Origin: Candidatus Binatus sp.
GTDB lineage: Bacteria > Desulfobacterota > Binatia > Binatales > Binataceae
Reading direction: 5' to 3'
Length of the DNA stretch: 64,000 nt
Assembly (NCBI RefSeq): GCF_030646925.1
Contig: NZ_JAUSKL010000089.1
Coordinates: forward strand, 1-64,000
Position numbers and translations under genes: made by a program. The notes beneath the pieces are model-generated. The model saw only the letters and a list, made by a program, of their open reading frames with translations. It did no database searches and was not told where the DNA came from. Within the stretch, counting starts at the first letter, position 1. The number at the start of each line of letters is the position of its first letter. Of this stretch, positions 1-64,000 are shown piece by piece.

Positions 1-3
1 AAT

Positions 4-78
4 TGGTGGGCGGTGCAGGTTTCGAACCTGCGACCCTCGGCTTGTAAGGCCGATGCTCTACCACTGAGCTAACCGCCC
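4..78 (-). tRNA. tRNA-Val (UAC anticodon)
   Basis: Read on the minus strand, a complete cloverleaf is visible. The acceptor stem GGGCGGT pairs with ACCGCCC, the D-loop is AGCTCAGTGGTAGAGC, the anticodon loop CTTACAA carries anticodon UAC, and the T-loop is GTTCGAAAC-like. Discriminator A is followed by an encoded CCA (plus-strand positions 4-6). It reads GTA valine codons. It lies downstream of hup in the same direction, with about 590 bp between them and a terminator in that gap. Confidence 0.95.
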
Positions 79-134
79 GTATCGACGCATCGTAGCTTGG
101 GCGCCGGAGTGCAGACAAGGAACCGCGTCGCCGC

Positions 135-162
135 GGCGGCGAGGCGTTTCGAGTACAGATGG
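135..162 (+). repeat. 28-bp direct repeat, copy 1
   Basis: The sequence starting GGCGGCGAGGCGTTTCGAGT is repeated exactly at 444-471. The core GGCGAGGCGTTTC also forms one arm of the hairpin at 561-588. The preceding bases (CGTCGCCGC) make a partial inverted repeat, so this may be a decayed copy of that hairpin. The rest of 79-550 shows no convincing gene. Confidence 0.7.
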
Positions 163-443
163 CTTTGATGGTTTCGCGCAGGTCGTCGTCAGTGGCCTGC
201 GCGATCGCATCGAAGAATCGGGGAGCTGCTGTTCGGCTCAGTACATGCGACGACTGCACCCTCACCCGCCTCATCGCTCTGCGCCTCGGCGACCTCTCCC
301 GCAACAAAGCGGGCGAGGCAATAACACGGCAGCTATCGCGAGAGATGATGGAAGGAGCCTAATCGGCAGCGCATCGCTCAGATGCGCGAACGGCTCGCCG
401 CCATAGATCGCGCGGATTGGCGAAAAGGAAACGCGTCGTCGAA

Positions 444-471
444 GGCGGCGAGGCGTTTCGAGTACAGATGG
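444..471 (+). repeat. 28-bp direct repeat, copy 2
   Basis: Exact copy of the 28 bp at 135-162, again preceded by an imperfect complementary arm (GGAAACGCGTCGTCG). The short reading frames across this spacer overlap the repeats and have biased composition, so I do not call them genes. Confidence 0.7.
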
Positions 472-550
472 TTAGGGAAGGGGAGAAGACGGAGTCGTCG
501 CGAGGGGAGGCAAACAAGGAAACGGCTCGCGGAGGGAGGCGGGGACGACG

Positions 551-588
551 GAAAGAAAAGACGCCTCGCCGCAGCGGCGAGGCGTTTC
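551..588 (-). terminator. Rho-independent terminator of hup
   Basis: Perfect complementary arms 561-572 and 574-585 (ACGCCTCGCCGC / GCGGCGAGGCGT). On the minus strand they are followed by a T-rich tract, the complement of GAAAGAAAAG at 551-560. The hairpin lies about 80 bp beyond the hup stop codon. Confidence 0.75.
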
Positions 589-667
589 CAGAAAAGTTGA
601 TTTTACAGAATGTTAGTGATCGTAAATGCCAGCGACAGTTCCGTTCCAGTGTCCGCGGCCGCAACGG

Positions 668-988
668 CTAGCTGCTGGTGGCGGGCTCCGACGAAGATGA
701 CGGGGCGCCAGCGGTCTCGTTCAGCGAGTCCTTAAGTTGCTTGCCCGGTTTGAACTTGGCCGAGCGGCTGGCGGAAATCTCGATCGATGCGCCGGTCTTG
801 GGGTTGCGTCCGGTGCGCGCCTGGCGTTCGGAAACCGAGAAGGTACCGAAGCCGGAGATGTTGACCCGGTCGCCCTGGCGCAAGGCCGAGATCACGTCGT
901 CGAGCACGATGTTGATCGCGCGCTCAGCGTCGGCTTTGTTCAGAGGCAGCTTGTTCGACAACGCTTCGATTAATTCGGCCTTGGTCAT
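668..988 (-). CDS. hup: HU/IHF-family nucleoid-associated DNA-binding protein
   Basis: About 106 aa, slightly longer than typical HU (about 90 aa) because of a Ser/Ala-rich tail. HU dimers bend DNA without strong sequence specificity and compact the nucleoid. The start MTKAELIEAL, central GDRVNISGFGTFSV and the DNA-binding arm signature RQARTGRNPKTG are all present, followed by KFKPGK. I chose the ATG at 988 because MTKAEL is the canonical HU start; the reading frame stays open upstream to 1015. It follows lon on the same strand, as in many proteobacteria, with an 83-bp gap that could hold its own promoter. Confidence 0.93.
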   Translation of the reverse strand: MTKAELIEALSNKLPLNKADAERAINIVLDDVISALRQGDRVNISGFGTFSVSERQARTGRNPKTGASIEISASRSAKFKPGKQLKDSLNETAGAPSSSSEPATSS

Positions 989-1071
989 GGCATCCTGGCG
1001 GCCTCCCGACCGCACATCCGAGCCGCTTCACCGGCTACGACGGTTCGCGACTATCCCCGCTTACCGATCCC

Positions 1072-3543
<2,472 letters not shown>

Positions 3544-3568
3544 CTTTTTCGATCTCGAGTCTCCCGGG

Positions 3569-4819
3569 CTAGGCGGTTTCGGCGGTCTTTTGATAGACCA
3601 GCAGCGGTTGCTCCTTCTGAGTAACCACTTCTTCCGAGATAAGCACCTCCTTGATATTGGGCTGCGACGGAATTTCGTACATCAGATCCACCATGATCGT
3701 TTCCATGATGGCGCGAAGGCCGCGGGCGCCGGACTTGCGCTTGAGCGCCTCGCGCGAGATTGCTTTGAGCGCGCCCTGGGTGAACTTCAGGTGGACGTTT
3801 TCCATGTCGAACAGCTTCTGGTACTGGCGCACCAGCGCGTTCTTGGGTTCGGTGAGAATCCGAACCAGCGCTTCTTCGTCCAATTCGCCGAGAGTCGCGA
3901 TGACCGGCAGGCGTCCGACGAACTCCGGGATCAAGCCAAATTTGAGTAAATCCTCGGGCTGAACTTCGTAGAGAAGTTCGGAGATGGTCTTGGGATCGCG
4001 ATGAGTCAAGTCGGCGCGAAAGCCCATCGTCTTGCCCGAGATGCGGCGCCGGATGATGTCGTCGAGGCCGACGAAGGCGCCGCCGCAGACGAACAGGATG
4101 TTAGTGGTATCGACCTGCAGGAATTCCTGCTGGGGATGCTTGCGGCCGCCCTTGGGGGGCACCGACGCCATCGTACCTTCGATGATTTTGAGAAGCGCCT
4201 GCTGGACGCCTTCGCCCGACACGTCGCGGGTGATCGACGGGTTGTCGCCCTTGCGCGCGATCTTGTCGATTTCGTCGATGTACACGATACCGCGCTGGCA
4301 TCGCTCGATATCGTAATCGGCGTTTTGCAGCAGCGACAGGATGATGTTCTCGACGTCTTCGCCGACGTAGCCGGCCTCGGTGAGCGAGGTCGCGTCGGCG
4401 ATCGTGAAGGGGACTTGGAGGAAGCGGGCAAGCGTCTGCGCGAGCAGCGTCTTGCCGACGCCGGTCGGTCCGATCAGCAGGATGTTGGACTTCTGCAGTT
4501 CGACGTCGCCGGTGACCATCTGCGAGTCGATACGTTTGTAGTGATTGTGAACGGCGACCGAGAGAATCTTCTTGGCGCGTTCCTGGCCGATTACGTACTG
4601 GTCGAGCACGCGCTTGATTTCGGCGGGTTTGGGGACTGCGGAACTTTGGCTGAAGGCCTCTTCGCTGTCGGTTTCCTCGGCGATAATGTCGTTACAGAGA
4701 TCGATGCATTCGTCGCAAATGTAAACCGTGGGACCAGCAATCAGTTTGCGAACTTCATCCTGGCTCTTACCGCAAAAGGAGCAAACCAGATTGCCCGAAC
4801 GATCGTCATGCTTGGCCAT
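3569..4819 (-). CDS. clpX: ClpX, ATPase subunit of the ClpXP protease
   Basis: 416 aa. This AAA+ unfoldase recognises tagged substrates such as ssrA and threads them into ClpP. The N-terminal C4 zinc-binding domain is visible as CSFCGKS...YICDEC (residues 14-37). Walker A GPTGVGKT, Walker B VYIDEIDK, the GYVGEDV pore-loop region and the [10 protein letters not shown] region follow. The ATG has a good Shine-Dalgarno (GGGAGGCAGT). Gaps to clpP (15 bp) and lon (25 bp) indicate an operon. Confidence 0.97.
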
Positions 4820-4834
4820 ACTGCCTCCCGCGGA

Positions 4835-5431
4835 TCACTTGGAGGGCCTCCGGTTAACGATTACCTCATCGATCAATCCGTATTCAACCGCTTGCTCCGG
4901 AGACATGAACAGGTCTCGATCGGTATCCTTTTCGATCTTACGAAGACTCTGGCCGGAATGCTTCATTATAATGTTATTGATGTCCTCCCGCGCGCGGATA
5001 ATTTCGCGCGCATGAATCTCGAGATCGGAAGCCTGCCCGCGCATCCCGCCGAGCGGCTGATGGAGCATGATGCGCGAGTTGGGGAGCGCATAGCGGCGGC
5101 CTTTGGCGCCGGCGCACAGCAGCACCGCCGCGGCGCTCGCCGCCTGGCCGAGGCATAGCGTCGAGACCGGCGGCCGGATGAACTCCATCGTGTCGTAGAT
5201 CGCCATCCCGGCGGTGACGGAACCACCGGGTGAATTGATGTAGAAATTGATTTCCTTTTCGGGGTCTTCTGACTCGAGGAACAGAAACTGCGCGGTGATC
5301 AGATTGGCGACGTCATCGTTTACTTCGGTGCCGAGGAAAACGATCCGGTCCTTGAGCAGGCGCGAGAAGATGTCGTAGGCCCGCTCCCCGCGGCCAGTTT
5401 GTTCGACGACTATCGGAACCAAGTTGCTCAT
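4835..5431 (-). CDS. clpP: ClpP, proteolytic subunit of ClpXP
   Basis: 198 aa from the ATG at 5431, which gives the conserved start [20 protein letters not shown]; an in-frame upstream extension to 5521 looks non-coding. ClpP forms a two-ring tetradecameric serine peptidase. The catalytic triad is readable as Ser99 (GQAAS), His124 (IMLHQP) and Asp173 (DTDRD), at the spacing seen in E. coli. It sits between tig and clpX in the classic order tig-clpP-clpX-lon. Confidence 0.96.
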
Positions 5432-5555
5432 AAAGCTGTTGCGCATCGCAGCCTGCCAGCTGAATTCGCGAGATGGCCGCCGACGCCTTAAGATTGTAAC
5501 TGCTGGGAAATGGTCGAGCAACCTTGGATCGGGTTGATCAATGTTTGCAGACCGA

Positions 5556-6905
5556 CTATGCCGGCTCCTCGCGATCTTTTTCGGGTGCGGCAGCGCCGCT
5601 TGCAGGGGCTTCTGACGCAGCGGGCGACACCTCTTCGCGCTTGGCGCGTTCGAGAATCAGGTCGAGCGCCTTCTCACGGCGCATCGTCTGGCGCAGTCCC
5701 TCGAGATTCTCTTCGTTGCGATAAAACTCGGCAGCCTTGTCGCGATTGCGTCCGCTCGCGTTGACGATCTCGGCGACCTTGCTCGCGAGCGCGTCATCGT
5801 CGATCTCGATTTTTTCCTGCTCCGCGAGCGCGTCCACGATCAGCGTGGTGCGGGCGCGCTTCTCGGCGCGCGATTTGAGATCGTCGGCGCTCTGCTTCAC
5901 CCGTTCGGTTGCGTCTTCGTGCGAAAGCCCGCCGGATTCGAGCGTGGAGTGGAGTTCGGCTTCCATCGCATTGACTTCGCGCGCGACGAGCGACTCCGGC
6001 AACTCGATCGGATTGCGCTCGATCACGAGATCGAGCAGGCCCTGGCGCACGCGGAGGTCCGCCTCCTGTTTGGCGTGCGCGAGCAGTTGCTCGCGGACCT
6101 TGGCGCGAAACGCCTCGAGGCTTTCCTCGCCCTGATCCTTGGCGAAGTCTTCGTCGATAGCGGGCAGCTCGCGGCGATAGATTTCCTTGGCGAGCGCGCG
6201 CCATTCGACGGTCTTGCCGGCGAGTTCTTTTTGCGTGTAATCCGCTTCGTACGTGCGAGTGGTCTTCGTTTCCACCCCGATCTCGGCGCCGATCAACGCC
6301 TCGTCAACGCCGTGGGCGAGGCTCCGCCTGGATACTTCGATCAGCCGATCTTCGGACTTGACGCTGGAGAGCGGCTGGTCGTTCTCGAACGCCTCGACCG
6401 TCGCGAGCGCGTAGTCGCCTTCCTCGACGATGGTGCGATCCTCGACTTTTTTGAGCGTCGCCTGGCGCTCGCGGAAGCGCTCGATCGCTTCGTCCACCTG
6501 CTCATCGGTGACTTCGACCTTGGCGTCGGGAACTTTGAGGCCCTCGTAATCCTTGACCTCGATTTGCGGGCGAAGATCGAAGGTGGCACTGAACTTGAGC
6601 GACTTCTCGAGGTCGGTCTCTTCGGTGACGATCTCGGGCGGCACGACCGGCTTGAGATCGTTCTCCGCGAGCGCCTTGTCGGTGTATTCCTTGACGAGTT
6701 TTTGGATTACCTCGCCGCGGACCTGATCGCCGAAGAAGCGTTCGAGGAGTTTGCGCGGGGCGCGGCCGGGGCGGAAGCCCTTCAGCACGACGCCGCGTTT
6801 GAGCTCGTTGAAGGCGCGATCGAGCTCGCGTTTGATCTCGTCGGGCTCGACTTCGATCGTGAGTTTGCGCCGCAGGTTGTCAGCAGTCTCGATATTTACA
6901 TTCAT
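5556..6905 (-). CDS. tig: Trigger factor, ribosome-associated chaperone and prolyl isomerase
   Basis: 449 aa, normal family length. It binds near the ribosome exit tunnel and shields nascent chains. The N-terminal ribosome-binding signature GFRPGRAP (about 43-50, equivalent to the GFRxGxxP loop) is clear. A PPIase-like middle domain ([11 protein letters not shown]... about 150-230) and a long charged helical C-terminal chaperone domain follow. The tail is Ala/Glu/Pro-rich. It is the first gene of the tig-clpP-clpX-lon cluster; the gap to clpP is about 120 bp. Confidence 0.96.
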
Positions 6906-7006
6906 AGGGCTTTAACCTTTACAGATAAACATACGGCGGTGGCGGGAACAACCGAAGCGCGCGGACGTGGGCGGGAAACAACCAAACACAGGACAAGAGA
7001 AGAGAT

Positions 7007-7072
7007 CCGAAACCTCACGCAGGTTTCGGGCTTCCCATGGCGATTAAGATGCGCGCTACGCGCTGCTAGTAA
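7007..7072 (+). repeat. Family A interspersed repeat (full copy)
   Basis: Composite element with two parts. The first is a hairpin with GAAACC and GGTTTC arms followed by GGGCTTCCC. The second is GATGCGCGCTACGCGCTG then CTAGTAA. Related full copies occur at 9685, 10161 (inverted), 19465 and 37351. It lies in the 6906-7668 spacer upstream of tig, which has no gene I can support. Confidence 0.75.
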
Positions 7073-7125
7073 GGGAGCGGAAGCATCGCTCTGAATACCG
7101 CGCCCGTTATTTTACGGGAGAGGGA

Positions 7126-7179
7126 GCCGAAGTCGCGCAACGCACGCGAAGCCGACTTCGGGCCGCAGGGCCGAATCGC
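7126..7179 (+). repeat. 54-bp repeat, copy 1
   Basis: Begins GCCGAAGTCGCGCAACGCAC and ends GGGCCGAATCGC. It is duplicated exactly at 7446-7499. It contains internal inverted segments (GCCGAAGTCG...CGACTTCGGGC), and a partial inverted relative lies at 10190-10230. Both copies follow a CCCGT...ACGGGAGAG hairpin related to family B. Confidence 0.75.
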
Positions 7180-7186
7180 ATTAGAA

Positions 7187-7215
7187 TTAAGATGCGGCCT
7201 ACGGCCTGTTAGTAA
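7187..7215 (+). repeat. Family A half element
   Basis: Contains GATGCGGCCTACGGCCTG then TTAGTAA, the second half of family A with a compensated palindrome (GGCC arms instead of GCGC). The arm change preserves pairing. Confidence 0.6.
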
Positions 7216-7274
7216 CGAGTGGGAAGGAGAGCCGCGATCACGATTGGCATTTTGCATCATCGTCGTCGCCGACC

Positions 7275-7302
7275 AAGGATGCGGCCTTCGGCCTGTTAAT
7301 AA
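7275..7302 (+). repeat. Family A half element
   Basis: GGATGCGGCCTTCGGCCTG followed by TTAATAA; same layout as the half element at 7187, with a TTCG loop. Confidence 0.55.
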
Positions 7303-7445
7303 AAGGAAGAGAAAGAAGAGTTGCGAACGGGTTGAAATCTTCGATCGACATTAAAATCATCACAAACCCTGAGCGGAGGCTGGCGTCCGATACCTCTCCC
7401 GTTACTCTACGGGAGAGAGCCTGCCCTGAGCGAAGTCGAAGCGAG

Positions 7446-7499
7446 GCCGAAGTCGCGCAACGCACGCGAAGCCGACTTCGGGCCGCAGGGCCGAATCGC
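7446..7499 (+). repeat. 54-bp repeat, copy 2
   Basis: Exact copy of 7126-7179. Just upstream lies CCTGAGCGAAGTCGAAG, a further short repeat-like segment. Confidence 0.75.
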
Positions 7500-7668
7500 T
7501 CCAGGATAAAGAGGTAGGTTAGGGTGTCGGGTCGCCCGCCGCTGCATTTCTTTCTCTCCGTCGGGCTCTTGCTGCGGTGGGTGATGATTTGGCGCATGTT
7601 GGATCATTAGGGCGGCTTGAAAATCTATGTCAGGGTGATCGTTGGCTAGTGGAGGCGCCGCGAGGACC

Positions 7669-9651
7669 ATGCAAATAGAGAAGTTCTCAGATCCTGGTCG
7701 ATTTCTAACTGAATTGGTCGCGATCAATCACGCGATCAATGAGACGGGCGACGCAGAACAGATCCAGTGGTTGCTGGTCGAAAAAACCTGTTCTGTGATC
7801 GGCGCGGATGGCGCCGCCCTGGTTTTGACCAATCAAGGTTCCAAGCCACGAATCTCGGCGGTGTGTGGGAGTTTCCCGGTCGCGGAATTTGAGGCCCAAC
7901 AGACCCGGAAAGGTTTCGGCGCGCGAGGCGCCCTGAGCGTGCCGGGCCGCAGCGGCCGGAACTATTTGGAAGCCAAAGTCGGCGTGCTCGGAAACGAAAT
8001 CGGCGTTCTGGTGGCCGTCTGGCAGAATGGCCGCGAATTGCCGGAGGAGGCGTCATTCGTACTGGCAGCGATGGCGGATCAGGCCGCTATCGCTATCCGC
8101 GCCGCTGCCAGCGTCGAGCAACGCCGCCAGAGCGAACTTTTCCGCAAGATGGTCGAGGAGGTGACGGACTATGCGATTTTCATCCTCGACCCCGAGGGCC
8201 ACGTCGCGAGTTGGAATTCGGGCGCGGAGCGAATGAAGGGATACACCGCCAACGAAATAATCGGCCAGCATTTTTCGTGCTTCTATCCAGCCGAAGAGCG
8301 CGACCTTAAGCCGCGCCGGGAACTCGAGCGGGCCGTGGCGGAGGGCCGAATCGAAGACGAGGGATGGCGAATCCGCAAGGATGGATCGCGGTTTATCGCG
8401 AATGTGGTAATCACCGCGCTGCGCGAGAAATCCGGGGAGTTGCAGGGTTTCGCCAAGGTGACGAGGGACGTTACGGAACGCAAGCGCGCCGAAGAAGAAC
8501 GACTGCATCTCGCACGGGAGCAGGAAGCGCTGGCGCAATCGCAACTCGCGGTGTCGGCGCGAGATGAATTTTTGGCGCTGCTGAGCCATGAGCTCCGCAA
8601 TCCGTTGAGCGCGATTTCCACGGCGCTGTACGTGCTCGGGCGCGTGTTGCTGCCGGATCAGAAGGCGCGCCGGCATCTGGAAATAATCGAACGCCAGGCC
8701 AGGCACCTGACCAAGCTGGTAAACGATCTGCTCGATCTCTCGCGATTTACCGCGGGCAAAATCAATCTCGAGCGCCGTCCAACGGACATTCTCGAATATG
8801 CGCAGAATTCAATTCAGACCCTGACCCCCGAGATTCAGGCCTATCAGCACGAGCTTAAGATTGTCGCCGGCGCCGCACCCGTGATCGTCGATGCGGACCC
8901 GGTGCGGCTCGAGCAGATGATCAAGAACCTGCTCGAGAACTCGCTCAAGTACACTCCGAGCGGCGGCAAGATCGAAATCGCGATCGGCGTCGAGGGGCAG
9001 TTCGGAACGCTCTCGGTATCTGACAACGGAATCGGGATCGATCCGGCGATGATGCCACGGCTGTTCGATCCATTCACGCAGGAAAAGGACGTGGCCGCGC
9101 GTTCGCAAGGCGGTCTGGGTCTCGGCCTCGCGGTGGTGAAGCGCCTCGCCGAGCAACACGGCGGGACGATCGCGGCGCATAGCGACGGCAAGGGACTCGG
9201 CAGCAAGTTCACGCTCAAGCTGCCGCTGCAGGCAGAATCTGAATCGGGTCGGCGGGAGGCGGATTCATACGCCATGACCGTCCTGATCGCGGACGACGAA
9301 CCCGATGTGCGAGCGACGATGAAGGACCTGCTCGAGATGTTGGGTTACCGGGTTCTGACCGCCCATGACGGATGCTCGGCGCTGCAGACCGTTTTGAGTT
9401 CGCGGCCCGCCGCCGCGATCGTCGATATCAGGATGCCGGGTCTCGACGGTTACGAGGTTGCGCGCGGAATCCGGGCCGAGAGCGAGTGCAATCCGATGCT
9501 GCTGATCGCGCTGACGGGGCATGGCTTCGATTCCGATCGGAAGCGATCGATGGAGGCGGGATTCGACGTGCATCTGACGAAGCCGGTATCGATCCCCGAA
9601 CTGCAGCGGATTCTGAAAGACCATTGGGCATCGGGCGGGAGCGCGCACTGA
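7669..9651 (+). CDS. Hybrid sensor histidine kinase (GAF-PAS-HisKA-HATPase-REC)
   Basis: 660 aa from the ATG at 7669; a TTG 27 bases upstream is in frame but less convincing. No membrane segment is evident, so it is probably cytosolic. Order: GAF-like domain (about 1-150), PAS domain (about 160-275, FRKMVEEVTDYAIFILD), HisKA with phospho-acceptor His307 in LSHELRNPLS, HATPase with NLLENSLKYTPSGG and DNGIGIDP, and a C-terminal receiver with Asp586 in IVDIRMPG and a conserved LTKP lysine. The attached receiver implies an internal phosphorelay or feedback. No partner regulator is adjacent, and both flanks are repeat-filled spacers. Confidence 0.92.
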   Translation: MQIEKFSDPGRFLTELVAINHAINETGDAEQIQWLLVEKTCSVIGADGAALVLTNQGSKPRISAVCGSFPVAEFEAQQTRKGFGARGALSVPGRSGRNYLEAKVGVLGNEIGVLVAVWQNGRELPEEASFVLAAMADQAAIAIRAAASVEQRRQSELFRKMVEEVTDYAIFILDPEGHVASWNSGAERMKGYTANEIIGQHFSCFYPAEERDLKPRRELERAVAEGRIEDEGWRIRKDGSRFIANVVITALREKSGELQGFAKVTRDVTERKRAEEERLHLAREQEALAQSQLAVSARDEFLALLSHELRNPLSAISTALYVLGRVLLPDQKARRHLEIIERQARHLTKLVNDLLDLSRFTAGKINLERRPTDILEYAQNSIQTLTPEIQAYQHELKIVAGAAPVIVDADPVRLEQMIKNLLENSLKYTPSGGKIEIAIGVEGQFGTLSVSDNGIGIDPAMMPRLFDPFTQEKDVAARSQGGLGLGLAVVKRLAEQHGGTIAAHSDGKGLGSKFTLKLPLQAESESGRREADSYAMTVLIADDEPDVRATMKDLLEMLGYRVLTAHDGCSALQTVLSSRPAAAIVDIRMPGLDGYEVARGIRAESECNPMLLIALTGHGFDSDRKRSMEAGFDVHLTKPVSIPELQRILKDHWASGGSAH

Positions 9652-9684
9652 GCCAGGCGCAATCAAGGAAGAGGAATAAGAGAT

Positions 9685-9750
9685 CTGAAACCTCCCGCAG
9701 GTTTCAGACTTCCCGTGGCGATTAAGATGCGCGCTACGCGCTGTTAGTAA
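9685..9750 (+). repeat. Family A interspersed repeat (full copy)
   Basis: GAAACCTCCCGCAGGTTTC hairpin, then ACTTCCCGTGGCGATTAAG and GATGCGCGCTACGCGCTG. It starts about 35 bp after the kinase stop codon. The whole 9652-10517 spacer shows repeats and a promoter-like stretch but no supportable gene. Confidence 0.75.
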
Positions 9751-9999
9751 AGAGCGGACGCGGCGCTCTTAATACCTCGCCCGTTGTTTCAGAGGAGAGA
9801 GGAGGCCGAGTCCCGCCGGGGACGAGGTAGGTGAGGGTGCTGGAGCGCCCGCCAACGCACCGCCCTGATCTTCATCGTCGGCTATTTTTTTCGGCTATCC
9901 TGAAAGAAGGCGCCGTCCTAATGCTTCGCGGAGGTAGCATCTTCCGGAAGGGAAAGTGACGGATCACGAAATGTCGGACGCATCGAACCAGCAGGCGAT

Positions 10000-10085
10000 C
10001 CAGCATCCTCACCTACCCGCCGCAGGAGCGGCGGGCCTCCTCTCCCGTAAAAATAACGGGAGAGGTATAAGGCAGAGCCTCCGCT
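10000..10085 (+). repeat. Family B interspersed repeat
   Basis: CCTCACCTACCCGCCGC, then a GCGGCGGGCC hairpin arm, CTCTCCCGTAA, TTACGGGAGAG-type arm and GGTATAAGG. Closely related copies lie at 31521 and 38251. The two nested inverted repeats (CCGCC/GGCGG and CTCTCCCGT/ACGGGAGAG) would form two adjacent hairpins. Confidence 0.75.
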
Positions 10086-10160
10086 CATAAGGTTCCCTCG
10101 TCGCGAGGTTCCCTCGTCGCTGGGCTCACTCGCAGGACTCTTTTTCGGGCTTTTTGCGAA

Positions 10161-10265
10161 CAGGCCGTAAGGCCGCATCTCAATTTTTAATGCGATTCGG
10201 CCCTCCGGCCCGAAGTCGGCTTCGCGTTCACAACGGGAAGTCTGAAACCTGCGGGAGGTTTCAGG
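10161..10265 (-). repeat. Family A interspersed repeat, inverted copy
   Basis: On the minus strand it reads GAAACCTCCCGCAGGTTTC, AGACTTCCCGT and then, after an insertion related to the 54-bp repeat, GATGCGGCCTTACGGCCTG. It is a composite of family A halves and part of the 54-bp repeat. Confidence 0.65.
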
Positions 10266-10379
10266 CCTCTTATCCTCTCCCTCTCTTATTTTCTGGGATG
10301 CCGGCTGACGTTGCGCGGGCGGGGTGACTGAATTGCTGATTTAGTCACCGATGCGACCGGTGCGACGGTGCGCAATATC

Positions 10380-10408
10380 TGGACATCGCGGCGGGGAAAA
10401 CCTAGACT
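10380..10408 (+). promoter_or_regulatory. Candidate sigma-70 promoter of hppA
   Basis: TGGACA (10380-10385) and TAGACT (10403-10408) are separated by 17 bp, upstream of the hppA start at 10518. Each hexamer matches the consensus at four or five positions. There is no other support. Confidence 0.35.
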
Positions 10409-10517
10409 GCGCCAGATACCGTTAGGGTGCGGTGCCCGGTTACGGATTGCGTGAATTCATAGAGCTGCGGGCGCAACCCACCATAAACCTCGAACTGTCA
10501 GGAGATTCGAATCAGCG

Positions 10518-12791
10518 ATGAGCGAAGCCAATATAGTTCTGCCAACTTTAACCAGCGGACAGGTGATGATTCTGTGGCTGGTACTGGTCTCGGCGCTGGT
10601 GGCGCTGGCCTACGGCGTAGTGTTGATCCGGGTAGTGCTGGCGGCCGACCCGGGTCCCAAATCGATGACCGACGTATCGGACGCGATCGAGCTCGGCGCG
10701 ATGGCGTACCTGGGGCGCCAGGTCAAGACCATGATCTGGTTCGTCGGCGCGATTTTCATCGCGCTTTTTTTCATGTATCGCCACGTCTATCAGGGGCTCA
10801 CGCTGCCGCTCGGAATCTCGATCGCGTTTCTGATGGGGGTCGCGGCGTCATACGGGGCGGGTTACGTCGGGATGTGGCTCGCGGTCAAGGCCAACGTCCG
10901 CAGTGCCAACGCGGCGCTGACGAGCTTCAAGGATGCGATGGAGCTGGCGTTCAAGGCGGGCGGCGTCTCGGGCATGTTCACGGTCGGACTGGGGCTCTTG
11001 GGCGCGACGATCATCTTCCTGGTGTTCCGCGAGAACGCGATGAAGGTGCTGGTGGGGTTTGGCTTCGGCGGCTCGCTGGCGGCGCTGTTCATGCGGGTCG
11101 GCGGCGGAATCTACACCAAGGCGGCGGACGTCGGCGGCGACCTGGTCGGCAAGATCGAGCAGGATTTGCCGGAGGACGATCCGCGCAATCCGGCGACGAT
11201 CGCGGACAACGTGGGCGACAACGTCGGCGATTGCGCCGGGATGGCGGCGGACGTGTTCGAATCCTACGAAGTGACGCTGGTGGCGGCGATTATCCTCGCG
11301 GCGTACGCGCTGCAGGAGCAGGATTTTATCCAGGCATACGGCGCGTATGCGGGCGCGTTCGCGGTCAAGCTGATCATGTTCGCGCTGATCCTGCGCGCTG
11401 TCGGCGTGTTCTCGTCGATCCTGGGAATCATGGCGGTGCGAGTGCCGCCGGGCAAGATGCTCGATCCGATGCGTCCGATCAATATCGGCTACATGACGTC
11501 GGCAATCGCGTCGGTGATCGGATTTTTCATCGTTAACTATTTCTATCTGCAGGATCCGCGGACGGGTGCGACCGATTGGCGCTTTGCGTGCTGCGCCTCG
11601 CTCGGAATTCTACTCGCGGTCGTGACGCTCTGGCTGACCAATTATTTTACGCATCCGGACAAAGGCCCGGTGACGGAAACCGCGATGGCGGCGCGCACCG
11701 GTGCGGCGACGTTGATTTTGTCGGGCATGGCGGAAGGGCTCGAATCGTCGGTGTGGGCGCTGCTGGTGATCGCGGCGGCGATTATCGGCGCGATGGCGAT
11801 CTTCCACGAATCGCTCGCACTGCAGTTCTACGGAATCGCGCTGACCGGACTGGGATTGCTGACGACGACGGGATTCATCCTCGCGATGGATACCTACGGA
11901 CCGATCACCGACAACGCGCACGGTATTTTCGAGATGGGCGGAATCCATCAGGAAGAGGCGTCGAAGACGCTTTCGTGGATGGACGCGATCGGCAACACGA
12001 CTAAGGCGCTGACCAAGGGCCTCGCGATCGCGACCGCGGTGCTGGCGGCGGTGTCGCTCTTCCGGTCGTTTATCGACGAGGCGCATCTCGGCGCGATTGG
12101 CGTGCAGATCAACATGCCGACGGTGTTCGTCGGACTGATGATCGGCGGCGCGGTGCCGTTTCTCTTCAGTTCATTCGCGATTAAGGCGGTGAGCCGCGCG
12201 GCTTATCAGATCGTGTTCGAGGTGCGGCGCCAACTGCGGATGCATCCGGGGATCATGGAAGGCAAGGAGCTGCCGGACTACGGCGCGTGCGTCGATATCG
12301 TCACGGCGGCGTCGCAGAAGGAGCTGCTTGGGCCGGGAATTCTCGCGATCTTCTCGCCGCTGCTGGTCGGCTTTGGACTCGGCGCGGGCGCGCTCGGCGG
12401 ATTCCTGGGCGGCACGATCCTGACGGGGCAGTTGATGGCGGTGTTCATGTCGAATGCGGGCGCCAACTGGGACAACGCGAAGAAGAAAGTCGAAGACGGC
12501 TTTCTTGGCGGCAAGGGCACCGATGTGCACAAGGCGTCGGTGGTCGGCGATACGGTGGGCGATCCGTTCAAGGACACGGCGGGACCGGCGCTCAATCCGA
12601 TGATCAAGGTGATGAACCTGGTCGCGATCCTGGCGGCGCCGTTCACGACGGTCGAACTTGGCGGGGTTACGGCGCTCCGAGTATTGATCGTGGTGGTATC
12701 GATCATAGCACTCTCGGTTGCGGTGATTTTCTCGAAGCGCGGATCGATCGCGGAAGAGAGCCTCGCGCTCGAGACCAAGCGCGCGGCGTAG
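10518..12791 (+). CDS. hppA: Membrane-bound proton-translocating pyrophosphatase, K+-independent type
   Basis: 757 aa, polytopic (about 16 membrane helices). It couples pyrophosphate hydrolysis to ion pumping across the cytoplasmic membrane. Substrate and metal motifs are visible: GGDLVGKIEQDLPEDDPRNP, DNVGDNVGDCAGMAADVFE and GDTVGDPFKDTAGPALNP. The segment GNTTKALT has Lys496 and Thr499 at the two positions that separate family types. Lys/Thr marks the K+-independent H+ pumps, whereas K+-dependent enzymes have Ala at the first. Good terminator downstream and promoter-like sequence upstream suggest a monocistronic unit. Confidence 0.96.
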   Translation: MSEANIVLPTLTSGQVMILWLVLVSALVALAYGVVLIRVVLAADPGPKSMTDVSDAIELGAMAYLGRQVKTMIWFVGAIFIALFFMYRHVYQGLTLPLGISIAFLMGVAASYGAGYVGMWLAVKANVRSANAALTSFKDAMELAFKAGGVSGMFTVGLGLLGATIIFLVFRENAMKVLVGFGFGGSLAALFMRVGGGIYTKAADVGGDLVGKIEQDLPEDDPRNPATIADNVGDNVGDCAGMAADVFESYEVTLVAAIILAAYALQEQDFIQAYGAYAGAFAVKLIMFALILRAVGVFSSILGIMAVRVPPGKMLDPMRPINIGYMTSAIASVIGFFIVNYFYLQDPRTGATDWRFACCASLGILLAVVTLWLTNYFTHPDKGPVTETAMAARTGAATLILSGMAEGLESSVWALLVIAAAIIGAMAIFHESLALQFYGIALTGLGLLTTTGFILAMDTYGPITDNAHGIFEMGGIHQEEASKTLSWMDAIGNTTKALTKGLAIATAVLAAVSLFRSFIDEAHLGAIGVQINMPTVFVGLMIGGAVPFLFSSFAIKAVSRAAYQIVFEVRRQLRMHPGIMEGKELPDYGACVDIVTAASQKELLGPGILAIFSPLLVGFGLGAGALGGFLGGTILTGQLMAVFMSNAGANWDNAKKKVEDGFLGGKGTDVHKASVVGDTVGDPFKDTAGPALNPMIKVMNLVAILAAPFTTVELGGVTALRVLIVVVSIIALSVAVIFSKRGSIAEESLALETKRAA

Positions 12792-12814
12792 GAATCGATA
12801 AGCAAGGTCGTGAA

Positions 12815-12850
12815 GGGCCGGGCGTCTTGCGACGCTCGGCCCGTCTTTTT
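12815..12850 (+). terminator. Rho-independent terminator of hppA
   Basis: A 12-bp stem (GGGCCGGGCGTC / GACGCTCGGCCC with one G-T pair) with a TTGC loop is followed by GTCTTTTT. It starts 23 bp after the hppA stop codon. Confidence 0.88.
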
Positions 12851-12872
12851 GGCGCGCTCGCTCCGGTTCGCG

Positions 12873-13777
12873 TTATTGCTGCGACTGGAAGCCCGCGGGC
12901 GCCGGTCCGCGTTCCAGATCGCGGGCCGGCTCGACGCTCAATTCGACGGTCATGATTTGTTTTTGCGACATGCTGCGATAGACGCCGCGCAGTGGCGGCA
13001 CGTCGGAATAATCGCGGCCATAGGCGAGGCGGATATGGCGATCGTCGGCGCGGCATCCGTGGGTCGGATCGAACCCCGTCCAGCCGAGTCCCGGCAATTG
13101 CGCCTCGAGCCAGGCGTGGCTGGCCTGCGCGCCGATCGTTTCGACGCGAGCGTCGGCCGGCGGCGCGAGATAACCCGACAGTAGCGCGCGGGGATACCGG
13201 CGAGGCGCAGGACCCCGATCGCCAGATGCGCGAAGTCCTGGCATACGCCGCCGCCCACGGTGAGGATCTCGTCAGCCGTCGAATGCACACGCGTGCGTCC
13301 CGGTTCGTACTCGAATTGCTGGCGAATCGATTCGTTGATTCGGGTCGCGTAGGCGGTCACGTCTTCGGCCGGGTCGGGACGCGAGAGCCAGAAAAATTTC
13401 TTCATCGCCGGGCTGAATGGAACGTGGCGGCTCGCGTTCAGGAAGTCGTACTCGGCCTGGCTGCGAATAGCATCCCGCATCAGGAATTCCTCGATCGTGA
13501 CGCGTTGCATCGCCGCCGGAACTTCGGGCATTTGCTCGACGATCGAGGTGGCCGTGACCGAGAGCGAATTGTGCGGCGGGTAAATCGCGAACGCATGCAC
13601 TGTATTGCCGTAGTAATCCGCGTATTCGATCGTCGATGGATGAGGCTCGATTTGCAGCTCGAACTGGACGCATCGCTGGGTCGCGCTGTCGCGCGGCCGG
13701 ACGCGGACTTCGTTGTGGGACTGATAGACGGGGCCGTCGTAATCGAAGCTGGTGGTATGGCGAATCCGGAAGAACAT
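12873..13777 (-). pseudogene. Frameshifted transglutaminase-like protease-fold protein
   Basis: Homology spans two frames. From the ATG at 13777, MFFRIRHTTSFDYDGPV...SHNEVRVRPR reads to GGGVCQDFAHLAIGVLRLAGIPARY, which contains the catalytic Cys. At about 13180/13181 the frame must shift to continue SGYLAPPADARVETIGAQASHAWLEAQLPG..GFDPTHG, which carries the His and Asp. Restoring one base (TAC-TGT to TAC-GTG-T) rejoins them, so one nucleotide appears lost. The family is usually encoded beside alpha-E and circularly permuted ATP-grasp genes, and remnants of both are immediately upstream. The start overlaps the alpha-E stop (TGATG). A sequencing error is possible, but the neighbours are damaged too. 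Confidence 0.8.
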
Positions 13778-14612
13778 CAGTCCGACTTCAAATAGTGGCG
13801 GAAGACTTCATCGCCGATCGCGGCGCATCCGTCCTGGATATGCAGCAGCGATTGATGCAAGCCGGATTTGATCAGTTCGGCCGGTTTTTTGCTGCTGAGG
13901 AACGCGGCCAGTTCGCTGAGCGCGCTGCAAGCCGGCGACGGCTCGGGCCCCTGGTTCGCGATGCGCTCCATCGACACTCGGAGCCGATCGAGCGAATAGC
14001 GCGCCGAGCGCGGAAAGGCCGGATCGAGCAGCAGGACATCGATCACGTTCGAGATTCGAATCGAGTTGCCGTAGCGCTTGCGATACGCCTCGAGCGCCGA
14101 GGCGCTGCGCAGCACGGCCGCCCATTGCAGCAGATCGACCGGTCCGCCGACGCGTCCTCGAGCCGCGGCAGCAGGAAGTGGTACTTGACGTCGAGCATCC
14201 GCGCGACGCATTCCGCGCGCTCGAGCATGATGCCGAGCTGCATGAAATCGTAGGCGAGATCGCGCGGAGTCGTGCTCTGGCGGATGCCGGCGATTCGGTA
14301 AAAGCAATCCTTCAGCACGGCGAAGAACGCGAACACGCCGGGCGAGGTGAAAAGCTCGGGCGTCCATTCCTCGGCGGCGAGATAGAGCGTGTTCAGATCG
14401 AGCCATAGCTCGGACGAAATGTAGTGGCGCAGCGAGAGCGAATTGGCGCGCGCGTTGCGGATACAATTGCGAATCGAGCTGGGGTTGTCGGGGTCGAGCG
14501 TGAAAAAATTGAGGACGGATGATTCGTCAGCGTCGGCGTAGCGGGTCTTGAAAGATTCGGTCTCGCCGAAGATCGCGAGCAGCGGCGCCCACGGCTGCGC
14601 ATCGCGCGGCGT
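13777..14612 (-). pseudogene. Alpha-E (DUF403) domain protein, N-terminally truncated and frameshifted
   Basis: The segment from PWAPLLAIFG through LDPDNPSSIRNC, ARANSLSLRHYISSELW and YDFMQLGIMLERAECVARMLDVKYHFLLP is typical alpha-E sequence. The family's opening helix of about 30 residues (LSRxAExLYWxGRYxERAE) is missing, and the fragment is joined in frame to an ATP-grasp remnant. At about 14153 a one-base loss shifts the frame; the other frame continues VGGPVDLLQWAAVLRSASALEAYRK to the end. The function of intact alpha-E proteins is not well defined; they co-occur with ATP-grasp and transglutaminase genes. Confidence 0.8.
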
Positions 14613-15263
14613 GGCGCCGAAGAGCACGAACGGGCGGAAATCGATATGCCGCGGCGCGACGCCCATCGTGCTCGGGGAGCCGTTGCGGATGATCGTCGGA
14701 TGAGTCGAGAGCTGGATAACCGGTTGCGCGATGAAGGCCGCGGGGTCCGCGATGATTCGCTCGCGCGATTCGATGAGTTCCTTTTCGCTGGCGAGCGATC
14801 CGATCACGACGCCGTAGCCGCCCGACGCGCCGGTCGGCTTGACGACGAACTTTTCGAGGTTCGCGAGCACGTGCTCCCGGACTTCGCGATTGCGCAGCAG
14901 ATGAGTCTCGACGATCGGCAGAATCGGCTCCTCGGCGAGGTAGTAGCGAATCATCGCGGGTGTGTACGCGTACACGGCTTTGTCGTCGGCGACGCCGGCG
15001 CCGATACCGTTGGCGAGCGCCGCGTTGCCGGCGCGCAGCACGGAGGTCAATCCCGCGCCGCCGAGCATCGAGTCGGAGCGGAATACGAGCGGATCGACGA
15101 AGTCGTCGTCGATCCGCCGATACAGCACGTCGATTTGCCGAAGTCCGTGCACCGTCTTCATGTAGAGCTTGTGATCGACGCAGACGAGGTCCTGGCTCTC
15201 GACCAGTTCGATACCCATCTGCTGCGAGAGGAAGACGTGCTCGAAGAACGCCGAGTCAACATC
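14613..15263 (-). pseudogene. Circularly permuted ATP-grasp protein remnant, truncated at both ends
   Basis: About 215 residues match the middle of the roughly 470-residue family: DSAFFEHVFLSQQMGIELVE, VLYRRIDDDFVDPLVF, GVADDKAVYAYTPAMIRYYLAEEPIL, VVKPTGASGGYGVVIG and APRHIDFRPFVLFG. The N-terminal part of roughly 250 residues is absent: upstream of Asp-Ser-Ala-Phe an in-frame TAG stands at 15267-15269. The C-terminal part (normally GGLTRVAL...SSQGGGxKDTWVL) is deleted, and the frame runs straight into the alpha-E fragment. Family members are amide-bond-forming ligases of uncertain substrate. The sequence 15264-15410 upstream contains short repeated GGATGACG motifs and no gene. Confidence 0.8.
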
Positions 15264-15410
15264 CTGCTAGGGATGACGAAAGTCGTCGGATCGCGCGCGA
15301 CTAAAATTCACAGGCTCTCAGGATGACGGAGGCGGGTAGCCTCGATCAGGATGACGACACCGGTCGCGCGCATTTTCGGAATTCGCACGATCGTGATTGT
15401 TTGCGCTCGG

Positions 15411-17465
15411 TCAAAGGTGGATTTCGGAGGCGGTGCGCGCGATATATGCGCGGTAGGCTGCGTTCGCGCGTTCCAGTTCGAGATGAGTTCCCGACGCGGC
15501 GACGGTGCCGTCATGGACGAAAAATACCCGGTCGCACATGGCGAGAGTGCCGGGCCGATGCGCAACGATGAGCACGATTCTATCGCGCGATAACGCTCGC
15601 AGCGTCTCGATCAGATTCGATTCGGAACTGGAATCGAGGGGCGCGGTCGGCTCGTCGAGCACCATGATTTCAGGACGCATCAGCAGCGCGCGCGCGATGG
15701 CGATTCGCTGTTTCTGGCCGACGGAAAGACGCGCCCCGCGGCGGCCGAGAATCGTCGCATAGCGCTCGGGCAACTGCTCGATAAATTCGGCGCATCCAGC
15801 CATCGCGGCAGCCTCGCGAATCTCGGCGTCCGACGCTTCGGGATTGCCGTAGCGGATATTGTCGGCGATCGATCGCGAAAACAGCGCCTCGCTTTGAAAA
15901 ACGAAGGCAACGCGGCGGCGCAGTACGTCGGGCGCGATTGCGCGGGAATCGCGGCCGTCGAACAGGATCGCGCCGCCTTGCGGTTCGAGGAAGCGCGGAA
16001 TCGAGTAGATAAGCGTCGTCTTGCCGCATCCGCTGGGACCGGCGAGGGCAGCCATCTGGCCGGCGCGCAGCGACATCGATACGTCCGTCAGGACAGTAGT
16101 AGCGCCGTAGCCGATCGCGACGCCGCGGAATTCGAGCAAATCGATTCGCCGCTCGAGTTCGCCCGCGTCGCCAATCGCAGCAGGCTCGCCGAGGCGATCG
16201 AGCACGGTGTGGACGCGGCGCAAGCCGGCGACCTGCAACTGCAGTATCGCCCACGTGCTGCCGAGTACCGCCATCGGATTGATCAGCATCATGCCGTAAC
16301 TCAGCAGCAGCACGACGTCGCCGAGGGTCATGCGGCCCGCGATCACCTGCATGAAGAAGTAGTAGATGACGTAGGCGAGGAGACCGCCGACGAGCGGCAT
16401 CAGCGCGATGAAGAGCGCGAAGAGGATCGCGATCATCCTGAAGGTCGAGCGATAGGACGCCCAGCTCGCGCGATCGACGGCGGCGGTTTCGCGCGCCTCC
16501 TGTCCGAAGACCTTGATCAACTGGACCTGCGCGATGCGCTCCTCGAACGCGGCCATCACGTTGCTGCCGCTTTCGCGCATCGCCTGGCTCTGGCTGCGGA
16601 GGATTCGGCCCCACACGCCGGCGCCGAGCGCGACTACGGGCAGAAAGAGAATCGCGATCACGACGATCACCGGCTGATTGCTGAATTGCGCGGAGAGCAC
16701 GAGGAGCGCCATCGCGAACATCAGGATCGATGCGAGCGGCGAGAGCACGCCGGCGTAGAAGGCCGGGCCGATCGCGGCGGTGTCGTACATCACGCGGAAA
16801 ACCGCGTCGCCGATTTTCTGATCGGCGTAGAGCGCGAGCGGCGAGCGGATGAAGCGTTCGTAGATCGCGGTGCGCAGCGATTGATTCATCCGCTGCGTGA
16901 GATCGATCGTGACGCGCGCCTCGAGATAGCCGAACAGCCCGTTCCACAAGCTGTCGCCGGTGTTGGCGTCGTTCGCGGTCATGCTGGCCTGGTCGAGGCC
17001 GCCGCTGTTCACGTCGGTGTTGAGGCCGCCCGAGTTGTCGCCGACCATCCCGATCAGCACCAATGCCGCGAGCAGGAAGAGCGCGACCGCGGCGAGCATC
17101 AGCGCGCGATCGTTGCCGACGATCGGAGTCAGAATCGCGGCGGGGATCCCGGTCAAGGGATGACCGTCGATCACGTTGTCGATCACGATTTTGAGCGGCC
17201 ACGGCGTCATCAGAAAAAACGTCAGCGAGAAAAAGGTCAGCGCGCATTTGATCGCGACGAGGCGCCGATGACGCGCGACGAACGGCCAGCTCTTGAGCAG
17301 CAATCGCATCGCCTCGCGGGCGGTGAGCGGCGCGCGTTCATCGACATAGAGCAGGTTCTCGCGCGAATCGGGCAGCGCAGCCGGAGCGATCGCGGGAGCG
17401 CCGTTCGACGCGATCGCCGCGGCGCCGTCAGGCGGAATCGTCGAAGGATGAATTGATTCAGGCAT
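15411..17465 (-). CDS. ABC exporter half-transporter A (TMD-NBD)
   Basis: 684 aa. A type IV (exporter-fold) membrane domain (about 70-430) precedes an ATPase domain. The NBD has Walker A GPSGCGKTT, signature LSVGQ (Val replaces the first Gly of LSGGQ), Walker B IMVLDEPTAPLD with catalytic Glu, and switch His in VAHRPG. Between the first two membrane helices is an unusual Gly/Asn/Asp/Ser-rich insertion (MVGDNSGGLNTDVNSGG..., about residues 138-172). Its start overlaps the end of the upstream ABC gene by 8 bp, so the two probably form a heterodimeric exporter. Substrate unknown. Confidence 0.93.
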   Translation of the reverse strand: MPESIHPSTIPPDGAAAIASNGAPAIAPAALPDSRENLLYVDERAPLTAREAMRLLLKSWPFVARHRRLVAIKCALTFFSLTFFLMTPWPLKIVIDNVIDGHPLTGIPAAILTPIVGNDRALMLAAVALFLLAALVLIGMVGDNSGGLNTDVNSGGLDQASMTANDANTGDSLWNGLFGYLEARVTIDLTQRMNQSLRTAIYERFIRSPLALYADQKIGDAVFRVMYDTAAIGPAFYAGVLSPLASILMFAMALLVLSAQFSNQPVIVVIAILFLPVVALGAGVWGRILRSQSQAMRESGSNVMAAFEERIAQVQLIKVFGQEARETAAVDRASWASYRSTFRMIAILFALFIALMPLVGGLLAYVIYYFFMQVIAGRMTLGDVVLLLSYGMMLINPMAVLGSTWAILQLQVAGLRRVHTVLDRLGEPAAIGDAGELERRIDLLEFRGVAIGYGATTVLTDVSMSLRAGQMAALAGPSGCGKTTLIYSIPRFLEPQGGAILFDGRDSRAIAPDVLRRRVAFVFQSEALFSRSIADNIRYGNPEASDAEIREAAAMAGCAEFIEQLPERYATILGRRGARLSVGQKQRIAIARALLMRPEIMVLDEPTAPLDSSSESNLIETLRALSRDRIVLIVAHRPGTLAMCDRVFFVHDGTVAASGTHLELERANAAYRAYIARTASEIHL

Positions 17466-19347
17466 TGCCGGCCTCGGCCGCGGGCGCGGTGTCGAATGCG
17501 GATTGACCGGCGGCCTCGAGATGCCCCGCGGCGATCCGGTAGATGCGATCGGCGAAAGCGGCGGTGGTACGGCGATGAGTCGCGACGACGACGAGCCTGC
17601 GCTTCGGATCGTCGGCGACCCAGTCGCGCACGCCGCGCATCACGGCGTTTTCGGTGGATACATCGAGCGCCGAAGTGGGTTCGTCGAGCAGCAGGATCGG
17701 CACGTCACGGAGCATCGCGCGCGCAAGTCCGATCCGCTGCGCCTGTCCGGCGGAAAGCTTGGCGCCCTTCTCGCCGAGCATCGTTTCGAGGCCGGACGGC
17801 AGCGAGCGGAGAAAATTTCCGAGGCCGGCGCGCTCGATTGCGAGCATCACGTCGGCGATGGAAGCGTCGGGACGGCCGTATGCGACGTTATCGCGGAGCG
17901 TCGCGGTGAAGAGCGGATTTTCCTGCAGCGCGACCGATAGCATCGAGCGCCACGCGGGCAGATCGAAATCGCAAATCGGCGAGCCGTCGAGCGCGATCGA
18001 GCCAGCGGACGGCTCGAAGAAGCGCACGATCAGCGAAATGATCGTGCTTTTGCCGGAACCACTCGCACCGGCAATCGCGGTGACCTGGCCGGCGCGCGCA
18101 TCGAAGCTGACCTCGCTCAGAACCGGCGTACGTAAATCGTAGCCGAAGGTCACGCCGTCGAATGACAATCGCGAAAAATGTTTTGGCGGAATTTTGCGGC
18201 CGATGCTGACCGATTGTTCGGGAATCCGCGCCAGCATTTCGAGCACGCGAGCGATCGCGACGACCACGTCCTGCAGGCTGCCCCAGAGATTGGTAACGCG
18301 GCGAGTGTGATTGCTCACGCGCTCGAACAGCGAGATCGAGCCTTGAAACAAACCGAGCGAAACGGCGACGTGCGCGAGTCCCGCAGTGCCGCCGGCGATC
18401 ACTTCGAGCGCACCTAAGTAGAGCGCGGCGACATACGCGAGGCCGCGCACCGTGTTGGTCGCGACGCGATACGCTGCGAGCAGCATCCGGGCGCGGCGCG
18501 CGGCGACGAAGGACGTCCAGTTGTCGCGCGCGTAGATTTCGGCCTCGCTCGCCTCGGCGCCGAACGCCTTTACGGTTTTGATCGAGGCGAGCGTTTCCTC
18601 GATCCGCGTGGTCGCAAGCGCGGCGGTCTCGCGTTCCTCGACAAATGCGCGCCTGAGTGGGCCGCTGAACAGCCACGCCAGGATGAAGTTTGCGGGCAGC
18701 AGCCCAATCGCAATCAGCGCCATCATGTGGTCGTACAGGAAGAGCCAGACGATCGTGCCGATCGCGGCGGGGACGAAAATCACCGGCCGAACGATGAGCC
18801 CGTTGATGACCTGCGGAATCGCGGCTGAGTCCTGGAACATCCGGAAGATCGCGTCGCCGATTTTTTCCTGCGAATGGAATTGCACGCTCAATTCCTGCAG
18901 CCGGGTGTAGAGATTGACCCGGAACAGGTTGCTGATGCGCTGCAAAATCCAGATCGCGTAGCCGGTGATCGCGCCGAAGAACGGCAGAATCAACACGGAG
19001 ACCAGCGCGGTGGCGACGCACGCATGAATCAGTACGTCGCGGCGATCGGCGTGGATAGGCAGGTGCAGAAACCAGGCCTGGCCGGGCGTCAGGGGATCGC
19101 CGTGGCCGACCACGTCGAAGAAGATACGCGAGATGTTGAGCGCGAAGAGGCTGCCTAGCAGGCCGGGCAGGGTGAGGAGGAAGAGGTAGATGAGATGGCG
19201 TCGATACGGACGGATGAAGGGCCAGACGCGCACGACGAGGCGAAAAACGTCGCGGGAGCGGAGGCGTCGCGGCTCGGGAAAACTGATTTGATCGGGTGCG
19301 GGCGGCGGAACGCCGGCGATGGTCGAAAGTTTGGAATCGATGCTCAA
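17458..19347 (-). CDS. ABC exporter half-transporter B (TMD-NBD)
   Basis: 629 aa, starting at a TTG with no clear Shine-Dalgarno, so the exact start is uncertain. The membrane domain (about 45-345) carries the coupling region QEKIGDAIFRMFQDSAAIPQ, paralogous to QKIGDAVFRVMYDTAAIGP in the partner. The NBD has Walker A GASGSGKST, signature LSAGQ, Walker B ILLLDEPTSALD and switch His in ATHRR. Both partners retain the catalytic Glu, so neither site looks degenerate there. It is translated before its partner and overlaps it by 8 bp. It resembles lipid or drug exporters, but the substrate cannot be read from sequence. Confidence 0.92.
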   Translation of the reverse strand: MSIDSKLSTIAGVPPPAPDQISFPEPRRLRSRDVFRLVVRVWPFIRPYRRHLIYLFLLTLPGLLGSLFALNISRIFFDVVGHGDPLTPGQAWFLHLPIHADRRDVLIHACVATALVSVLILPFFGAITGYAIWILQRISNLFRVNLYTRLQELSVQFHSQEKIGDAIFRMFQDSAAIPQVINGLIVRPVIFVPAAIGTIVWLFLYDHMMALIAIGLLPANFILAWLFSGPLRRAFVEERETAALATTRIEETLASIKTVKAFGAEASEAEIYARDNWTSFVAARRARMLLAAYRVATNTVRGLAYVAALYLGALEVIAGGTAGLAHVAVSLGLFQGSISLFERVSNHTRRVTNLWGSLQDVVVAIARVLEMLARIPEQSVSIGRKIPPKHFSRLSFDGVTFGYDLRTPVLSEVSFDARAGQVTAIAGASGSGKSTIISLIVRFFEPSAGSIALDGSPICDFDLPAWRSMLSVALQENPLFTATLRDNVAYGRPDASIADVMLAIERAGLGNFLRSLPSGLETMLGEKGAKLSAGQAQRIGLARAMLRDVPILLLDEPTSALDVSTENAVMRGVRDWVADDPKRRLVVVATHRRTTAAFADRIYRIAAGHLEAAGQSAFDTAPAAEAGNA

Positions 19348-19464
19348 CGAATCAGCGGCGACGCATCGCGTCGATCTGGATCAGGACACGACGCGCACCT
19401 CAAGGAATAGTATCGGTCGGCGAAATGGCGGGTAAAGCGGCGATGTGAGGCGGCGCGGAGGAGG

Positions 19465-19530
19465 CCGAAACCCCTCACGGGTTTCGGGCTTCCTGGGGCG
19501 ATCGGATGCGCGCTCCGCGCTGCTAGGAAA
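19465..19530 (+). repeat. Family A interspersed repeat (full copy)
   Basis: GAAACCCCTCACGGGTTTC, GGGCTTCCTGGGGCGATC and GATGCGCGCTCCGCGCTG then CTAGGAA. It lies in the 19348-19850 spacer, which otherwise holds the parS sites and no gene I can support. Confidence 0.75.
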
Positions 19531-19544
19531 ACAGTTGAGAAAGA

Positions 19545-19560
19545 TGTTTCACGTGAAACA
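19545..19560 (+). promoter_or_regulatory. parS: parS centromere site (perfect palindrome)
   Basis: TGTTTCACGTGAAACA matches the conserved chromosomal ParB-binding consensus exactly and is a perfect 16-bp palindrome. Chromosomal parS sites cluster near oriC in most bacteria, where ParB loads and spreads and SMC is recruited. No parA or parB gene is in this window. Confidence 0.85.
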
Positions 19561-19784
19561 TTTTTTCACCCGTCTCATCCACCGCGCGCACACCTGATTC
19601 TTCAGAGAATCGGCGTCGCGACTTCGCCGATCCTCACGCCTATTCTTAGCCCATCGTCAATGCGAAAATTTCAGGGCGCGTCGAGGCAGGCTTGGAGGCG
19701 CGAGCATCGGAGTCAGAATCGATAACTCATAGTGAACAGAATATAACCAATAGACTTAATCGCAATGCGAACGCACGGCGAAGA

Positions 19785-19800
19785 TGTTTCACGGGAAACG
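19785..19800 (+). promoter_or_regulatory. Degenerate second parS-like site
   Basis: TGTTTCACGGGAAACG differs from the parS consensus at two of 16 positions. A further right half-site, CGTGAAAC, lies at 19812-19819, just before the pgm start. The first palindrome is 240 bp upstream. Confidence 0.55.
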
Positions 19801-19850
19801 TTCCTTGCGATCGTGAAACGTTCAGCGGGTGAGCGAAACCTGGAAACAGC

Positions 19851-21515
19851 ATGAAAGTTAGTCCCCTGGCCGGAAAACCTATCGAGCCGTCGCGGCTGGT
19901 CGATATCCCGCGGCTCATCACCGCCTACTTCACCGGCAAGCCCGACACGCGAATCCAGTCGCAGCGCGTGACCTTCGGCACGTCGGGTCATCGCGGGTCC
20001 GCCTTCGACAACGCGTTTAACGAGGCGCACATCCTCGCGATCACGCAGGCGATCTGCCTCTATCGCAAGCAGAATCGCATCGACGGTCCCGTCTTCGTCG
20101 GTATCGACACTCACGCGCTCTCGGTTCCGGCCTTTGCCAGCGCGCTCGAAGTGTTTGCCGCCAACAACGTCGAAACGATGATCGATCGCGACGGCGGCTA
20201 CACGCCGACGCCGGCAATCTCGCACGCGATCCTGACCTACAATCGCGGCCGCAAGACCGGCCTCGCCGATGGAATCGTGATCACGCCGTCGCACAATCCG
20301 CCGCCCGATGGCGGCTTCAAGTACAATCCGCCGAACGGCGGCCCGGCCGACACCGACGTCACGCGCTGGATCGAGCAGATCGCGAATGATTTTCTCGCCG
20401 CGAATCTTGCGGGCGTCAATCGCATCCCATATGAGCGCGCGATCAAGGCCGCGACCGTGCACAAGCATGATTTTATCGGTGCTTATGTCGCCGATCTCGC
20501 GAACGTCGTGGACATGGAGGCGATCGCTCGCGCGGGCGTGAAGATTGGGATCGATCCGCTCGGCGGCGCCGCGGTGAATTTCTGGCCGGCCGTGATCGAG
20601 CGCTACAAACTCGATGCGACCGTCGTCAGCGATCGCGTCGATCCAACTTTCGGTTTCATGACCGCCGATTGGGACGGCAAGATTCGGATGGATTGCTCGT
20701 CGCCGTACGCGATGCAGCGGCTGCTCGGGATGCGCGAGCGTTTCGACGTCGCGTTCGCCAACGACACCGACGCCGACCGCCACGGTATCGTGACGCGCAC
20801 AGCGGGGCTGATGAATCCGAATCACTACCTGTCGGTCGCGATCTCGTACCTGTTCGGGAGCCGCACGCGATGGCGCAAAGACGCGGCGGTCGGCAAGACG
20901 ATGGTCAGCAGCAGCATGATCGATCGCGTCGCGGCGGGCGCTGGGCGCAAGCTTATCGAGACTCCGGTCGGCTTCAAATGGTTCGTCGATGGATTGGCCG
21001 ATGGCAGTATCGGGTTTGGCGGCGAGGAAAGCGCGGGCGCGTCGTTTTTGCGAATCGACGGCTCGGTGTGGACGACCGATAAGGACGGCCTCATCATGGG
21101 GCTGCTGGCCGGCGAAATCACGGCGCGCAGCGGCCGCGATCCGGGCGAGTTGTACGCCGACCTGACGGAAGAGTTCGGCGCACCGGTGTATGAGCGAATC
21201 GACGCGCCCGCGACCGCGGCGCAGAAAAGCATCCTTGGCAAACTCTCGCCGGAGCAACTCGACGCGAGCGAACTGGCCGGCGACGCGATCACGTCGGTGA
21301 TGACGAAGGCGCCGGCGGGCGGCTCGCCATTCGGCGGAATCAAGGTGAGCAGCGCGCACGGATGGTTCGCGGCGCGGCCGTCGGGCACCGAAGAGGTGTA
21401 CAAGATTTACGCCGAGAGTTTTCGCGGCATCGAGCATCTGCGGCGGATTCAAGCGGCGGCGCAGGAGATGATCGCGCGCGTGTTCAGGCAGGCCGAATCG
21501 GACGCGCCGAAGTAG
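19851..21515 (+). CDS. pgm: Phosphoglucomutase (alpha-D-glucose phosphate-specific)
   Basis: 554 aa, close to E. coli Pgm (546 aa). It interconverts glucose-1-phosphate and glucose-6-phosphate, linking glycogen and UDP-glucose metabolism to glycolysis. TFGTSGHRG (42-49), the phosphoserine loop TPSHNPP (Ser147), the metal loop NDTDADRHG, the sugar-binding GGEESAG and the phosphate-binding RPSGTEEVYKIYAE are all present. It ends 7 bp before ackA on the same strand. parS-like sequences lie directly upstream. Confidence 0.95.
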   Translation: MKVSPLAGKPIEPSRLVDIPRLITAYFTGKPDTRIQSQRVTFGTSGHRGSAFDNAFNEAHILAITQAICLYRKQNRIDGPVFVGIDTHALSVPAFASALEVFAANNVETMIDRDGGYTPTPAISHAILTYNRGRKTGLADGIVITPSHNPPPDGGFKYNPPNGGPADTDVTRWIEQIANDFLAANLAGVNRIPYERAIKAATVHKHDFIGAYVADLANVVDMEAIARAGVKIGIDPLGGAAVNFWPAVIERYKLDATVVSDRVDPTFGFMTADWDGKIRMDCSSPYAMQRLLGMRERFDVAFANDTDADRHGIVTRTAGLMNPNHYLSVAISYLFGSRTRWRKDAAVGKTMVSSSMIDRVAAGAGRKLIETPVGFKWFVDGLADGSIGFGGEESAGASFLRIDGSVWTTDKDGLIMGLLAGEITARSGRDPGELYADLTEEFGAPVYERIDAPATAAQKSILGKLSPEQLDASELAGDAITSVMTKAPAGGSPFGGIKVSSAHGWFAARPSGTEEVYKIYAESFRGIEHLRRIQAAAQEMIARVFRQAESDAPK

Positions 21516-21522
21516 GGCATCG

Positions 21523-22599
21523 ATGTCTGAGCGGCGCGTCATACTCTGCCTCAACGTCGGATCGTCAACGTGCAAGTTCGCGATGTATTCGTTCGAGCAG
21601 GGCGCCGAGAAATCGATCGCGCATGGCGAGGCGAAGACAATCGATGCGGTTATCGATGAACTGGATCGACTCGCGCTGCCGCGGCCGGATGCGGTCGGTC
21701 ATCGAATCGTTCACGGCGGGCCGAATCACGCCGCGCCCGAGATCGTCACCGATGAACTGATCGCGGAACTCAAGCGGCTGATTCCGTTCGCGCCGCTGCA
21801 CATGCCGGGCGAGATCGACGCGATCGAGGCGAGCGCGTTGCGGCTCGCCGGCGTTCCGCAGGTCGCATGCTTCGACACCGCGTTTCATCGTGCGATGCCG
21901 GAACTTGCGCAGCGCCTGCCGCTTCCGCGCGCGCTGTGGGACGAGGGCATTCGGCGCTACGGCTTTCACGGCATCTCGTATGAGTACATCGTGCAGACAC
22001 TCGGTGCGTCCGCGCCGCGGCGACTCGTCATTGCGCATCTCGGCAACGGGGCGAGCATGGCTGCGCTCCTCGACGGGCGGCCGCTCGAAACCACGATGGG
22101 TTTCACGCCGGCGGGCGGCTTCATGATGGGCACGCGCTCGGGCGATCTCGATCCGGGCGTGATGCTGTACCTGATCGAGGAGAAGGGCTACGACGGCGCG
22201 CGCCTGTCGGAGCTGGTGAATCACGAGAGCGGACTGCGCGGAGTATCGGGCATCAGCGCCGACATGAAGCAACTACTCGAGGCGCGCGAATCGAATCCGC
22301 AGGCGGCGGAGGCGATCGCGATGTTCTGTTATCAGATCAGAAAATCGATCGGCGCGCTGGCGGCGGTGCTTGGCGGACTCGACATGCTGGTGTTCACCGG
22401 CGGGATCGGGGAGCACGCGTCATCCGTGCGCGATGAAGTTTGCCGAGGACTCGAGCATCTCGGTGTCGCGATCGACGGCGCTCGCAACGAGTCGCATCGC
22501 GAGACGATCAGCACTGACGCGAGCCGCTGCGAGGTGCGCGTGATCGCGACCAACGAGAATCTCATGATCGCGCGTCACACGCGGAAGCTGCTTTTTTAA
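21523..22599 (+). CDS. ackA: Acetate kinase
   Basis: 358 aa, shorter than the typical 400. It phosphorylates acetate with ATP, reversibly giving acetyl phosphate. Motifs: NVGSSTCKF (opening phosphate loop, with Cys where Ser is usual), HRIVHGG, FDTAFHRAMP, YGFHGISYEY, HLGNGASMAAL, GGFMMGTRSGDLDPG and FTGGIGEHASSVR. It starts 7 bp after pgm, so probably cotranscribed. No phosphotransacetylase is nearby; a phosphoketolase or Pta elsewhere may supply acetyl phosphate. The small size and propionate/butyrate kinase relatives leave substrate preference open. Confidence 0.9.
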   Translation: MSERRVILCLNVGSSTCKFAMYSFEQGAEKSIAHGEAKTIDAVIDELDRLALPRPDAVGHRIVHGGPNHAAPEIVTDELIAELKRLIPFAPLHMPGEIDAIEASALRLAGVPQVACFDTAFHRAMPELAQRLPLPRALWDEGIRRYGFHGISYEYIVQTLGASAPRRLVIAHLGNGASMAALLDGRPLETTMGFTPAGGFMMGTRSGDLDPGVMLYLIEEKGYDGARLSELVNHESGLRGVSGISADMKQLLEARESNPQAAEAIAMFCYQIRKSIGALAAVLGGLDMLVFTGGIGEHASSVRDEVCRGLEHLGVAIDGARNESHRETISTDASRCEVRVIATNENLMIARHTRKLLF

Positions 22600-22613
22600 G
22601 CTCCCTGAGAATT

Positions 22614-23405
22614 TTACTTCCGGACCGCCCACGGCACGGGCTTCTTGTCGAAGAATGCGGCAAGGCCATCGCGGCATTCGTCGGTGATGTGCGGCGCGGC
22701 GGTGTACTCGGTCATGCTCATCGCGATTGCCTGTCCGGAGAATCGGCACATCAGCGACTTGGTGATCGCCTCGGCCTTGGGCGCGTTGGTCGCGATCGCA
22801 TCGGCCCATCTGAGCGCGGTCGGAATCAGCTGATCGCGCGGCACGGCTTCATTGATGATGCCGAGCGCCTGCGCTTTTTCGGCGCCGATCAGTTCGCCCG
22901 TCAGCAGCAGGTAGCGCGCGACGCGCTCGCCGACCAGGCGCATCAAGTGGAGGATGACCATCCCGGCCTGGATGCCGTGCTTCATCTCGGTGTAGCCAAT
23001 TTTGGCGTCGAGCGATGCGACGGCGAGATCGCAGGCGCTCAAAAATCCTGCGCCGTTGCCGACGGCGATTCCGTTAACCGCGGCGATAGTCGGTTTCGAG
23101 AGCCGATAGACGCGCTCGATCAACTCCTCACCGCGGAGCGCGCCGTCCCACACCGCGCCGGTTTCATCGACGCGCAAATTGTCGAGCGTCGAGCGCAGTT
23201 CCTGCAGGTCCATCCCGGCGGAAAATGCCGGGTCCGCGCCGGTGAAGATCAGGGCTCGCACCAGAGGATCGTCTTCGGCGCGCTTGATCGCCGCCATCAG
23301 GCCGTCGATCATCGGGGCGCTGAGCGCGTTGCGATGCTGCGGATTGTTGAGGGTGATTATCGCGGCCGGGTGTCGCGCTTCGTACAATACGATTTCATCT
23401 GCCAT
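22614..23405 (-). CDS. Enoyl-CoA hydratase/isomerase family protein
   Basis: 263 aa from the ATG at 23405, preceded by GGGAGATCACG. Crotonase fold: oxyanion-hole segments TGADPAFSAGMDL (about 58-70) and NGIAVGNGAGFLSACDLAVAS (about 107-127). The second usual catalytic Glu region reads GYTEMKHGIQAG. It probably acts on an acyl-CoA in beta-oxidation or a related degradation route, but crotonase specificity cannot be assigned from sequence. It is convergent with ackA and divergent from yedK. Confidence 0.88.
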   Translation of the reverse strand: MADEIVLYEARHPAAIITLNNPQHRNALSAPMIDGLMAAIKRAEDDPLVRALIFTGADPAFSAGMDLQELRSTLDNLRVDETGAVWDGALRGEELIERVYRLSKPTIAAVNGIAVGNGAGFLSACDLAVASLDAKIGYTEMKHGIQAGMVILHLMRLVGERVARYLLLTGELIGAEKAQALGIINEAVPRDQLIPTALRWADAIATNAPKAEAITKSLMCRFSGQAIAMSMTEYTAAPHITDECRDGLAAFFDKKPVPWAVRK

Positions 23406-23462
23406 CGTGATCTCCCAAACTCGCGGCATCGAAGCCGCCACGGATGCTCGCGGGAAGCGGCA

Positions 23463-23490
23463 TTACGCGTGGATGCACATCTACTATAAT
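23463..23490 (+). promoter_or_regulatory. Candidate promoter of yedK
   Basis: A perfect -10 hexamer TATAAT lies at 23485-23490, 20 bp before the start codon. The -35 (TTACGC at 23463, 16-bp spacing) is weak. The transcript leader would be very short. Confidence 0.45.
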
Positions 23491-23509
23491 GATCCAGCGA
23501 GGGCATTAG

Positions 23510-24220
23510 ATGTGCGGCAGATTCACAATCACGCGGCGCGACGGTAATTCGCTGGCGGCGGAACTGGGTGTGGCGACGGATTCGTTCGCCGATTACAAGC
23601 CGCATTACAACGTCGCGCCGACGCAAGATCACTTCATCGTAAGAATCAAATTCGAGAACCGCGAAGCGATTCCGGCGCGCTGGGGTTTCGTGAACAGTTG
23701 GGCCAAAGACGCGAGCGGCGCCGCGCGATGTATCAACGCGCGTTCGGAAACGGTCGAGCGGGTGCGCGCGTTTCGCGAGGCGTTCATCAAGCGGCGATGC
23801 GTGGTGCCGGCGGACGGATTTTTCGAATGGACGGGGCCGAAGAATGAGCGCCAGCCGATCTGGTTTCATCGCGAAGATGGCGGCCTGATCCTGATGGCGG
23901 GACTGTACGAATCGTGGCAAATGAGTCCGGGCAATTGGCAGAGGACGTTTACGATTCTCACCACCGCAGCAAATTCGATCGCGGCGCGGTATCACGATCG
24001 GATGCCGGTGATACTCGACGACCGGCACGCCGACGACTGGATGGATCCGCGCGCGCCGAAGCCGCTCGCGCTCAAGAAGTTACTCGCGCCTGCGCCAGAC
24101 GAACTGCTGGTGCCGACGCCGGTATCGCCGAGAGTGAACGACGTCGCCAACGATTCGCCGGACCTGCTCGAGACGCCCAAGGACCATTCACTCGCGGCGC
24201 GCCAGTTGAATCTGCTGTAG
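23510..24220 (+). CDS. yedK: SRAP/HMCES-family abasic-site crosslinking protein (YedK)
   Basis: 236 aa. Family members trap abasic sites in single-stranded DNA by a thiazolidine link through the N-terminal cysteine after removal of Met. Visible here: Cys2 (MCGRFT), Asn34 (YNVAPTQ), INARSET at 75-81, Glu106 (DGFFEW) and His162 (YHDRMPVIL), matching the conserved active site. The family is often tied to the SOS response, though I see no clear LexA box upstream. It stands alone, transcribed toward tRNA-Cys. Confidence 0.93.
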   Translation: MCGRFTITRRDGNSLAAELGVATDSFADYKPHYNVAPTQDHFIVRIKFENREAIPARWGFVNSWAKDASGAARCINARSETVERVRAFREAFIKRRCVVPADGFFEWTGPKNERQPIWFHREDGGLILMAGLYESWQMSPGNWQRTFTILTTAANSIAARYHDRMPVILDDRHADDWMDPRAPKPLALKKLLAPAPDELLVPTPVSPRVNDVANDSPDLLETPKDHSLAARQLNLL

Positions 24221-24341
24221 CTCGCGGGGGTGAATCGAAGACTCCGCGCTGAGATGCGTCGAGGCGCGCGCTGAATTGATTGGCCGATCGAGCGCGTGAT
24301 ACTTGATTGGGTACTGCCCGCATCAAGCCATCGCCATCGAG

Positions 24342-24417
24342 GGCGGCGTACCCAAGTGGTTAAGGGAGAGGTCTGCAAAACCTCCATGCATCGGTTCGAA
24401 TCCGATCGCCGCCTCCA
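24342..24417 (+). tRNA. tRNA-Cys (GCA anticodon), intact copy at the island junction
   Basis: Acceptor GGCGGCG pairs with CGCCGCC, anticodon stem-loop GAGGT-CTGCAAA-ACCTC gives anticodon GCA, and the T-arm is ATCGG-TTCGAAT-CCGAT. Discriminator T is followed by encoded CCA (24415-24417). The 3' part (from 24371) is repeated identically at 26344-26393, marking it as the integration target of the mini-island. Confidence 0.95.
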
Positions 24418-24420
24418 AAT
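24371..24420 (+). repeat. Left attachment repeat (within tRNA-Cys)
   Basis: 50 bp from the anticodon loop to three bases past the encoded CCA, beginning GTCTGCAAAACCTCCATGCA. It is identical base for base to 26344-26393. Confidence 0.9.
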
Positions 24421-24475
24421 TTACTCAATGATAAAAAGGGGAACTTCGCGGTTAGGCCGAATCTCGGAATCCCAG

Positions 24476-24494
24476 TCGTCACCTTTTCGTCACC
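24476..24494 (+). repeat. 19-bp direct repeat near the left end of the island
   Basis: TCGTCACCTTTTCGTCACC, itself two GTCACC units 11 bp apart. The same 19 bp lie at 26208-26226 in the same orientation. They may be integrase arm sites or remnants of an integrase 3' end (the minus strand reads V-T-K-R-stop in both copies). Confidence 0.7.
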
Positions 24495-24505
24495 AAGTCA
24501 ATTAG

Positions 24506-24533
24506 AAAGGCGCGGGGTTTAGGCCGCGCCTCT
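24506..24533 (-). terminator. Probable terminator of the reverse transcriptase gene
   Basis: On the minus strand, AGGCGCGG and CCGCGCCT arms enclose an 8-nt loop and are followed by TTTCT. It lies about 100 bp beyond the reverse transcriptase stop. The T-tract is short. Confidence 0.5.
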
Positions 24534-24630
24534 GAGTATCCGAGAAAGAGGGTCCGGGTTTATCCGGCGTTCCGAATCTGAACCATTCGAGTGTCAGGGA
24601 ATAGCTTTCGTAGAGACTGTACCTCGCGAA

Positions 24631-26013
24631 TCACGCGGCAGCCTTGAGCCAGTCAACTGCGTATCGGCTTTCGGGGAATTCTTTGGCTGCGAGCTGCAGG
24701 AAGGTCTTAACTCGCCCGTCGCCGCTGAAACGTTTCAAAGAGGCGACGATAGCCCTTCGGACATTGGGCTCTTTTTCCTCGCGCGCAGCTTCCATCAGAT
24801 AACGGGGCTTAGTTTCGTCGCTGCGAGCCAGTGCCTTCCAAGCAGAACAGCGTGTAGGCCAAGGTCTAGTCCTGTCAGAAGCGATCCGCTTGAACTCGTT
24901 TGCTTCCGCTGTTCCTGTCCGCACCTTGGACATCGTCCGGAGTTCGTGCAGAGCTAGAGCTTCAAGATGGCTCTCAGGGGTTTGCGATAGTCGCCGCATA
25001 CAATTTTCCACGACACGCTCATCAGATCCCGCAGTTTTGAGATATTCGCTGGTAAGCTTCGGATCTATGTTCATCAGGTCTTGGCGCTCAGAGAGTCGGC
25101 TGCAACCATACTCGTCACCCTTGTTCATCAGAAATCTCAAAATCCATCGAAACCGCGACTGCTTGATCGCGTCCGAATCCGAAACGAGACGATCGAATGC
25201 TCGCCTAACAGCGCTCCTCTTCAAACCGGGCGAGTATGCGAATCCTCCGTCCAGATAGTCGATTTCTCCATCCTTGAGATTCGCCGTGGCGTCCTCGGGA
25301 TCATCGAAATAGATGGTCTTTTCTTCTGACCGACTCAAGTTCAGTCCGCTTAACTCATCATCAAACAAATCAACGAGCGCCTCGCTGAAGCGCCTGTTTG
25401 GTGTGAAGATCAAGAAATCGTCACCATATCGCCTGTGCGCTATTCCGGTCGAAATAATTGAACGATCTACGGGTTCTAAAAAAAAATTTCCAAGCACTGC
25501 ACAGCCTTCAGGACCAATCGGGAGACCATCTCTTCCATGCAGTTCCCGCCAGAAGCGGAGTGCGCTAACAATTCGTTTGACGGAAACGCGGTCGCAGTTG
25601 CGCGCATACAGCATTTGTTCGAGGGTCTCGATGCGAATCGATTCATAGAATTTCGTGACATCGGTTCGACACATGAACTGGGAATCAGCTTGTTCGAGAA
25701 GAGTCACACCTTCGCCGACAAACGACATCCAACCGCGCGGGCGGAAGGTCCATGCAGCATCAGGATCGGAACGCGGAACGATGCGATAAGAAAAAACACG
25801 ACCAGAAATCAATTTATCGGTAACTTCAGCTATGCGCCCGGCAGATGACCTCAGCAGAGTAAGATCAGCGGCGCTGGCTACAGCCATCGTCCGCACCTTC
25901 TTGGGCTCATTCGCGCGATAGTTTGGATAAGGGAAAAAAGTCAACTCGCGAGGGGGCCGATTTTGTGACGCCTCTAGCGACAAGTCTTCAGCAAATCGGG
26001 CGGCAGAATTCAC
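24631..26013 (-). CDS. Reverse transcriptase with C-terminal helical-repeat region (putative defence RT)
   Basis: 460 aa from a GTG at 26013. Palm motifs in order: motif A CRTDVTKFYESI (Asp118), motif B GLPIGPEGCAVLGNFFLEPVD (163-183), motif C HRRYGDDFLIF with catalytic YGDD (196-199), motif D LNLSRSEEKTIYF. Residues about 290-460 look like helical HEAT-type repeats (VRRAIVASLKRFSGDGRVKT). No group II intron maturase or endonuclease domain is visible, nor the VTG motif of retron RTs. Single-gene RTs of this kind in islands are mostly anti-phage (Abi/DRT/UG groups), so defence is inferred; I cannot assign the subclass. The frame is open upstream to 26127 with a Shine-Dalgarno but no standard start, so the N-terminus is doubtful. 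Confidence 0.88.
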   Translation of the reverse strand: MNSAARFAEDLSLEASQNRPPRELTFFPYPNYRANEPKKVRTMAVASAADLTLLRSSAGRIAEVTDKLISGRVFSYRIVPRSDPDAAWTFRPRGWMSFVGEGVTLLEQADSQFMCRTDVTKFYESIRIETLEQMLYARNCDRVSVKRIVSALRFWRELHGRDGLPIGPEGCAVLGNFFLEPVDRSIISTGIAHRRYGDDFLIFTPNRRFSEALVDLFDDELSGLNLSRSEEKTIYFDDPEDATANLKDGEIDYLDGGFAYSPGLKRSAVRRAFDRLVSDSDAIKQSRFRWILRFLMNKGDEYGCSRLSERQDLMNIDPKLTSEYLKTAGSDERVVENCMRRLSQTPESHLEALALHELRTMSKVRTGTAEANEFKRIASDRTRPWPTRCSAWKALARSDETKPRYLMEAAREEKEPNVRRAIVASLKRFSGDGRVKTFLQLAAKEFPESRYAVDWLKAAA

Positions 26014-26117
26014 GTAGTCCTGAAAATCGACTACGTCAGGAATCTCAAAGAATCGTGAGTTCCATTGGGCAACCGCTAAAATGTGTCTTCGCAGTTGTTG
26101 TAAATCGAATTGCGTTA

Positions 26118-26184
26118 CCTCCGCCTCTCAACCGCCCCGCAAACCAAGGCTCCATCTTATATCACATGATGCTCTTCTCGGAAA
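26118..26184 (-). promoter_or_regulatory. Candidate promoter and Shine-Dalgarno of the reverse transcriptase
   Basis: On the minus strand, TTTCCG (26179-26184) and TATAAG (26156-26161) are 17 bp apart. A strong Shine-Dalgarno GGCGGAGG follows at about 26118-26125. The RT frame has no ATG, GTG or TTG suitably placed after it. The rest of 26014-26343 holds the second 19-bp repeat and no other supportable gene; a structured RNA here is possible. Confidence 0.4.
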
Positions 26185-26207
26185 CGGACTGCGATCGCGC
26201 GAGCGCA

Positions 26208-26226
26208 TCGTCACCTTTTCGTCACC
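26208..26226 (+). repeat. 19-bp direct repeat near the right end of the island
   Basis: Second exact copy of TCGTCACCTTTTCGTCACC; see 24476-24494. Confidence 0.7.
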
Positions 26227-26343
26227 GTGGCATCCGATTTCATGGGTGAGAACGGGTTCCGTAGACCGAACGCTTTTCTGGAAAATGCCTCGATTCGTCT
26301 CGATAACGACTTGTCACAACTTGATGACGACGCGACACGGAGC

Positions 26344-26393
26344 GTCTGCAAAACCTCCATGCATCGGTTCGAATCCGATCGCCGCCTCCAAAT
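26344..26393 (+). repeat. Right attachment repeat (tRNA-Cys 3' fragment)
   Basis: 50-bp identical copy of the tRNA-Cys 3' end, without the 5' acceptor and D arms, so it is not a functional tRNA. It ends 9 bp before the stop codon of the exported-protein gene, marking the island boundary. Confidence 0.9.
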
Positions 26394-26402
26394 ATTGCGA
26401 GT

Positions 26403-26885
26403 CTAAGGCGTGGGCGGTGGCGGTTGTGCGAGATTGTGATCGGGTTTCACGGTCAGATTGACGAGGCACGGCGGACCGTCTTCGCCGTAGCAAAGCTTGC
26501 TCAACTCGCCGAGCCCGGGGTTGCGATCGTCGTGCGTGTAGCCGGGGCAAATCCATGCGCCGCTGCCTGAGCGATAGAGCGCGACGGTGAAGTAGCGGCC
26601 CGGATCGAGCCGTCCTGTAAGAGGATCGCCGCGTGGCGGCAATTCGCGGGAATTGGTGACCTGGAAGCCGTCGTGGGCGGCATCGGGCGAAAATTGCATG
26701 AAGAAAATTCGCCATTGGCGGCCGGGCTGCGCGGCGACGGAATATTCCATCGAGCGATCGTAGGAGAACACCGGCTTGTCGCGGCATAGCCACGGGCGGG
26801 CTTCGGCGGCGAGCGACGGAGCAGTGGCGACGATCGCGATCGCGGATGCGAGGGCGGCTGATTTTGCGAGCTTCAAAAGTTTCAA
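26403..26885 (-). CDS. Exported protein of unknown function
   Basis: 160 aa. A Sec signal peptide is clear (MKLLKLAKSAALASAIAIVATAPSLA, cleavage near Ala-Glu at about 27). The mature part has several cysteines (WLCRD, WICPG, KLCYG, PPCLV) that could form disulfides, and a Pro-rich tail. It begins with a TTG overlapping the stop codon of the upstream mutase gene (TTGA), so it is probably translationally coupled. I do not recognise the family. Confidence 0.72.
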   Translation of the reverse strand: MKLLKLAKSAALASAIAIVATAPSLAAEARPWLCRDKPVFSYDRSMEYSVAAQPGRQWRIFFMQFSPDAAHDGFQVTNSRELPPRGDPLTGRLDPGRYFTVALYRSGSGAWICPGYTHDDRNPGLGELSKLCYGEDGPPCLVNLTVKPDHNLAQPPPPTP

Positions 26886-28843
26886 TTTCGTTGCCTCGAG
26901 CCGATTTCGATTATGCGCGCGACGATTTCGCCGAGGTTCACGTCTTTCGGAGTGAAGACCGCCTGCACGCCGAGCTTCAAGAGCGCGTCGCGGTCGTCTT
27001 CCGGAATTATTCCGCCCATCACGAGTTGGACGTCGCTGGCGCCGCGGCTCTTCAACAGCTCGATCGTCTTGCGCGCGATCGTCATGTGGGCGCCGGCAAG
27101 GCTCGAGATCGCGAGCACATTGACGTCCTCTTCGAGCGCGGTTTCGACCAGTTGCTCGGGAGTTTGCTTGAAGCCCGCGAGCACGACTTCCATCCCGGCC
27201 TGCATGCAGGCGTGCGCGAGCAGCTTAACGGCGTTGATGTGGCCGTCGAGGCCGGCCTTGCCGAGCGCGATGCGAATCCGGGTGGTCGCAGCCGGCACGG
27301 TTAGCGGCGGCAGGCTCGCGCTGGTTTCGAGAATCGGCGGCGTGTAGCGGCCGCGGCTGACGCGCTCGAGCGACTGCGTCCATTCGCCGACAGTGCCGCC
27401 GGCGCGCGCAAGTTCGAGCGTGGGATCCATCAACGGTGCGTCGGCGACGACGGCGCGTTCGAGCGCCTCGCGCGCGTTGACGACGGCGGCCTGATCGCGC
27501 GAGGTGCGCCATCTGTCGAGACTCTCGATGCGCTCGCGCTCGTTGGCGGCCTGATCGGCGTGATTCGCAATCGCTGAAGATTTCGGCGTGAGGCCGATTT
27601 CCCCGGTGAAGGCATTGACGCCGATCTGAATGATCTCGCCGGCTTCGACCTTGCGATGGCGCTCGGCGAGTTGCCGCGTGAGCTCGGTGCTGACGATCGA
27701 GATCGCGCGAGTGTAACCGGCGGCGCGAAGGCGGATCGCGATCTCGCGCGCTTCGGCGGAAATCTCGCCGGTGAGTTTTTCGATCACCTTGCTGCCCTCG
27801 AAAATATCACCGTAGCTCGCAAGTCCGGTTTCGTGCATCAGGACTTGCTGGGTGCGGAGGCTGAGCGTCTGCTCGGCCTGATCGGGCAGCGCCTGCGCCT
27901 CGCGGAAGCCGGGAAGCTGGAGCGCGTTGACGCGCGCACCGGCTGAGATGACGACCGGCAGCGCTTCGTACGCGATACGGACGATATTCACTTCGGGCTG
28001 CGGCTCGGTGAGGGTGAGCGAGCGCACCTGGCATCCGGCGCGGAAGGCGACGTCGTCGATTCCATACTCGGTGTGGCAGAGTTCGCGCCAGAGCTTGAAG
28101 TAGGCGCGCACCTTGCAAATCTCGGGAACCAGTTCGATTCCGCTGTTGATGAAAAACGAGATTCGGCGCACGGTCTGTTCGAATGCCGGCGGCGAAAGTT
28201 GCGTCCGCAGCGAATCAAGAATCAGGAGCGCGTTGCCGAACGCATAGCCGACTTCATCGGCGGGACCGGCGCCGCTTTCCATGTAGTGATAGCCGCAGCA
28301 ATTGATCGGGTTCCAGTTCGGGACGCGCTCGACGGCGAACTTAATCAACTCGGTGGAGAGCTTGAACGACAGCTCGGGATGAAAGATCGAGGTGCCGCGC
28401 GCGACGAACTCTTTCAGCAGGTCGTTCTGGGTGGTGCCGCGCAGCTCGTTCCACGGCACGCCTTGGCGCTCGGCGACGACGAGGTACAACGCGAAGATAA
28501 AGGGCGCGGTCGAGTTGATGGTCATCGAGGTGTTGATCGAGCCGAGCGGGATGCCGTCGAAGAGCGCTTCCATGTCCTGCCAGTGGCAGATCGAGACGCC
28601 AGCCTCGCCGACCTCGCCGCGGGCGACGGACGCATCGGGGTCGTAGCCGTTTTGAGTGGGCAGGTCGAAGGCGATCGAGAGGCCGCGCTGGCCTTGTAGC
28701 AAGTTGGCGCGAAAGCGCTGATTGGCCTGGCGCGCATCGCCGAAGCCGGCGTAAGTGCGGATGATCCAAGGCTCCCTGGGTTTTTGGGGTTTGGGCTCGC
28801 GCACTTTGGTCGGGTTCGCGGGTTTGTGCGGACGATCAGTCAT
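26882..28843 (-). CDS. meaA: B12-dependent acyl-CoA mutase of the ethylmalonyl-CoA mutase (MeaA/Ecm) type
   Basis: 653 aa with catalytic barrel (about 25-470) and C-terminal cobalamin domain (about 515-645) in one chain. Segments RTYAGFGDARQANQR, LSIAFDLPTQNGYD, NTSMTINSTAP, GTTQNDLLKE and NCCGYHYMESGA fit the family. It lacks the N-terminal YPTMY region of methylmalonyl-CoA mutase, and the HTQTAG catalytic-His segment is replaced by RAGCQVRSLTLTE; both fit my memory of the Ecm subgroup. The B12 motif reads D533-G-H535-I-N-A538, with Ala where the DxHxxG glycine is expected. Ecm converts ethylmalonyl-CoA to methylsuccinyl-CoA in acetate assimilation. Substrate is inferred; no ccr or mcd is nearby. 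Confidence 0.82.
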   Translation of the reverse strand: MTDRPHKPANPTKVREPKPQKPREPWIIRTYAGFGDARQANQRFRANLLQGQRGLSIAFDLPTQNGYDPDASVARGEVGEAGVSICHWQDMEALFDGIPLGSINTSMTINSTAPFIFALYLVVAERQGVPWNELRGTTQNDLLKEFVARGTSIFHPELSFKLSTELIKFAVERVPNWNPINCCGYHYMESGAGPADEVGYAFGNALLILDSLRTQLSPPAFEQTVRRISFFINSGIELVPEICKVRAYFKLWRELCHTEYGIDDVAFRAGCQVRSLTLTEPQPEVNIVRIAYEALPVVISAGARVNALQLPGFREAQALPDQAEQTLSLRTQQVLMHETGLASYGDIFEGSKVIEKLTGEISAEAREIAIRLRAAGYTRAISIVSTELTRQLAERHRKVEAGEIIQIGVNAFTGEIGLTPKSSAIANHADQAANERERIESLDRWRTSRDQAAVVNAREALERAVVADAPLMDPTLELARAGGTVGEWTQSLERVSRGRYTPPILETSASLPPLTVPAATTRIRIALGKAGLDGHINAVKLLAHACMQAGMEVVLAGFKQTPEQLVETALEEDVNVLAISSLAGAHMTIARKTIELLKSRGASDVQLVMGGIIPEDDRDALLKLGVQAVFTPKDVNLGEIVARIIEIGSRQRN

Positions 28844-28937
28844 CGGGATTCACCGCGGGCGGCGTCGCAGTACGACGTAAGATTCAGCATACACGAAAGC
28901 AGCGTAGTTGCGGCGGCGCGGCGATTCCAGCACGGGG

Positions 28938-29903
28938 TCAGAGCGCGGCCGGGCGAGCATTGCGGAAGCGGCTGGAGCCTGCTATCGAATCGAGCGCGGC
29001 GAGATCGGAAGCAACACGTTCGATCAGATCAAGGCCGTCGATACCGCCATGCTCGGCGACTTCGATCAGCGGCGCGTGCGTCGCGCGCCGAATGCGCGTC
29101 GCGGCTTTGCGCGATTCGCCGGCGCTAAGGCGCTCCGCTTCAGCCAGCTCGGCGAGGTGATCGCGATGACGCCCTGCGGCGCGCATGCGGCCTAGCAGCG
29201 ATGAGATATCGCCAGCGTCGAATCGAAACGGGGTCGCGCGGTTGTAGATGATCGCAGAAGGCGGCATTCCGAGGCGGTTAAGTTCGGCGTAGGTCTCGAT
29301 CGTCTCGGAGACTGACAAGCTATCGGAGGTTGTGACCTGCAAGATTGCGCAGCGGCGGCGATCGTGGAGCAGGTCCGAGATATTTCGCGATTCCTTGCCG
29401 ACGGTGCTATCGCCGAAAGTCGAATGCGCCGCGGCCGGCATCTTCAGCATGCTAAGTGCCTGTCCGCTCGCAGGCGCATCGACGATGATCAAATCGTGGC
29501 GGTTGGGGTCGTCGGGCGCGCGCTCGGCCTCGTAGTAGATTTTGCCAAGCATCATAAGTTCGCGAAGTCCGGGCGCGGCTTGAACAAAGAACTGATAGAC
29601 GCGGCTGGCAAAGACCGCCTTTAGCAGCATCCGGCCGGGCACCACGAGGCGGAGATACTCTTCGAGCGCGTGGCCTCCGTCGAGCAGCATCAGCGAAAGG
29701 TTCGGCGCTACGTCGATTGGAACGAATGAGGCTTCGACGCCGAGCGTGGAGGCGAGCGGAGCACCAGCGTCGGTTTCCATGATTAGCGCACGCCGGCCCG
29801 AGGCGGCTGCGAGGCGGGCAATCGCGGCACTTAGCACGGTTTTGCCGACGCCGCCTTTGCCGAGCACAATCAGCACGCGGCAATCGAGTAGTTCGGTGAG
29901 CAT
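28938..29903 (-). CDS. ArsA-like P-loop ATPase
   Basis: 321 aa. The deviant Walker A motif GKGGVGKT (15-22) near the N-terminus, METDAGAP and LIIVDAPASGQALSML place it in the ArsA/GET3 branch of SIMIBI ATPases. No arsenite-binding cysteine motif is evident and there is no arsB, arsC or arsR nearby, so arsenic export is unlikely. Family members in such settings often come in pairs, but only one copy is here. The gap to the downstream mutase gene is 94 bp on the same strand. Substrate or client unknown. Confidence 0.85.
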   Translation of the reverse strand: MLTELLDCRVLIVLGKGGVGKTVLSAAIARLAAASGRRALIMETDAGAPLASTLGVEASFVPIDVAPNLSLMLLDGGHALEEYLRLVVPGRMLLKAVFASRVYQFFVQAAPGLRELMMLGKIYYEAERAPDDPNRHDLIIVDAPASGQALSMLKMPAAAHSTFGDSTVGKESRNISDLLHDRRRCAILQVTTSDSLSVSETIETYAELNRLGMPPSAIIYNRATPFRFDAGDISSLLGRMRAAGRHRDHLAELAEAERLSAGESRKAATRIRRATHAPLIEVAEHGGIDGLDLIERVASDLAALDSIAGSSRFRNARPAAL

Positions 29904-29927
29904 CGCGGATAGTAGGCGACTTGCCGG

Positions 29928-31271
29928 TTACTTATTAAAGGCGGTCTGCACCTTCGAGCTTCGATGCGCGGCCAGAACAGTGTGCTCCAGCTTTGCAAGG
30001 CGTTGCTCGATAGCAATGCGCATCGCCGCGTCGCGTTGGTGATTCGCTTCCAACCTTGCGATGCGATCAGCTTGTTCCTGATTCTTTCTAGTTTCCTTCT
30101 GAAGTTCGTTGAGGAGCATCGAGGAGAGCATCGAGTAGCGCACTGATTCGACCTTGCCATCCGGATCGTGGACCACCAGCTCCGGATAGACTTGATCGAC
30201 TTCTTCGGCGACGAGGCCGTACTGCCTTACACCTTGCTGATCGCCTTTGTAGATGAAGGTCACCGGATGCAGCTTCATCAGGGCGTCGGTCGAGGTCCCC
30301 ATGTCATGGATGTCGCGCTTGTAGCGAGCAGACGACACTATTATTCCCAGGCGACCGCTGCCGTTAACGACGACATCGCTGCCAGTCACAGAACTGCCCG
30401 CGATACCGGCAATGAAGGTCGCGGTCTGTGTGCCCTGCGTGCCGAGTCTAATAGTAGCCGCGTCAGCAGCGACACCGCGGTTGCCGAGATCGATGTTGTT
30501 GCTGCCGGTGGTTAGAAAAAAGCCTGCCTGGAAACCAATGGCAGTATTGGATTGGCCGGTCGTGTTCTTGAAGAGGGCTTGGACGCCGTCGGCGGTGTTG
30601 AAGTTGGCCGTAGTGTTGTTGTACAGAGCTTGCGCTCCGCTCGCGGTATTCTGGATACCGGTGCTGCTGTTGTAGAGAGTGTTCGCTCCTTGGGCGGTGT
30701 TGTTCCTGCCCGAGGTGTTGAATGTCAGCGCTCCAACTCCGGTGGCGGAATTGTTGGCGCCCGTGGTGTTGAACTCAAGGGCGCCCACTCCGGTGGCCGT
30801 ATTCAAGGAGCCGGTGGTGTTGAATGTGAGGGCTTCTGCTCCGGTGGCGGTATTGTTGGCGCCCGTGGTGTTGTCAAAAAGCGTCTGGAATCCGCTGGCG
30901 GTGTTGTCGCCCCCCGAGATGTTGTTAAAAAGCGCGCTGTGTCCGCTGGCGGTGTTGAAGGAGCCGGTGGTGTTGAATGAGAGGGTTTGTGCTCCGGTGG
31001 CGGTATTGTCGCCCCCCGAGATGTTGTTAAAAAGCGCGTGGAATCCACTGGCGGTGTTGAAGATGCCAGTGGTGTTGCTCCCGAGCGCAGCGGCTCCGAA
31101 GGAAGTGTTGTTGGTGCCGGAGGTGTTGCTCCCGAGCGCACCCGTGCCTCCGGCGGTGTTTCCCATGTCGCTTACGTCGTTGTTGGGCGGCGCACCAGCC
31201 CAGCTCGATGCGGCTGCGAGGGTGAGGATCAGGCCGGTGATCGCGATCGCATCCTTCCAAACTCTGTTCAT
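29928..31271 (-). CDS. Exported repeat protein with peptidase S74 / intramolecular chaperone domain
   Basis: 447 aa. Signal peptide (about 1-26, cleavage after SSWA), then thirteen 17-residue repeats (about 42-262, pattern GxxALxxNTTGxxNTAxG). A linker region (about 263-315) follows, then an S74 domain (about 315-395) beginning at VSSARYKRDI, with YGLVAEEVDQVYPELVV and VRYSMLSSMLLNELQ, and a C-terminal coiled coil (about 390-440). S74 domains trimerise beta-helical fibres and usually cleave themselves off before the Ser; they are best known from phage tail spikes. Here the signal peptide points to a cell-surface fibre. The ATG has an excellent AGGAGGA site. Confidence 0.88.
   Translation of the reverse strand: MNRVWKDAIAITGLILTLAAASSWAGAPPNNDVSDMGNTAGGTGALGSNTSGTNNTSFGAAALGSNTTGIFNTASGFHALFNNISGGDNTATGAQTLSFNTTGSFNTASGHSALFNNISGGDNTASGFQTLFDNTTGANNTATGAEALTFNTTGSLNTATGVGALEFNTTGANNSATGVGALTFNTSGRNNTAQGANTLYNSSTGIQNTASGAQALYNNTTANFNTADGVQALFKNTTGQSNTAIGFQAGFFLTTGSNNIDLGNRGVAADAATIRLGTQGTQTATFIAGIAGSSVTGSDVVVNGSGRLGIIVSSARYKRDIHDMGTSTDALMKLHPVTFIYKGDQQGVRQYGLVAEEVDQVYPELVVHDPDGKVESVRYSMLSSMLLNELQKETRKNQEQADRIARLEANHQRDAAMRIAIEQRLAKLEHTVLAAHRSSKVQTAFNK
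30486..31148 (-). repeat. In-frame 51-bp tandem repeats (13 units)
   Basis: DNA encoding the thirteen 17-residue units of the S74 protein. Units at residues 76-92 and 110-126 (FNNISGGDNTA) are nearly identical at DNA level, suggesting recent duplication. These are coding repeats, not a CRISPR array. Confidence 0.85.
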
Positions 31272-31520
31272 GGCTCCTCCTGATGGCGTTACAGGTTGAT
31301 TATTCGTCGGCGAATATTCGTCGACTGGCGTCCGCGCCCGCCTGGGTTAGCGCGTGTCCAACAAACCCGGCGAACGGGAACTAAACTATAACGCAGTGCA
31401 TCATGCCGCCGCATTTGCGATGGGCGCAAACGCCCGCGGCAATGGTTCGTGAGGCAGAAGGTATCCTTCGACTGCGGCAGCCTCCCTCGTTCCAGGATGG
31501 AGGAGGGGGAGCGGTGGGCT

Positions 31521-31620
31521 AGCAGGCGATCCAGCACCCTCACCTACCCGCCGCAAGGCGGCGGGCCTCCTCTCCCGTAAAGTAACGGGAGAGGTATAAG
31601 ACGGCAGCCCTCGCCTCAGA
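31521..31620 (+). repeat. Family B interspersed repeat
   Basis: AGCAGGCGATCCAGCACCCT then CACCTACCCGCCGCAAGGCGGCGG, CTCTCCCGTAAAGTAACGGGAGAG and GTATAAG. Nearly the same as 10000-10085, including the preceding AGCAGGCGATCCAGCA segment. The rest of the 31272-31639 spacer shows no supportable gene. Confidence 0.75.
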
Positions 31621-31639
31621 GTGACAAGGTGTGGCGGAC

Positions 31640-32617
31640 CTACCAGCGGATCAGATTTGCGCCCCAGGTCAGACCGCCGCCGCACGCATTGAGCATCACG
31701 AGGCTGTTGTCGTGAATGCGGCCTTGCTCGAGCGCCTCGTCGAGCGCGATTGGCACCGACGCTGCGGAGGTATTGCCGAAGCGATCGATATTGGTGAAGA
31801 CCTTCTCATGCGGCATCCCGAGCCGATCGGCGACCGCGGAGATGATTCGCAGGTTGGCCTGGTGCGGCACGAACAGATCGATTTCGTCGAGCTTGACGCC
31901 GGCGCGATCGGCGACCAGGCGGCTGACTTCTTCCATGCTCTTGACGGCGATTTTGAAAAGCTCGGGACCTTTCATCTGGATTGCGTCATCGGCGCATCGC
32001 CGCACTTCGGAATCGATCGTGCTGCGCACTCCGGTGGCGCGGACCGAGAGCAGATGCCAGTGCTCGCCCGAGGAGCGGAGCAGGCTCGAAAGCACGCCGC
32101 GATTGCCGTCTTCGCTGACCATCACGACTGCGCCGGCGCCGTCGCCGAACAGCACGGCGGTGCGGCGATCGTTCCAATCGACCATGGTGGAGAGGGCGTC
32201 GGCGCCGACGACGAGCACGCGTTTGAAATCGCCGGCGCGCATCTGCGAGTCCGCGACCGAGATCGCGAAGATGAAGCCGGAGCAGGCGGCGGCGACGTCG
32301 AAGGCGGGAATCGAGGTGATGCCAAGTTGATGCTGGATCTGGCAGGCGAAAGAGGGAAATGCGTACTCGGAGGAGACGGTACCGACGATGATCGCGTCGA
32401 GGTCGGTGGCTTTGAGGCCGGCGCGATCGAGCGCGCTGCGGCTGGCGGCGGTCGCGATTTCGGCGAGCGACTCACCCTGGCGCATCGCATAGCGCTGGTT
32501 GATTCCCGTGCGCGACTTGATCCACTCGTCGGAGGTATCCATGTACCGCTCGAGGTCTTTGTTGCTGAGAGCGGTGCGCGGCAGAGCGCGTCCGGTGGCG
32601 ACAATTCTGGATCCCAT
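31640..32617 (-). CDS. fabH: Beta-ketoacyl-ACP synthase III
   Basis: 325 aa. It condenses acetyl-CoA (or another acyl-CoA) with malonyl-ACP to start fatty-acid synthesis. The Cys-His-Asn triad is visible: Cys112 in AAACSGF, His in VPHQANLRI and Asn in RFGNTSAAS. FabH ends typically GLTWGA, present here as GGGLTWGANLIRW. It begins 21 bp after the fabF stop on the same strand; acpP and fabD/G are not in the window. Confidence 0.94.
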   Translation of the reverse strand: MGSRIVATGRALPRTALSNKDLERYMDTSDEWIKSRTGINQRYAMRQGESLAEIATAASRSALDRAGLKATDLDAIIVGTVSSEYAFPSFACQIQHQLGITSIPAFDVAAACSGFIFAISVADSQMRAGDFKRVLVVGADALSTMVDWNDRRTAVLFGDGAGAVVMVSEDGNRGVLSSLLRSSGEHWHLLSVRATGVRSTIDSEVRRCADDAIQMKGPELFKIAVKSMEEVSRLVADRAGVKLDEIDLFVPHQANLRIISAVADRLGMPHEKVFTNIDRFGNTSAASVPIALDEALEQGRIHDNSLVMLNACGGGLTWGANLIRW

Positions 32618-32638
32618 ACGTGACCCGGTTCGTTATAG

Positions 32639-33886
32639 TTAAGCGGGCCGGAAGGCCAGCGTAGTGTTGGTGCCGCCAAACCCGAAAGAGTTATTGAGCG
32701 CGATGCGGACCTTACAGGGACGCGCCTGGTTAGGCACGTAGTCGAGATCGCACTCCGGGTCAGGTGATTCCTGGTTGATGGTCGGCGGCAACATCCCGCG
32801 ATCGACCGCGAGGATCGTGTACACGGACTCGATTGCGCCGGCGGCGCCGAGGGTGTGTCCGGTCATTGATTTGGTCGAGCTCACCGCGACTTTGGCGGCG
32901 CGCTCGCCGAAGACTCGTTTCACGGCCTGGGTCTCGGCGAGATCGCCCTGGGGCGTCGAGGTGCCGTGCGCGTTGATGTAATCGACTTCGTTGGGATCGA
33001 GGTCGCTGTCCTCGAGGCACATGCGGATACATTTGGCGGCGCCGCGGCCTTCGGGCGAGGGCGAAGTGATGTGATAGGCGTCGCTGTTGGCGGCATAGCC
33101 GCAAATCTCGGCGAGAATCCTTGCGCCGCGCTTGATCGCGGACTCGCGCTCCTCGAGGATCAGGGCGGCGGCGCCCTCGGACATCACGAAGCCATCGCGC
33201 TCCTTGTCGAACGGACGGCTGGCTTTTTCGGGAGCGTCGTTGCGGGTCGATAACGCGCGCATCGCGATGAATCCGCCGACGCCGAGCGAAGTGAGCGCGG
33301 CCTCGGTGCCGCCGGTGATCGCGGCGTCGAGATAGCCGAGGCGAATCATGCGGTAAGCCTCGCCGATCGCGTGGCTGCCCGAGGCGCAGGCGCTGGTGGT
33401 GGTGAGGTTCACGCCGCGCGCGCCGTACCGAATCGAGATTTGGCCGGGTGCGAGGTTGCCGATCAACTTGGGGATAAAAAATGGGGTGACGTGGCGCAGC
33501 CCACTCTCGAGATAGATGTGGTGGTACTCCTCGATGGTGCAGAGGCCGCCGATACCGACGCCGATCAGGACGCCGACGTTGTCGGCATTTTCCTCGGTGA
33601 TCTTGAAGGCGGACTGCTGCATCGCCTGTTCGGCGGACGCGACCGCATACTGGATGAACAGGTCCATCTTTTTGATGTCGCGTTTTTCGATCCAGTCTTC
33701 GGCCTTGAAATCTTTGACTTCGCCGGCGATGCGCGCGGGGAACAGGGAGGCGTCGAAGCGGGTGATCGGACCGATGCCCGACTGGCCGGCCATCAGGGCC
33801 TGCCAATTTTTTTCTACTCCGGTTCCGAGCGGCGTCACCATTCCCAAGCCGGTGACGACCACGCGGCGATCAAGCATTGGTCTCAT
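32639..33886 (-). CDS. fabF: Beta-ketoacyl-ACP synthase II
   Basis: 415 aa from the ATG at 33886, chosen because GAGGGG lies five bases upstream; the frame is open to 33898. It elongates acyl-ACP chains. Thiolase-fold Cys-His-His: Cys in TTSACASGSHAIG (about 164), His in NAHGTSTPQGD and His in KSMTGHTLGAAG. The sequence RRVVVTGLGMVTPLG at the start and NNSFGFGGTN at the end are diagnostic. It is the upstream gene of a fabF-fabH pair. Confidence 0.95.
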   Translation of the reverse strand: MRPMLDRRVVVTGLGMVTPLGTGVEKNWQALMAGQSGIGPITRFDASLFPARIAGEVKDFKAEDWIEKRDIKKMDLFIQYAVASAEQAMQQSAFKITEENADNVGVLIGVGIGGLCTIEEYHHIYLESGLRHVTPFFIPKLIGNLAPGQISIRYGARGVNLTTTSACASGSHAIGEAYRMIRLGYLDAAITGGTEAALTSLGVGGFIAMRALSTRNDAPEKASRPFDKERDGFVMSEGAAALILEERESAIKRGARILAEICGYAANSDAYHITSPSPEGRGAAKCIRMCLEDSDLDPNEVDYINAHGTSTPQGDLAETQAVKRVFGERAAKVAVSSTKSMTGHTLGAAGAIESVYTILAVDRGMLPPTINQESPDPECDLDYVPNQARPCKVRIALNNSFGFGGTNTTLAFRPA

Positions 33887-34016
33887 CGGACCCCTCATCC
33901 ACGATAGCGTTGAATTACATAATCTATGAAAATCAGGGCGCGGTCGATATTCATCGCACGGTTACCCACAGGCTCCGCCTTGCATCCAAAGTTGTGCGGA
34001 TGAAACAATTCAGGCG

Positions 34017-34385
34017 ATGCCGCTAATCAATCCCGCAGACGATCCGTTCGCAAAACTGGCGCAAAATCTGGGCGAACTGGAGATCGTAGTCGGCGAGCGG
34101 GCGCGCCCGGCGGTCGCCGAGGTGCGGGAGAAATTGCGCGAGGCGATCGCGTGCCGCGAGCGGGGCGATATGCCGGCGGCGATCATGGCGATTCGCACTG
34201 CGATGGAACGACTGGCGGCGCTCGCCAGCGTGCTCGATCCGCAGGAGGGCGCGATGATGCGGTTTATCGCGGAGCGCTTCACGCAGGCGCTCGGCACGGG
34301 CGACAAGGGCGATGCGAAAACCGTGGTCGATGTGATGCGGCGGAAAGCGGGCGATACCAGCGACGACGATAAAAAGGATTGGTAA
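34017..34385 (+). CDS. Small helical protein of unknown function
   Basis: 122 aa, predominantly charged alpha-helix (EVREKLREAIACRERGDMPAAIMAIRTAMERLAALAS) ending in an Asp/Lys-rich tail. No signal peptide or membrane segment. The codon pattern agrees with the neighbouring genes, which supports coding. It lies alone between the divergent fabF and transketolase. I do not recognise a family; a tetratricopeptide-like helical hairpin is conceivable. Confidence 0.6.
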   Translation: MPLINPADDPFAKLAQNLGELEIVVGERARPAVAEVREKLREAIACRERGDMPAAIMAIRTAMERLAALASVLDPQEGAMMRFIAERFTQALGTGDKGDAKTVVDVMRRKAGDTSDDDKKDW

Positions 34386-34544
34386 TATTTTTCGCGCGGC
34401 TGAGTTCGCTCAAGAATTGCGGAGCGGCTTGCGGAATCAGAAACGGGGCGCGACTCGCTTAGCACAAACATCACGGGGACAGGCTGCTGCTTTATACAAC
34501 TGGCGATTCAACGATCGCCCTCAACAAAAATTTCTGGTGATATC

Positions 34545-36575
34545 TTGGCGACTGCAGCAAAAATCAATTTGACCAGTCCGGATTCCGACCTCGCCTGCAT
34601 CAATTCGATTCGCGTGCTCGCGATCGACGCGGTGCAGAAGGCCAACTCGGGGCATCCCGGGATGCCGATGGGGATGGCGCCGGTGGGCTACCTGCTGTTC
34701 ACGCGCTACATGCGGCACAGCCCGAAGAATCCGGCGTGGTACGGGCGCGACCGATTCGTGCTGTCGGCGGGCCACGGATCGATGCTGCTGTACAGCCTGC
34801 TCTATCTCACCGGCTACGACATGACGATGGAGGACATCGAGAATTTTCGCCAGCTCGGGAGCAGAACGCCGGGGCATCCGGAGAATTATCTGACGCCGGG
34901 CGTCGAGACCACGACGGGTCCGCTCGGCCAGGGCTTCGGCAACGGAGTCGGGATGGCGATCGCGGCGGCGCATCTTGAGAATCGGTTCGAGCGCGACAAG
35001 TCGGGCCTGTTCGATCATCGCATCTTCGGCATCTGCGGCGACGGCGATCTGATGGAAGGGATTTCGAGCGAGGCGGCGTCGATCGCGGGGCATCTCGGGC
35101 TCGGCAACATTATCTACATTTACGACGACAATAACGTCACGATCGACGGGCATACGGAACTGACCTTTGACGAGGATGTTTGCAGACGGTTCGATGCGTA
35201 TGGATGGCATACGCAGCACGTCGAGGATGCGAACGATCTGACGGCGATAAGCAAGGCGATCGAGGCCGGAATCGCGGAGACGAAGCGACCGTCGTTGATT
35301 CGAGTGCGATCGATCATTGGATACGGCAGCCCGCATCGGCAGGGTACGTCGGAGGCGCATGGCAAGGCGCTCGGTGTCGAAGAAGTCAAACTGACGAAGC
35401 AGTTTTACGGCTGGCCGCTCGAGCCGGCGTTCTACGTGCCGGACGAGGCGCTCGCGAAATTTCGCACATGCGTCGGGCGCGGCGCGCAGCTCGAATCGGA
35501 GTGGAACGGCAAATTCGATATCTACGCAAAACAGCATCCGGCGGAAGCGGCTGAATTCAAGGGCATGCTCGCGAAAGAATTGCCGAAGGGCTGGGACGCT
35601 GAGTTGCCGGTGTTCACGCCAGCGGACAAACTCGCCACGCGCGAGTCGGCCTCGAAGGCGGAGGCCGCGATCACGGCGAAGGTGTGGAATCTCTTTGGCG
35701 GCGCGGCCGACTTGAACGAGTCAACGTTCACCGACGTCAAGGGCGGCGGCGATTTCGAGCGCGGTGAATATGGCGGGCGCAATCTACATTTCGGGATTCG
35801 CGAGCACGGGATGTGCGCGATCCTGAATGGCATCGCGCTACACGGCGGATTCATCCCGTACGGATCGAGCTTTCTGTGCTTCACGGATTATTGCCGTCCG
35901 TCGATTCGGCTGGCGGCGCTGATGCAACTTCACGTCGTGTTCGTGTTCACGCATGATTCGATCGGACTCGGCGAAGACGGCCCGACGCATCAGCCAGTCG
36001 AGCATCTGGCGGCGCTGCGCGCGATCCCGCATCTCACGGTGATACGGCCGGGCGACGCGAACGAAGCGGTCGAGGCGTGGCGCACGAGCATGACGCATAC
36101 GCACGGCCCGGTGATGCTGGTGTTGTCGCGGCAGAAGATGCCCACGCTCGATCGCACCAAATTTGCGCCCGCGGCCGGCGCGCGCCGCGGCGGATACGTG
36201 CTCGGCGAGACCGCGGGCAAAACGCCGGAGATCATCCTGATGTCCACCGGGTCGGAGTTGTCGCTGATAGTCGATGCGAAAGCGAAGCTCGAAGAAAAGG
36301 GCAAAGCCGTGCGCGTCGTCAGCATGCCGAGCATGGAAATTTTCGAGCAGCAGGACCAGGCGTATCGCGATGTTGTGCTGCCGCCGAATATTCGGCGCCG
36401 GCTCGCGGTGGAAGCGGCGGTGGCGATGTCGTGGTATCAGTGGGTCGGGCCGGAGGGCGACATCATCGGCATGACGACGTTTGGTGCGTCGGGCAAGTAC
36501 GAAGATTTGGAAAAGCACTTCGGCTTCACGGTCGAGAACGTGGTGGATCGCGCGCTGAAAGTACTCGCGCGCTGA
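34545..36575 (+). CDS. tkt: Transketolase
   Basis: 676 aa, standard length. This thiamine-diphosphate enzyme transfers two-carbon ketol units in the pentose phosphate or Calvin cycle. Starts at a TTG with a weak GGTGAT site; no better in-frame ATG precedes the conserved INSIRVLAIDAVQKANSGHPG. ThDP/Mg motif GDGDLMEGISSEAASIAGHLGLGNIIYIYDDN, catalytic-loop HGSM, and pyrimidine-domain EDGPTHQPVEHLAALRAIP are visible. The pgl gene starts 11 bp downstream, giving a two-gene pentose-phosphate operon. Confidence 0.95.
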   Translation: MATAAKINLTSPDSDLACINSIRVLAIDAVQKANSGHPGMPMGMAPVGYLLFTRYMRHSPKNPAWYGRDRFVLSAGHGSMLLYSLLYLTGYDMTMEDIENFRQLGSRTPGHPENYLTPGVETTTGPLGQGFGNGVGMAIAAAHLENRFERDKSGLFDHRIFGICGDGDLMEGISSEAASIAGHLGLGNIIYIYDDNNVTIDGHTELTFDEDVCRRFDAYGWHTQHVEDANDLTAISKAIEAGIAETKRPSLIRVRSIIGYGSPHRQGTSEAHGKALGVEEVKLTKQFYGWPLEPAFYVPDEALAKFRTCVGRGAQLESEWNGKFDIYAKQHPAEAAEFKGMLAKELPKGWDAELPVFTPADKLATRESASKAEAAITAKVWNLFGGAADLNESTFTDVKGGGDFERGEYGGRNLHFGIREHGMCAILNGIALHGGFIPYGSSFLCFTDYCRPSIRLAALMQLHVVFVFTHDSIGLGEDGPTHQPVEHLAALRAIPHLTVIRPGDANEAVEAWRTSMTHTHGPVMLVLSRQKMPTLDRTKFAPAAGARRGGYVLGETAGKTPEIILMSTGSELSLIVDAKAKLEEKGKAVRVVSMPSMEIFEQQDQAYRDVVLPPNIRRRLAVEAAVAMSWYQWVGPEGDIIGMTTFGASGKYEDLEKHFGFTVENVVDRALKVLAR

Positions 36576-36586
36576 CGTGAAGGGGA

Positions 36587-37330
36587 ATGGCTGAGCGGAA
36601 GATCATCGTTTTGAACGACGCCGGCGAGTTGTACGTGCGCGCCGCCGAGGAAATCGCGCACATCGCGGGCGAATCGATCTGCACGCATGGCGAATTTTCG
36701 ATTTGCCTGTCGGGCGGATTGACGCCGGCTGCGACTTACGAATTGCTCGCGACGCGGTTTCATCTGAGCGTGGATTGGAAAGAGCTGCAATTTTTCTGGG
36801 GCGACGAGCGATGTGTTCCGCCGGACGATCCGGAAAGCAATTTCGCGATGGTTAATCGCACGATGCTGAGCAAGCTTGGGCTGAGATCCGAGCAGGTGCA
36901 TCGGATGCGCGGCGAGGACGATCCGGCGAACGCGGCGCGCGCGTACGAAGAGGAATTGCGCAGCCACTTCGGCGTCGGCGAGGGCGAGTTTCCGCGTTTC
37001 GATCTGATCCTGCTGGGATTGGGCGACAATCGCCACACCGCGTCACTGTTCCCCGGCGACGCGGCGATTCACGAGACGCAGCGGCTGGTGGCGGCGGTCG
37101 AGGTGGACGCGGTCCCGCGGCGACGGCTGACGCTCACACCGCCGGTGATCAACCACGCGCAGCGGGTGATGTTCCTGGTGGCGGGGCAGAACAAGGCGGC
37201 GGCGGTGAAGGACGTGCTCGAGGGTCCGTGCGATGCGGACAAGTATCCAGCACAGATCGTCGCGCCGCTTAACGGCGAGGTGATCTGGATGCTCGATAAG
37301 GCCGCCGCGAGCCTGCTGGCAAATCGCTGA
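36587..37330 (+). CDS. pgl: 6-phosphogluconolactonase
   Basis: 247 aa. It hydrolyses 6-phosphogluconolactone in the oxidative pentose phosphate pathway. Motifs: LSGGLTPAATYELL (about 41-54), FFWGDERCVPPDDPESNF and LGLGDNRHTASLFPG. The last is usually GMGxDGHTASLFP; here Asp-Gly is Asn-Arg, with the catalytic-region His retained. The neighbouring transketolase supports the assignment. A GGGGA Shine-Dalgarno sits almost against the ATG. glucose-6-phosphate dehydrogenase is not in the window. Confidence 0.9.
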   Translation: MAERKIIVLNDAGELYVRAAEEIAHIAGESICTHGEFSICLSGGLTPAATYELLATRFHLSVDWKELQFFWGDERCVPPDDPESNFAMVNRTMLSKLGLRSEQVHRMRGEDDPANAARAYEEELRSHFGVGEGEFPRFDLILLGLGDNRHTASLFPGDAAIHETQRLVAAVEVDAVPRRRLTLTPPVINHAQRVMFLVAGQNKAAAVKDVLEGPCDADKYPAQIVAPLNGEVIWMLDKAAASLLANR

Positions 37331-37350
37331 TCGAAAGATAAGATAAGAGT

Positions 37351-37417
37351 CCGAAACCCCTCACGGGTTTCGGGCTTCCTGGGTACGATAAGATGCGCGC
37401 TACGCGCTGTTAGTAGC
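37351..37417 (+). repeat. Family A interspersed repeat (full copy)
   Basis: GAAACCCCTCACGGGTTTC, GGGCTTCCTGGGTACGATAA and GATGCGCGCTACGCGCTG then TTAGTA. Situated 20 bp after the pgl stop codon. Confidence 0.75.
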
Positions 37418-37455
37418 GATACCAAAGCCGCAGCATTGATGACGCCTCGCGTTAC

Positions 37456-37483
37456 AAGGATGCGCGCTACGCGCTGCTAGAAG
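37456..37483 (+). repeat. Family A half element
   Basis: AAGGATGCGCGCTACGCGCTG followed closely by CTAGAAG, the second half of family A alone, just before the DUF2939 gene. Confidence 0.6.
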
Positions 37484-37513
37484 GAGATATCAGGAGGCGG
37501 CACACGGGCGTCG

Positions 37514-38062
37514 ATGCTTCGATTCATACTGCGGCATTTCACCGCGTTACTGGTCATCACGGCGCTCGCAGCGTGGGCGCTGTTCTACGTACCGCGAAGT
37601 CCCTCGTGGGCGGTTCTCCGCGCGAAGCAGGCGATTGACGCGCGCGACGGTCCGGCCGCCGCCGAGTACGTCGATTTCGAGAGCGTGGTGAAGCACGCGG
37701 CGTACGAAATGATCGAGAAGAAAGGCAGCAGCAATCCGTTCGGCTCGATCGTAGGGCGGGCGGCAGTAGATTTTCTGATCAAGCCGATGGCGCAAGTGGC
37801 GCAGGCGTGGGCAATTCGCGAGGTCAATACCGGCGCGAAGGAAGTGCAGATGCCGGCGGTGGCGGTGGCGGGATCGATCGTGCTGCTGCATCGGAGCGGC
37901 GACACCGCATACACCAACTTCACCGATCACAAAGGGCAGGTCTGGGAAATTCATCTGGCGCGGCAGTCCGACGGCTATTGGCGGGTGATCGAGGTGAAGG
38001 ACATCAACCAACTACTCGAGAAATTGCAGCGCGAGCAGCAGAAGCAATTGGGCAGGCCGTAG
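37514..38062 (+). CDS. DUF2939-like membrane-anchored protein
   Basis: 182 aa. One N-terminal hydrophobic segment (FTALLVITALAAWALFYV, about 9-26) serves as membrane anchor or uncleaved signal. The following PRSPSWAVLRAKQAIDARDGPAAAEYVDFESVVKHA matches the DUF2939 pattern: paired small helices around a conserved Y/F-V-D-F. Function unknown. The C-terminal half ends in a Gln/Glu-rich helix. It stands alone between repeat clusters. Confidence 0.72.
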   Translation: MLRFILRHFTALLVITALAAWALFYVPRSPSWAVLRAKQAIDARDGPAAAEYVDFESVVKHAAYEMIEKKGSSNPFGSIVGRAAVDFLIKPMAQVAQAWAIREVNTGAKEVQMPAVAVAGSIVLLHRSGDTAYTNFTDHKGQVWEIHLARQSDGYWRVIEVKDINQLLEKLQREQQKQLGRP

Positions 38063-38250
38063 GGCGTAAGGACGACCAACCACTGCCGAGGTCGCGGAAC
38101 GCGACGAGGCAGGTTAGGGTGCCGGATTGCAAGCTATCGCAACTGGTTGCTTTCGATTTTCGGATACCGCCGGAGTAACCTTCCGCGAGTGTGCAAAAAT
38201 GGTCGGCATTGAAGAAGGATCGTAAATACCGGCGCAACTGCACCAGCATA

Positions 38251-38384
38251 CGATCCTGCACCCTCACCTACCCGCCGCAGCGGCGGGCCTCCTCTCCCGT
38301 AAAATAACGGGCGAGGTATAAGGCCGCAGCCTCCGCCTCAGAATGATAACGCCCTCTCCCGTAACGTAACGGGCGAGGTATCAG
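38251..38384 (+). repeat. Family B interspersed repeat, with a second partial unit
   Basis: CCCTCACCTACCCGCCGCAG, CGGCGGGCCTCC, CTCTCCCGTAAAATAACGGG and GAGGTATAAGG, followed 40 bp later by another CTCTCCCGTAACGTAACGGG then GAGGTATCAG. The whole 38063-38642 spacer upstream of typA is repeat-like and has no gene I can support. Confidence 0.75.
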
Positions 38385-38642
38385 AGTGCGGCGCGCGATC
38401 TGATGCGAGCAGGGGTGGAGCGGGCGAGGTATCAGGACGACGATCGCGCACCCTCGCCTCGATTGGAATGACAACGCACGTGCCGCGCGTGCATCAGCAC
38501 CATCACCGCTCATCAGTACGGAACGGACGAGATGGCTCAAAGAGGGGCTGCGTTTACTTGGCTGGTCGCGACAGGTACAATGAAGTTCGCGCGGCGGCCT
38601 CCCAGCGGCTCAGCCGCGCGCCTTTACTATCGCCCATAAAAA

Positions 38643-40490
38643 ATGAGACGGCAGGACATCCGAAATCTAGCGATCGTCGCACACGTCGATCACGGTAAAA
38701 CTACCTTAGTCGATGCGATGCTGCGTCAATCGGGCGTTTTTCGCGCCAATGAGCAGATGATCGATCGGGTGATGGACTCGAACGCGCTGGAGCGCGAACG
38801 CGGCATCACGATCATGGCTAAGAACACCTCGATTCTATGGGGTGAGACGCGCATCAATATCGTCGATACGCCGGGGCATTCGGATTTCGGCGGCGAGGTC
38901 GAACGCACGCTCTCGATGGTGGACGGAATTCTGCTGCTGGTCGATGCGTGTGAAGGGCCGCTGCCGCAGACGCGATTCGTGCTGAAGAAAGCGCTGGAAC
39001 TGAACCTGCCGGCGATTTTGTGCATCAATAAGATCGATCGCTCGGATGCGCGCGCGCCGGAAGTGCTCGACGAAGTCTATGACTTGTTCATCGATCTTGG
39101 CGCGAATGAAAATCAGCTCGACTTCCCGGTTTTGTACACCCAGGCACGCGCCGGCACTGCCGCGGTGAGGCTGGACGTGCCGAGTGAGAATCTTATCCCG
39201 CTGTTCGACGGAATCGTGGCGCATCTGCCCGGGCCGGAAGTCGATCCCGACGCGACGCTGCAATTCCAGGTCAATAATATCGATTACGACGACTACGTCG
39301 GGCGGCTCGCGGTGGGGCGGATAATCGCGGGCTCGATGACGGCGGCGCAGAATTATTCGCTCTGCCGGCGCGACGGCAAGACAGTCGCGTGCAAGGTCGC
39401 ACATATCTACAGCTGGCAGGGACTCAAGCGCGTCGAGGTCGAGACGGCGCGCGCCGGCGAAATCGTGATCGTCGCGGGCGTCGAGGATATCGCGATCGGC
39501 GAGACGATCGCGGACCTCGAGAATCCGCGGCCGCTGCCGCCGATCCGAATCGACGAGCCGACGGTCGCGATGACGTTCTCGGTGAACAATTCGCCGTGGG
39601 CGGGACGCGAGGGCGACTTCGTGACGTCGCGCAAGCTCGGCGAGCGAATCGAGTTCGAGGCGCGGCGCAACGTGAGCACGCGGGTCGAGCAAATCTCGCC
39701 GGATTCGTGGCGGGTGATGGGGCGCGGCGAATTGCAGCTTGCGGTGATTGTCGAGACGATGCGCCGCGAAGGCTACGAGATGCAGGTCTCGAAGCCGACC
39801 GTCATCACCAAGCAGGCCGGCGGGCAGGTGCTCGAGCCGATGGAGATGCTGGTGATCGACATCCCGGCGGAATGTATCGGCGTGGTCACGCAGATGCTGT
39901 CTTCGCGCAAGGGCAAGATGCGCACGATGGTCACTCATGCGAGCAGCCGGGTGCGGCTGGAGTACGATATTCCGGCGCGCGGGCTGATCGGATTTCGCGG
40001 CAGGTTCCTCGAGAACACGCGCGGCAACGGGCTGATGCATACGCTGTTCAACGGCTACGGGCCGTGGAACGGCCCGATTCGATCGCGGGCAAATGGCGCG
40101 ATGATTTCGGATCGGGAAGGGGCCACGACTGCCTACGCGATTTTCCATCTGCAGGAACGTGGGATATTTTTTGTGGGGCCGGGCGAGCCGGTTTATGAGG
40201 GAATGATCGTCGGCGAATATGCGCGTGAGATTAATCTGCCGGTCAACGTGTGCCGCGAGAAAAAGCTCACCAACATGCGCGCATCGGGGCACGACGAAGC
40301 GGTGCGAATCTCGCCGGCGCGGGTGCCGACGCTGGACGCGGCATTGGAATGGATCGACGAAGAGGAACTGGTCGAGGTCACGCCCAAATCAGTTCGGCTG
40401 CGTAATCGGGTGCTCAAGACCGCGGTCCGCAACAAGCATCGGATGGGCTTTACCGACGCGCCGCCGGCAGAGATGGCTGGGAGCGACTGA
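38643..40490 (+). CDS. typA: Ribosome-associated translational GTPase TypA/BipA
   Basis: 615 aa, standard for the family. It is an EF-G-like GTPase acting in ribosome assembly and stress or low-temperature growth. G1 [10 protein letters not shown] (13-22), the switch region with RGIT, G3 [14 protein letters not shown], and G4 NKIDR. Domain V and the C-terminal domain ([16 protein letters not shown], GRANTGxG-equivalent region [16 protein letters not shown]) are present. The start codon lacks a clear Shine-Dalgarno. It heads a tightly spaced plus-strand gene run to pth. Confidence 0.95.
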
Positions 40491-40547
40491 CAGGATCGCG
40501 AGTTCGAACTGCGCCGCATCCGGCGCGGGAATCGCGTCAGGGCAACC

Positions 40548-43500
40548 ATGAGATTCGCCCGAATCGCCTCGATTCTCGCGCTGATTCTACTTCTACTGAT
40601 CACCGGTTCGATCGTGCTGATTGCCTACAATCAGCCACGCGTGATCGCGTTCGTACTCGCCTCGATCAATCGCCGCACCGGGGTCAATATTGTTCCGCGC
40701 AGTTCGTCGATAACCTTCAGCAATCACCTGGTGGTGGTCCTCGATGAGCCGGAAATAACCGCGAAAGGCCGGCCCACGATCAAGCTCAAGACGCTGCGCG
40801 CGAGCGTCGGCTATCATTCGCTGCTCACCCAAACGGGCCTGCCGCTTTACGGCCTGCGAGCGCTGAATCCCGAAGTTATCCTGCCGGTAGAGTCGGCGGA
40901 AACCGCGGCGATACCGGTGCCGAAACCGGGCGCTGAGTCGGTCGCTGCGATTCGGGAAGCGCTGCAGACGCTCGGGCGGATCGCGTGGCGGGTCGAGGTG
41001 ATCGAGGCGACCGTTCGTTACGCCGACGGCCATCCGCTAATCGAGCATCTGGGAGTGGTGGCATTTCACAAGCGCAGAAATCCGGGGCAATGGAGCCTCA
41101 GTTTCGATACGAGGATTAGCGGCGGCCCGGTTGCGGGTTCGAACGCGGCGGGAAAATTCACCATCGATGCGTTCCCGCAGACGCCGCCGGTGGCATTCGG
41201 GCGCGGTCAAATCTGGACCTGGAACGTGCCGCTCAAGCATCTCGAGGCCCAGGGAATCGAGCTGGTCGGCGGCCTGCAGGGTCATCTCAAGTTCTCGATC
41301 AAGGATGATGGTTCTCTGATCGGCGCGGTGCAGGCCGGCGGCGCCGACCTGACTCTGAAGGGCCAGGGATTGTCCACGCCGATCAAGCTTGGCGACTACA
41401 CGCTGCAGACGGCGCTCAGCTTTTCCAACGGCCTGCTCGCCTTCAACCAGCTCATCCTGAAGCACGTGGATCGGCCGCTGGTCTCGGCGGAGACGGAAGT
41501 GGTCGAACCGTTCAGCCTGAATCCGGAGATCGGCGTCAAGGTCGGCGGCTTTCGCCTCGATGCGTCGGGGCTCAAGCAGAAGCTGCTCCTGGTGCGGCGT
41601 TTGCCGACCGAAGTTGAAGCGATGCTGAAGCGGCTCCGGCCGGGCGCCGTGAGCATCGGCGCGGTGACGCTCAGCGCATCGCTCGACAAGATCAAGACGA
41701 CGCCCTTGAAGGCGCTGCGCGAGAACCTGGTCGTCAGCGCGCAGATCGAGAGCGCCGGCTTCACGCTGCCCGAAGATTTGAAGCTGCCGAGCGTCGAGCA
41801 GCTTGGCGCGCAGCTTCATTTCGAAAAGGGCGTGCTGACGATCGCGCAGGGCGGCGCGAAGCTTGGCAACTCGTCGATCCATGAAGTGACGGCGCGCGTT
41901 GATTTGGCGAACGGCGTCGAGGGGGCGAAATACGAAGCTGGGCTCGCGATCGACGCGGACCTCGGCGATCTGTCGCCGGCAATTTTCAACGCGATGCAGC
42001 AGTACAAACTCGACTGGCGCGAGCATATCCAGCGCGTCGGCGGCCGTATCGATATTGGCGCGACTGCGTCGGGCGCTCTCAGCGCGAACAACATGACGCC
42101 GCCGTCGGATTATCGCGTCGTCGTGACGCCCAAAGGCGCGCAAGTCGCGGTCAAGGGACCGCCGGGCCCGTTTCATCTGAGCCGCGGCATGGTCGCGATC
42201 ACGCCGGATCGGATCAGATTCGAGGATCTGATGCTGGCGATCACCGGCGGAGATGCGGTGCTGAATGGCGCGGTCAGTTCGTTCAGGGAGGGCGTCGAGA
42301 TGCACGATCTGACGCTCGACCTGCATCAGTTCCCGTCCGATCTATGGCTGTCGCTGCTGGTGGATCCAAGCGATCTTGCGTTGCATGGGCCGATCGGTGG
42401 CCGCGTGATCCTGAACACCGCGCGAAAGGATCCCAAGGTGATTCTGCCGGCGGGCAAGCTGACGCTCACCAAGGGCGACGTGCAGTTCAATTTTTTGCGC
42501 GCGCCGATCGAGGTGCAGGGCGCCACGGTCACGATGGATCGCAAGACGCTGGTGCTGTCGATGCCCGGATCGCTACTCGATAAGCAGCCGATCGATTTCA
42601 CAATCACCGTGCCCGATTTCCGCAATCCTTCGCTTCAAATCGTCGCGGTCGTTCAGAAGCTCAATTTTGAAGTGATGAAGTTCATTCGGATGCCGTGGTC
42701 GCCGTCCACCACGCCGGTCAATTTCCCGCTGCCCTCGAGCGGGCATATCGAGGCGCGCTTCGGCAATCTCGCGGCGTTTGAGATGTCGGATATCAAGACC
42801 GACTTTTATCGCAAGCCGAGCGGGGACTGGAGCGTTTACAATTTCAGCGCGAACGCCTACTCGGGAACAATGAAGCTGGACCTGATCGGCCGCGCGCAGG
42901 ACAACTGGGTCCATCTGAACGGCAGCATGACCGACGCCGATCCGGCGCCGCTGTTCATGCTCGGCGGCAAGATCGAACGCTCGCCGCTGCTCGGACGGAT
43001 GTCGATCGGCGCCGATCTGTGGGCCAATACTGACACCGATTTCTACAACACGATGGCGGGCGACGTTTCGCTCACCGTGCGCGACGGCACGCTCGACAAG
43101 TTCACGCTGCTATCGCGCCTGCTGAGTTTTATCGACATCAAGAATTGGCTCACCGCGCAAATTCCCGATCCGCGCATCACCGGGGTGCCGTTCAAAACCC
43201 TGCTGGCGGATTTCAGGGGCAGCGGGGGCGTCTTTTCCACCGATAATTTCATCCTGCATGGACCGGTGATGGACATCACAGCGACCGGCAGCATCCGATT
43301 CTCGGACAGCACGCTGGATATGCAGGTCGGCATGTTTCCGTTCGACACGGTGGACTGGGTGCTGAACAAGATACCGCTGATTGGCGAGCGGGTCGGCTCG
43401 GGCACCGGCAAACTGGTGGCGGCGTACTTCCAGGTGCAAGGGCCAATCGGCGACCCGTCGATCACGCCGAAGCCGATCACGTCGGTGGCGGAGTTCGTGA

Positions 43501-43553
43501 TGAAGGCGCTCGGGATGCCGATCAACATCATTCGTCCCCACACGATCAAGTGA
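40548..43553 (+). CDS. AsmA-like / YhdP-type envelope protein
   Basis: 1001 aa. An N-terminal membrane helix (IASILALILLLLITGSIVLIAY, about 6-27) anchors a long periplasmic region rich in short beta strands. The C-terminal part, with FSTDNFILHGPVMDITATGSIRFSDSTLDMQVGMFPFDTVDWVLNKIPLIG, is typical of AsmA-like C-terminal domains. Members of this repeating-beta-groove group (AsmA, YhdP, TamB) are thought to bridge lipid transport between inner and outer membranes. It ends in a 4-bp GTGA overlap with the next gene. The exact paralogue cannot be fixed. Confidence 0.82.
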   Translation: MRFARIASILALILLLLITGSIVLIAYNQPRVIAFVLASINRRTGVNIVPRSSSITFSNHLVVVLDEPEITAKGRPTIKLKTLRASVGYHSLLTQTGLPLYGLRALNPEVILPVESAETAAIPVPKPGAESVAAIREALQTLGRIAWRVEVIEATVRYADGHPLIEHLGVVAFHKRRNPGQWSLSFDTRISGGPVAGSNAAGKFTIDAFPQTPPVAFGRGQIWTWNVPLKHLEAQGIELVGGLQGHLKFSIKDDGSLIGAVQAGGADLTLKGQGLSTPIKLGDYTLQTALSFSNGLLAFNQLILKHVDRPLVSAETEVVEPFSLNPEIGVKVGGFRLDASGLKQKLLLVRRLPTEVEAMLKRLRPGAVSIGAVTLSASLDKIKTTPLKALRENLVVSAQIESAGFTLPEDLKLPSVEQLGAQLHFEKGVLTIAQGGAKLGNSSIHEVTARVDLANGVEGAKYEAGLAIDADLGDLSPAIFNAMQQYKLDWREHIQRVGGRIDIGATASGALSANNMTPPSDYRVVVTPKGAQVAVKGPPGPFHLSRGMVAITPDRIRFEDLMLAITGGDAVLNGAVSSFREGVEMHDLTLDLHQFPSDLWLSLLVDPSDLALHGPIGGRVILNTARKDPKVILPAGKLTLTKGDVQFNFLRAPIEVQGATVTMDRKTLVLSMPGSLLDKQPIDFTITVPDFRNPSLQIVAVVQKLNFEVMKFIRMPWSPSTTPVNFPLPSSGHIEARFGNLAAFEMSDIKTDFYRKPSGDWSVYNFSANAYSGTMKLDLIGRAQDNWVHLNGSMTDADPAPLFMLGGKIERSPLLGRMSIGADLWANTDTDFYNTMAGDVSLTVRDGTLDKFTLLSRLLSFIDIKNWLTAQIPDPRITGVPFKTLLADFRGSGGVFSTDNFILHGPVMDITATGSIRFSDSTLDMQVGMFPFDTVDWVLNKIPLIGERVGSGTGKLVAAYFQVQGPIGDPSITPKPITSVAEFVMKALGMPINIIRPHTIK

Positions 43554-44287
43554 GCGCGCGCCGACCGACGCTGATCGTATTTTGCCGCGAGCCGATTCCC
43601 AATCACGCCAAGACGCGCCTCATCGGCAAGATCAGCGCGAATGCGGCGGCGGCGCTGGCCGACGCATTCATCCACGATGCGCTCGCCAAGGCGATCGCGA
43701 TCAAGCCGGGGCGATTGGTGATCGCGGGCAGCGCACCCGAAGCTGCTCTTCGCAGCAAATACTTCACGAATCTCGCCAAACGATTCGGCGTTGAATTGAT
43801 CGATCAGGGCGGTGGATCGCTCGGAATGCGGATGGCGCGCGCGCTCGAGCGATACGCGCCGGATGGTGCGTTGCTGATCGGCGCCGACATGCCCTCGCTC
43901 CCCGCGAGATTGCTCAAGCGAAGCTTCGACTTGCTGCGCGCTAATCGCGTGGTGATTGCGCCCAGCATGGACGGCGGCTACTACGCGGTCGGCGTGCGCG
44001 GCGCGATTCCGCCGATCTTCGCGGGTATCCGATGGGGCAGCGGCGGCGTGCTCGCGGAGACGATCGCGCGGCTGGAGAATGCGCGCGTCGATTTTGCGCT
44101 GGGGCCCGCATGGTACGACATCGATCGCTGGAGCGACGTGATGCTGCTCGGCGCGCATCTTCGATTGATGCCGCGATCGAGCAGGTTGCCCTGTCCGCAG
44201 ACCGTTTCGGTATTGAAGCGGCTTGGAGTACTGCGCGATGATCGCTACAGTACCTCGACGCGCGCCAAACGGATTTCCGATCGATGA
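43550..44287 (+). CDS. TIGR04282/DUF2064-family glycosyltransferase-like protein
   Basis: 245 aa, starting at a GTG overlapping the preceding stop. It has a nucleotide-diphospho-sugar transferase fold: LIVFCREPIPNHAKTRL (7-24), GSLGMRMARAL, LLIGADMPSLPA (the DxD-like segment) and APSMDGGYYAVGVR. Proteins of this group are annotated as glycosyltransferases and some occur in arsenosugar clusters, but no such genes are present here. It overlaps the next gene by 4 bp (ATGA), so the two are coupled. Confidence 0.85.
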   Translation: MSARRPTLIVFCREPIPNHAKTRLIGKISANAAAALADAFIHDALAKAIAIKPGRLVIAGSAPEAALRSKYFTNLAKRFGVELIDQGGGSLGMRMARALERYAPDGALLIGADMPSLPARLLKRSFDLLRANRVVIAPSMDGGYYAVGVRGAIPPIFAGIRWGSGGVLAETIARLENARVDFALGPAWYDIDRWSDVMLLGAHLRLMPRSSRLPCPQTVSVLKRLGVLRDDRYSTSTRAKRISDR

Positions 44288-44532
44288 TCGAGCTGACTCT
44301 TTACACGCGGCGGGATTGCGAACTGTGCCACGAGATGGAGCGCGTCATCGCGGCCGAGATGCCGAAGTTCGCGGCGAGAATTTCGCGAATCGAAATTGAC
44401 GGCGACGCCGAACTCGAGGCGCGCTATGGAATCGAAGTGCCGGTGCTGCTGGTGAACGATCGGAAAGCGTTCAAGTATCGATGCACCGCGAAGGAACTGC
44501 GCCAGCGCCTGCTGCGCGAAGTTCGCGGTTGA
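44284..44532 (+). CDS. Glutaredoxin-like (DUF836) thioredoxin-fold protein
   Basis: 82 aa. It starts LTLYTRRDCELCHEME with a CxxC redox site (Cys-Glu-Leu-Cys, about 13-16) and continues RISRIEIDGDAELEARYGIEVPVLLVND, the cis-Pro (VPV) region of the thioredoxin fold. It is probably a small cytosolic thiol-disulfide protein. It overlaps the upstream glycosyltransferase gene and is followed 15 bp later by cutA. Confidence 0.88.
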   Translation: MIELTLYTRRDCELCHEMERVIAAEMPKFAARISRIEIDGDAELEARYGIEVPVLLVNDRKAFKYRCTAKELRQRLLREVRG

Positions 44533-44547
44533 AGAGGCGCGCCGCCG

Positions 44548-44958
44548 ATGCCGACTCGCACGCAGCGTCCGCTGAGAGCGATCCTGGTTACCGCCAGCGG
44601 CGAAGAGCAGGCGCGCTCGATCGCGCGCATCCTGGTCGGCGAACGGCTTGCGGCGTGCGTGAATATCGTCGGGCCGATTCGTTCGGTCTATCGATGGCGC
44701 GACGCAGTCGAGGACGAACCCGAGTACCTGCTGGTGATCAAGACGCGCGCGATGCTTTACGGCAAAGTGGAACGGCGCGTGCGCGAATTGCACACCTATG
44801 AGGTTCCCGAGGTGCTCGCGCTGAAGATCGAGCGCGGCTCGCCGCCGTACGTGAATTGGCTGCTCGAATCGACCGGGCCGGCCGTGCGGACCGCGGCAAA
44901 ATCGCGCAAGCAAACGTCGAAACGAAGTTCCACGCGCGCCGCCGGCAAAACGAAATGA
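44548..44958 (+). CDS. cutA: CutA family divalent-cation tolerance protein
   Basis: 136 aa: a CutA core of about 105 residues plus a basic Lys/Arg/Ser/Thr-rich tail. Diagnostic segments are AILVTASGEEQARSIARILVGERLAACVNIVGPIRSVYRW and LLVIKTRAMLYGKVERRVRELHTYEVPEVLAL. CutA proteins form very stable trimers; the link to copper tolerance is old and the real role is unclear. Its stop overlaps the next gene (ATGA). Confidence 0.93.
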   Translation: MPTRTQRPLRAILVTASGEEQARSIARILVGERLAACVNIVGPIRSVYRWRDAVEDEPEYLLVIKTRAMLYGKVERRVRELHTYEVPEVLALKIERGSPPYVNWLLESTGPAVRTAAKSRKQTSKRSSTRAAGKTK

Positions 44959-45991
44959 TCAGAATTGCGATTTCAGGCGCGGGCGCGATCGCCGAGCGCG
45001 CGCATATCCCGGCGCTGAAATCGGTGCGCGGTGCGCAAATCGTCGCGCTCCAGAGCCGCACCATCGAAAAGGCCGAGCGCGTCGCGACTTCGCTATGGCC
45101 CAACGGCGGCGCGCGGCCAAACGTCTATGCGAATTACGATCAGATGCTCGCGCGCGAGAAGCCCGACGCGGTTTGCGTGTTCACGCCCAACCGGTTGCAT
45201 CGCGAGTTCACGGTGAAGGCGTTCGAGGCCGGCGCGCACGTGTTGGTCGAGAAGCCGATGGCGGCGACGGTTGCCGACGCGCGCAAAATGATCGATGCGT
45301 CGGTCGCGGCCAAGCGGGTGCTGATGGTCGCGATGCAGCGGCGGTACGGCGGCCTCGAGCGGGCAATCAAGCAGGCGGTCGAGAATGGTGCGATCGGCGC
45401 GCCGAATTTTATTCGCGCGCGCTTGTCGCATGGCGGGCCGCAATTGTGGGCGCCGGGACAGACCTGGTTTACCACCGCGGCGGAAGCCGGCGGCGGCGCG
45501 ATGCTGGATCTCGGCGTGCACGTTGCGGATCTGGCGATTTGGTTCATCGGCGAAGTGGAGTCGGTGTCGGGACAGGTCGGCACGCTCGCCAAGGCGATCG
45601 AGGTGGACGACACGGGCGTGATGATATTGCATTTCAGGTCGGGCGCGATCGGCGTGATCGAGGCGAGTTGGAGCAGCATGCCGCCGCTGTCGGCGATCGA
45701 GATTTATGGCGCCGGCGGCAGGATAATGGCCGGTTATCCGCGCATGGATATCGCAATTCAAAAGGCCGATGGCAGCGCGGCGCCGGGATATTCGCGCGAC
45801 GAAGTGATGAAGCAATTCGACCCGGCCGACTTGCTCGCGCCGTTTCGCGAACTGGCGGCGAATTTCGTCGCGGCGATCGAGGGCAGGGCGACGCCGTTCC
45901 CGGACGGAACCGACGGACTGCGGGCAATTGAAACCGTGGAAGCGTGCTATCGGTCGGCGCGGAGCGGCCAGCGGATCAAGCTTCCGCTGGA

Positions 45992-45995
<4 letters not shown>
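44955..45995 (+). CDS. Gfo/Idh/MocA-family NAD(P)-dependent oxidoreductase
   Basis: 346 aa from the ATG at 44955, which overlaps the cutA stop; the frame is open upstream but inside cutA. Rossmann motif ISGAGAIAERAHIPAL (5-20), the diagnostic EKPMA segment (VLVEKPMAATVADARKM), and a C-terminal dimerisation domain with GGAMLDLGVHVADLAIW. It probably oxidises or reduces a sugar or cyclitol; the substrate cannot be told. Its stop overlaps hisC (ATGA). Confidence 0.9.
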
Positions 45996-47110
<1,115 letters not shown>

Positions 47111-47125
47111 GGCGTGTCTAGTTCG

Positions 47126-47776
47126 ATGGCCGCGCTGAAGCGCCTGTTCGGCGGTTTCCGCAAAGCTAAGGGCCGGGCGAAGGCTGAATCGGAAGCGGAA
47201 GCCGCGATCCAGTGGGTCATTGCCGGTCTCGGCAATCCCGGCGAACCGTATGCGCGCACGCGGCACAACGCCGGGTTCATGACGATCGATCGGATCGCGA
47301 AAGCGAATCGCGTCGAGCTGAATCGGCGGAGGTTCAAGGGACTGACCGCAGAGGTCATCCTGGCCGCGCAGCGAACGATGCTCGTCAAACCGCAGACCTT
47401 CTACAATCTGAGCGGAGAGTGCCTCGCCGATCTGCTCGGATACTTCAAAGTTCCGGCCGAGCGGTTGATCGTGGTGCACGACGAACTCGATATTGAGGCG
47501 GGACGTCTCAGGTTGAAGCGCGGCGGCAGCGACGCCGGCAATCGCGGCGTCAGATCGGTCGCGGAGGCGCTGGGCACGCCGGATTTCATCCGGATCCGGA
47601 TCGGACTCGGACGTCCGCCGGGAGACGAGCAGAGCAAGGATTACCTGCTCAGGCCGCTGGCGGCGGCGGAACGGGAGGCCTTCGCGCCCAATCTGGATCG
47701 CGCGGCGGGTGCTGCGATGGAAATAATCGAAAGCGGACTGGAGCGTGCGATGAACCGCTATAACCAGCGGCTTTGA
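47126..47776 (+). CDS. pth: Peptidyl-tRNA hydrolase
   Basis: 216 aa from the ATG at 47126; a GTG at 47114 is in frame. It releases peptides from peptidyl-tRNA that has dropped off the ribosome. AGLGNPGEPYARTRHNAGF contains the catalytic His and substrate Asn; KPQTFYNLSGE, HDELDIEAGRLRLKRGGSDAGNRG and FIRIRIGLGRP follow. The enzyme core starts at about residue 34, so there is a basic N-terminal extension of about 30 residues not usual in the family. It is the last gene of the plus-strand run. Confidence 0.94.
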   Translation: MAALKRLFGGFRKAKGRAKAESEAEAAIQWVIAGLGNPGEPYARTRHNAGFMTIDRIAKANRVELNRRRFKGLTAEVILAAQRTMLVKPQTFYNLSGECLADLLGYFKVPAERLIVVHDELDIEAGRLRLKRGGSDAGNRGVRSVAEALGTPDFIRIRIGLGRPPGDEQSKDYLLRPLAAAEREAFAPNLDRAAGAAMEIIESGLERAMNRYNQRL

Positions 47777-47780
47777 CAGT

Positions 47781-47798
47781 TTGTGCCGCGCGGCACAA
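47781..47798. other. 18-bp perfect palindrome after pth
   Basis: TTGTGCCGCGCGGCACAA, flanked by ACAGT and CTGT that extend the pairing with one bulged T. It starts four bases past the pth stop codon. There is no T-tract, so it is either a hairpin stabilising the mRNA end or a protein-binding site. Confidence 0.5.
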
Positions 47799-47835
47799 CT
47801 GTGCTAACAAAATGATTATAAACCTAATCAATGTG

Positions 47836-47863
47836 TTGACATCGAGGCTGCGCTTGATAAGAC
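47836..47863 (+). promoter_or_regulatory. Candidate promoter upstream of the 116-aa gene
   Basis: A perfect -35 TTGACA (47836-47841) is followed after 16 bp by TAAGAC, a weak -10. It would serve the gene starting at 48009. Confidence 0.35.
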
Positions 47864-48008
47864 ACGATCTGACGAGGGAAGCCCGGCGCGAGCGGCGGAT
47901 GGGATCTGGTTCTAGCTGAACGAGCGCAGACGCGAGTTGGGATGGGCCAGCAGTTGGGAGGCCGCTCGAATGCGCGGGCCCGGAAGTTTTACGAAAGGGG
48001 ACCGCGCA

Positions 48009-48359
48009 ATGGAAACCGAGAAATCGCGATTCAAGACTACAAGCACCGCGCTACGCTTTTTTTTTCGGGTGCGCGAACTGGTGCACGGCGGGTGCGCGCA
48101 GCGCCTGCGGCCTCGAGAACTGCCGTCGGTGGCGGGATTCGCGGCCCGCAGCGCGATCGACGATTATCACAGTATCGGCTGGTGCATGCGGGGGCTGGAC
48201 GAATTGCAGTTATGGCTGCTGAGTGAACTCTACGGGCCGACCAGTTTTGGCGTGCGGCGGCGAACCTACGCCGAGGCCTCCGAGGCCGGCCGGATTGAGT
48301 TTCGGGAGTTCGGAATCGGACGGCGCCGGATGGCGCTGGTTCATCGGCTGGCGATCTAA
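48009..48359 (+). CDS. Hypothetical protein
   Basis: 116 aa from an ATG with a good AAGGGGA Shine-Dalgarno seven bases upstream. Arg-rich, no membrane segment. The region SAIDDYHSIGWCMRGLDELQLWLLSELYGPTSFG looks like a compact helical domain. I do not recognise the family. A -35-like TTGACA lies upstream, and the next gene, tyrS, starts 230 bp downstream across a spacer with no visible feature. Confidence 0.6.
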   Translation: METEKSRFKTTSTALRFFFRVRELVHGGCAQRLRPRELPSVAGFAARSAIDDYHSIGWCMRGLDELQLWLLSELYGPTSFGVRRRTYAEASEAGRIEFREFGIGRRRMALVHRLAI

Positions 48360-48589
48360 AGCGTAAGCCAGCGGCTGCGCGAGTTGGGAATGATTCCATC
48401 GGAACGAACGACGAGTGAGCCGCGCATCCGGCGGCGGATGAGGATTCAGGAGCGGCGTCCGGCGCATCAGCCGGCGCAACTCAGCTCGTAGCGAAATCGG
48501 CGAATCGCGGCGCATTGCTATTCCGGTGCGCGGCCTAAATCCTGTACGCTGAAAAATGGCGCAGGCGAACAGGATCGGCGGAATAGCAG

Positions 48590-49774
48590 GTGGACGAAGC
48601 TCAAGCGAAAGAACATGCCGCGGCGCTCTCGGCGGGAGCGGTGGAAGTCATCTCGGCGGCTGAAATGGCGGCGAAAGTCGCGCTCGGCCGGCCGCTTAGA
48701 ATCAAGCTCGGGATGGATCCGACCGCGCCGGACCTGCATCTTGGCCACAGCCTGACGCTCAAGAAATTGCGCGACTTCCAGGACGCCGGTCATACCGTGA
48801 TTTTCCTGGTGGGCGATTTCACCGCGATGATCGGCGATCCGACCGGGCGATCCGAGACTCGCAAGCCGCTCACGCGCGAGCAGATCTCGCAGAACGCCGA
48901 GACCTATCGTTCGCAGGCATTTCGGATACTCGATCCGGACCGGACCGAGGTGCGCTTCAACAGCGAATGGATGAACGAACTCAGCATCCGGCAACTGATC
49001 GAGATCGAGGCGAAGGTTAGCGTCGCGCGATTGCTCGAGCGCGACGATTTCGAGAAGCGCCTTAAGAATGAAGAGCCGCTTTTTCTGCACGAGCTGCTGT
49101 ATCCGGTGATACAGGGATACGATTCGGTCGCGCTCGAGGCGGACCTCGAAATCGGCGGCACCGATCAGAAGTTCAACATGCTCGTCGGCCGCGAGTTGCA
49201 GCGGCATTTCGGCCAGCCGCCGCAGATCGTCATGACGATGCCGCTGCTCGAGGGGCTCGACGGCGTGCGCAAGATGTCGAAGTCGCTGGGCAACTACGTC
49301 GGGCTGACCGACGAACCGGCGGACATGTACGGCAAGCTGATGTCGTTGCCGGACAAAATGACTGCAAAATATTTCCAGTTGCTGACGAGGTCCGGCGCGC
49401 AGGAAATCGCGGATATCAAATCCGGTGCAATCCATCCGATGGAAGCGAAGAAGCGCCTCGCGCGGATGATCGTCGGCGAGTACCACGGCGAGCAGGCGGC
49501 GGCGCGCGCGCAGCAATACTTCGAGAGCAAGCATCAGCGCCGCGAAATTCCCGACGGCGTGCAGGTGTATCGAATCGAGCGGGATTTATGGATTTGCGAG
49601 CTGATGAAGCAGCTCAACTTCACGCCGTCCACCAGCGAGGCGCGCCGGCTCGTGAGCCAGGGCGCGGTGCGCGTCGACGGGCAGACGATCAGCGACGCGA
49701 ATTTTCGATTCGTGCCCGGCGAGCATAAGGTGATCGAGGTCGGGAAGCGGCGGGTGGCGCGAATCGAGCCCTGA
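48590..49774 (+). CDS. tyrS: Tyrosyl-tRNA synthetase
   Basis: 394 aa, starting at GTG. Class I aminoacyl-tRNA synthetase charging tRNA-Tyr. The HIGH motif is HLGHS (in MDPTAPDLHLGHSLTL), the KMSKS motif is exact (RKMSKSLGNYVGL), and GDFTAMIGDPTGRS and YPVIQGYDSVAL line the active site. A C-terminal S4 RNA-binding domain (TPSTSEARRLVSQGAVRVDGQ) is present. The QxDQK-type segment GGTDQKFNML also fits the compact TyrRS type common in Gram-negatives. Confidence 0.95.
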   Translation: MDEAQAKEHAAALSAGAVEVISAAEMAAKVALGRPLRIKLGMDPTAPDLHLGHSLTLKKLRDFQDAGHTVIFLVGDFTAMIGDPTGRSETRKPLTREQISQNAETYRSQAFRILDPDRTEVRFNSEWMNELSIRQLIEIEAKVSVARLLERDDFEKRLKNEEPLFLHELLYPVIQGYDSVALEADLEIGGTDQKFNMLVGRELQRHFGQPPQIVMTMPLLEGLDGVRKMSKSLGNYVGLTDEPADMYGKLMSLPDKMTAKYFQLLTRSGAQEIADIKSGAIHPMEAKKRLARMIVGEYHGEQAAARAQQYFESKHQRREIPDGVQVYRIERDLWICELMKQLNFTPSTSEARRLVSQGAVRVDGQTISDANFRFVPGEHKVIEVGKRRVARIEP

Positions 49775-49796
49775 GCGCCGCGGCGCGAGGGATCGT

Positions 49797-50066
49797 TCAG
49801 TCCTTCTTGTCTGCTTCGGCTTGCGCGACGGCGTCGCGCAGCTTCGTCATCGTGCGCGCGAGCGCCTTGGTGTAGCGTTGCTTGGTCCAGCTCTCCTTGG
49901 TGCGCATCTTGAGCCAGCCGAGCTTGACGGCGTCGGGCTTGTTGCCCATCTCGCCGGTCGAGACTTCGATGATGGCGCGCTCTTCGACGCTCAAGCTGTC
50001 GAGCAACTCGCGTTTCAGGCCTTGCAGAAATCCTGACTTGAGGTCGATATCGATCTTGACAGTCAT
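49797..50066 (-). CDS. Small hypothetical protein
   Basis: 89 aa from the ATG at 50066; the same frame is open far upstream, but the extension is antisense to the next gene and has unnatural composition. Visible: a beta-like start MTVKIDIDLKSGF, then a helical, Lys/Arg-rich region. No known motif recognised. It is convergent with tyrS and divergent from the enoyl-CoA hydratase gene. Confidence 0.55.
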   Translation of the reverse strand: MTVKIDIDLKSGFLQGLKRELLDSLSVEERAIIEVSTGEMGNKPDAVKLGWLKMRTKESWTKQRYTKALARTMTKLRDAVAQAEADKKD

Positions 50067-50168
50067 CGCGCCATCAAGGGTAAGCGTAGTCGATTGACCG
50101 CGGCGCCTCAACGGCTTGACTTTCGAAATCGGTGGTAGATAGTCGCGAACTGGAGAGAGGGAAACATC

Positions 50169-51011
50169 ATGCAGCATTTCAAAGTCGAACAGCACGACAA
50201 TGTCCAGGTCTGGACGATGCACAATCCGCCGATGAACTACATGACGGGGCCGATGTCGCGGGAACTGCTCGAACTGATCGGCAAGGCGGAGGACGACGCA
50301 AATACCCGCGCGATCATCCTGACCGGCGGTATCGACGGCAAGTTCATCACCCACTACAGCGTGGACGAGCTGGCGGCGATGGCGGCCGATCCGGCGGCGT
50401 GCGCGCAGAGCTTTCCGCAGTTGTCCGAGGGATTTCATCGGATGCTCGATCGAATCATGCTGATGCCGAAGGCGGTGATTGCCGCGATCAACGGCGACTG
50501 CATGGGCGGCGGATACGAGCTGGCGCTGGCGTGCGATTTTCGCCTCGCGGCGGACGGGCCGTATCAGATCGGATTGCCGGAGTCGGTGCTCGGGATATTG
50601 CCCGGCGGCGGCGGAACGCAGCGGCTGCCGCGGTTGATCGGGCGGGGACGGGCGCTCGAGGTGATGCTGTTCGGCAATGTCTATCATCCGCGCGACGCTC
50701 TCGCGATGGGGATGGTGAATCGAATGCTGCCGCCGGAGACGCTGATGCCGTTTGCGATGGGTTGGGCGCGGACGCTGGCCAAACGGCCGCCGCGCTCGAT
50801 TGCGGCAATCAAGCGGGCGGTCTATCTGGGCGCCGATCGCGATCTCGAATCCGGACTTTACATCGAGCGGATGGAGATGACGCAGGTGATGTGCTCGGAG
50901 GACGCGCGCATTATGATGAACGCGTACAACGATGCGGTTGCGCGCGATCCGATGATCGCGCGCAGCGACTTCCTGAACGGCCATGGAGTACCGGCCGCGA
51001 AGGGCCGGTAA
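50169..51011 (+). CDS. Enoyl-CoA hydratase/isomerase family protein
   Basis: 280 aa with a GGAGAGAGGG ribosome site. Crotonase fold: oxyanion-hole segment AAINGDCMGGGYELALACDFRLAA, catalytic Glu region GLPESVLGILPGGGGTQRLPRLIGRGRAL. The first oxyanion segment reads GGIDGKFITHYSVDEL, where hydratases usually have FxAGxDL, so the reaction may differ from simple hydration. Different from the paralogue at 22614. The substrate is unknown. Confidence 0.88.
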   Translation: MQHFKVEQHDNVQVWTMHNPPMNYMTGPMSRELLELIGKAEDDANTRAIILTGGIDGKFITHYSVDELAAMAADPAACAQSFPQLSEGFHRMLDRIMLMPKAVIAAINGDCMGGGYELALACDFRLAADGPYQIGLPESVLGILPGGGGTQRLPRLIGRGRALEVMLFGNVYHPRDALAMGMVNRMLPPETLMPFAMGWARTLAKRPPRSIAAIKRAVYLGADRDLESGLYIERMEMTQVMCSEDARIMMNAYNDAVARDPMIARSDFLNGHGVPAAKGR

Positions 51012-51020
51012 TCACCAAGC

Positions 51021-51455
51021 CTATTCCTCTTCGACCGCCTGGCGGATCGCGTTGAGGATAAAAATGAACTGGCTCGGCGCGGTGACGCGGCCGAGCAGGT
51101 TCACCTTTTGCAGCACCTTCAATTCCTGATCGGTCACTTTGTGACGAGCGAGGATACCGCGATTGTCGGTGAACTTGCGCCAGGCGTTTTCGGGCCGTTT
51201 GGACGGGGACGCGTCGCGCCGCAGCCCCACCAGATCTTCAGCTTCGGGATGAGTAAGGAGAAATAGCCGCTGCTTGTCGAGATCGAGGGTGTCGGCGAGC
51301 CGCGACAGCAGCGACAGCGACGGACGGCGCCGTCCGTTTTCGAGATAGGCCACGTGGCTGGCTTTCACGCCAAGTTTGCGAGCGAGTTCGCGCTGGGTGA
51401 GGGCAAAAGCTTCTCGCCGCTGTTTCAGCACCGGTCCCAAGGTCTCTTTTTTCAT
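51021..51455 (-). CDS. XRE-family transcriptional regulator
   Basis: 144 aa. N-terminal Cro/C1 helix-turn-helix: LKQRREAFALTQRELARKLGVKASHVAYLENGRRRPSLSLLSRLADTL (about 10-57). The C-terminal half (about 70-144) is a small helical domain that may sense a ligand or oligomerise. It is convergent with the enoyl-CoA hydratase gene. The 310-bp region upstream contains five GTGCAC/GTACAC-type sites, the nearest about 16 bp before the start codon, suggesting autoregulation. Confidence 0.88.
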   Translation of the reverse strand: MKKETLGPVLKQRREAFALTQRELARKLGVKASHVAYLENGRRRPSLSLLSRLADTLDLDKQRLFLLTHPEAEDLVGLRRDASPSKRPENAWRKFTDNRGILARHKVTDQELKVLQKVNLLGRVTAPSQFIFILNAIRQAVEEE

Positions 51456-51470
51456 AAATCCTACTCTGCC

Positions 51471-51673
51471 AAGTACACGTGGTTAGATTGATGGATCATC
51501 CAGACGGATGCCGAGCGACTCGCGCCCGCGATGTTAGAAAGATCGTTACGCCAACGAAGACAATTAAAGATAACTAATAGTGTACGGGTTCCGGGCCTAT
51601 CAGCGCAAGTGCACTATATCACATGCTTCAACGAGCGTTTGCGTGCACATTGTGACTGTGTTAGTTGCACATT
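51471..51673. promoter_or_regulatory. Cluster of five GT(G/A)CAC-like sites upstream of the XRE gene
   Basis: AAGTACACGT (51471), AGTGTACGGG (51579), AAGTGCACTATAT (51607), GCGTGCACATTGTG (51641) and AGTTGCACATT (51663) share a GTGCAC/GTACAC core. The local sequence is AT-richer than its surroundings. They are candidate operators of the XRE regulator or of a neighbouring promoter. Otherwise 51456-51724 holds nothing I can name. Confidence 0.4.
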
Positions 51674-51724
51674 CAGTTAACAAGCGCGAATCGCGTGCCT
51701 TGCCGGTATGGGGGGGTGGAGTCC

Positions 51725-51757
51725 AAAAAAGAGGGGCTTCCGCCCCCTGCGCTTTTT
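51725..51757 (-). terminator. Rho-independent terminator of the lipoprotein gene
   Basis: GGGGC-TTCC-GCCCC hairpin. On the minus strand it is followed by TCTTTTTT; on the plus strand by a run of seven T a few bases on, so it may work in both directions. It lies just beyond the lipoprotein stop codon. Confidence 0.7.
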
Positions 51758-51765
51758 TTCAGCAC

Positions 51766-52230
51766 TCAACTTGCCGACGGAGGCGGCAGATGCGGCTTCT
51801 GGCAACTCCCGCCACCAACGCAATTCGCACCAGCGCCGAGATAGATGAAGCCCGCCTTGATCGGGAAGAACAGGTAATTGAGCGGCGTGTTGATCGGATC
51901 GAAGGACTCCGGCGCTCTTCTCGCCGCGATTTGCTCCTCTTCGAGCTTTTGCTTGGAATCGGTCTCGACGGTTTGAACGCTGGCGAGGCGGCCGTCGGAG
52001 CCGAAAACCGCGGCTTTGCCCGAGTCGAGCCAGACGTAACGCAACACGCTCGCGCCGCTGTGATTCGGATCGGGGATGTTGTCCTTCAGATCGGGCTGGC
52101 CCATCGCCTGCACGGTCTGATCGGGCGTCATCCCCGTGGCCAGATTTGCGCTGGTCGTCGTGGCGCATGAAGCGGCCATCAACGCGAGCATCATGACGGC
52201 CAGGCCTGCGAGAAAATTGCGCGGCATCAT
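51766..52230 (-). CDS. SmpA/OmlA-like lipoprotein
   Basis: 154 aa from the first of two adjacent ATGs (52230), preceded by GGGAGAA. Type II signal peptide with lipobox LMAASC, so Cys22 is the predicted lipidated residue. The mature region NLATGMTPDQTVQAMGQPD...SVLRYVWLDSGKAAVFGSDGRLASVQ resembles the BamE/SmpA-OmlA fold (GM[T/S]..QV...[L/M]G.P). An outer-membrane-assembly role is only a suggestion. The C-terminal part is Gly/Cys-containing (GANCVGGGSCQKP). Confidence 0.75.
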   Translation of the reverse strand: MMPRNFLAGLAVMMLALMAASCATTTSANLATGMTPDQTVQAMGQPDLKDNIPDPNHSGASVLRYVWLDSGKAAVFGSDGRLASVQTVETDSKQKLEEEQIAARRAPESFDPINTPLNYLFFPIKAGFIYLGAGANCVGGGSCQKPHLPPPSAS

Positions 52231-52362
52231 AGTGGTGTTCTCCCGTACGTGATCGGAGCTAACACAGGATACCGCCGGCGGCAACCCGCGAGGTTTTTTG
52301 CCGGTTGGATACGCCGGACGAGGGCGTGAAAGCCTCGGTCGGCGTGGCATAATGTGATCGCG

Positions 52363-52704
52363 ATGACGGAGAACGAGCTCAATGATCGCCTGTTCGTGTA
52401 CGGCGCATTGCTCGACGCGGCTGAACGCGCGCGGTTGCTCGGGCGGCCGATCGAAGCGACGCCGGCTCGGCTACTCGGCTACGCCCGGGGGCAAAAGCGG
52501 TACTACTTTGTTGCGCGCGTGGCGGGCGCGGCGACTGACGGCGCGATCCTGGAAGGACTGGTTGCGCAGGATTTCGAGATGCTCGATGAATACGAAGACG
52601 TGCCGCAGTTGTACACGCGCGAGATGATCGAAGTGATCGCGGCGGACGGCAAGGCGATCGCGTGCTGGATTTATCTGGCCACCGAATGGGCCTGCGCCGA
52701 ATGA
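52363..52704 (+). CDS. Gamma-glutamylcyclotransferase-like (AIG2/GGCT fold) protein
   Basis: 113 aa from the ATG at 52363; a GTG nine bases upstream is also in frame. The fold signature FVYGALLD (about 10-17, usually VYGTL) and the catalytic-type Glu in FEMLDEYEDVPQLYTRE are present, with WIYL near the end. Relatives cleave gamma-glutamyl amides or act on gamma-glutamylamines; the substrate is unknown. It is divergent from the lipoprotein and convergent with the response regulator. Confidence 0.82.
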   Translation: MTENELNDRLFVYGALLDAAERARLLGRPIEATPARLLGYARGQKRYYFVARVAGAATDGAILEGLVAQDFEMLDEYEDVPQLYTREMIEVIAADGKAIACWIYLATEWACAE

Positions 52705-52828
52705 GCGATGCTTCACGCCGAAAACATTGAGTCCCCGACATTCGTCGAACGATCAGCCAGTTTCACCCGGATGCACGATCCCTCGCAGGATAAGGTGATG
52801 CACAGAGCGGACGAGATGGCTGAAAAAA

Positions 52829-54250
52829 TTACTTCGCTTCGGACGATGACGGGGGCCGGCTCTGCTCGCCGCGCTTCAAGTTGAACTTATCGATTCGGTA
52901 CTGCAGCGTGCGATAGCTCAGGCCGAGCATCTTGGCGGCCTTGGCGATCACCCAGTCAGTTTTTTCCATCGCCTGCAGGATCAAATCGCGCTCGAAACTT
53001 TCGAAGTTGAGTCCGTCGGGCGGAATCTCGAACTTGTCGCCGCGCTGGCGATCGCCGCTGCGCCCGGGCGTCTTGCGCGACAGCACTTCCTGCGGGAAAT
53101 CGCGCGGCATGATGGTGTCGCCTTCGCAGAGCAGGATCGCGCGCTCGATCGCGGACTCGAGCTGGCGGACGTTGCCGGGCCATGTGTAGTCGAGCAGGAC
53201 TTCCATCGCTTCGCGGCTCAAGTCCTTGACGCGGCCTTCGGCCAGATGGCCGAACTTGGCGAGCGCATGATTGGCGAGCAGCGGGATATCGCCGCGGCGA
53301 TCGCGCAGCGGAGGCAGCGTGACGGTGACGACATTGACGCGATAGTAGAGGTCCTCGCGGAAACGGCCTTCGCCGACTTCTTCGGCGAGGTTGCGGTTGC
53401 TGGCCGCGACCAGGCGCACGTCGATGCGAAACGACTCGTTGCCGCCGACGCGGCGCAATTCTTTTTCCTGCAGCACGCGCAGAATCTTGGCCTGCATCCC
53501 CTGCGGCAAGTCGGCGATCTCGTCGAGGAAGAGGGTCGATTTGTCGGCGCTCTCGAACAGCCCGATCTTGCGCTCGTTGGCGCCGGTGAAGGCGCCGCGT
53601 TCGTGGCCGAACAATTCATTTTCGATCAGATTGTCGGGAATCGCGGAGCAGTTGATCGCGACGAACTGGCGCGCGGCGCGCGGCGACAAGCGATGAATCG
53701 CCTTGGCGACGACTTCCTTGCCGGTGCCGCTCTCGCCCTGGATCAGGACCGTCGAGTTGGACGGCGCGACGCGGCGCACGAGGCGAATGACTTCCAGAAT
53801 CGCCGGATCCTGCCCGACAATTCCTTCGATTTCGAATTTGCCCTCGAGCCGCCGCTTGAGCAGCAGGTTTTCCTGCTGAAGGTTCGAAAGCTCGGCCGCC
53901 TTCGCCACGGTCATCACGAGCGTCTCGCGATCGGTCGGCTTGGTGAGGTAGTAGAACGCGCCGGTTTTCATCGCCTGCACGGCGCTGTCGATGGTTCCAT
54001 GCGCGGTCAACACGACAACCTGGCTGCCGGGATATGAACTGCGGACTTTCGCGAGGAGTTCTTCGCCCGACATCCCGGGCATCATGAGGTCGGTCAGCAC
54101 GACGTCGAATTGCGAGAGCGCCAGCAACTCCATCGCGCGCTTGCCGACGGCGGCTTCCTCGACGGCGAAGCCTTCCTCGCGCAGCGTGTCGGCGGTGATT
54201 TGGCGTTCGAGGTCGTTGTCCTCGACGACGAGTACGGAGGCCTGAGTCAT
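52829..54250 (-). CDS. NtrC-family sigma-54-dependent response regulator
   Basis: 473 aa from the ATG at 54250 (ATGA overlap with the kinase stop). Receiver domain (1-120) with Asp54 in VVLTDLMMPGMS and the LTKP lysine. AAA+ domain with Walker A GESGTGKE, the sigma-54-contacting GAFTGA loop, FLDEIADLP and the R-finger region RFREDLYYRVNV. C-terminal Fis-type helix-turn-helix (VIAKAAKMLGLSYRTLQYRIDKF). Phosphorylated by the adjacent kinase, it would activate sigma-54 promoters. Targets are not evident, although nearby envelope genes are candidates. Confidence 0.95.
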   Translation of the reverse strand: MTQASVLVVEDNDLERQITADTLREEGFAVEEAAVGKRAMELLALSQFDVVLTDLMMPGMSGEELLAKVRSSYPGSQVVVLTAHGTIDSAVQAMKTGAFYYLTKPTDRETLVMTVAKAAELSNLQQENLLLKRRLEGKFEIEGIVGQDPAILEVIRLVRRVAPSNSTVLIQGESGTGKEVVAKAIHRLSPRAARQFVAINCSAIPDNLIENELFGHERGAFTGANERKIGLFESADKSTLFLDEIADLPQGMQAKILRVLQEKELRRVGGNESFRIDVRLVAASNRNLAEEVGEGRFREDLYYRVNVVTVTLPPLRDRRGDIPLLANHALAKFGHLAEGRVKDLSREAMEVLLDYTWPGNVRQLESAIERAILLCEGDTIMPRDFPQEVLSRKTPGRSGDRQRGDKFEIPPDGLNFESFERDLILQAMEKTDWVIAKAAKMLGLSYRTLQYRIDKFNLKRGEQSRPPSSSEAK

Positions 54251-55716
54251 TGGTTGTGCACCGTGATCGCGGGGAAGCTGAAGGTCACCTTGGTACCGAC
54301 GCCGTCGGGATTGTTGGTCAGATCGATAGTGCCGCCGTGGCGTTCGACGATCGCTTTCGAGAGAAAAAGGCCGAGGCCGATTCCTTCGCGCTTGGTGGTG
54401 AAGAACGGTTCGAACACGTGATCGACGGCACCCGGCTCGATGCCTGCGCCGGTGTCGGAGAATGTTATCACCAGGCGGCCGTCGCCGCTCGCGAACGCGA
54501 TGCACATCGTGCCCCCGTCGGGCATCGCCTGAATCGCGTTGGCCACCACGTTGATGAAGCAGGTGCGGAGTTTCTCCGCGTCCACGTTGAGGACGGCGGC
54601 GACGTCGCGGCCTTCCTCGATCAGCTCGATGCCCTGGCTCTTCATCTTCGAGTCGGACAGGGCGACCACGCCGTCGATGAGCTGACGCACGTCGATCGGC
54701 GAGGGATGAATCTCGATCGGGCGGCCATAGTGCAGAAAGCTCTGCACCAGTTCGGAGAGGCGGCGCAGTTCATCCTTCATGATGACGAGCTGGCGCAGAA
54801 AGGCTTCGCGATCCTTGGGCGGCTGCGGCGCATATCGCGCGCGCAATTGATCGAGGGCAAGGCTGATGAAGTTCAGTGGATTCTTGATTTCATGCGCGAG
54901 GCCGCCGGCGAGTTGGCCGAGCGCGGTGAAGCGCTCGAGGCGGTTGAGTTCCTGCTCGCGTTCGCGCGCGCGGCGCAGTTGCCCGACCATGTCGTTGAAG
55001 CTGCGCGTGAGCAGCCCGATTTCATCGCGGCGATGCGCCTCCGGCACCGGCTCGAGACCGCGCGCGGCGAAATTCTGCGCGGCGTCAGCGACCGCGTGAA
55101 TCGGCTTCACGTAGCGATCGGCCAGGATGTAGGCAAAGACTAATCCGATCGTAAAAATCGCGAGCCCGATCATCAATTGGCGCGATCGATTCTCGCGGAG
55201 CGGCTGCGCGAAATCGCCAAAATTCGCCACCACCTGCACGTAGCCGAGCAGATGGTCCTCGACCTCGACCGGAATCAAATACACGGTCGTCTGCGGAGAG
55301 AGCGGACCGAGCTTGCTTGGCGGAATCGTGACCAGTTCGTCGGGATGCTTCAATTGCTCAGGCGACAGCCATTCGGCTTGCTTGGGATGCAGCGCCGCGC
55401 CGATCAGATGCGGGTTCGAGCTATTGAGGATCAGCGCCTGGCTCGACGCGATCGATACTTCGAGCCCGCGCGTGTGCAGGCTGCTGACGTAGTCGCGCAG
55501 CCGATCGCGGTCGATGTTGCCGACGGCGGTGAGTTCCTGGACGCTGATCTGAATCGCGCGCGCGAGGTCTTTGACCTTCTCCTGCGTGGTCGCGACGATT
55601 GCCTCCTGCGTGCCGAGGCTGACCCATAGCTCGGCGCCCAGCGTGAGGCCGAGCAGCGCGACCATCAGGACGATCAGCTTGGCTTTCAGATTGAGCGCGG
55701 GAAAGTATGATTCCAT
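54247..55716 (-). CDS. Membrane sensor histidine kinase, partner of the NtrC-type regulator
   Basis: 489 aa. TM1 (LIVLMVALLGLTLGAELWV, about 14-32), periplasmic sensor region (about 35-180), TM2 (LMIGLAIFTIGLVFAYILAD, about 182-202), HAMP (about 203-255), HisKA with phospho-acceptor His in GGLAHEIKNPLNF, then HATPase with NVVANAIQAMPDGG, DTGAGI and GIGLGLFLSKAIVERHGG. The periplasmic part has no recognised ligand fold. It overlaps the regulator gene by 4 bp, so the two form a dedicated two-component system. Confidence 0.94.
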   Translation of the reverse strand: MESYFPALNLKAKLIVLMVALLGLTLGAELWVSLGTQEAIVATTQEKVKDLARAIQISVQELTAVGNIDRDRLRDYVSSLHTRGLEVSIASSQALILNSSNPHLIGAALHPKQAEWLSPEQLKHPDELVTIPPSKLGPLSPQTTVYLIPVEVEDHLLGYVQVVANFGDFAQPLRENRSRQLMIGLAIFTIGLVFAYILADRYVKPIHAVADAAQNFAARGLEPVPEAHRRDEIGLLTRSFNDMVGQLRRAREREQELNRLERFTALGQLAGGLAHEIKNPLNFISLALDQLRARYAPQPPKDREAFLRQLVIMKDELRRLSELVQSFLHYGRPIEIHPSPIDVRQLIDGVVALSDSKMKSQGIELIEEGRDVAAVLNVDAEKLRTCFINVVANAIQAMPDGGTMCIAFASGDGRLVITFSDTGAGIEPGAVDHVFEPFFTTKREGIGLGLFLSKAIVERHGGTIDLTNNPDGVGTKVTFSFPAITVHNQ

Positions 55717-55805
55717 TCGAGTGTCACCGAGCAGCGAGGCTGCCGACCGCCGAATGTGCGAAGGCGTGTTCAGTGCGCCGAGCGCCCGTTCGGGGCGGCT
55801 GATTT

Positions 55806-55870
55806 ACTCGATTCGCTAGCTCGATTTGCTGGCTCGACTTGCTAACTCGATTTGCTAACTCGATTTGCTC
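55806..55870. repeat. 13-bp tandem repeat, five units
   Basis: Unit ACTCGATTTGCTA with minor variants, exactly 13 bp apart, five times. The dedA stop codon lies inside it and the kinase gene begins about 90 bp downstream. The unit length is not a multiple of three, so expansion would change the dedA C-terminus. Confidence 0.85.
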
Positions 55871-56475
55871 TCCTGGGACTTCGCGGGCTTCGCCGAGATT
55901 AGCATCCTGCTTGCGTAGATCGCGACGCATAGGACAATCACAACTACGATCAGGCGCTCGAAGCCGCCCAGGTACTTGACCACCATCTCGAGCTGCGCGC
56001 CGAACACATAGCCGAGCGTTACGACGATCGGAACCGAAATCAACGCGCCGATCAGGTCATAGATCAGAAACACCGTTGGACGAACGCCGAAAGATCCCGC
56101 CGACAGGTAGATCAATGCGCGCAGACCCGCCAGAAATCGCGCATAGAGAATAGCACGATGGCCGTGGCGCTGCATGAAGGCCTGGATGCGCTCGATCTGG
56201 ATCTTGCGGCCGGGGCGCTCGAGGCCGAAGTAGCGCACCAATCCGGTGCCGAAATGACGGCCCAAAAAGAACAGCGAATTGTCGCCGGCGACGACGCCAA
56301 AAAAGGAGACTAGAATCGTGAGCGGATATCGCGTCGTGCCGCGATGGACCAAATAGCCACCCGCGAGCAACGCGATATCCTCAGGAATCGGCAGACCCAA
56401 TCCGCACAGCAGCAAGATCACGAACAATCCGGCGTAGGTGAAGTGCTCGATGTAGGCGGAGACCAGTCCGACCAA
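55855..56475 (-). CDS. DedA-family membrane protein
   Basis: About 206 aa from a TTG at 56475 with GGGGGC upstream; the longer frame would run into the preceding gene. Polytopic inner-membrane protein (about five helices). The family signature GLPIPEDIALLAGGYLVHRG (with the acidic Glu-Asp pair), GDNSLFFLGRHFG and the re-entrant-loop RFLAGLRALIYLSAG are clear. DedA proteins work as lipid (undecaprenyl phosphate or phosphatidylethanolamine) flippases or support the proton-motive force. It starts two bases after the PCYCGC gene stop. Confidence 0.9.
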   Translation of the reverse strand: MVGLVSAYIEHFTYAGLFVILLLCGLGLPIPEDIALLAGGYLVHRGTTRYPLTILVSFFGVVAGDNSLFFLGRHFGTGLVRYFGLERPGRKIQIERIQAFMQRHGHRAILYARFLAGLRALIYLSAGSFGVRPTVFLIYDLIGALISVPIVVTLGYVFGAQLEMVVKYLGGFERLIVVVIVLCVAIYASRMLISAKPAKSQESKSS

Positions 56476-56477
56476 GC

Positions 56478-56894
56478 TCAGCCCCCAGCGTAGCGCGCGC
56501 GCAAGGTGTCGCGGATTTGGTCGACTGGCACGCCGCGCGCGGCCATCGCGTCGGCATCGTGGGCCTCGCCGACGCAGATCGCGCACTTGCTGCCGTGATC
56601 ATCGCGGAAGCAATCGAGGAGGTTCTTGTGTCCTTCCTGGTGATCGCACCCGCAGTAACAATGCATCTGGGCGAGCAGCGCGGGGTCGCGCTCGGCGACC
56701 TCGTAGGCTTGCCTCACATCGCCCTGGAAGCGCTTGGGGTCGAGCGTGACGCGTAACTGCTGTCCCGCGTTGTTCAAGGCATCGCCGGCACCTGTCGTCG
56801 ATTGACGATTGTGCAGCGAGCTATATCCGGCATACGCGATCGCGATGACTCCGACGACGCCTGCGCACAGCGCGATGATTTTCTTCTTGTTCAT
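56478..56894 (-). CDS. PCYCGC-motif protein, membrane-anchored
   Basis: 138 aa from the ATG at 56894 with GGGAG six bases upstream. An N-terminal hydrophobic segment (IIALCAGVVGVIAIAYAGY, about 6-24) is a signal or anchor. The family motif is visible as MHCYCGCDHQEGHKNLLDCF, followed by KCAICVGEAHDADAMAARG; clustered cysteines suggest metal or redox binding. Function of the family is unknown. It sits two bases upstream of dedA and probably shares its transcript. Confidence 0.85.
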   Translation of the reverse strand: MNKKKIIALCAGVVGVIAIAYAGYSSLHNRQSTTGAGDALNNAGQQLRVTLDPKRFQGDVRQAYEVAERDPALLAQMHCYCGCDHQEGHKNLLDCFRDDHGSKCAICVGEAHDADAMAARGVPVDQIRDTLRARYAGG

Positions 56895-56915
56895 CAACTG
56901 CTCCCAGCGTCGAAA

Positions 56916-57554
56916 TTATAGCATCTCGATGAATCTAAGGCTTTGCTGCTCGAAACTGTAGAGCGCGGCCGGCCGATGGGGTCCGCGGCGCGTATGCGGC
57001 AACTGTTTGAGGATGCCCATCGCGAGAATTCGGCGCCGGAAATTGCGGCGATCGAGTGGCCGGCCGAGCAACAGCGAATAGAGTTCCTCGAACTCGGCGA
57101 AGGTGAATTCACGCGGCAGCAACGCATACGCGATATTGCTGTACTCGAGCTTCGACTTGAGCCGCTTGACCGCGTACGCCGCCATCAGGGAGTGATCGTA
57201 CGCGAGTTGCGGCAAATCGCCGACTTCGTACCAGCGCCCGGTTTCATACTTGTCGCATGGCGCGCCGACCTGCTGCGAGGAGGGAATCAGCGCCATGTAC
57301 GCGACCGACACGACGTGCCCGCGCGGATCGCGCGACGGATCGCCAAAGGTGAATAGCTGCTCGAGGTAGGCGCTGTTAAGGCCGGTCGATTCGTGCAGCT
57401 CGCGGCGCGCGGCGCTATCGAGTAGTTCGCCGACGCGGACCAATCCGCCGGGAAACGCCCAGCGGCCGCGGCCGGGACCGCGCCGCAGTTCGACCAGGAA
57501 GGTTTGCAGGCGGCCATCCTTGATCGCGAACAGCACCGTATCGACGGCGACCAT
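56916..57554 (-). CDS. nrtR: NrtR-type Nudix transcriptional regulator of NAD metabolism
   Basis: 212 aa from the ATG at 57554; the frame continues upstream into nadA. N-terminal Nudix-like domain (about 1-140) with a degenerate Nudix box GGLVRVGELLDSAARRELHESTGL, in which Ser replaces the second Glu of the EE pair, as expected for ADP-ribose sensors that no longer hydrolyse. The C-terminal winged helix (about 150-205, REFTFAEFEELYSLLLGRPLDRRNFRRRILAMGIL) is typical of NrtR. It follows nadA by 59 bp on the same strand, supporting control of NAD synthesis. Confidence 0.87.
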   Translation of the reverse strand: MVAVDTVLFAIKDGRLQTFLVELRRGPGRGRWAFPGGLVRVGELLDSAARRELHESTGLNSAYLEQLFTFGDPSRDPRGHVVSVAYMALIPSSQQVGAPCDKYETGRWYEVGDLPQLAYDHSLMAAYAVKRLKSKLEYSNIAYALLPREFTFAEFEELYSLLLGRPLDRRNFRRRILAMGILKQLPHTRRGPHRPAALYSFEQQSLRFIEML

Positions 57555-57613
57555 CGGGCGCGCGAGTTTTTCACCGATTACGCCGCCGACGCCGTCGCGA
57601 GGTTGCAGCTCGA

Positions 57614-58648
57614 TCAGACGCTCAGCTCGAGCATCTTCTCCAGTGCGCGCTTTGCGCCCTCGCGAACTTCCTCGCTGAGTTCGATTTCGTAGCGCAGGTG
57701 CCTCAGCGAATCGAGCGTGCCCCCGAGCGTGATCATCTTCATGAAGCGGCATAGTTTGCAGGCCTTGTAGAAATGCTTGTCGGGAATTTCCATCAGGAGG
57801 CGATCGGAAAGCCCGCATTCGGTGACCACCAGGAATTTGTCGGCGCTGCTCGACTGCGCGTAGCGTACCATCGCGCTGGTCGAAAGCACCGCGTCGGCAA
57901 GCTCGAGCACGTCCTTGCGGCATTCAGGATGAGCCAGCACCTTGATTCCCGGAATCGCGCGTTTGACCTTGTTTACCTCTTCGGGCGTGATCTGATGATG
58001 AACGTAACAGTTACCATCCCATGAAATAATTCGCTTGCTGGTCTGGCCCTGGACGTAATTCGCGAGGTTCTGATCGGGCACGAACAGGATGTTGCGCGAA
58101 TCGATTCGCTCAACGATCTTGGCCGCGTTGGCCGACGTGCAGCACGCGTCGGAAAGGGCCTTCACGTCGGCGGTGCAGTTGACGTACGAGACAACTTTGA
58201 GATCGGGATAAATCCTGAGGAGTTCATCCTTGCGCTCGGCGAGCGCGTCGGCGGTGACGCTGTCGGCCAGCGAGCATCCGGCGCGCAAATCGGGCAGCAG
58301 CACTTTGCGATCGGGGTTGAAGACCTTGGCGGTCTCGGCCATGAAGTGCACGCCGCAAAACACGATCACGTCGGCGTCGCGAACGTCGCGAGCATTGCGC
58401 GCCAGTTCGAGCGAATCGCCGATGAAATCCGCGACCTCGAAAATTTCAGGCCGTTGATAGTTATGAGCCAGCATCACGGCGCGGCGCTCGGCCTTGAGAT
58501 GCTTGATCTCGGCGATCATATCGGCGTAATGCTCGCAAGCTTTCAGGCTGTAGGTGTCGTTGCCCAGCGCCGCAAGTTTTTCGTAGAGCGCGGCGCCGGT
58601 GATCGCGATTTGCGACGCTGAGTTCGGTGCGGTTTCCATTTCGTTCAC
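57614..58648 (-). CDS. nadA: Quinolinate synthase A
   Basis: 344 aa from the GTG at 58648, which has AGAGGTG six bases upstream; other in-frame starts lie at 58657 (GTG) and 58639 (ATG). 4Fe-4S enzyme that condenses iminoaspartate with dihydroxyacetone phosphate. Cluster and active-site segments: VFCGVHFMAETAK, NCTADVKALSDACCTSANA, AHPECRKDVLELAD and ECGLSDRL, with an extra CKLC near the end. AHNYQRPEIFEVADFIGDS matches the family. nadB and nadC are not in the window. A downstream nrtR suggests regulation by NAD status. Confidence 0.94.
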   Translation of the reverse strand: MNEMETAPNSASQIAITGAALYEKLAALGNDTYSLKACEHYADMIAEIKHLKAERRAVMLAHNYQRPEIFEVADFIGDSLELARNARDVRDADVIVFCGVHFMAETAKVFNPDRKVLLPDLRAGCSLADSVTADALAERKDELLRIYPDLKVVSYVNCTADVKALSDACCTSANAAKIVERIDSRNILFVPDQNLANYVQGQTSKRIISWDGNCYVHHQITPEEVNKVKRAIPGIKVLAHPECRKDVLELADAVLSTSAMVRYAQSSSADKFLVVTECGLSDRLLMEIPDKHFYKACKLCRFMKMITLGGTLDSLRHLRYEIELSEEVREGAKRALEKMLELSV

Positions 58649-58706
58649 GGTCGTCACCTCTTCGAATCAATCTGTGCACTGCGAAGCCAGTGAAATGAAA
58701 CTTTGC

Positions 58707-58717
58707 GTCAATTTGAC
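58707..58717. promoter_or_regulatory. Candidate NrtR operator upstream of nadA
   Basis: The palindrome GTCAATTTGAC lies 59 bp before the nadA start in the nadA / acyl-CoA dehydrogenase spacer. Location fits an NrtR site, but I cannot check it against known sites. Confidence 0.3.
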
Positions 58718-58894
58718 ACTTACTCTAAAGCGGAACGAAGCATCATGCAAGGGTCCGGTCGAACGCTCGGCTGGATCATCCTCATAGAGCGAATTTGCGC
58801 CGCGGATTGCCGGGCGCGCTGGCAATCGAGTTCGATGCTCTGATAAATGGCGCTGAGAAAAGAAGTTGGACGCAAAATCAAGGAAATTTGAGTG

Positions 58895-60043
58895 ATGGAT
58901 GAAGTATCCGATCGTGATGTGGTCGCGGCGGTTCGGCGATTTGTCGAGCGCGACGTAATTCCCGCCGCGTCCGAACTCGAGCATAACGACGAGTATCCGC
59001 ATCGGATGGTCGCCACGATGCGCGAGTTGGGTCTCTTCGGCGCGACGATTCCCGCCGAGTACGGCGGACTCGGGCTCAGCTTTCAGAGTTACGCGCAAGT
59101 GATGGAAGAATTGTCGCGCGGATGGATGAGCCTGGCCGGCGTGATCAACAGCCATCTGATCATGGCGCATGTGATCGCGAATCACGGCACCGAGGAGCAG
59201 CGCAAATATTTCCTGCCCGCGATGGCGAGCGGCGAAAAGCGCGGCGGCCTCGCGCTCACCGAACCGCACGCCGGCAGCGACGTGCAATCGATCCGCACCA
59301 CGGCGAAGCGCAGCGGCGACGACTACGTAGTGAACGGCAGTAAAATGTTCATCACCAACGCGCGTCACGGCACGATGCTCGCGGTCGCGGCGAAGACCAA
59401 TCCCGAGGCTCTGCCGGCCTACGCGGGAATCAGCATGTTCGCGGTCGAAAAAAGCGAGCGCGGCCCGACCGTCAGCCGCAATCTGAAAAAGCTCGGCTAC
59501 AAGGGAATCGACACCTGCGAAGTAATCTTCGATGAAGTTCCGGTGCCGGCCACGGCCCTGATCGGCGGCGTCGAAGGGCAGGGCTTCAAGCAGGTGATGA
59601 GCGCGCTGGAAGTCGGGCGCATCAACGTGGCGTCGCGCGCGGTCGGCGTCGCGCAGGCGGCGTTCGAGACGGCGATTCGGTACTCGCAGCAGCGGAGCGC
59701 GTTCGGCAAACCGATCTGCCAGCATCAGGCGGTGCAGTTGATGCTGGCGGACATGGGCACTCGAATCGAGGCGGCGCGGCTGTTGGTGGCGAACGCCGCG
59801 CGCAAGAAGGATGCGGGCGAGCGATGCGACGTCGAGGCGGGGATGGCGAAGCTGTTCGCGTCGGAGGCGTGCGCCAAAATTTCGCTCGACGCGATGCGCG
59901 TGCTCGGCGGCTACGGATTCATGGCGGAGTTCCCGGTCGAGCGATTTTATCGCGACGCGCCGCTGATGATGATCGGCGAGGGCACCAACGAAATTCAGGC
60001 GCTGGTGATCGCGCGCGGATTGCTGAGCCGGTATCCGGCGTAG
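58895..60043 (+). CDS. Acyl-CoA dehydrogenase
   Basis: 382 aa from the ATG at 58895 (a GTG stands directly before it). FAD enzyme introducing a 2,3 double bond into an acyl-CoA. GGLALTEPHAGSDVQSIRTTA (flavin/substrate loop), MFITNARHG, RINVASRAVGVAQAAFETAIRYSQQRSAFGKPI and MRVLGGYGFMAEFPVERFYRDA are diagnostic. The catalytic Glu is present in GEGTNEIQ. Specificity unknown; short or branched chains are plausible. It converges on the TetR-ligase-oxidase-hydrolase operon, with 51 bp between stops. Confidence 0.92.
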   Translation: MDEVSDRDVVAAVRRFVERDVIPAASELEHNDEYPHRMVATMRELGLFGATIPAEYGGLGLSFQSYAQVMEELSRGWMSLAGVINSHLIMAHVIANHGTEEQRKYFLPAMASGEKRGGLALTEPHAGSDVQSIRTTAKRSGDDYVVNGSKMFITNARHGTMLAVAAKTNPEALPAYAGISMFAVEKSERGPTVSRNLKKLGYKGIDTCEVIFDEVPVPATALIGGVEGQGFKQVMSALEVGRINVASRAVGVAQAAFETAIRYSQQRSAFGKPICQHQAVQLMLADMGTRIEAARLLVANAARKKDAGERCDVEAGMAKLFASEACAKISLDAMRVLGGYGFMAEFPVERFYRDAPLMMIGEGTNEIQALVIARGLLSRYPA

Positions 60044-60094
60044 AGGAACGATCGCGCGCGCGTCGTCGCCGACGCGATCATTCCACAGTGCTTG

Positions 60095-60826
60095 CTATCT
60101 GCCGATCGCGAGATCGTGCAGCGCCTGCGCGCATTCCGCGGGATGCGTGAACATCACTTCGTGCCCGCTCTTCAGGAACTTCAACGTCGGATTTTTGAGC
60201 CGGCTCGAAAAGTGCGGATGCCAATTCGGCGCGCCCGCCACCGGCGTTTGATCGTCTTCGCAAACCAGGTAGCTGCTCGGGATGCCGGTGTCGAAGTATG
60301 GTTTCATTGGCACCGGCGAGATCATCGGCGCGACCGGCTGCGGACATACCGCGGTCATCAGGTAATCGATCATCGCGGGCGCCATGTCGCTGGTGAGGCC
60401 TTTGAGAAACGCCTCGCCCATCGCTTCGAGCGGAATCGATCGGTCGGGGCGCGCGTTTGCGATTGCCGCGAGCGGTGAGTCGGCCGGATCGGCAAGCGGT
60501 TGTCCATCGAGCGCAACCAGCGCGGTGACCCATACGACGCGCTTGATGCGGTTCGGAATCTTTGCCGCGACGCCGGGAATCGTGAGGCCGCCGAGGCTGT
60601 GTCCGGCGAGCACGACGTTGTTCAGGTCGTGGCGCTCGATGAATTCAGCGACGCTCCTCACGCAGCCATCGAGCGTCACGGTGGCGCGATCGACCTGGCT
60701 CATCCCGTGGCCGGGCAAATCGACTGCATACGCGCGATCGCCGAGTTGCTGTAGCTGATTGATCACCGCAGCCCAGCACCATGCGCCGTGCCACGCGCCA
60801 TGAACGAGTACGAAAGTCTCTGCCAT
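60095..60826 (-). CDS. Alpha/beta hydrolase
   Basis: 243 aa, with a GGAGA ribosome site. Opening oxyanion segment FVLVHGAWHGAWCW (5-18), nucleophile elbow GHSLGG (Ser about 95), acid Asp in CEDDQTPV and catalytic His in SGHEVMFTHPAE. It belongs to the small esterase group related to salicylate-ester and hydroxynitrile hydrolases; no signal peptide. It is the last gene of the tetR operon, 51 bp after the diiron oxidase, so it may hydrolyse an ester or thioester in that pathway. Confidence 0.87.
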   Translation of the reverse strand: MAETFVLVHGAWHGAWCWAAVINQLQQLGDRAYAVDLPGHGMSQVDRATVTLDGCVRSVAEFIERHDLNNVVLAGHSLGGLTIPGVAAKIPNRIKRVVWVTALVALDGQPLADPADSPLAAIANARPDRSIPLEAMGEAFLKGLTSDMAPAMIDYLMTAVCPQPVAPMISPVPMKPYFDTGIPSSYLVCEDDQTPVAGAPNWHPHFSSRLKNPTLKFLKSGHEVMFTHPAECAQALHDLAIGR

Positions 60827-60877
60827 TTCAAATCTCCATCCTGGCTTCGTCGCCGCGAGCGATCGTTCAGTTCGTCC

Positions 60878-61579
60878 TTATGCCGCAGGCGGATCGATAT
60901 CCGACCACAGCCGCCGCATGAATTCGATGTGCGTCTCGACCGCCCACAGCGTTTCCGCCGCGGCGCTCTCGGGAATCGCACGAAAGATCGATCCCGCGCT
61001 CGAGTCGCCGTGCTCCTTATCGACCTGGACGTGGACGCTGAAGAACAGCAGCGCCTCGTCGGACATCTGGTAGTGACGCCGCAAGCCGTCGATCACCCGC
61101 ACGTACGCGTCGGGGTTGAAAAGCTCGGAGCCGAGGCTGATGCCCGCCAGCGTCACGAACCACGGCTTCGATTCGGCGAGCCAGTACATCCAGTGCACCA
61201 TCGCGGTGGCGTCGGCGCTCATCGTGGCGCCGAGCAGTTGGTTGCGCGGGATGCCGAGCGCCTCGCCGAATTCGAGGTAGAGCTCGGGATGCGACCTGCC
61301 GACGCCGGAGACGCGGCCCAACTCCTCTTCGATCAGATTTTCGACGATCGCCTTGCGCGCGGGGAAATTGTCGCACCTCGCGTAGATGAGGCCGAGGATA
61401 TTGGCGTTGTGCGCCTTGTTGCCGATGAATAGCTGTGTCGCCCAATGGCGCAACTGCGCGTTGGTCAATTCGCCGCGCTCGATCTTTTCAATCGTCGGAT
61501 GCGAGCGAAGGGTGCGATTGTTGCGCTCGAGCTTTTCAATCAGCGCCTTCAGTTGCCGCGTGCCTTTTTCAACATCCAT
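60878..61579 (-). CDS. Haem-oxygenase-like diiron oxidase (iron-containing redox enzyme family)
   Basis: 233 aa, AAGGAG site seven bases before the ATG. All-helical PqqC/TenA-like fold. Candidate metal ligands: Glu in IEEELGRVSG, His in SHPELYLEFG, and Glu/Asp/His in VQVDKEHGDSS, matching the 3-His/3-carboxylate pattern of the HDO superfamily. Members perform O2-dependent reactions such as decarboxylation, desaturation and N-oxygenation. It lies 25 bp downstream of the aryl-acid adenylating enzyme, so the substrate may be its acyl or aryl product. Confidence 0.83.
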   Translation of the reverse strand: MDVEKGTRQLKALIEKLERNNRTLRSHPTIEKIERGELTNAQLRHWATQLFIGNKAHNANILGLIYARCDNFPARKAIVENLIEEELGRVSGVGRSHPELYLEFGEALGIPRNQLLGATMSADATAMVHWMYWLAESKPWFVTLAGISLGSELFNPDAYVRVIDGLRRHYQMSDEALLFFSVHVQVDKEHGDSSAGSIFRAIPESAAAETLWAVETHIEFMRRLWSDIDPPAA

Positions 61580-61604
61580 GACCGTGCTCCTTCGCTGCGT
61601 ATCT

Positions 61605-63245
61605 TCACGCGGCCGAACGCTCGCGCGCCAACTTGCGCTCGATATCTGCGCGCAGTTCGGTCTTCTTGATTTTGCCGACGTTGGTCAGCGGTATCGCGCT
61701 CGTAATTTCGATTCGCTCCGGCCATTTGAAACGCGCGACGCCGCGAGCCGCCAGAAATTCGCGCATCGCCGCGAGATCGAATCCGCTTCCGTCGTGGAGC
61801 ATCACGTAGGCGCAAGCGCGCTCGCCGAGGACGGGATCGGGCATCGCGACCACGGCCGCGAGCTCGACCGCCGGATGCGCCAGCAGATGCGCCTCGATCT
61901 CCTCGGCGCTGATTTTCTCACCGCCGCGATTGATCAGATCCTTGATGCGTCCCTCGACAACTAAATTGCCCGACGGATGCAACCGCACGAGATCGCCGGT
62001 GCGATAAAATCCGTCGTCAGTGAACGCCTCGCGATTGCGCTCGGCCGCGCGGTAGTAGCCGCGAATCGTGTAAGGACCCCGGCACCAGAGTTCGCCGACG
62101 TCGCCTGCGGCCGCATCGCTGCCGTCGGGATTAACAATCCTTATTTCGTCGCCCGACGAGAGTGGCCGGCCCTGCATCGTGCACGCGATTTCGTCGGAAT
62201 CGTCGAGCCCGGTATAGCACACCAATCCTTCCGCCATGCCAAGAACTTGCTGAACGGCGAGATGCGGGAAAGCGCGCCTTAGACTTCGGGCCGTTGGCTC
62301 CTGGAGCCGTTGTCCGCCGACCGTAATCACGCGCAACGACGCCAGATCGGAACGCGACAAGTGCGGCAGGTCGAGTAAGGAAATCGCAAGTGTGGGCACG
62401 CACGGAAGATGCGTGATGCGTTCGCGGCGAATCGTTTCCGCGAGCTCGGCGGCGTTGGTCGATTGACTGAAAACGGCGGTCGCGCCAATCAGCAGCGCGC
62501 CCAGTAAGCCGGGAGCGGCGAGCGGAAAGTTGTGTTCGGCAGGCAACGCGATCAGCAGCCGCGATTCCGCATTCAGATCGCAAACGCGCGCCGCCTCGCG
62601 CGCATTGTACAGGTAGTCTGCATGAGTGCGCGGAATCAGCTTGGGCAATCCAGTGGTGCCGCCCGAGAGCAGGAACAGCGCGACGTCGAATGGATCGACA
62701 GATAGCTCAGCCTTTGAAGTTGCCGCGTTTGGCGCCGAGGTTCCGCGGAGATGAACGCATCCATCGGCAGGCACGGTCGAAAAGATCGATCGAACGTTCG
62801 GCAGCGCGGCCTTGAGATCGAGAGCGAGCGACGCGTAATCGAAGTCGCGATAGCGCGGCGCAATCGCGATCGCTTTTGCTTCCGAGAAAGACAGCAAGTA
62901 TTCAAGTTCACCGCGCCTGAACGCGGGCAGCGCCATCACCGGAATCGTGCCAATCGCGAGGCAGGCCAGCGTCAGTGATGCGAACTCGGCGCAATTCGGA
63001 AGCTGGATCACAATCCGATCGCCGCGCATGATGCCCGAATCCGACAGCAGTCGCGCGATCTGCTGCGTCTCTTCGAATAACTGCGCGTAGGTGAGGGCGC
63101 GCGAGGAATCCGTTACTGCAATTGAATCCGGCCACTGCCGCGCCGCCCCGAAGATCGCTTCGGCAATCGTTTCCCGGCGCCAGAATCCAGCGCGGATGTA
63201 GCGCTCAGAATAGTCAGGCGGAAATGGCGTGCATCCTTCGAGCAT
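61605..63245 (-). CDS. DhbE/EntE-like aryl-acid AMP ligase
   Basis: 546 aa, the length of 2,3-dihydroxybenzoate-AMP ligases. Adenylate-forming core: phosphate loop LSGGTTGLPKLIPRTH (about 196-211), A5 motif QQVLGMAEGLVCYTGLDDS, A7 YRTGDLV, A8 GRIKDLINRGGEKISAEEIE and A10 lysine in NVGKIKK. The pair His-Asn in PAEHNFPL corresponds to the EntE/DhbE residues that recognise aryl carboxylates. It probably activates a benzoate- or salicylate-like acid. No isochorismate or NRPS genes are nearby, so a siderophore role is not supported. The gene starts 18 bp after tetR. Confidence 0.86.
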   Translation of the reverse strand: MLEGCTPFPPDYSERYIRAGFWRRETIAEAIFGAARQWPDSIAVTDSSRALTYAQLFEETQQIARLLSDSGIMRGDRIVIQLPNCAEFASLTLACLAIGTIPVMALPAFRRGELEYLLSFSEAKAIAIAPRYRDFDYASLALDLKAALPNVRSIFSTVPADGCVHLRGTSAPNAATSKAELSVDPFDVALFLLSGGTTGLPKLIPRTHADYLYNAREAARVCDLNAESRLLIALPAEHNFPLAAPGLLGALLIGATAVFSQSTNAAELAETIRRERITHLPCVPTLAISLLDLPHLSRSDLASLRVITVGGQRLQEPTARSLRRAFPHLAVQQVLGMAEGLVCYTGLDDSDEIACTMQGRPLSSGDEIRIVNPDGSDAAAGDVGELWCRGPYTIRGYYRAAERNREAFTDDGFYRTGDLVRLHPSGNLVVEGRIKDLINRGGEKISAEEIEAHLLAHPAVELAAVVAMPDPVLGERACAYVMLHDGSGFDLAAMREFLAARGVARFKWPERIEITSAIPLTNVGKIKKTELRADIERKLARERSAA

Positions 63246-63263
63246 CGATCTCCCGGAGCAACG

Positions 63264-63926
63264 CTAGCGGGTCGCGATCGAACCCGCGACGATACGGAAA
63301 CACTCGTCCATGATTCGGCTCCGCTGATCATAATCCCGCGCCGGATCGTACCAGGTGTAAAACCAGTTCATCGCGCCAAATAGTAATGAAGTGAGTATTC
63401 GCGCTTGCTCGCGATCGAGCGCTTTGCCGCGCGAGACAGCATAGCTTTCGAGTAATCGGCGGCAGATGCGTGAGTATTCGCGTTTGAGCCGCGCAATCTC
63501 AGTCGAGTAGCGGCCGGTGAGCGAGTCGGCCTCGCGCACCAGCACTTTCATCTCGGCCAGATTGCTCATGTGATACTCCAGATGACTGCGAATGAAGATA
63601 CGGAGGCGCTCCTCTGGATCCTCGCTCTCGGACAATTGATGCTCCGCCGATGCGACCAATTGCTCGAATGCGCGCCGCGAAATCAGGTAGAGCAGTTCCT
63701 CTTTGTTGCGCAGATAGTAATAGATGCGGGGAAAAGAGATTCGGGCGCGCGCCGCGATATCGCGAATCGAGGCGAGGCCGAAGCTCTTTTCCGCGAAGAC
63801 TGCCGCCGCAGAGCGCAGGATGTGGTCGATGTTCGCGTCGTAGCGATCTTCCGGCGCGAGCGCGCGCGGAGTCGGTTTGATTCGGGCAACTCGCTTGGCT
63901 GCCGGTACGGGGCTGGCTTTTCTCAA
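63264..63926 (-). CDS. TetR-family transcriptional regulator
   Basis: 220 aa from a TTG with GAAGG seven bases upstream. N-terminal helix-turn-helix (about 30-76): ILRSAAAVFAEKSFGLASIRDIAARARISFPRIYYYLRNKEELLY. A basic, Pro/Ala-rich tail of about 25 residues precedes it. The C-terminal ligand domain is unassigned. It is the first gene of the operon with the AMP ligase, oxidase and hydrolase, so it probably represses them until an acyl or aryl ligand appears. An inverted repeat lies just upstream. Confidence 0.9.
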   Translation of the reverse strand: MRKASPVPAAKRVARIKPTPRALAPEDRYDANIDHILRSAAAVFAEKSFGLASIRDIAARARISFPRIYYYLRNKEELLYLISRRAFEQLVASAEHQLSESEDPEERLRIFIRSHLEYHMSNLAEMKVLVREADSLTGRYSTEIARLKREYSRICRRLLESYAVSRGKALDREQARILTSLLFGAMNWFYTWYDPARDYDQRSRIMDECFRIVAGSIATR

Positions 63927-63955
63927 CTGTTTACCTTCAGATGTGAGGACAAACG

Positions 63956-63973
63956 TATAGTCAATTAGCTATA
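63956..63973. promoter_or_regulatory. Candidate operator of the TetR regulator
   Basis: TATAG and CTATA arms separated by 8 bp, 30 bp upstream of the tetR start, in locally AT-rich sequence. Position suits autorepression. Weak evidence beyond symmetry. Confidence 0.3.
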
Positions 63974-64000
63974 GCGGCGTCCCGCAGTTGGATCGGGAAT

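What the first reader, a model, noticed from the sequence alone, without database searches (positions are those of the whole stretch)
24371..26393. Reverse-transcriptase mini-island of about 2 kb in tRNA-Cys
Seen: identical 50-bp direct repeats, one inside an intact tRNA-Cys and one a 3' fragment, bracket 1.97 kb of lower-GC DNA whose only recognisable gene is a YGDD reverse transcriptase with a C-terminal helical-repeat region. No integrase, maturase or endonuclease is present. Known: solitary RTs in such islands are frequently anti-phage (Abi, DRT, unknown-group RTs). Inference: this is a minimal mobilisable defence cassette moved by an integrase in trans, or the remains of a larger island. 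The subclass of the RT is not obvious to me.
Basis: partly seen in the sequence, partly recalled or inferred. Interest (0 to 1): 0.78.

Follow-up and report, generated by a model that had tools for sequence, protein, structure and literature searches.

The report
Integrase-free one-gene reverse-transcriptase mini-island
A 2-kb piece of foreign DNA carrying a single, probably virus-fighting reverse transcriptase sits in a bacterial tRNA gene with the landing sites of a mobile element but no enzyme to move itself, and sister species carry other small genes or nothing at the same spot.

Summary
tRNA-Cys (24342-24417) and a 50-bp perfect copy of its 3' part (26344-26393) bracket 1,923 bp (GC 52%, rest of the window 62%) with one large gene, a reverse transcriptase (RT) on the minus strand with intact YGDD. 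The RT is not a group II intron or retron enzyme; its best profile is 'unknown group' UG23 (153 bits), and with two relatives from the same bacterial family (53 and 46% identical) it forms a divergent clade. A 19-bp double motif, CGTCACC-tttt-CGTCACC, lies inside both ends and nowhere else in the genome. An integrase-bearing element and a phage attP, both using tRNA-Cys, carry repeated motifs in comparable places, so the island keeps an integrase-type att layout without an integrase. In the genus, one species is empty here and three carry other 0.8-1.2-kb inserts, one encoding a candidate single-gene defence protein. I read it as a CIME-like, non-autonomous element carrying a probable anti-phage RT. 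Such elements are known; the unnamed RT clade and the swapping of small cargo at one tRNA are what is interesting. Defence and mobilisation in trans are untested; no helper integrase was found; a dead remnant is not excluded.

The parts
24342..24417 (+). tRNA-Cys (GCA), intact; target gene, its 3' part restored by the island's own core
   Evidence: ARAGORN, Rfam RF00005 64.9 bits
24371..24420 (+). left core repeat (attL-like), 50 bp, from the anticodon loop to 3 bp beyond the tRNA
   Evidence: 100% identical to 26344-26393
26344..26393 (+). right core repeat (attR-like), displaced tRNA-Cys 3' fragment
   Evidence: not a tRNA gene by ARAGORN
24476..24494 (+). left arm-like site TCGTCACCTTTTCGTCACC, two CGTCACC boxes 11 bp apart, 55 bp inside the core
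   Evidence: only 2 sites in the 4.58-Mb genome with up to 2 mismatches
26208..26226 (+). right arm-like site, identical 19 bp, 117 bp inside the core
24631..26124 (-). reverse transcriptase gene, UG type nearest UG23/UG32, YGDD, helical C-terminus; first GTG at 26013, likely start further upstream (ACG 26113-26115 by eye)
24509..24535 (-). GC-rich stem after the RT stop, possible terminator of the RT transcript (approximate coordinates)
   Evidence: 10-pair stem in the fold of the 3' flank; the terminator scan did not list it

Best explanation
The 1,973-bp unit is an integrated, non-autonomous element of the cis/trans-mobilisable kind. Its outer parts form an attachment layout: a core in the tRNA-Cys 3' half and paired arm-type integrase sites inside both ends. 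Its inside is one self-contained gene, a UG-type RT. A tyrosine integrase supplied by another tRNA-Cys-targeting element would excise and insert it by recombination at the 50-bp cores; the island's own core restores the tRNA, so the host keeps a working gene. The RT most likely protects the host from phage by making DNA after infection, as other studied UG RTs do, its C-terminal helical repeats serving oligomerisation or control. Shown by calls: repeats, arm-like sites, gene content, RT family, an empty site and other inserts at the site. Inferred: integrase action in trans, present mobility, defence and its DNA product.
For: 50-bp perfect core repeats with an intact tRNA. 19-bp arm-like sites at both ends, absent elsewhere in the genome, and the spaced doublet in only one other place in 41 family genomes. 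Two tRNA-Cys integrase elements place repeated motifs comparably: G036, whose ORF beside the tRNA is a PF00589 integrase (141.7 bits), gaps 49-58 and 107 bp against 55 and 117 here; and an IMG/VR contig with a PF00589 integrase (66.6 bits) beside a tRNA-Cys fragment, CGTACCA doublets 35 and 139 bp away. Empty site in G003; other inserts in G001, G004, G005 and, outside the genus, G031. RT: top PADLOC profiles are all UG/DRT groups, UG23 153.4 bits; the RT is absent from the 6 congeners. PADLOC PDC-S11, 114 bits, at the same site in G004.
Against: No helper integrase found. The two RT relatives are solitary genes between other genes without a tRNA in the 10-12.5 kb held or flanking direct repeats of note (one 14-nt match), so the RT can sit in a genome without such an element. 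The other mini-islands tested lack arm-like repeats (8 of 8), so they need not share a mechanism. In three other family genomes (G019, G015, G007) the 0.9-2.0 kb between tRNA-Cys and the conserved lipoprotein ORF holds ORFs that do not look like defence and no tRNA repeat. G004's insert has no second repeat. The RT has no ordinary start codon at its conserved N-terminus, which could mean damage.
Confidence: 0.6

Rival explanations
1. A dead remnant: a larger phage, ICE or IME in tRNA-Cys lost its integrase and other genes by deletion; the RT gene is what is left and nothing moves it now.
For: CIMEs are described as decayed ICEs or IMEs (PMC5704250, PMC7563491, passages). No helper found. The odd RT start.
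Against: Both ends, with arm-like sites, are kept intact and 78% of the interior is one open gene; no fragment of another mobile gene was recognised. Several small inserts of different content at the same site would need repeated, similar deletions.
Confidence: 0.3
2. Nested structure: the 19-bp repeats are not arm sites but the borders of an inner RT cassette inserted into a micro-CIME of about 190 bp left in tRNA-Cys.
For: The 19-bp repeats flank the RT gene exactly once each; micro-CIMEs of 130-220 bp are reported (PMC7563491, passage).
Against: Each copy is itself a doublet with an 11-bp period, like the doublets on both sides of the phage attP core, and the gaps to the cores resemble those of G036. 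The RT relatives have no such repeats.
Confidence: 0.06
3. The RT is not a defence enzyme but serves another role (e.g. housekeeping repair or an unknown retroelement).
For: No activity is known for this clade; its two relatives sit as solitary genes between apparent housekeeping genes.
Against: Top profiles are UG/DRT groups; group II and retron models score 36 and 32 bits against cut-offs of 300 and 235; no other repeats of 12 nt in the island.
Confidence: 0.15

Closest known systems
CIME (cis-mobilizable element), as described in PMC5704250 and PMC7563491 (passages)
   Same: att-like repeats at both ends, no integrase or transfer gene; cargo-bearing CIMEs of 1.2-13 kb are reported
   Different: solitary here, not in tandem with an ICE or IME; origin by decay of an ICE not shown; one gene only
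Dehalococcoides ssrA islands without integration module (PMC3146451, passages)
   Same: RNA-gene 3' repeats, no integration genes, suggested there to be cis-mobilizable
   Different: tmRNA target, serine recombinase helper, tandem arrays, dehalogenase cargo
tRNA-Cys integrase elements: G036 (L047) and IMG/VR contig IMGVR_UViG_3300013118_000461 (L170)
   Same: same target, core in the tRNA 3' part, end-proximal repeated motifs at comparable distances
   Different: they carry a PF00589 integrase; their motifs differ in sequence
UG23 / UG32 and other unknown-group (DRT) reverse transcriptases (PADLOC)
   Same: best profiles over nearly the whole length (residues 21-494 on UG23)
   Different: 153 bits, against 265-525 bits for six full-length members of UG21, UG19, UG9 and Drt8 on their own profiles; distinct clade on a long stem; no certain UG23 was compared
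CALIN cassette arrays (PMC11389934, passages)
   Same: integrase-free units that depend on an integrase elsewhere
   Different: tRNA core and arm sites, not attC sites; no array

Membership tests
CIME | att sites kept at both ends | tested here: met
   50-bp cores and arm-like sites; function of the sites not tested
CIME | no genes for integration or transfer | tested here: met
   one large gene, an RT; no PF00589 match here; serine recombinases not searched as a family
CIME | derived from an ICE or IME by decay | not testable with these tools
   no parent element found
CIME | moves by accretion with an ICE or IME | not testable with these tools
   no neighbour element at the site; experiment needed
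UG-type (DRT/Abi) RT | RT domain with YxDD closest to UG profiles | tested here: met
   YGDD; 8 of the 9 families at E <= 1e-15 are RT_UG groups or Drt8 and the ninth is Drt3a
UG-type RT, class 1 | C-terminal HEAT-like alpha-Rep domain | tested here: inconclusive
   HEAT_2 E 0.0014 below cut-off; weak helical model
UG-type RT | anti-phage activity | not testable with these tools
   experiment needed
UG23 | falls among UG23 members | tested here: inconclusive
   best profile, but low score; tree lacks a certain UG23
Group II intron RT | matches the RT/maturase model; intron RNA | tested here: not met
   35.8 bits against cut-off 300; no Rfam intron at E <= 1 in 24200-26500
Retron | matches retron RT models; retron ncRNA | tested here: not met
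   St85 model 32.2 bits against 235; no Rfam hit but the tRNA
DGR | template and variable repeats near the RT | tested here: inconclusive
   no repeated 12-mer in the island but the arm-like sites; more distant repeats not searched

The most novel reading that the evidence does not exclude
In this genus the tRNA-Cys gene works as an open docking site for interchangeable one-gene (or one-pair) cassettes, defence genes among them: 0.8-2-kb units that carry only att sequences and cargo and are moved entirely by integrases of passing elements, like integron cassettes but in a tRNA. The RT of the window belongs to a new UG group that travels this way.
Probability: 0.25. Interest if true: 0.75.

Novelty: new variant of a known kind. 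Interest (0 to 1): 0.5.

Why it matters
If the arm-like sites work, this is a very small unit that can carry an immune gene between bacteria, and it suggests how lone defence genes could spread without a carrier of their own. It gives a direct test: supply a tRNA-Cys integrase and ask whether a two-kb, one-gene unit excises. The RT clade would also be a further, untested branch of the DNA-making antiviral RTs.

Tried and rejected
Helper integrase: the own genome has 4 PF00589 genes. C3's lies after what looks by eye like a tmRNA 3' end (ARAGORN calls nothing there); C102's lies inside another tRNA mini-island; C24's and C114's were not typed. None is at tRNA-Cys. The phage integrase of L170 has no relative at E 1e-20 in 118 class genomes (the tool warns that without a positive control an empty answer shows nothing). 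The arm motif with up to 2 mismatches: 42 matches in 35 of 148 class genomes, 40 of them outside the window, against 22 for the pattern read backwards, so an excess over the control that I did not explain; no genome but the window's has two sites on one contig, and 6 of the loci checked have no tRNA nearby. IMG/VR has no exact CGTCACCTTTTCGTCACC.

RT relatives elsewhere: none in viral contigs; one full-length relative in genome contigs, evidently G029 again (two weak short hits besides); plasmids 26 records, the 20 listed partial and 22.8-31.4% identical; phages 1 record, 23.6%. In 395 phylum genomes only the window and a distant partial hit (G337) pass E 1e-20. The UG23 profile hits 74 of 395 phylum genomes at E 1e-12; none of the ten proteins I rescanned has UG23 as best hit.

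ncRNA partner: no Rfam family in 24200-26500 at E <= 1 but the tRNA; folds of three non-coding stretches are not unusual (z -0.63, -1.20, 0.60). Flanks of the three RT genes share only 25 bp at 88% just before the gene, in two of the three. This gives no evidence for an RNA template.

Structure: poor model (mean pLDDT 47.6), so no fold search. Dropped as chance: a 15-nt match near a tRNA-Gly and a cross-match between neighbouring tRNAs; a 13-nt match upstream in G003 and a 14-nt match 38.6 kb away in the window. The two tRNA-Cys hits of G025 are overlapping contig ends.

Full report
OBSERVATION. tRNA-Cys lies at 24342-24417 on the plus strand. A 50-bp stretch from its anticodon loop to 3 bp past its end is repeated without a mismatch at 26344-26393. 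The interior is 1,923 bp with GC 0.522, against 0.619 for the rest of the window. One large gene fills 78% of it: an RT read from the minus strand. Pfam finds RVT_1 (36.8 bits, cut-off 29.6) and a sub-threshold HEAT_2. YGDD and an upstream aspartate motif (FMCRTD..KFY) are conserved in the three relatives (the catalytic roles are recalled).

THE RT. PADLOC ranks UG23 first (153.4 bits over residues 21-494), then UG32 121, UG21 107, Drt8 101, UG22 93. Group II and retron models score 36 and 32 bits against cut-offs of 300 and 235. Two close relatives were found among the 36 same-family genomes (own included): G027 (53% identity) and G029 (46%). All three have UG23 as best profile (153, 175 and 129 bits). 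Of ten other RTs rescanned, six full-length proteins whose best hit is UG21, UG19, UG9 or Drt8 score 265-525 bits on those profiles, and a 319-aa Drt8 ORF scores 382. In a 28-sequence tree the three form one clade (100/99) on a stem of 2.37 changes per column; a separate 12-row clade (100/100) holds the three scanned RTs that match the general RT or RT-Cas1 models (9 of the 12 not scanned). The tree holds no certain UG23, DGR or retron reference, so I call the RT a divergent UG clade nearest to UG23/UG32, not UG23. Papers describe class 1 UG RTs as having HEAT-like alpha-Rep C-termini and untemplated synthesis, class 2 as using RNA templates (PMC13174585 and PMC12632851, passages). The helical C-terminus leans to class 1, weakly. 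In one search (57 papers, 20 listed) only one RT paper held 'UG23' (PMC8934634, passages).

START CODON. The frame is conserved upstream of the first GTG (26013): N22, F26-D30, D36 and Y37 are identical in all three, and including this part raises the UG23 score from 139.5 to 153.4 bits. Between the stop at 26128-26130 and 26013 there is no in-frame ATG, GTG or TTG. ACG at 26113-26115, with AGAGG eight bases before it, is the likeliest start by eye. The gene could instead be damaged, or the assembly could hold an error.

THE ENDS. TCGTCACCTTTTCGTCACC lies 55 bp inside the left core and 117 bp inside the right one. It holds the only repeated 12-mers of the interior, and none of 2,000 mononucleotide shuffles gave a repeat as long between the 200-bp ends. 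The genome has no other site within 2 mismatches; across 41 family genomes the doublet CGTCACCNNNNCGTCACC occurs in one other place (G058). Two comparisons suggest what it is. G036 (same class, other family) has a 6.1-kb element in its tRNA-Cys with a PF00589 integrase next to the tRNA (141.7 bits); a 17-bp motif is common to its two ends, 49-58 and 107 bp from the cores. An IMG/VR contig pair (L169/L170, identical over the 550 bp compared) has a PF00589 integrase (66.6 bits) beside a tRNA-Cys 3' fragment, with CGTACCA doublets 35 bp before and 139 bp after it, periods 11 and 12 bp. So the mini-island has the layout of a tyrosine-integrase attP (arm and core roles recalled) without the integrase.

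THE SITE IN RELATIVES. tRNA-Cys was found in 39 of 41 family genomes; I scanned all 39 neighbourhoods plus G036 by script. For 6 of the 39 less than 3.1 kb is held downstream (G002, G011, G016, G021, G030, G059), so copies could be missed. A downstream copy of the tRNA 3' end was found in 4 of 39 (G000, G001, G005, G031) and in G036. Within the genus the order YedK - tRNA-Cys - lipoprotein-like ORF - mutase - ArgK is shared as far as contigs reach. G003 is empty downstream (about 15 bp from the tRNA to the match of the next ORF), though in G003 YedK is 4.6 kb upstream, with other genes between. G005 has a 0.8-kb unit with DUF433 and DUF5615 proteins (43-bp repeat), a pair that I take, from recall, as toxin-antitoxin-like. 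G001 has 1.1 kb with one 316-aa ORF of no known family (25-bp repeat). G004 has about 1.2 kb with one protein matching PADLOC PDC-S11 (114 bits; 'phage defence candidate' is recalled) but no second repeat. G002's contig ends 138 bp past the tRNA, and G006 has no tRNA-Cys match. So 4 of 5 readable species are occupied, each differently. Outside the genus, G031 has 1.3 kb with a 209-aa ORF of no assigned family (48-bp repeat). Against a general defence spot: in G019, G015 and G007 the gap between tRNA-Cys and the lipoprotein ORF holds ORFs that do not look like defence and no tRNA repeat. Of 10 end comparisons, only the window's island and G036's show a common motif beyond shuffles (0 of 500 each; lowest of the other eight 0.086).

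ELSEWHERE IN THE GENOME. Of 50 tRNA genes in the stretches held (several with under 1 kb downstream), 6 have a 3'-end copy of at least 18 bp within 0.7-4.0 kb: Cys, Lys, Met, Asn and two Arg. Among the five others only the C102 unit holds a PF00589 ORF; the Lys unit holds a DUF5615 protein and the C78 Arg unit one pilin-like ORF. Short spacings between a tRNA and a fragment also occur in congeners, at least one with an integrase (G002, tRNA-Lys). Serine recombinases were not searched for. No matched control in other bacteria was run, so I cannot say that six is unusual.

READING. The most economical account is a CIME-like element. CIMEs keep att sites and have lost integration and transfer genes; those with cargo measured 1.2-13 kb in one survey (PMC5704250, PMC7563491, passages). 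Dehalococcoides ssrA islands without integration modules were read the same way (PMC3146451, passages). A 2024 review of helper-dependent elements describes integrase-free cassette arrays as comparable hitchers (PMC11389934, passages). What is unusual is the one-gene format, the intact arm-like sites, the turnover at one tRNA within a genus, and the RT clade. What is missing is a helper, proof of movement and proof of defence.

Noticed in passing
window 26013-26130, minus strand: RT frame conserved upstream of the first GTG without any ATG/GTG/TTG; ACG at 26113-26115 is a possible start. G029's homologue also has an ACG right after the in-frame stop.
   Followed up: partly
window 29928-31271, minus strand: 447-aa protein of repeated N-T-A/T-x-G units with an adhesin- or tail-spike-like C-terminus by eye; a similar-looking 506-aa ORF lies inside the tRNA-Asn mini-island of the same genome (L148).
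   Followed up: no
L136, L142, L148, L151, L155 (own genome): Five further tRNA genes (Lys, Met, Asn, two Arg) with 3'-end copies 0.7-4.0 kb downstream; four of the five without a PF00589 gene.
   Followed up: partly
G003:C107 (not fetched): tRNA-Arg with two partial 3' copies about 2.8 and 3.5 kb away, which looks like two small units in tandem.
   Followed up: no
L092 (own genome C3) 1-1317: 409-aa integrase frame starting after what looks by eye like a tmRNA 3' end at a contig edge; ARAGORN calls nothing in the locus.
   Followed up: partly
L040 (G003), between YedK and tRNA-Cys: About 4.6 kb with a 1,026-aa response-regulator/histidine-kinase-like ORF lies upstream of the otherwise empty tRNA-Cys site.
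   Followed up: no
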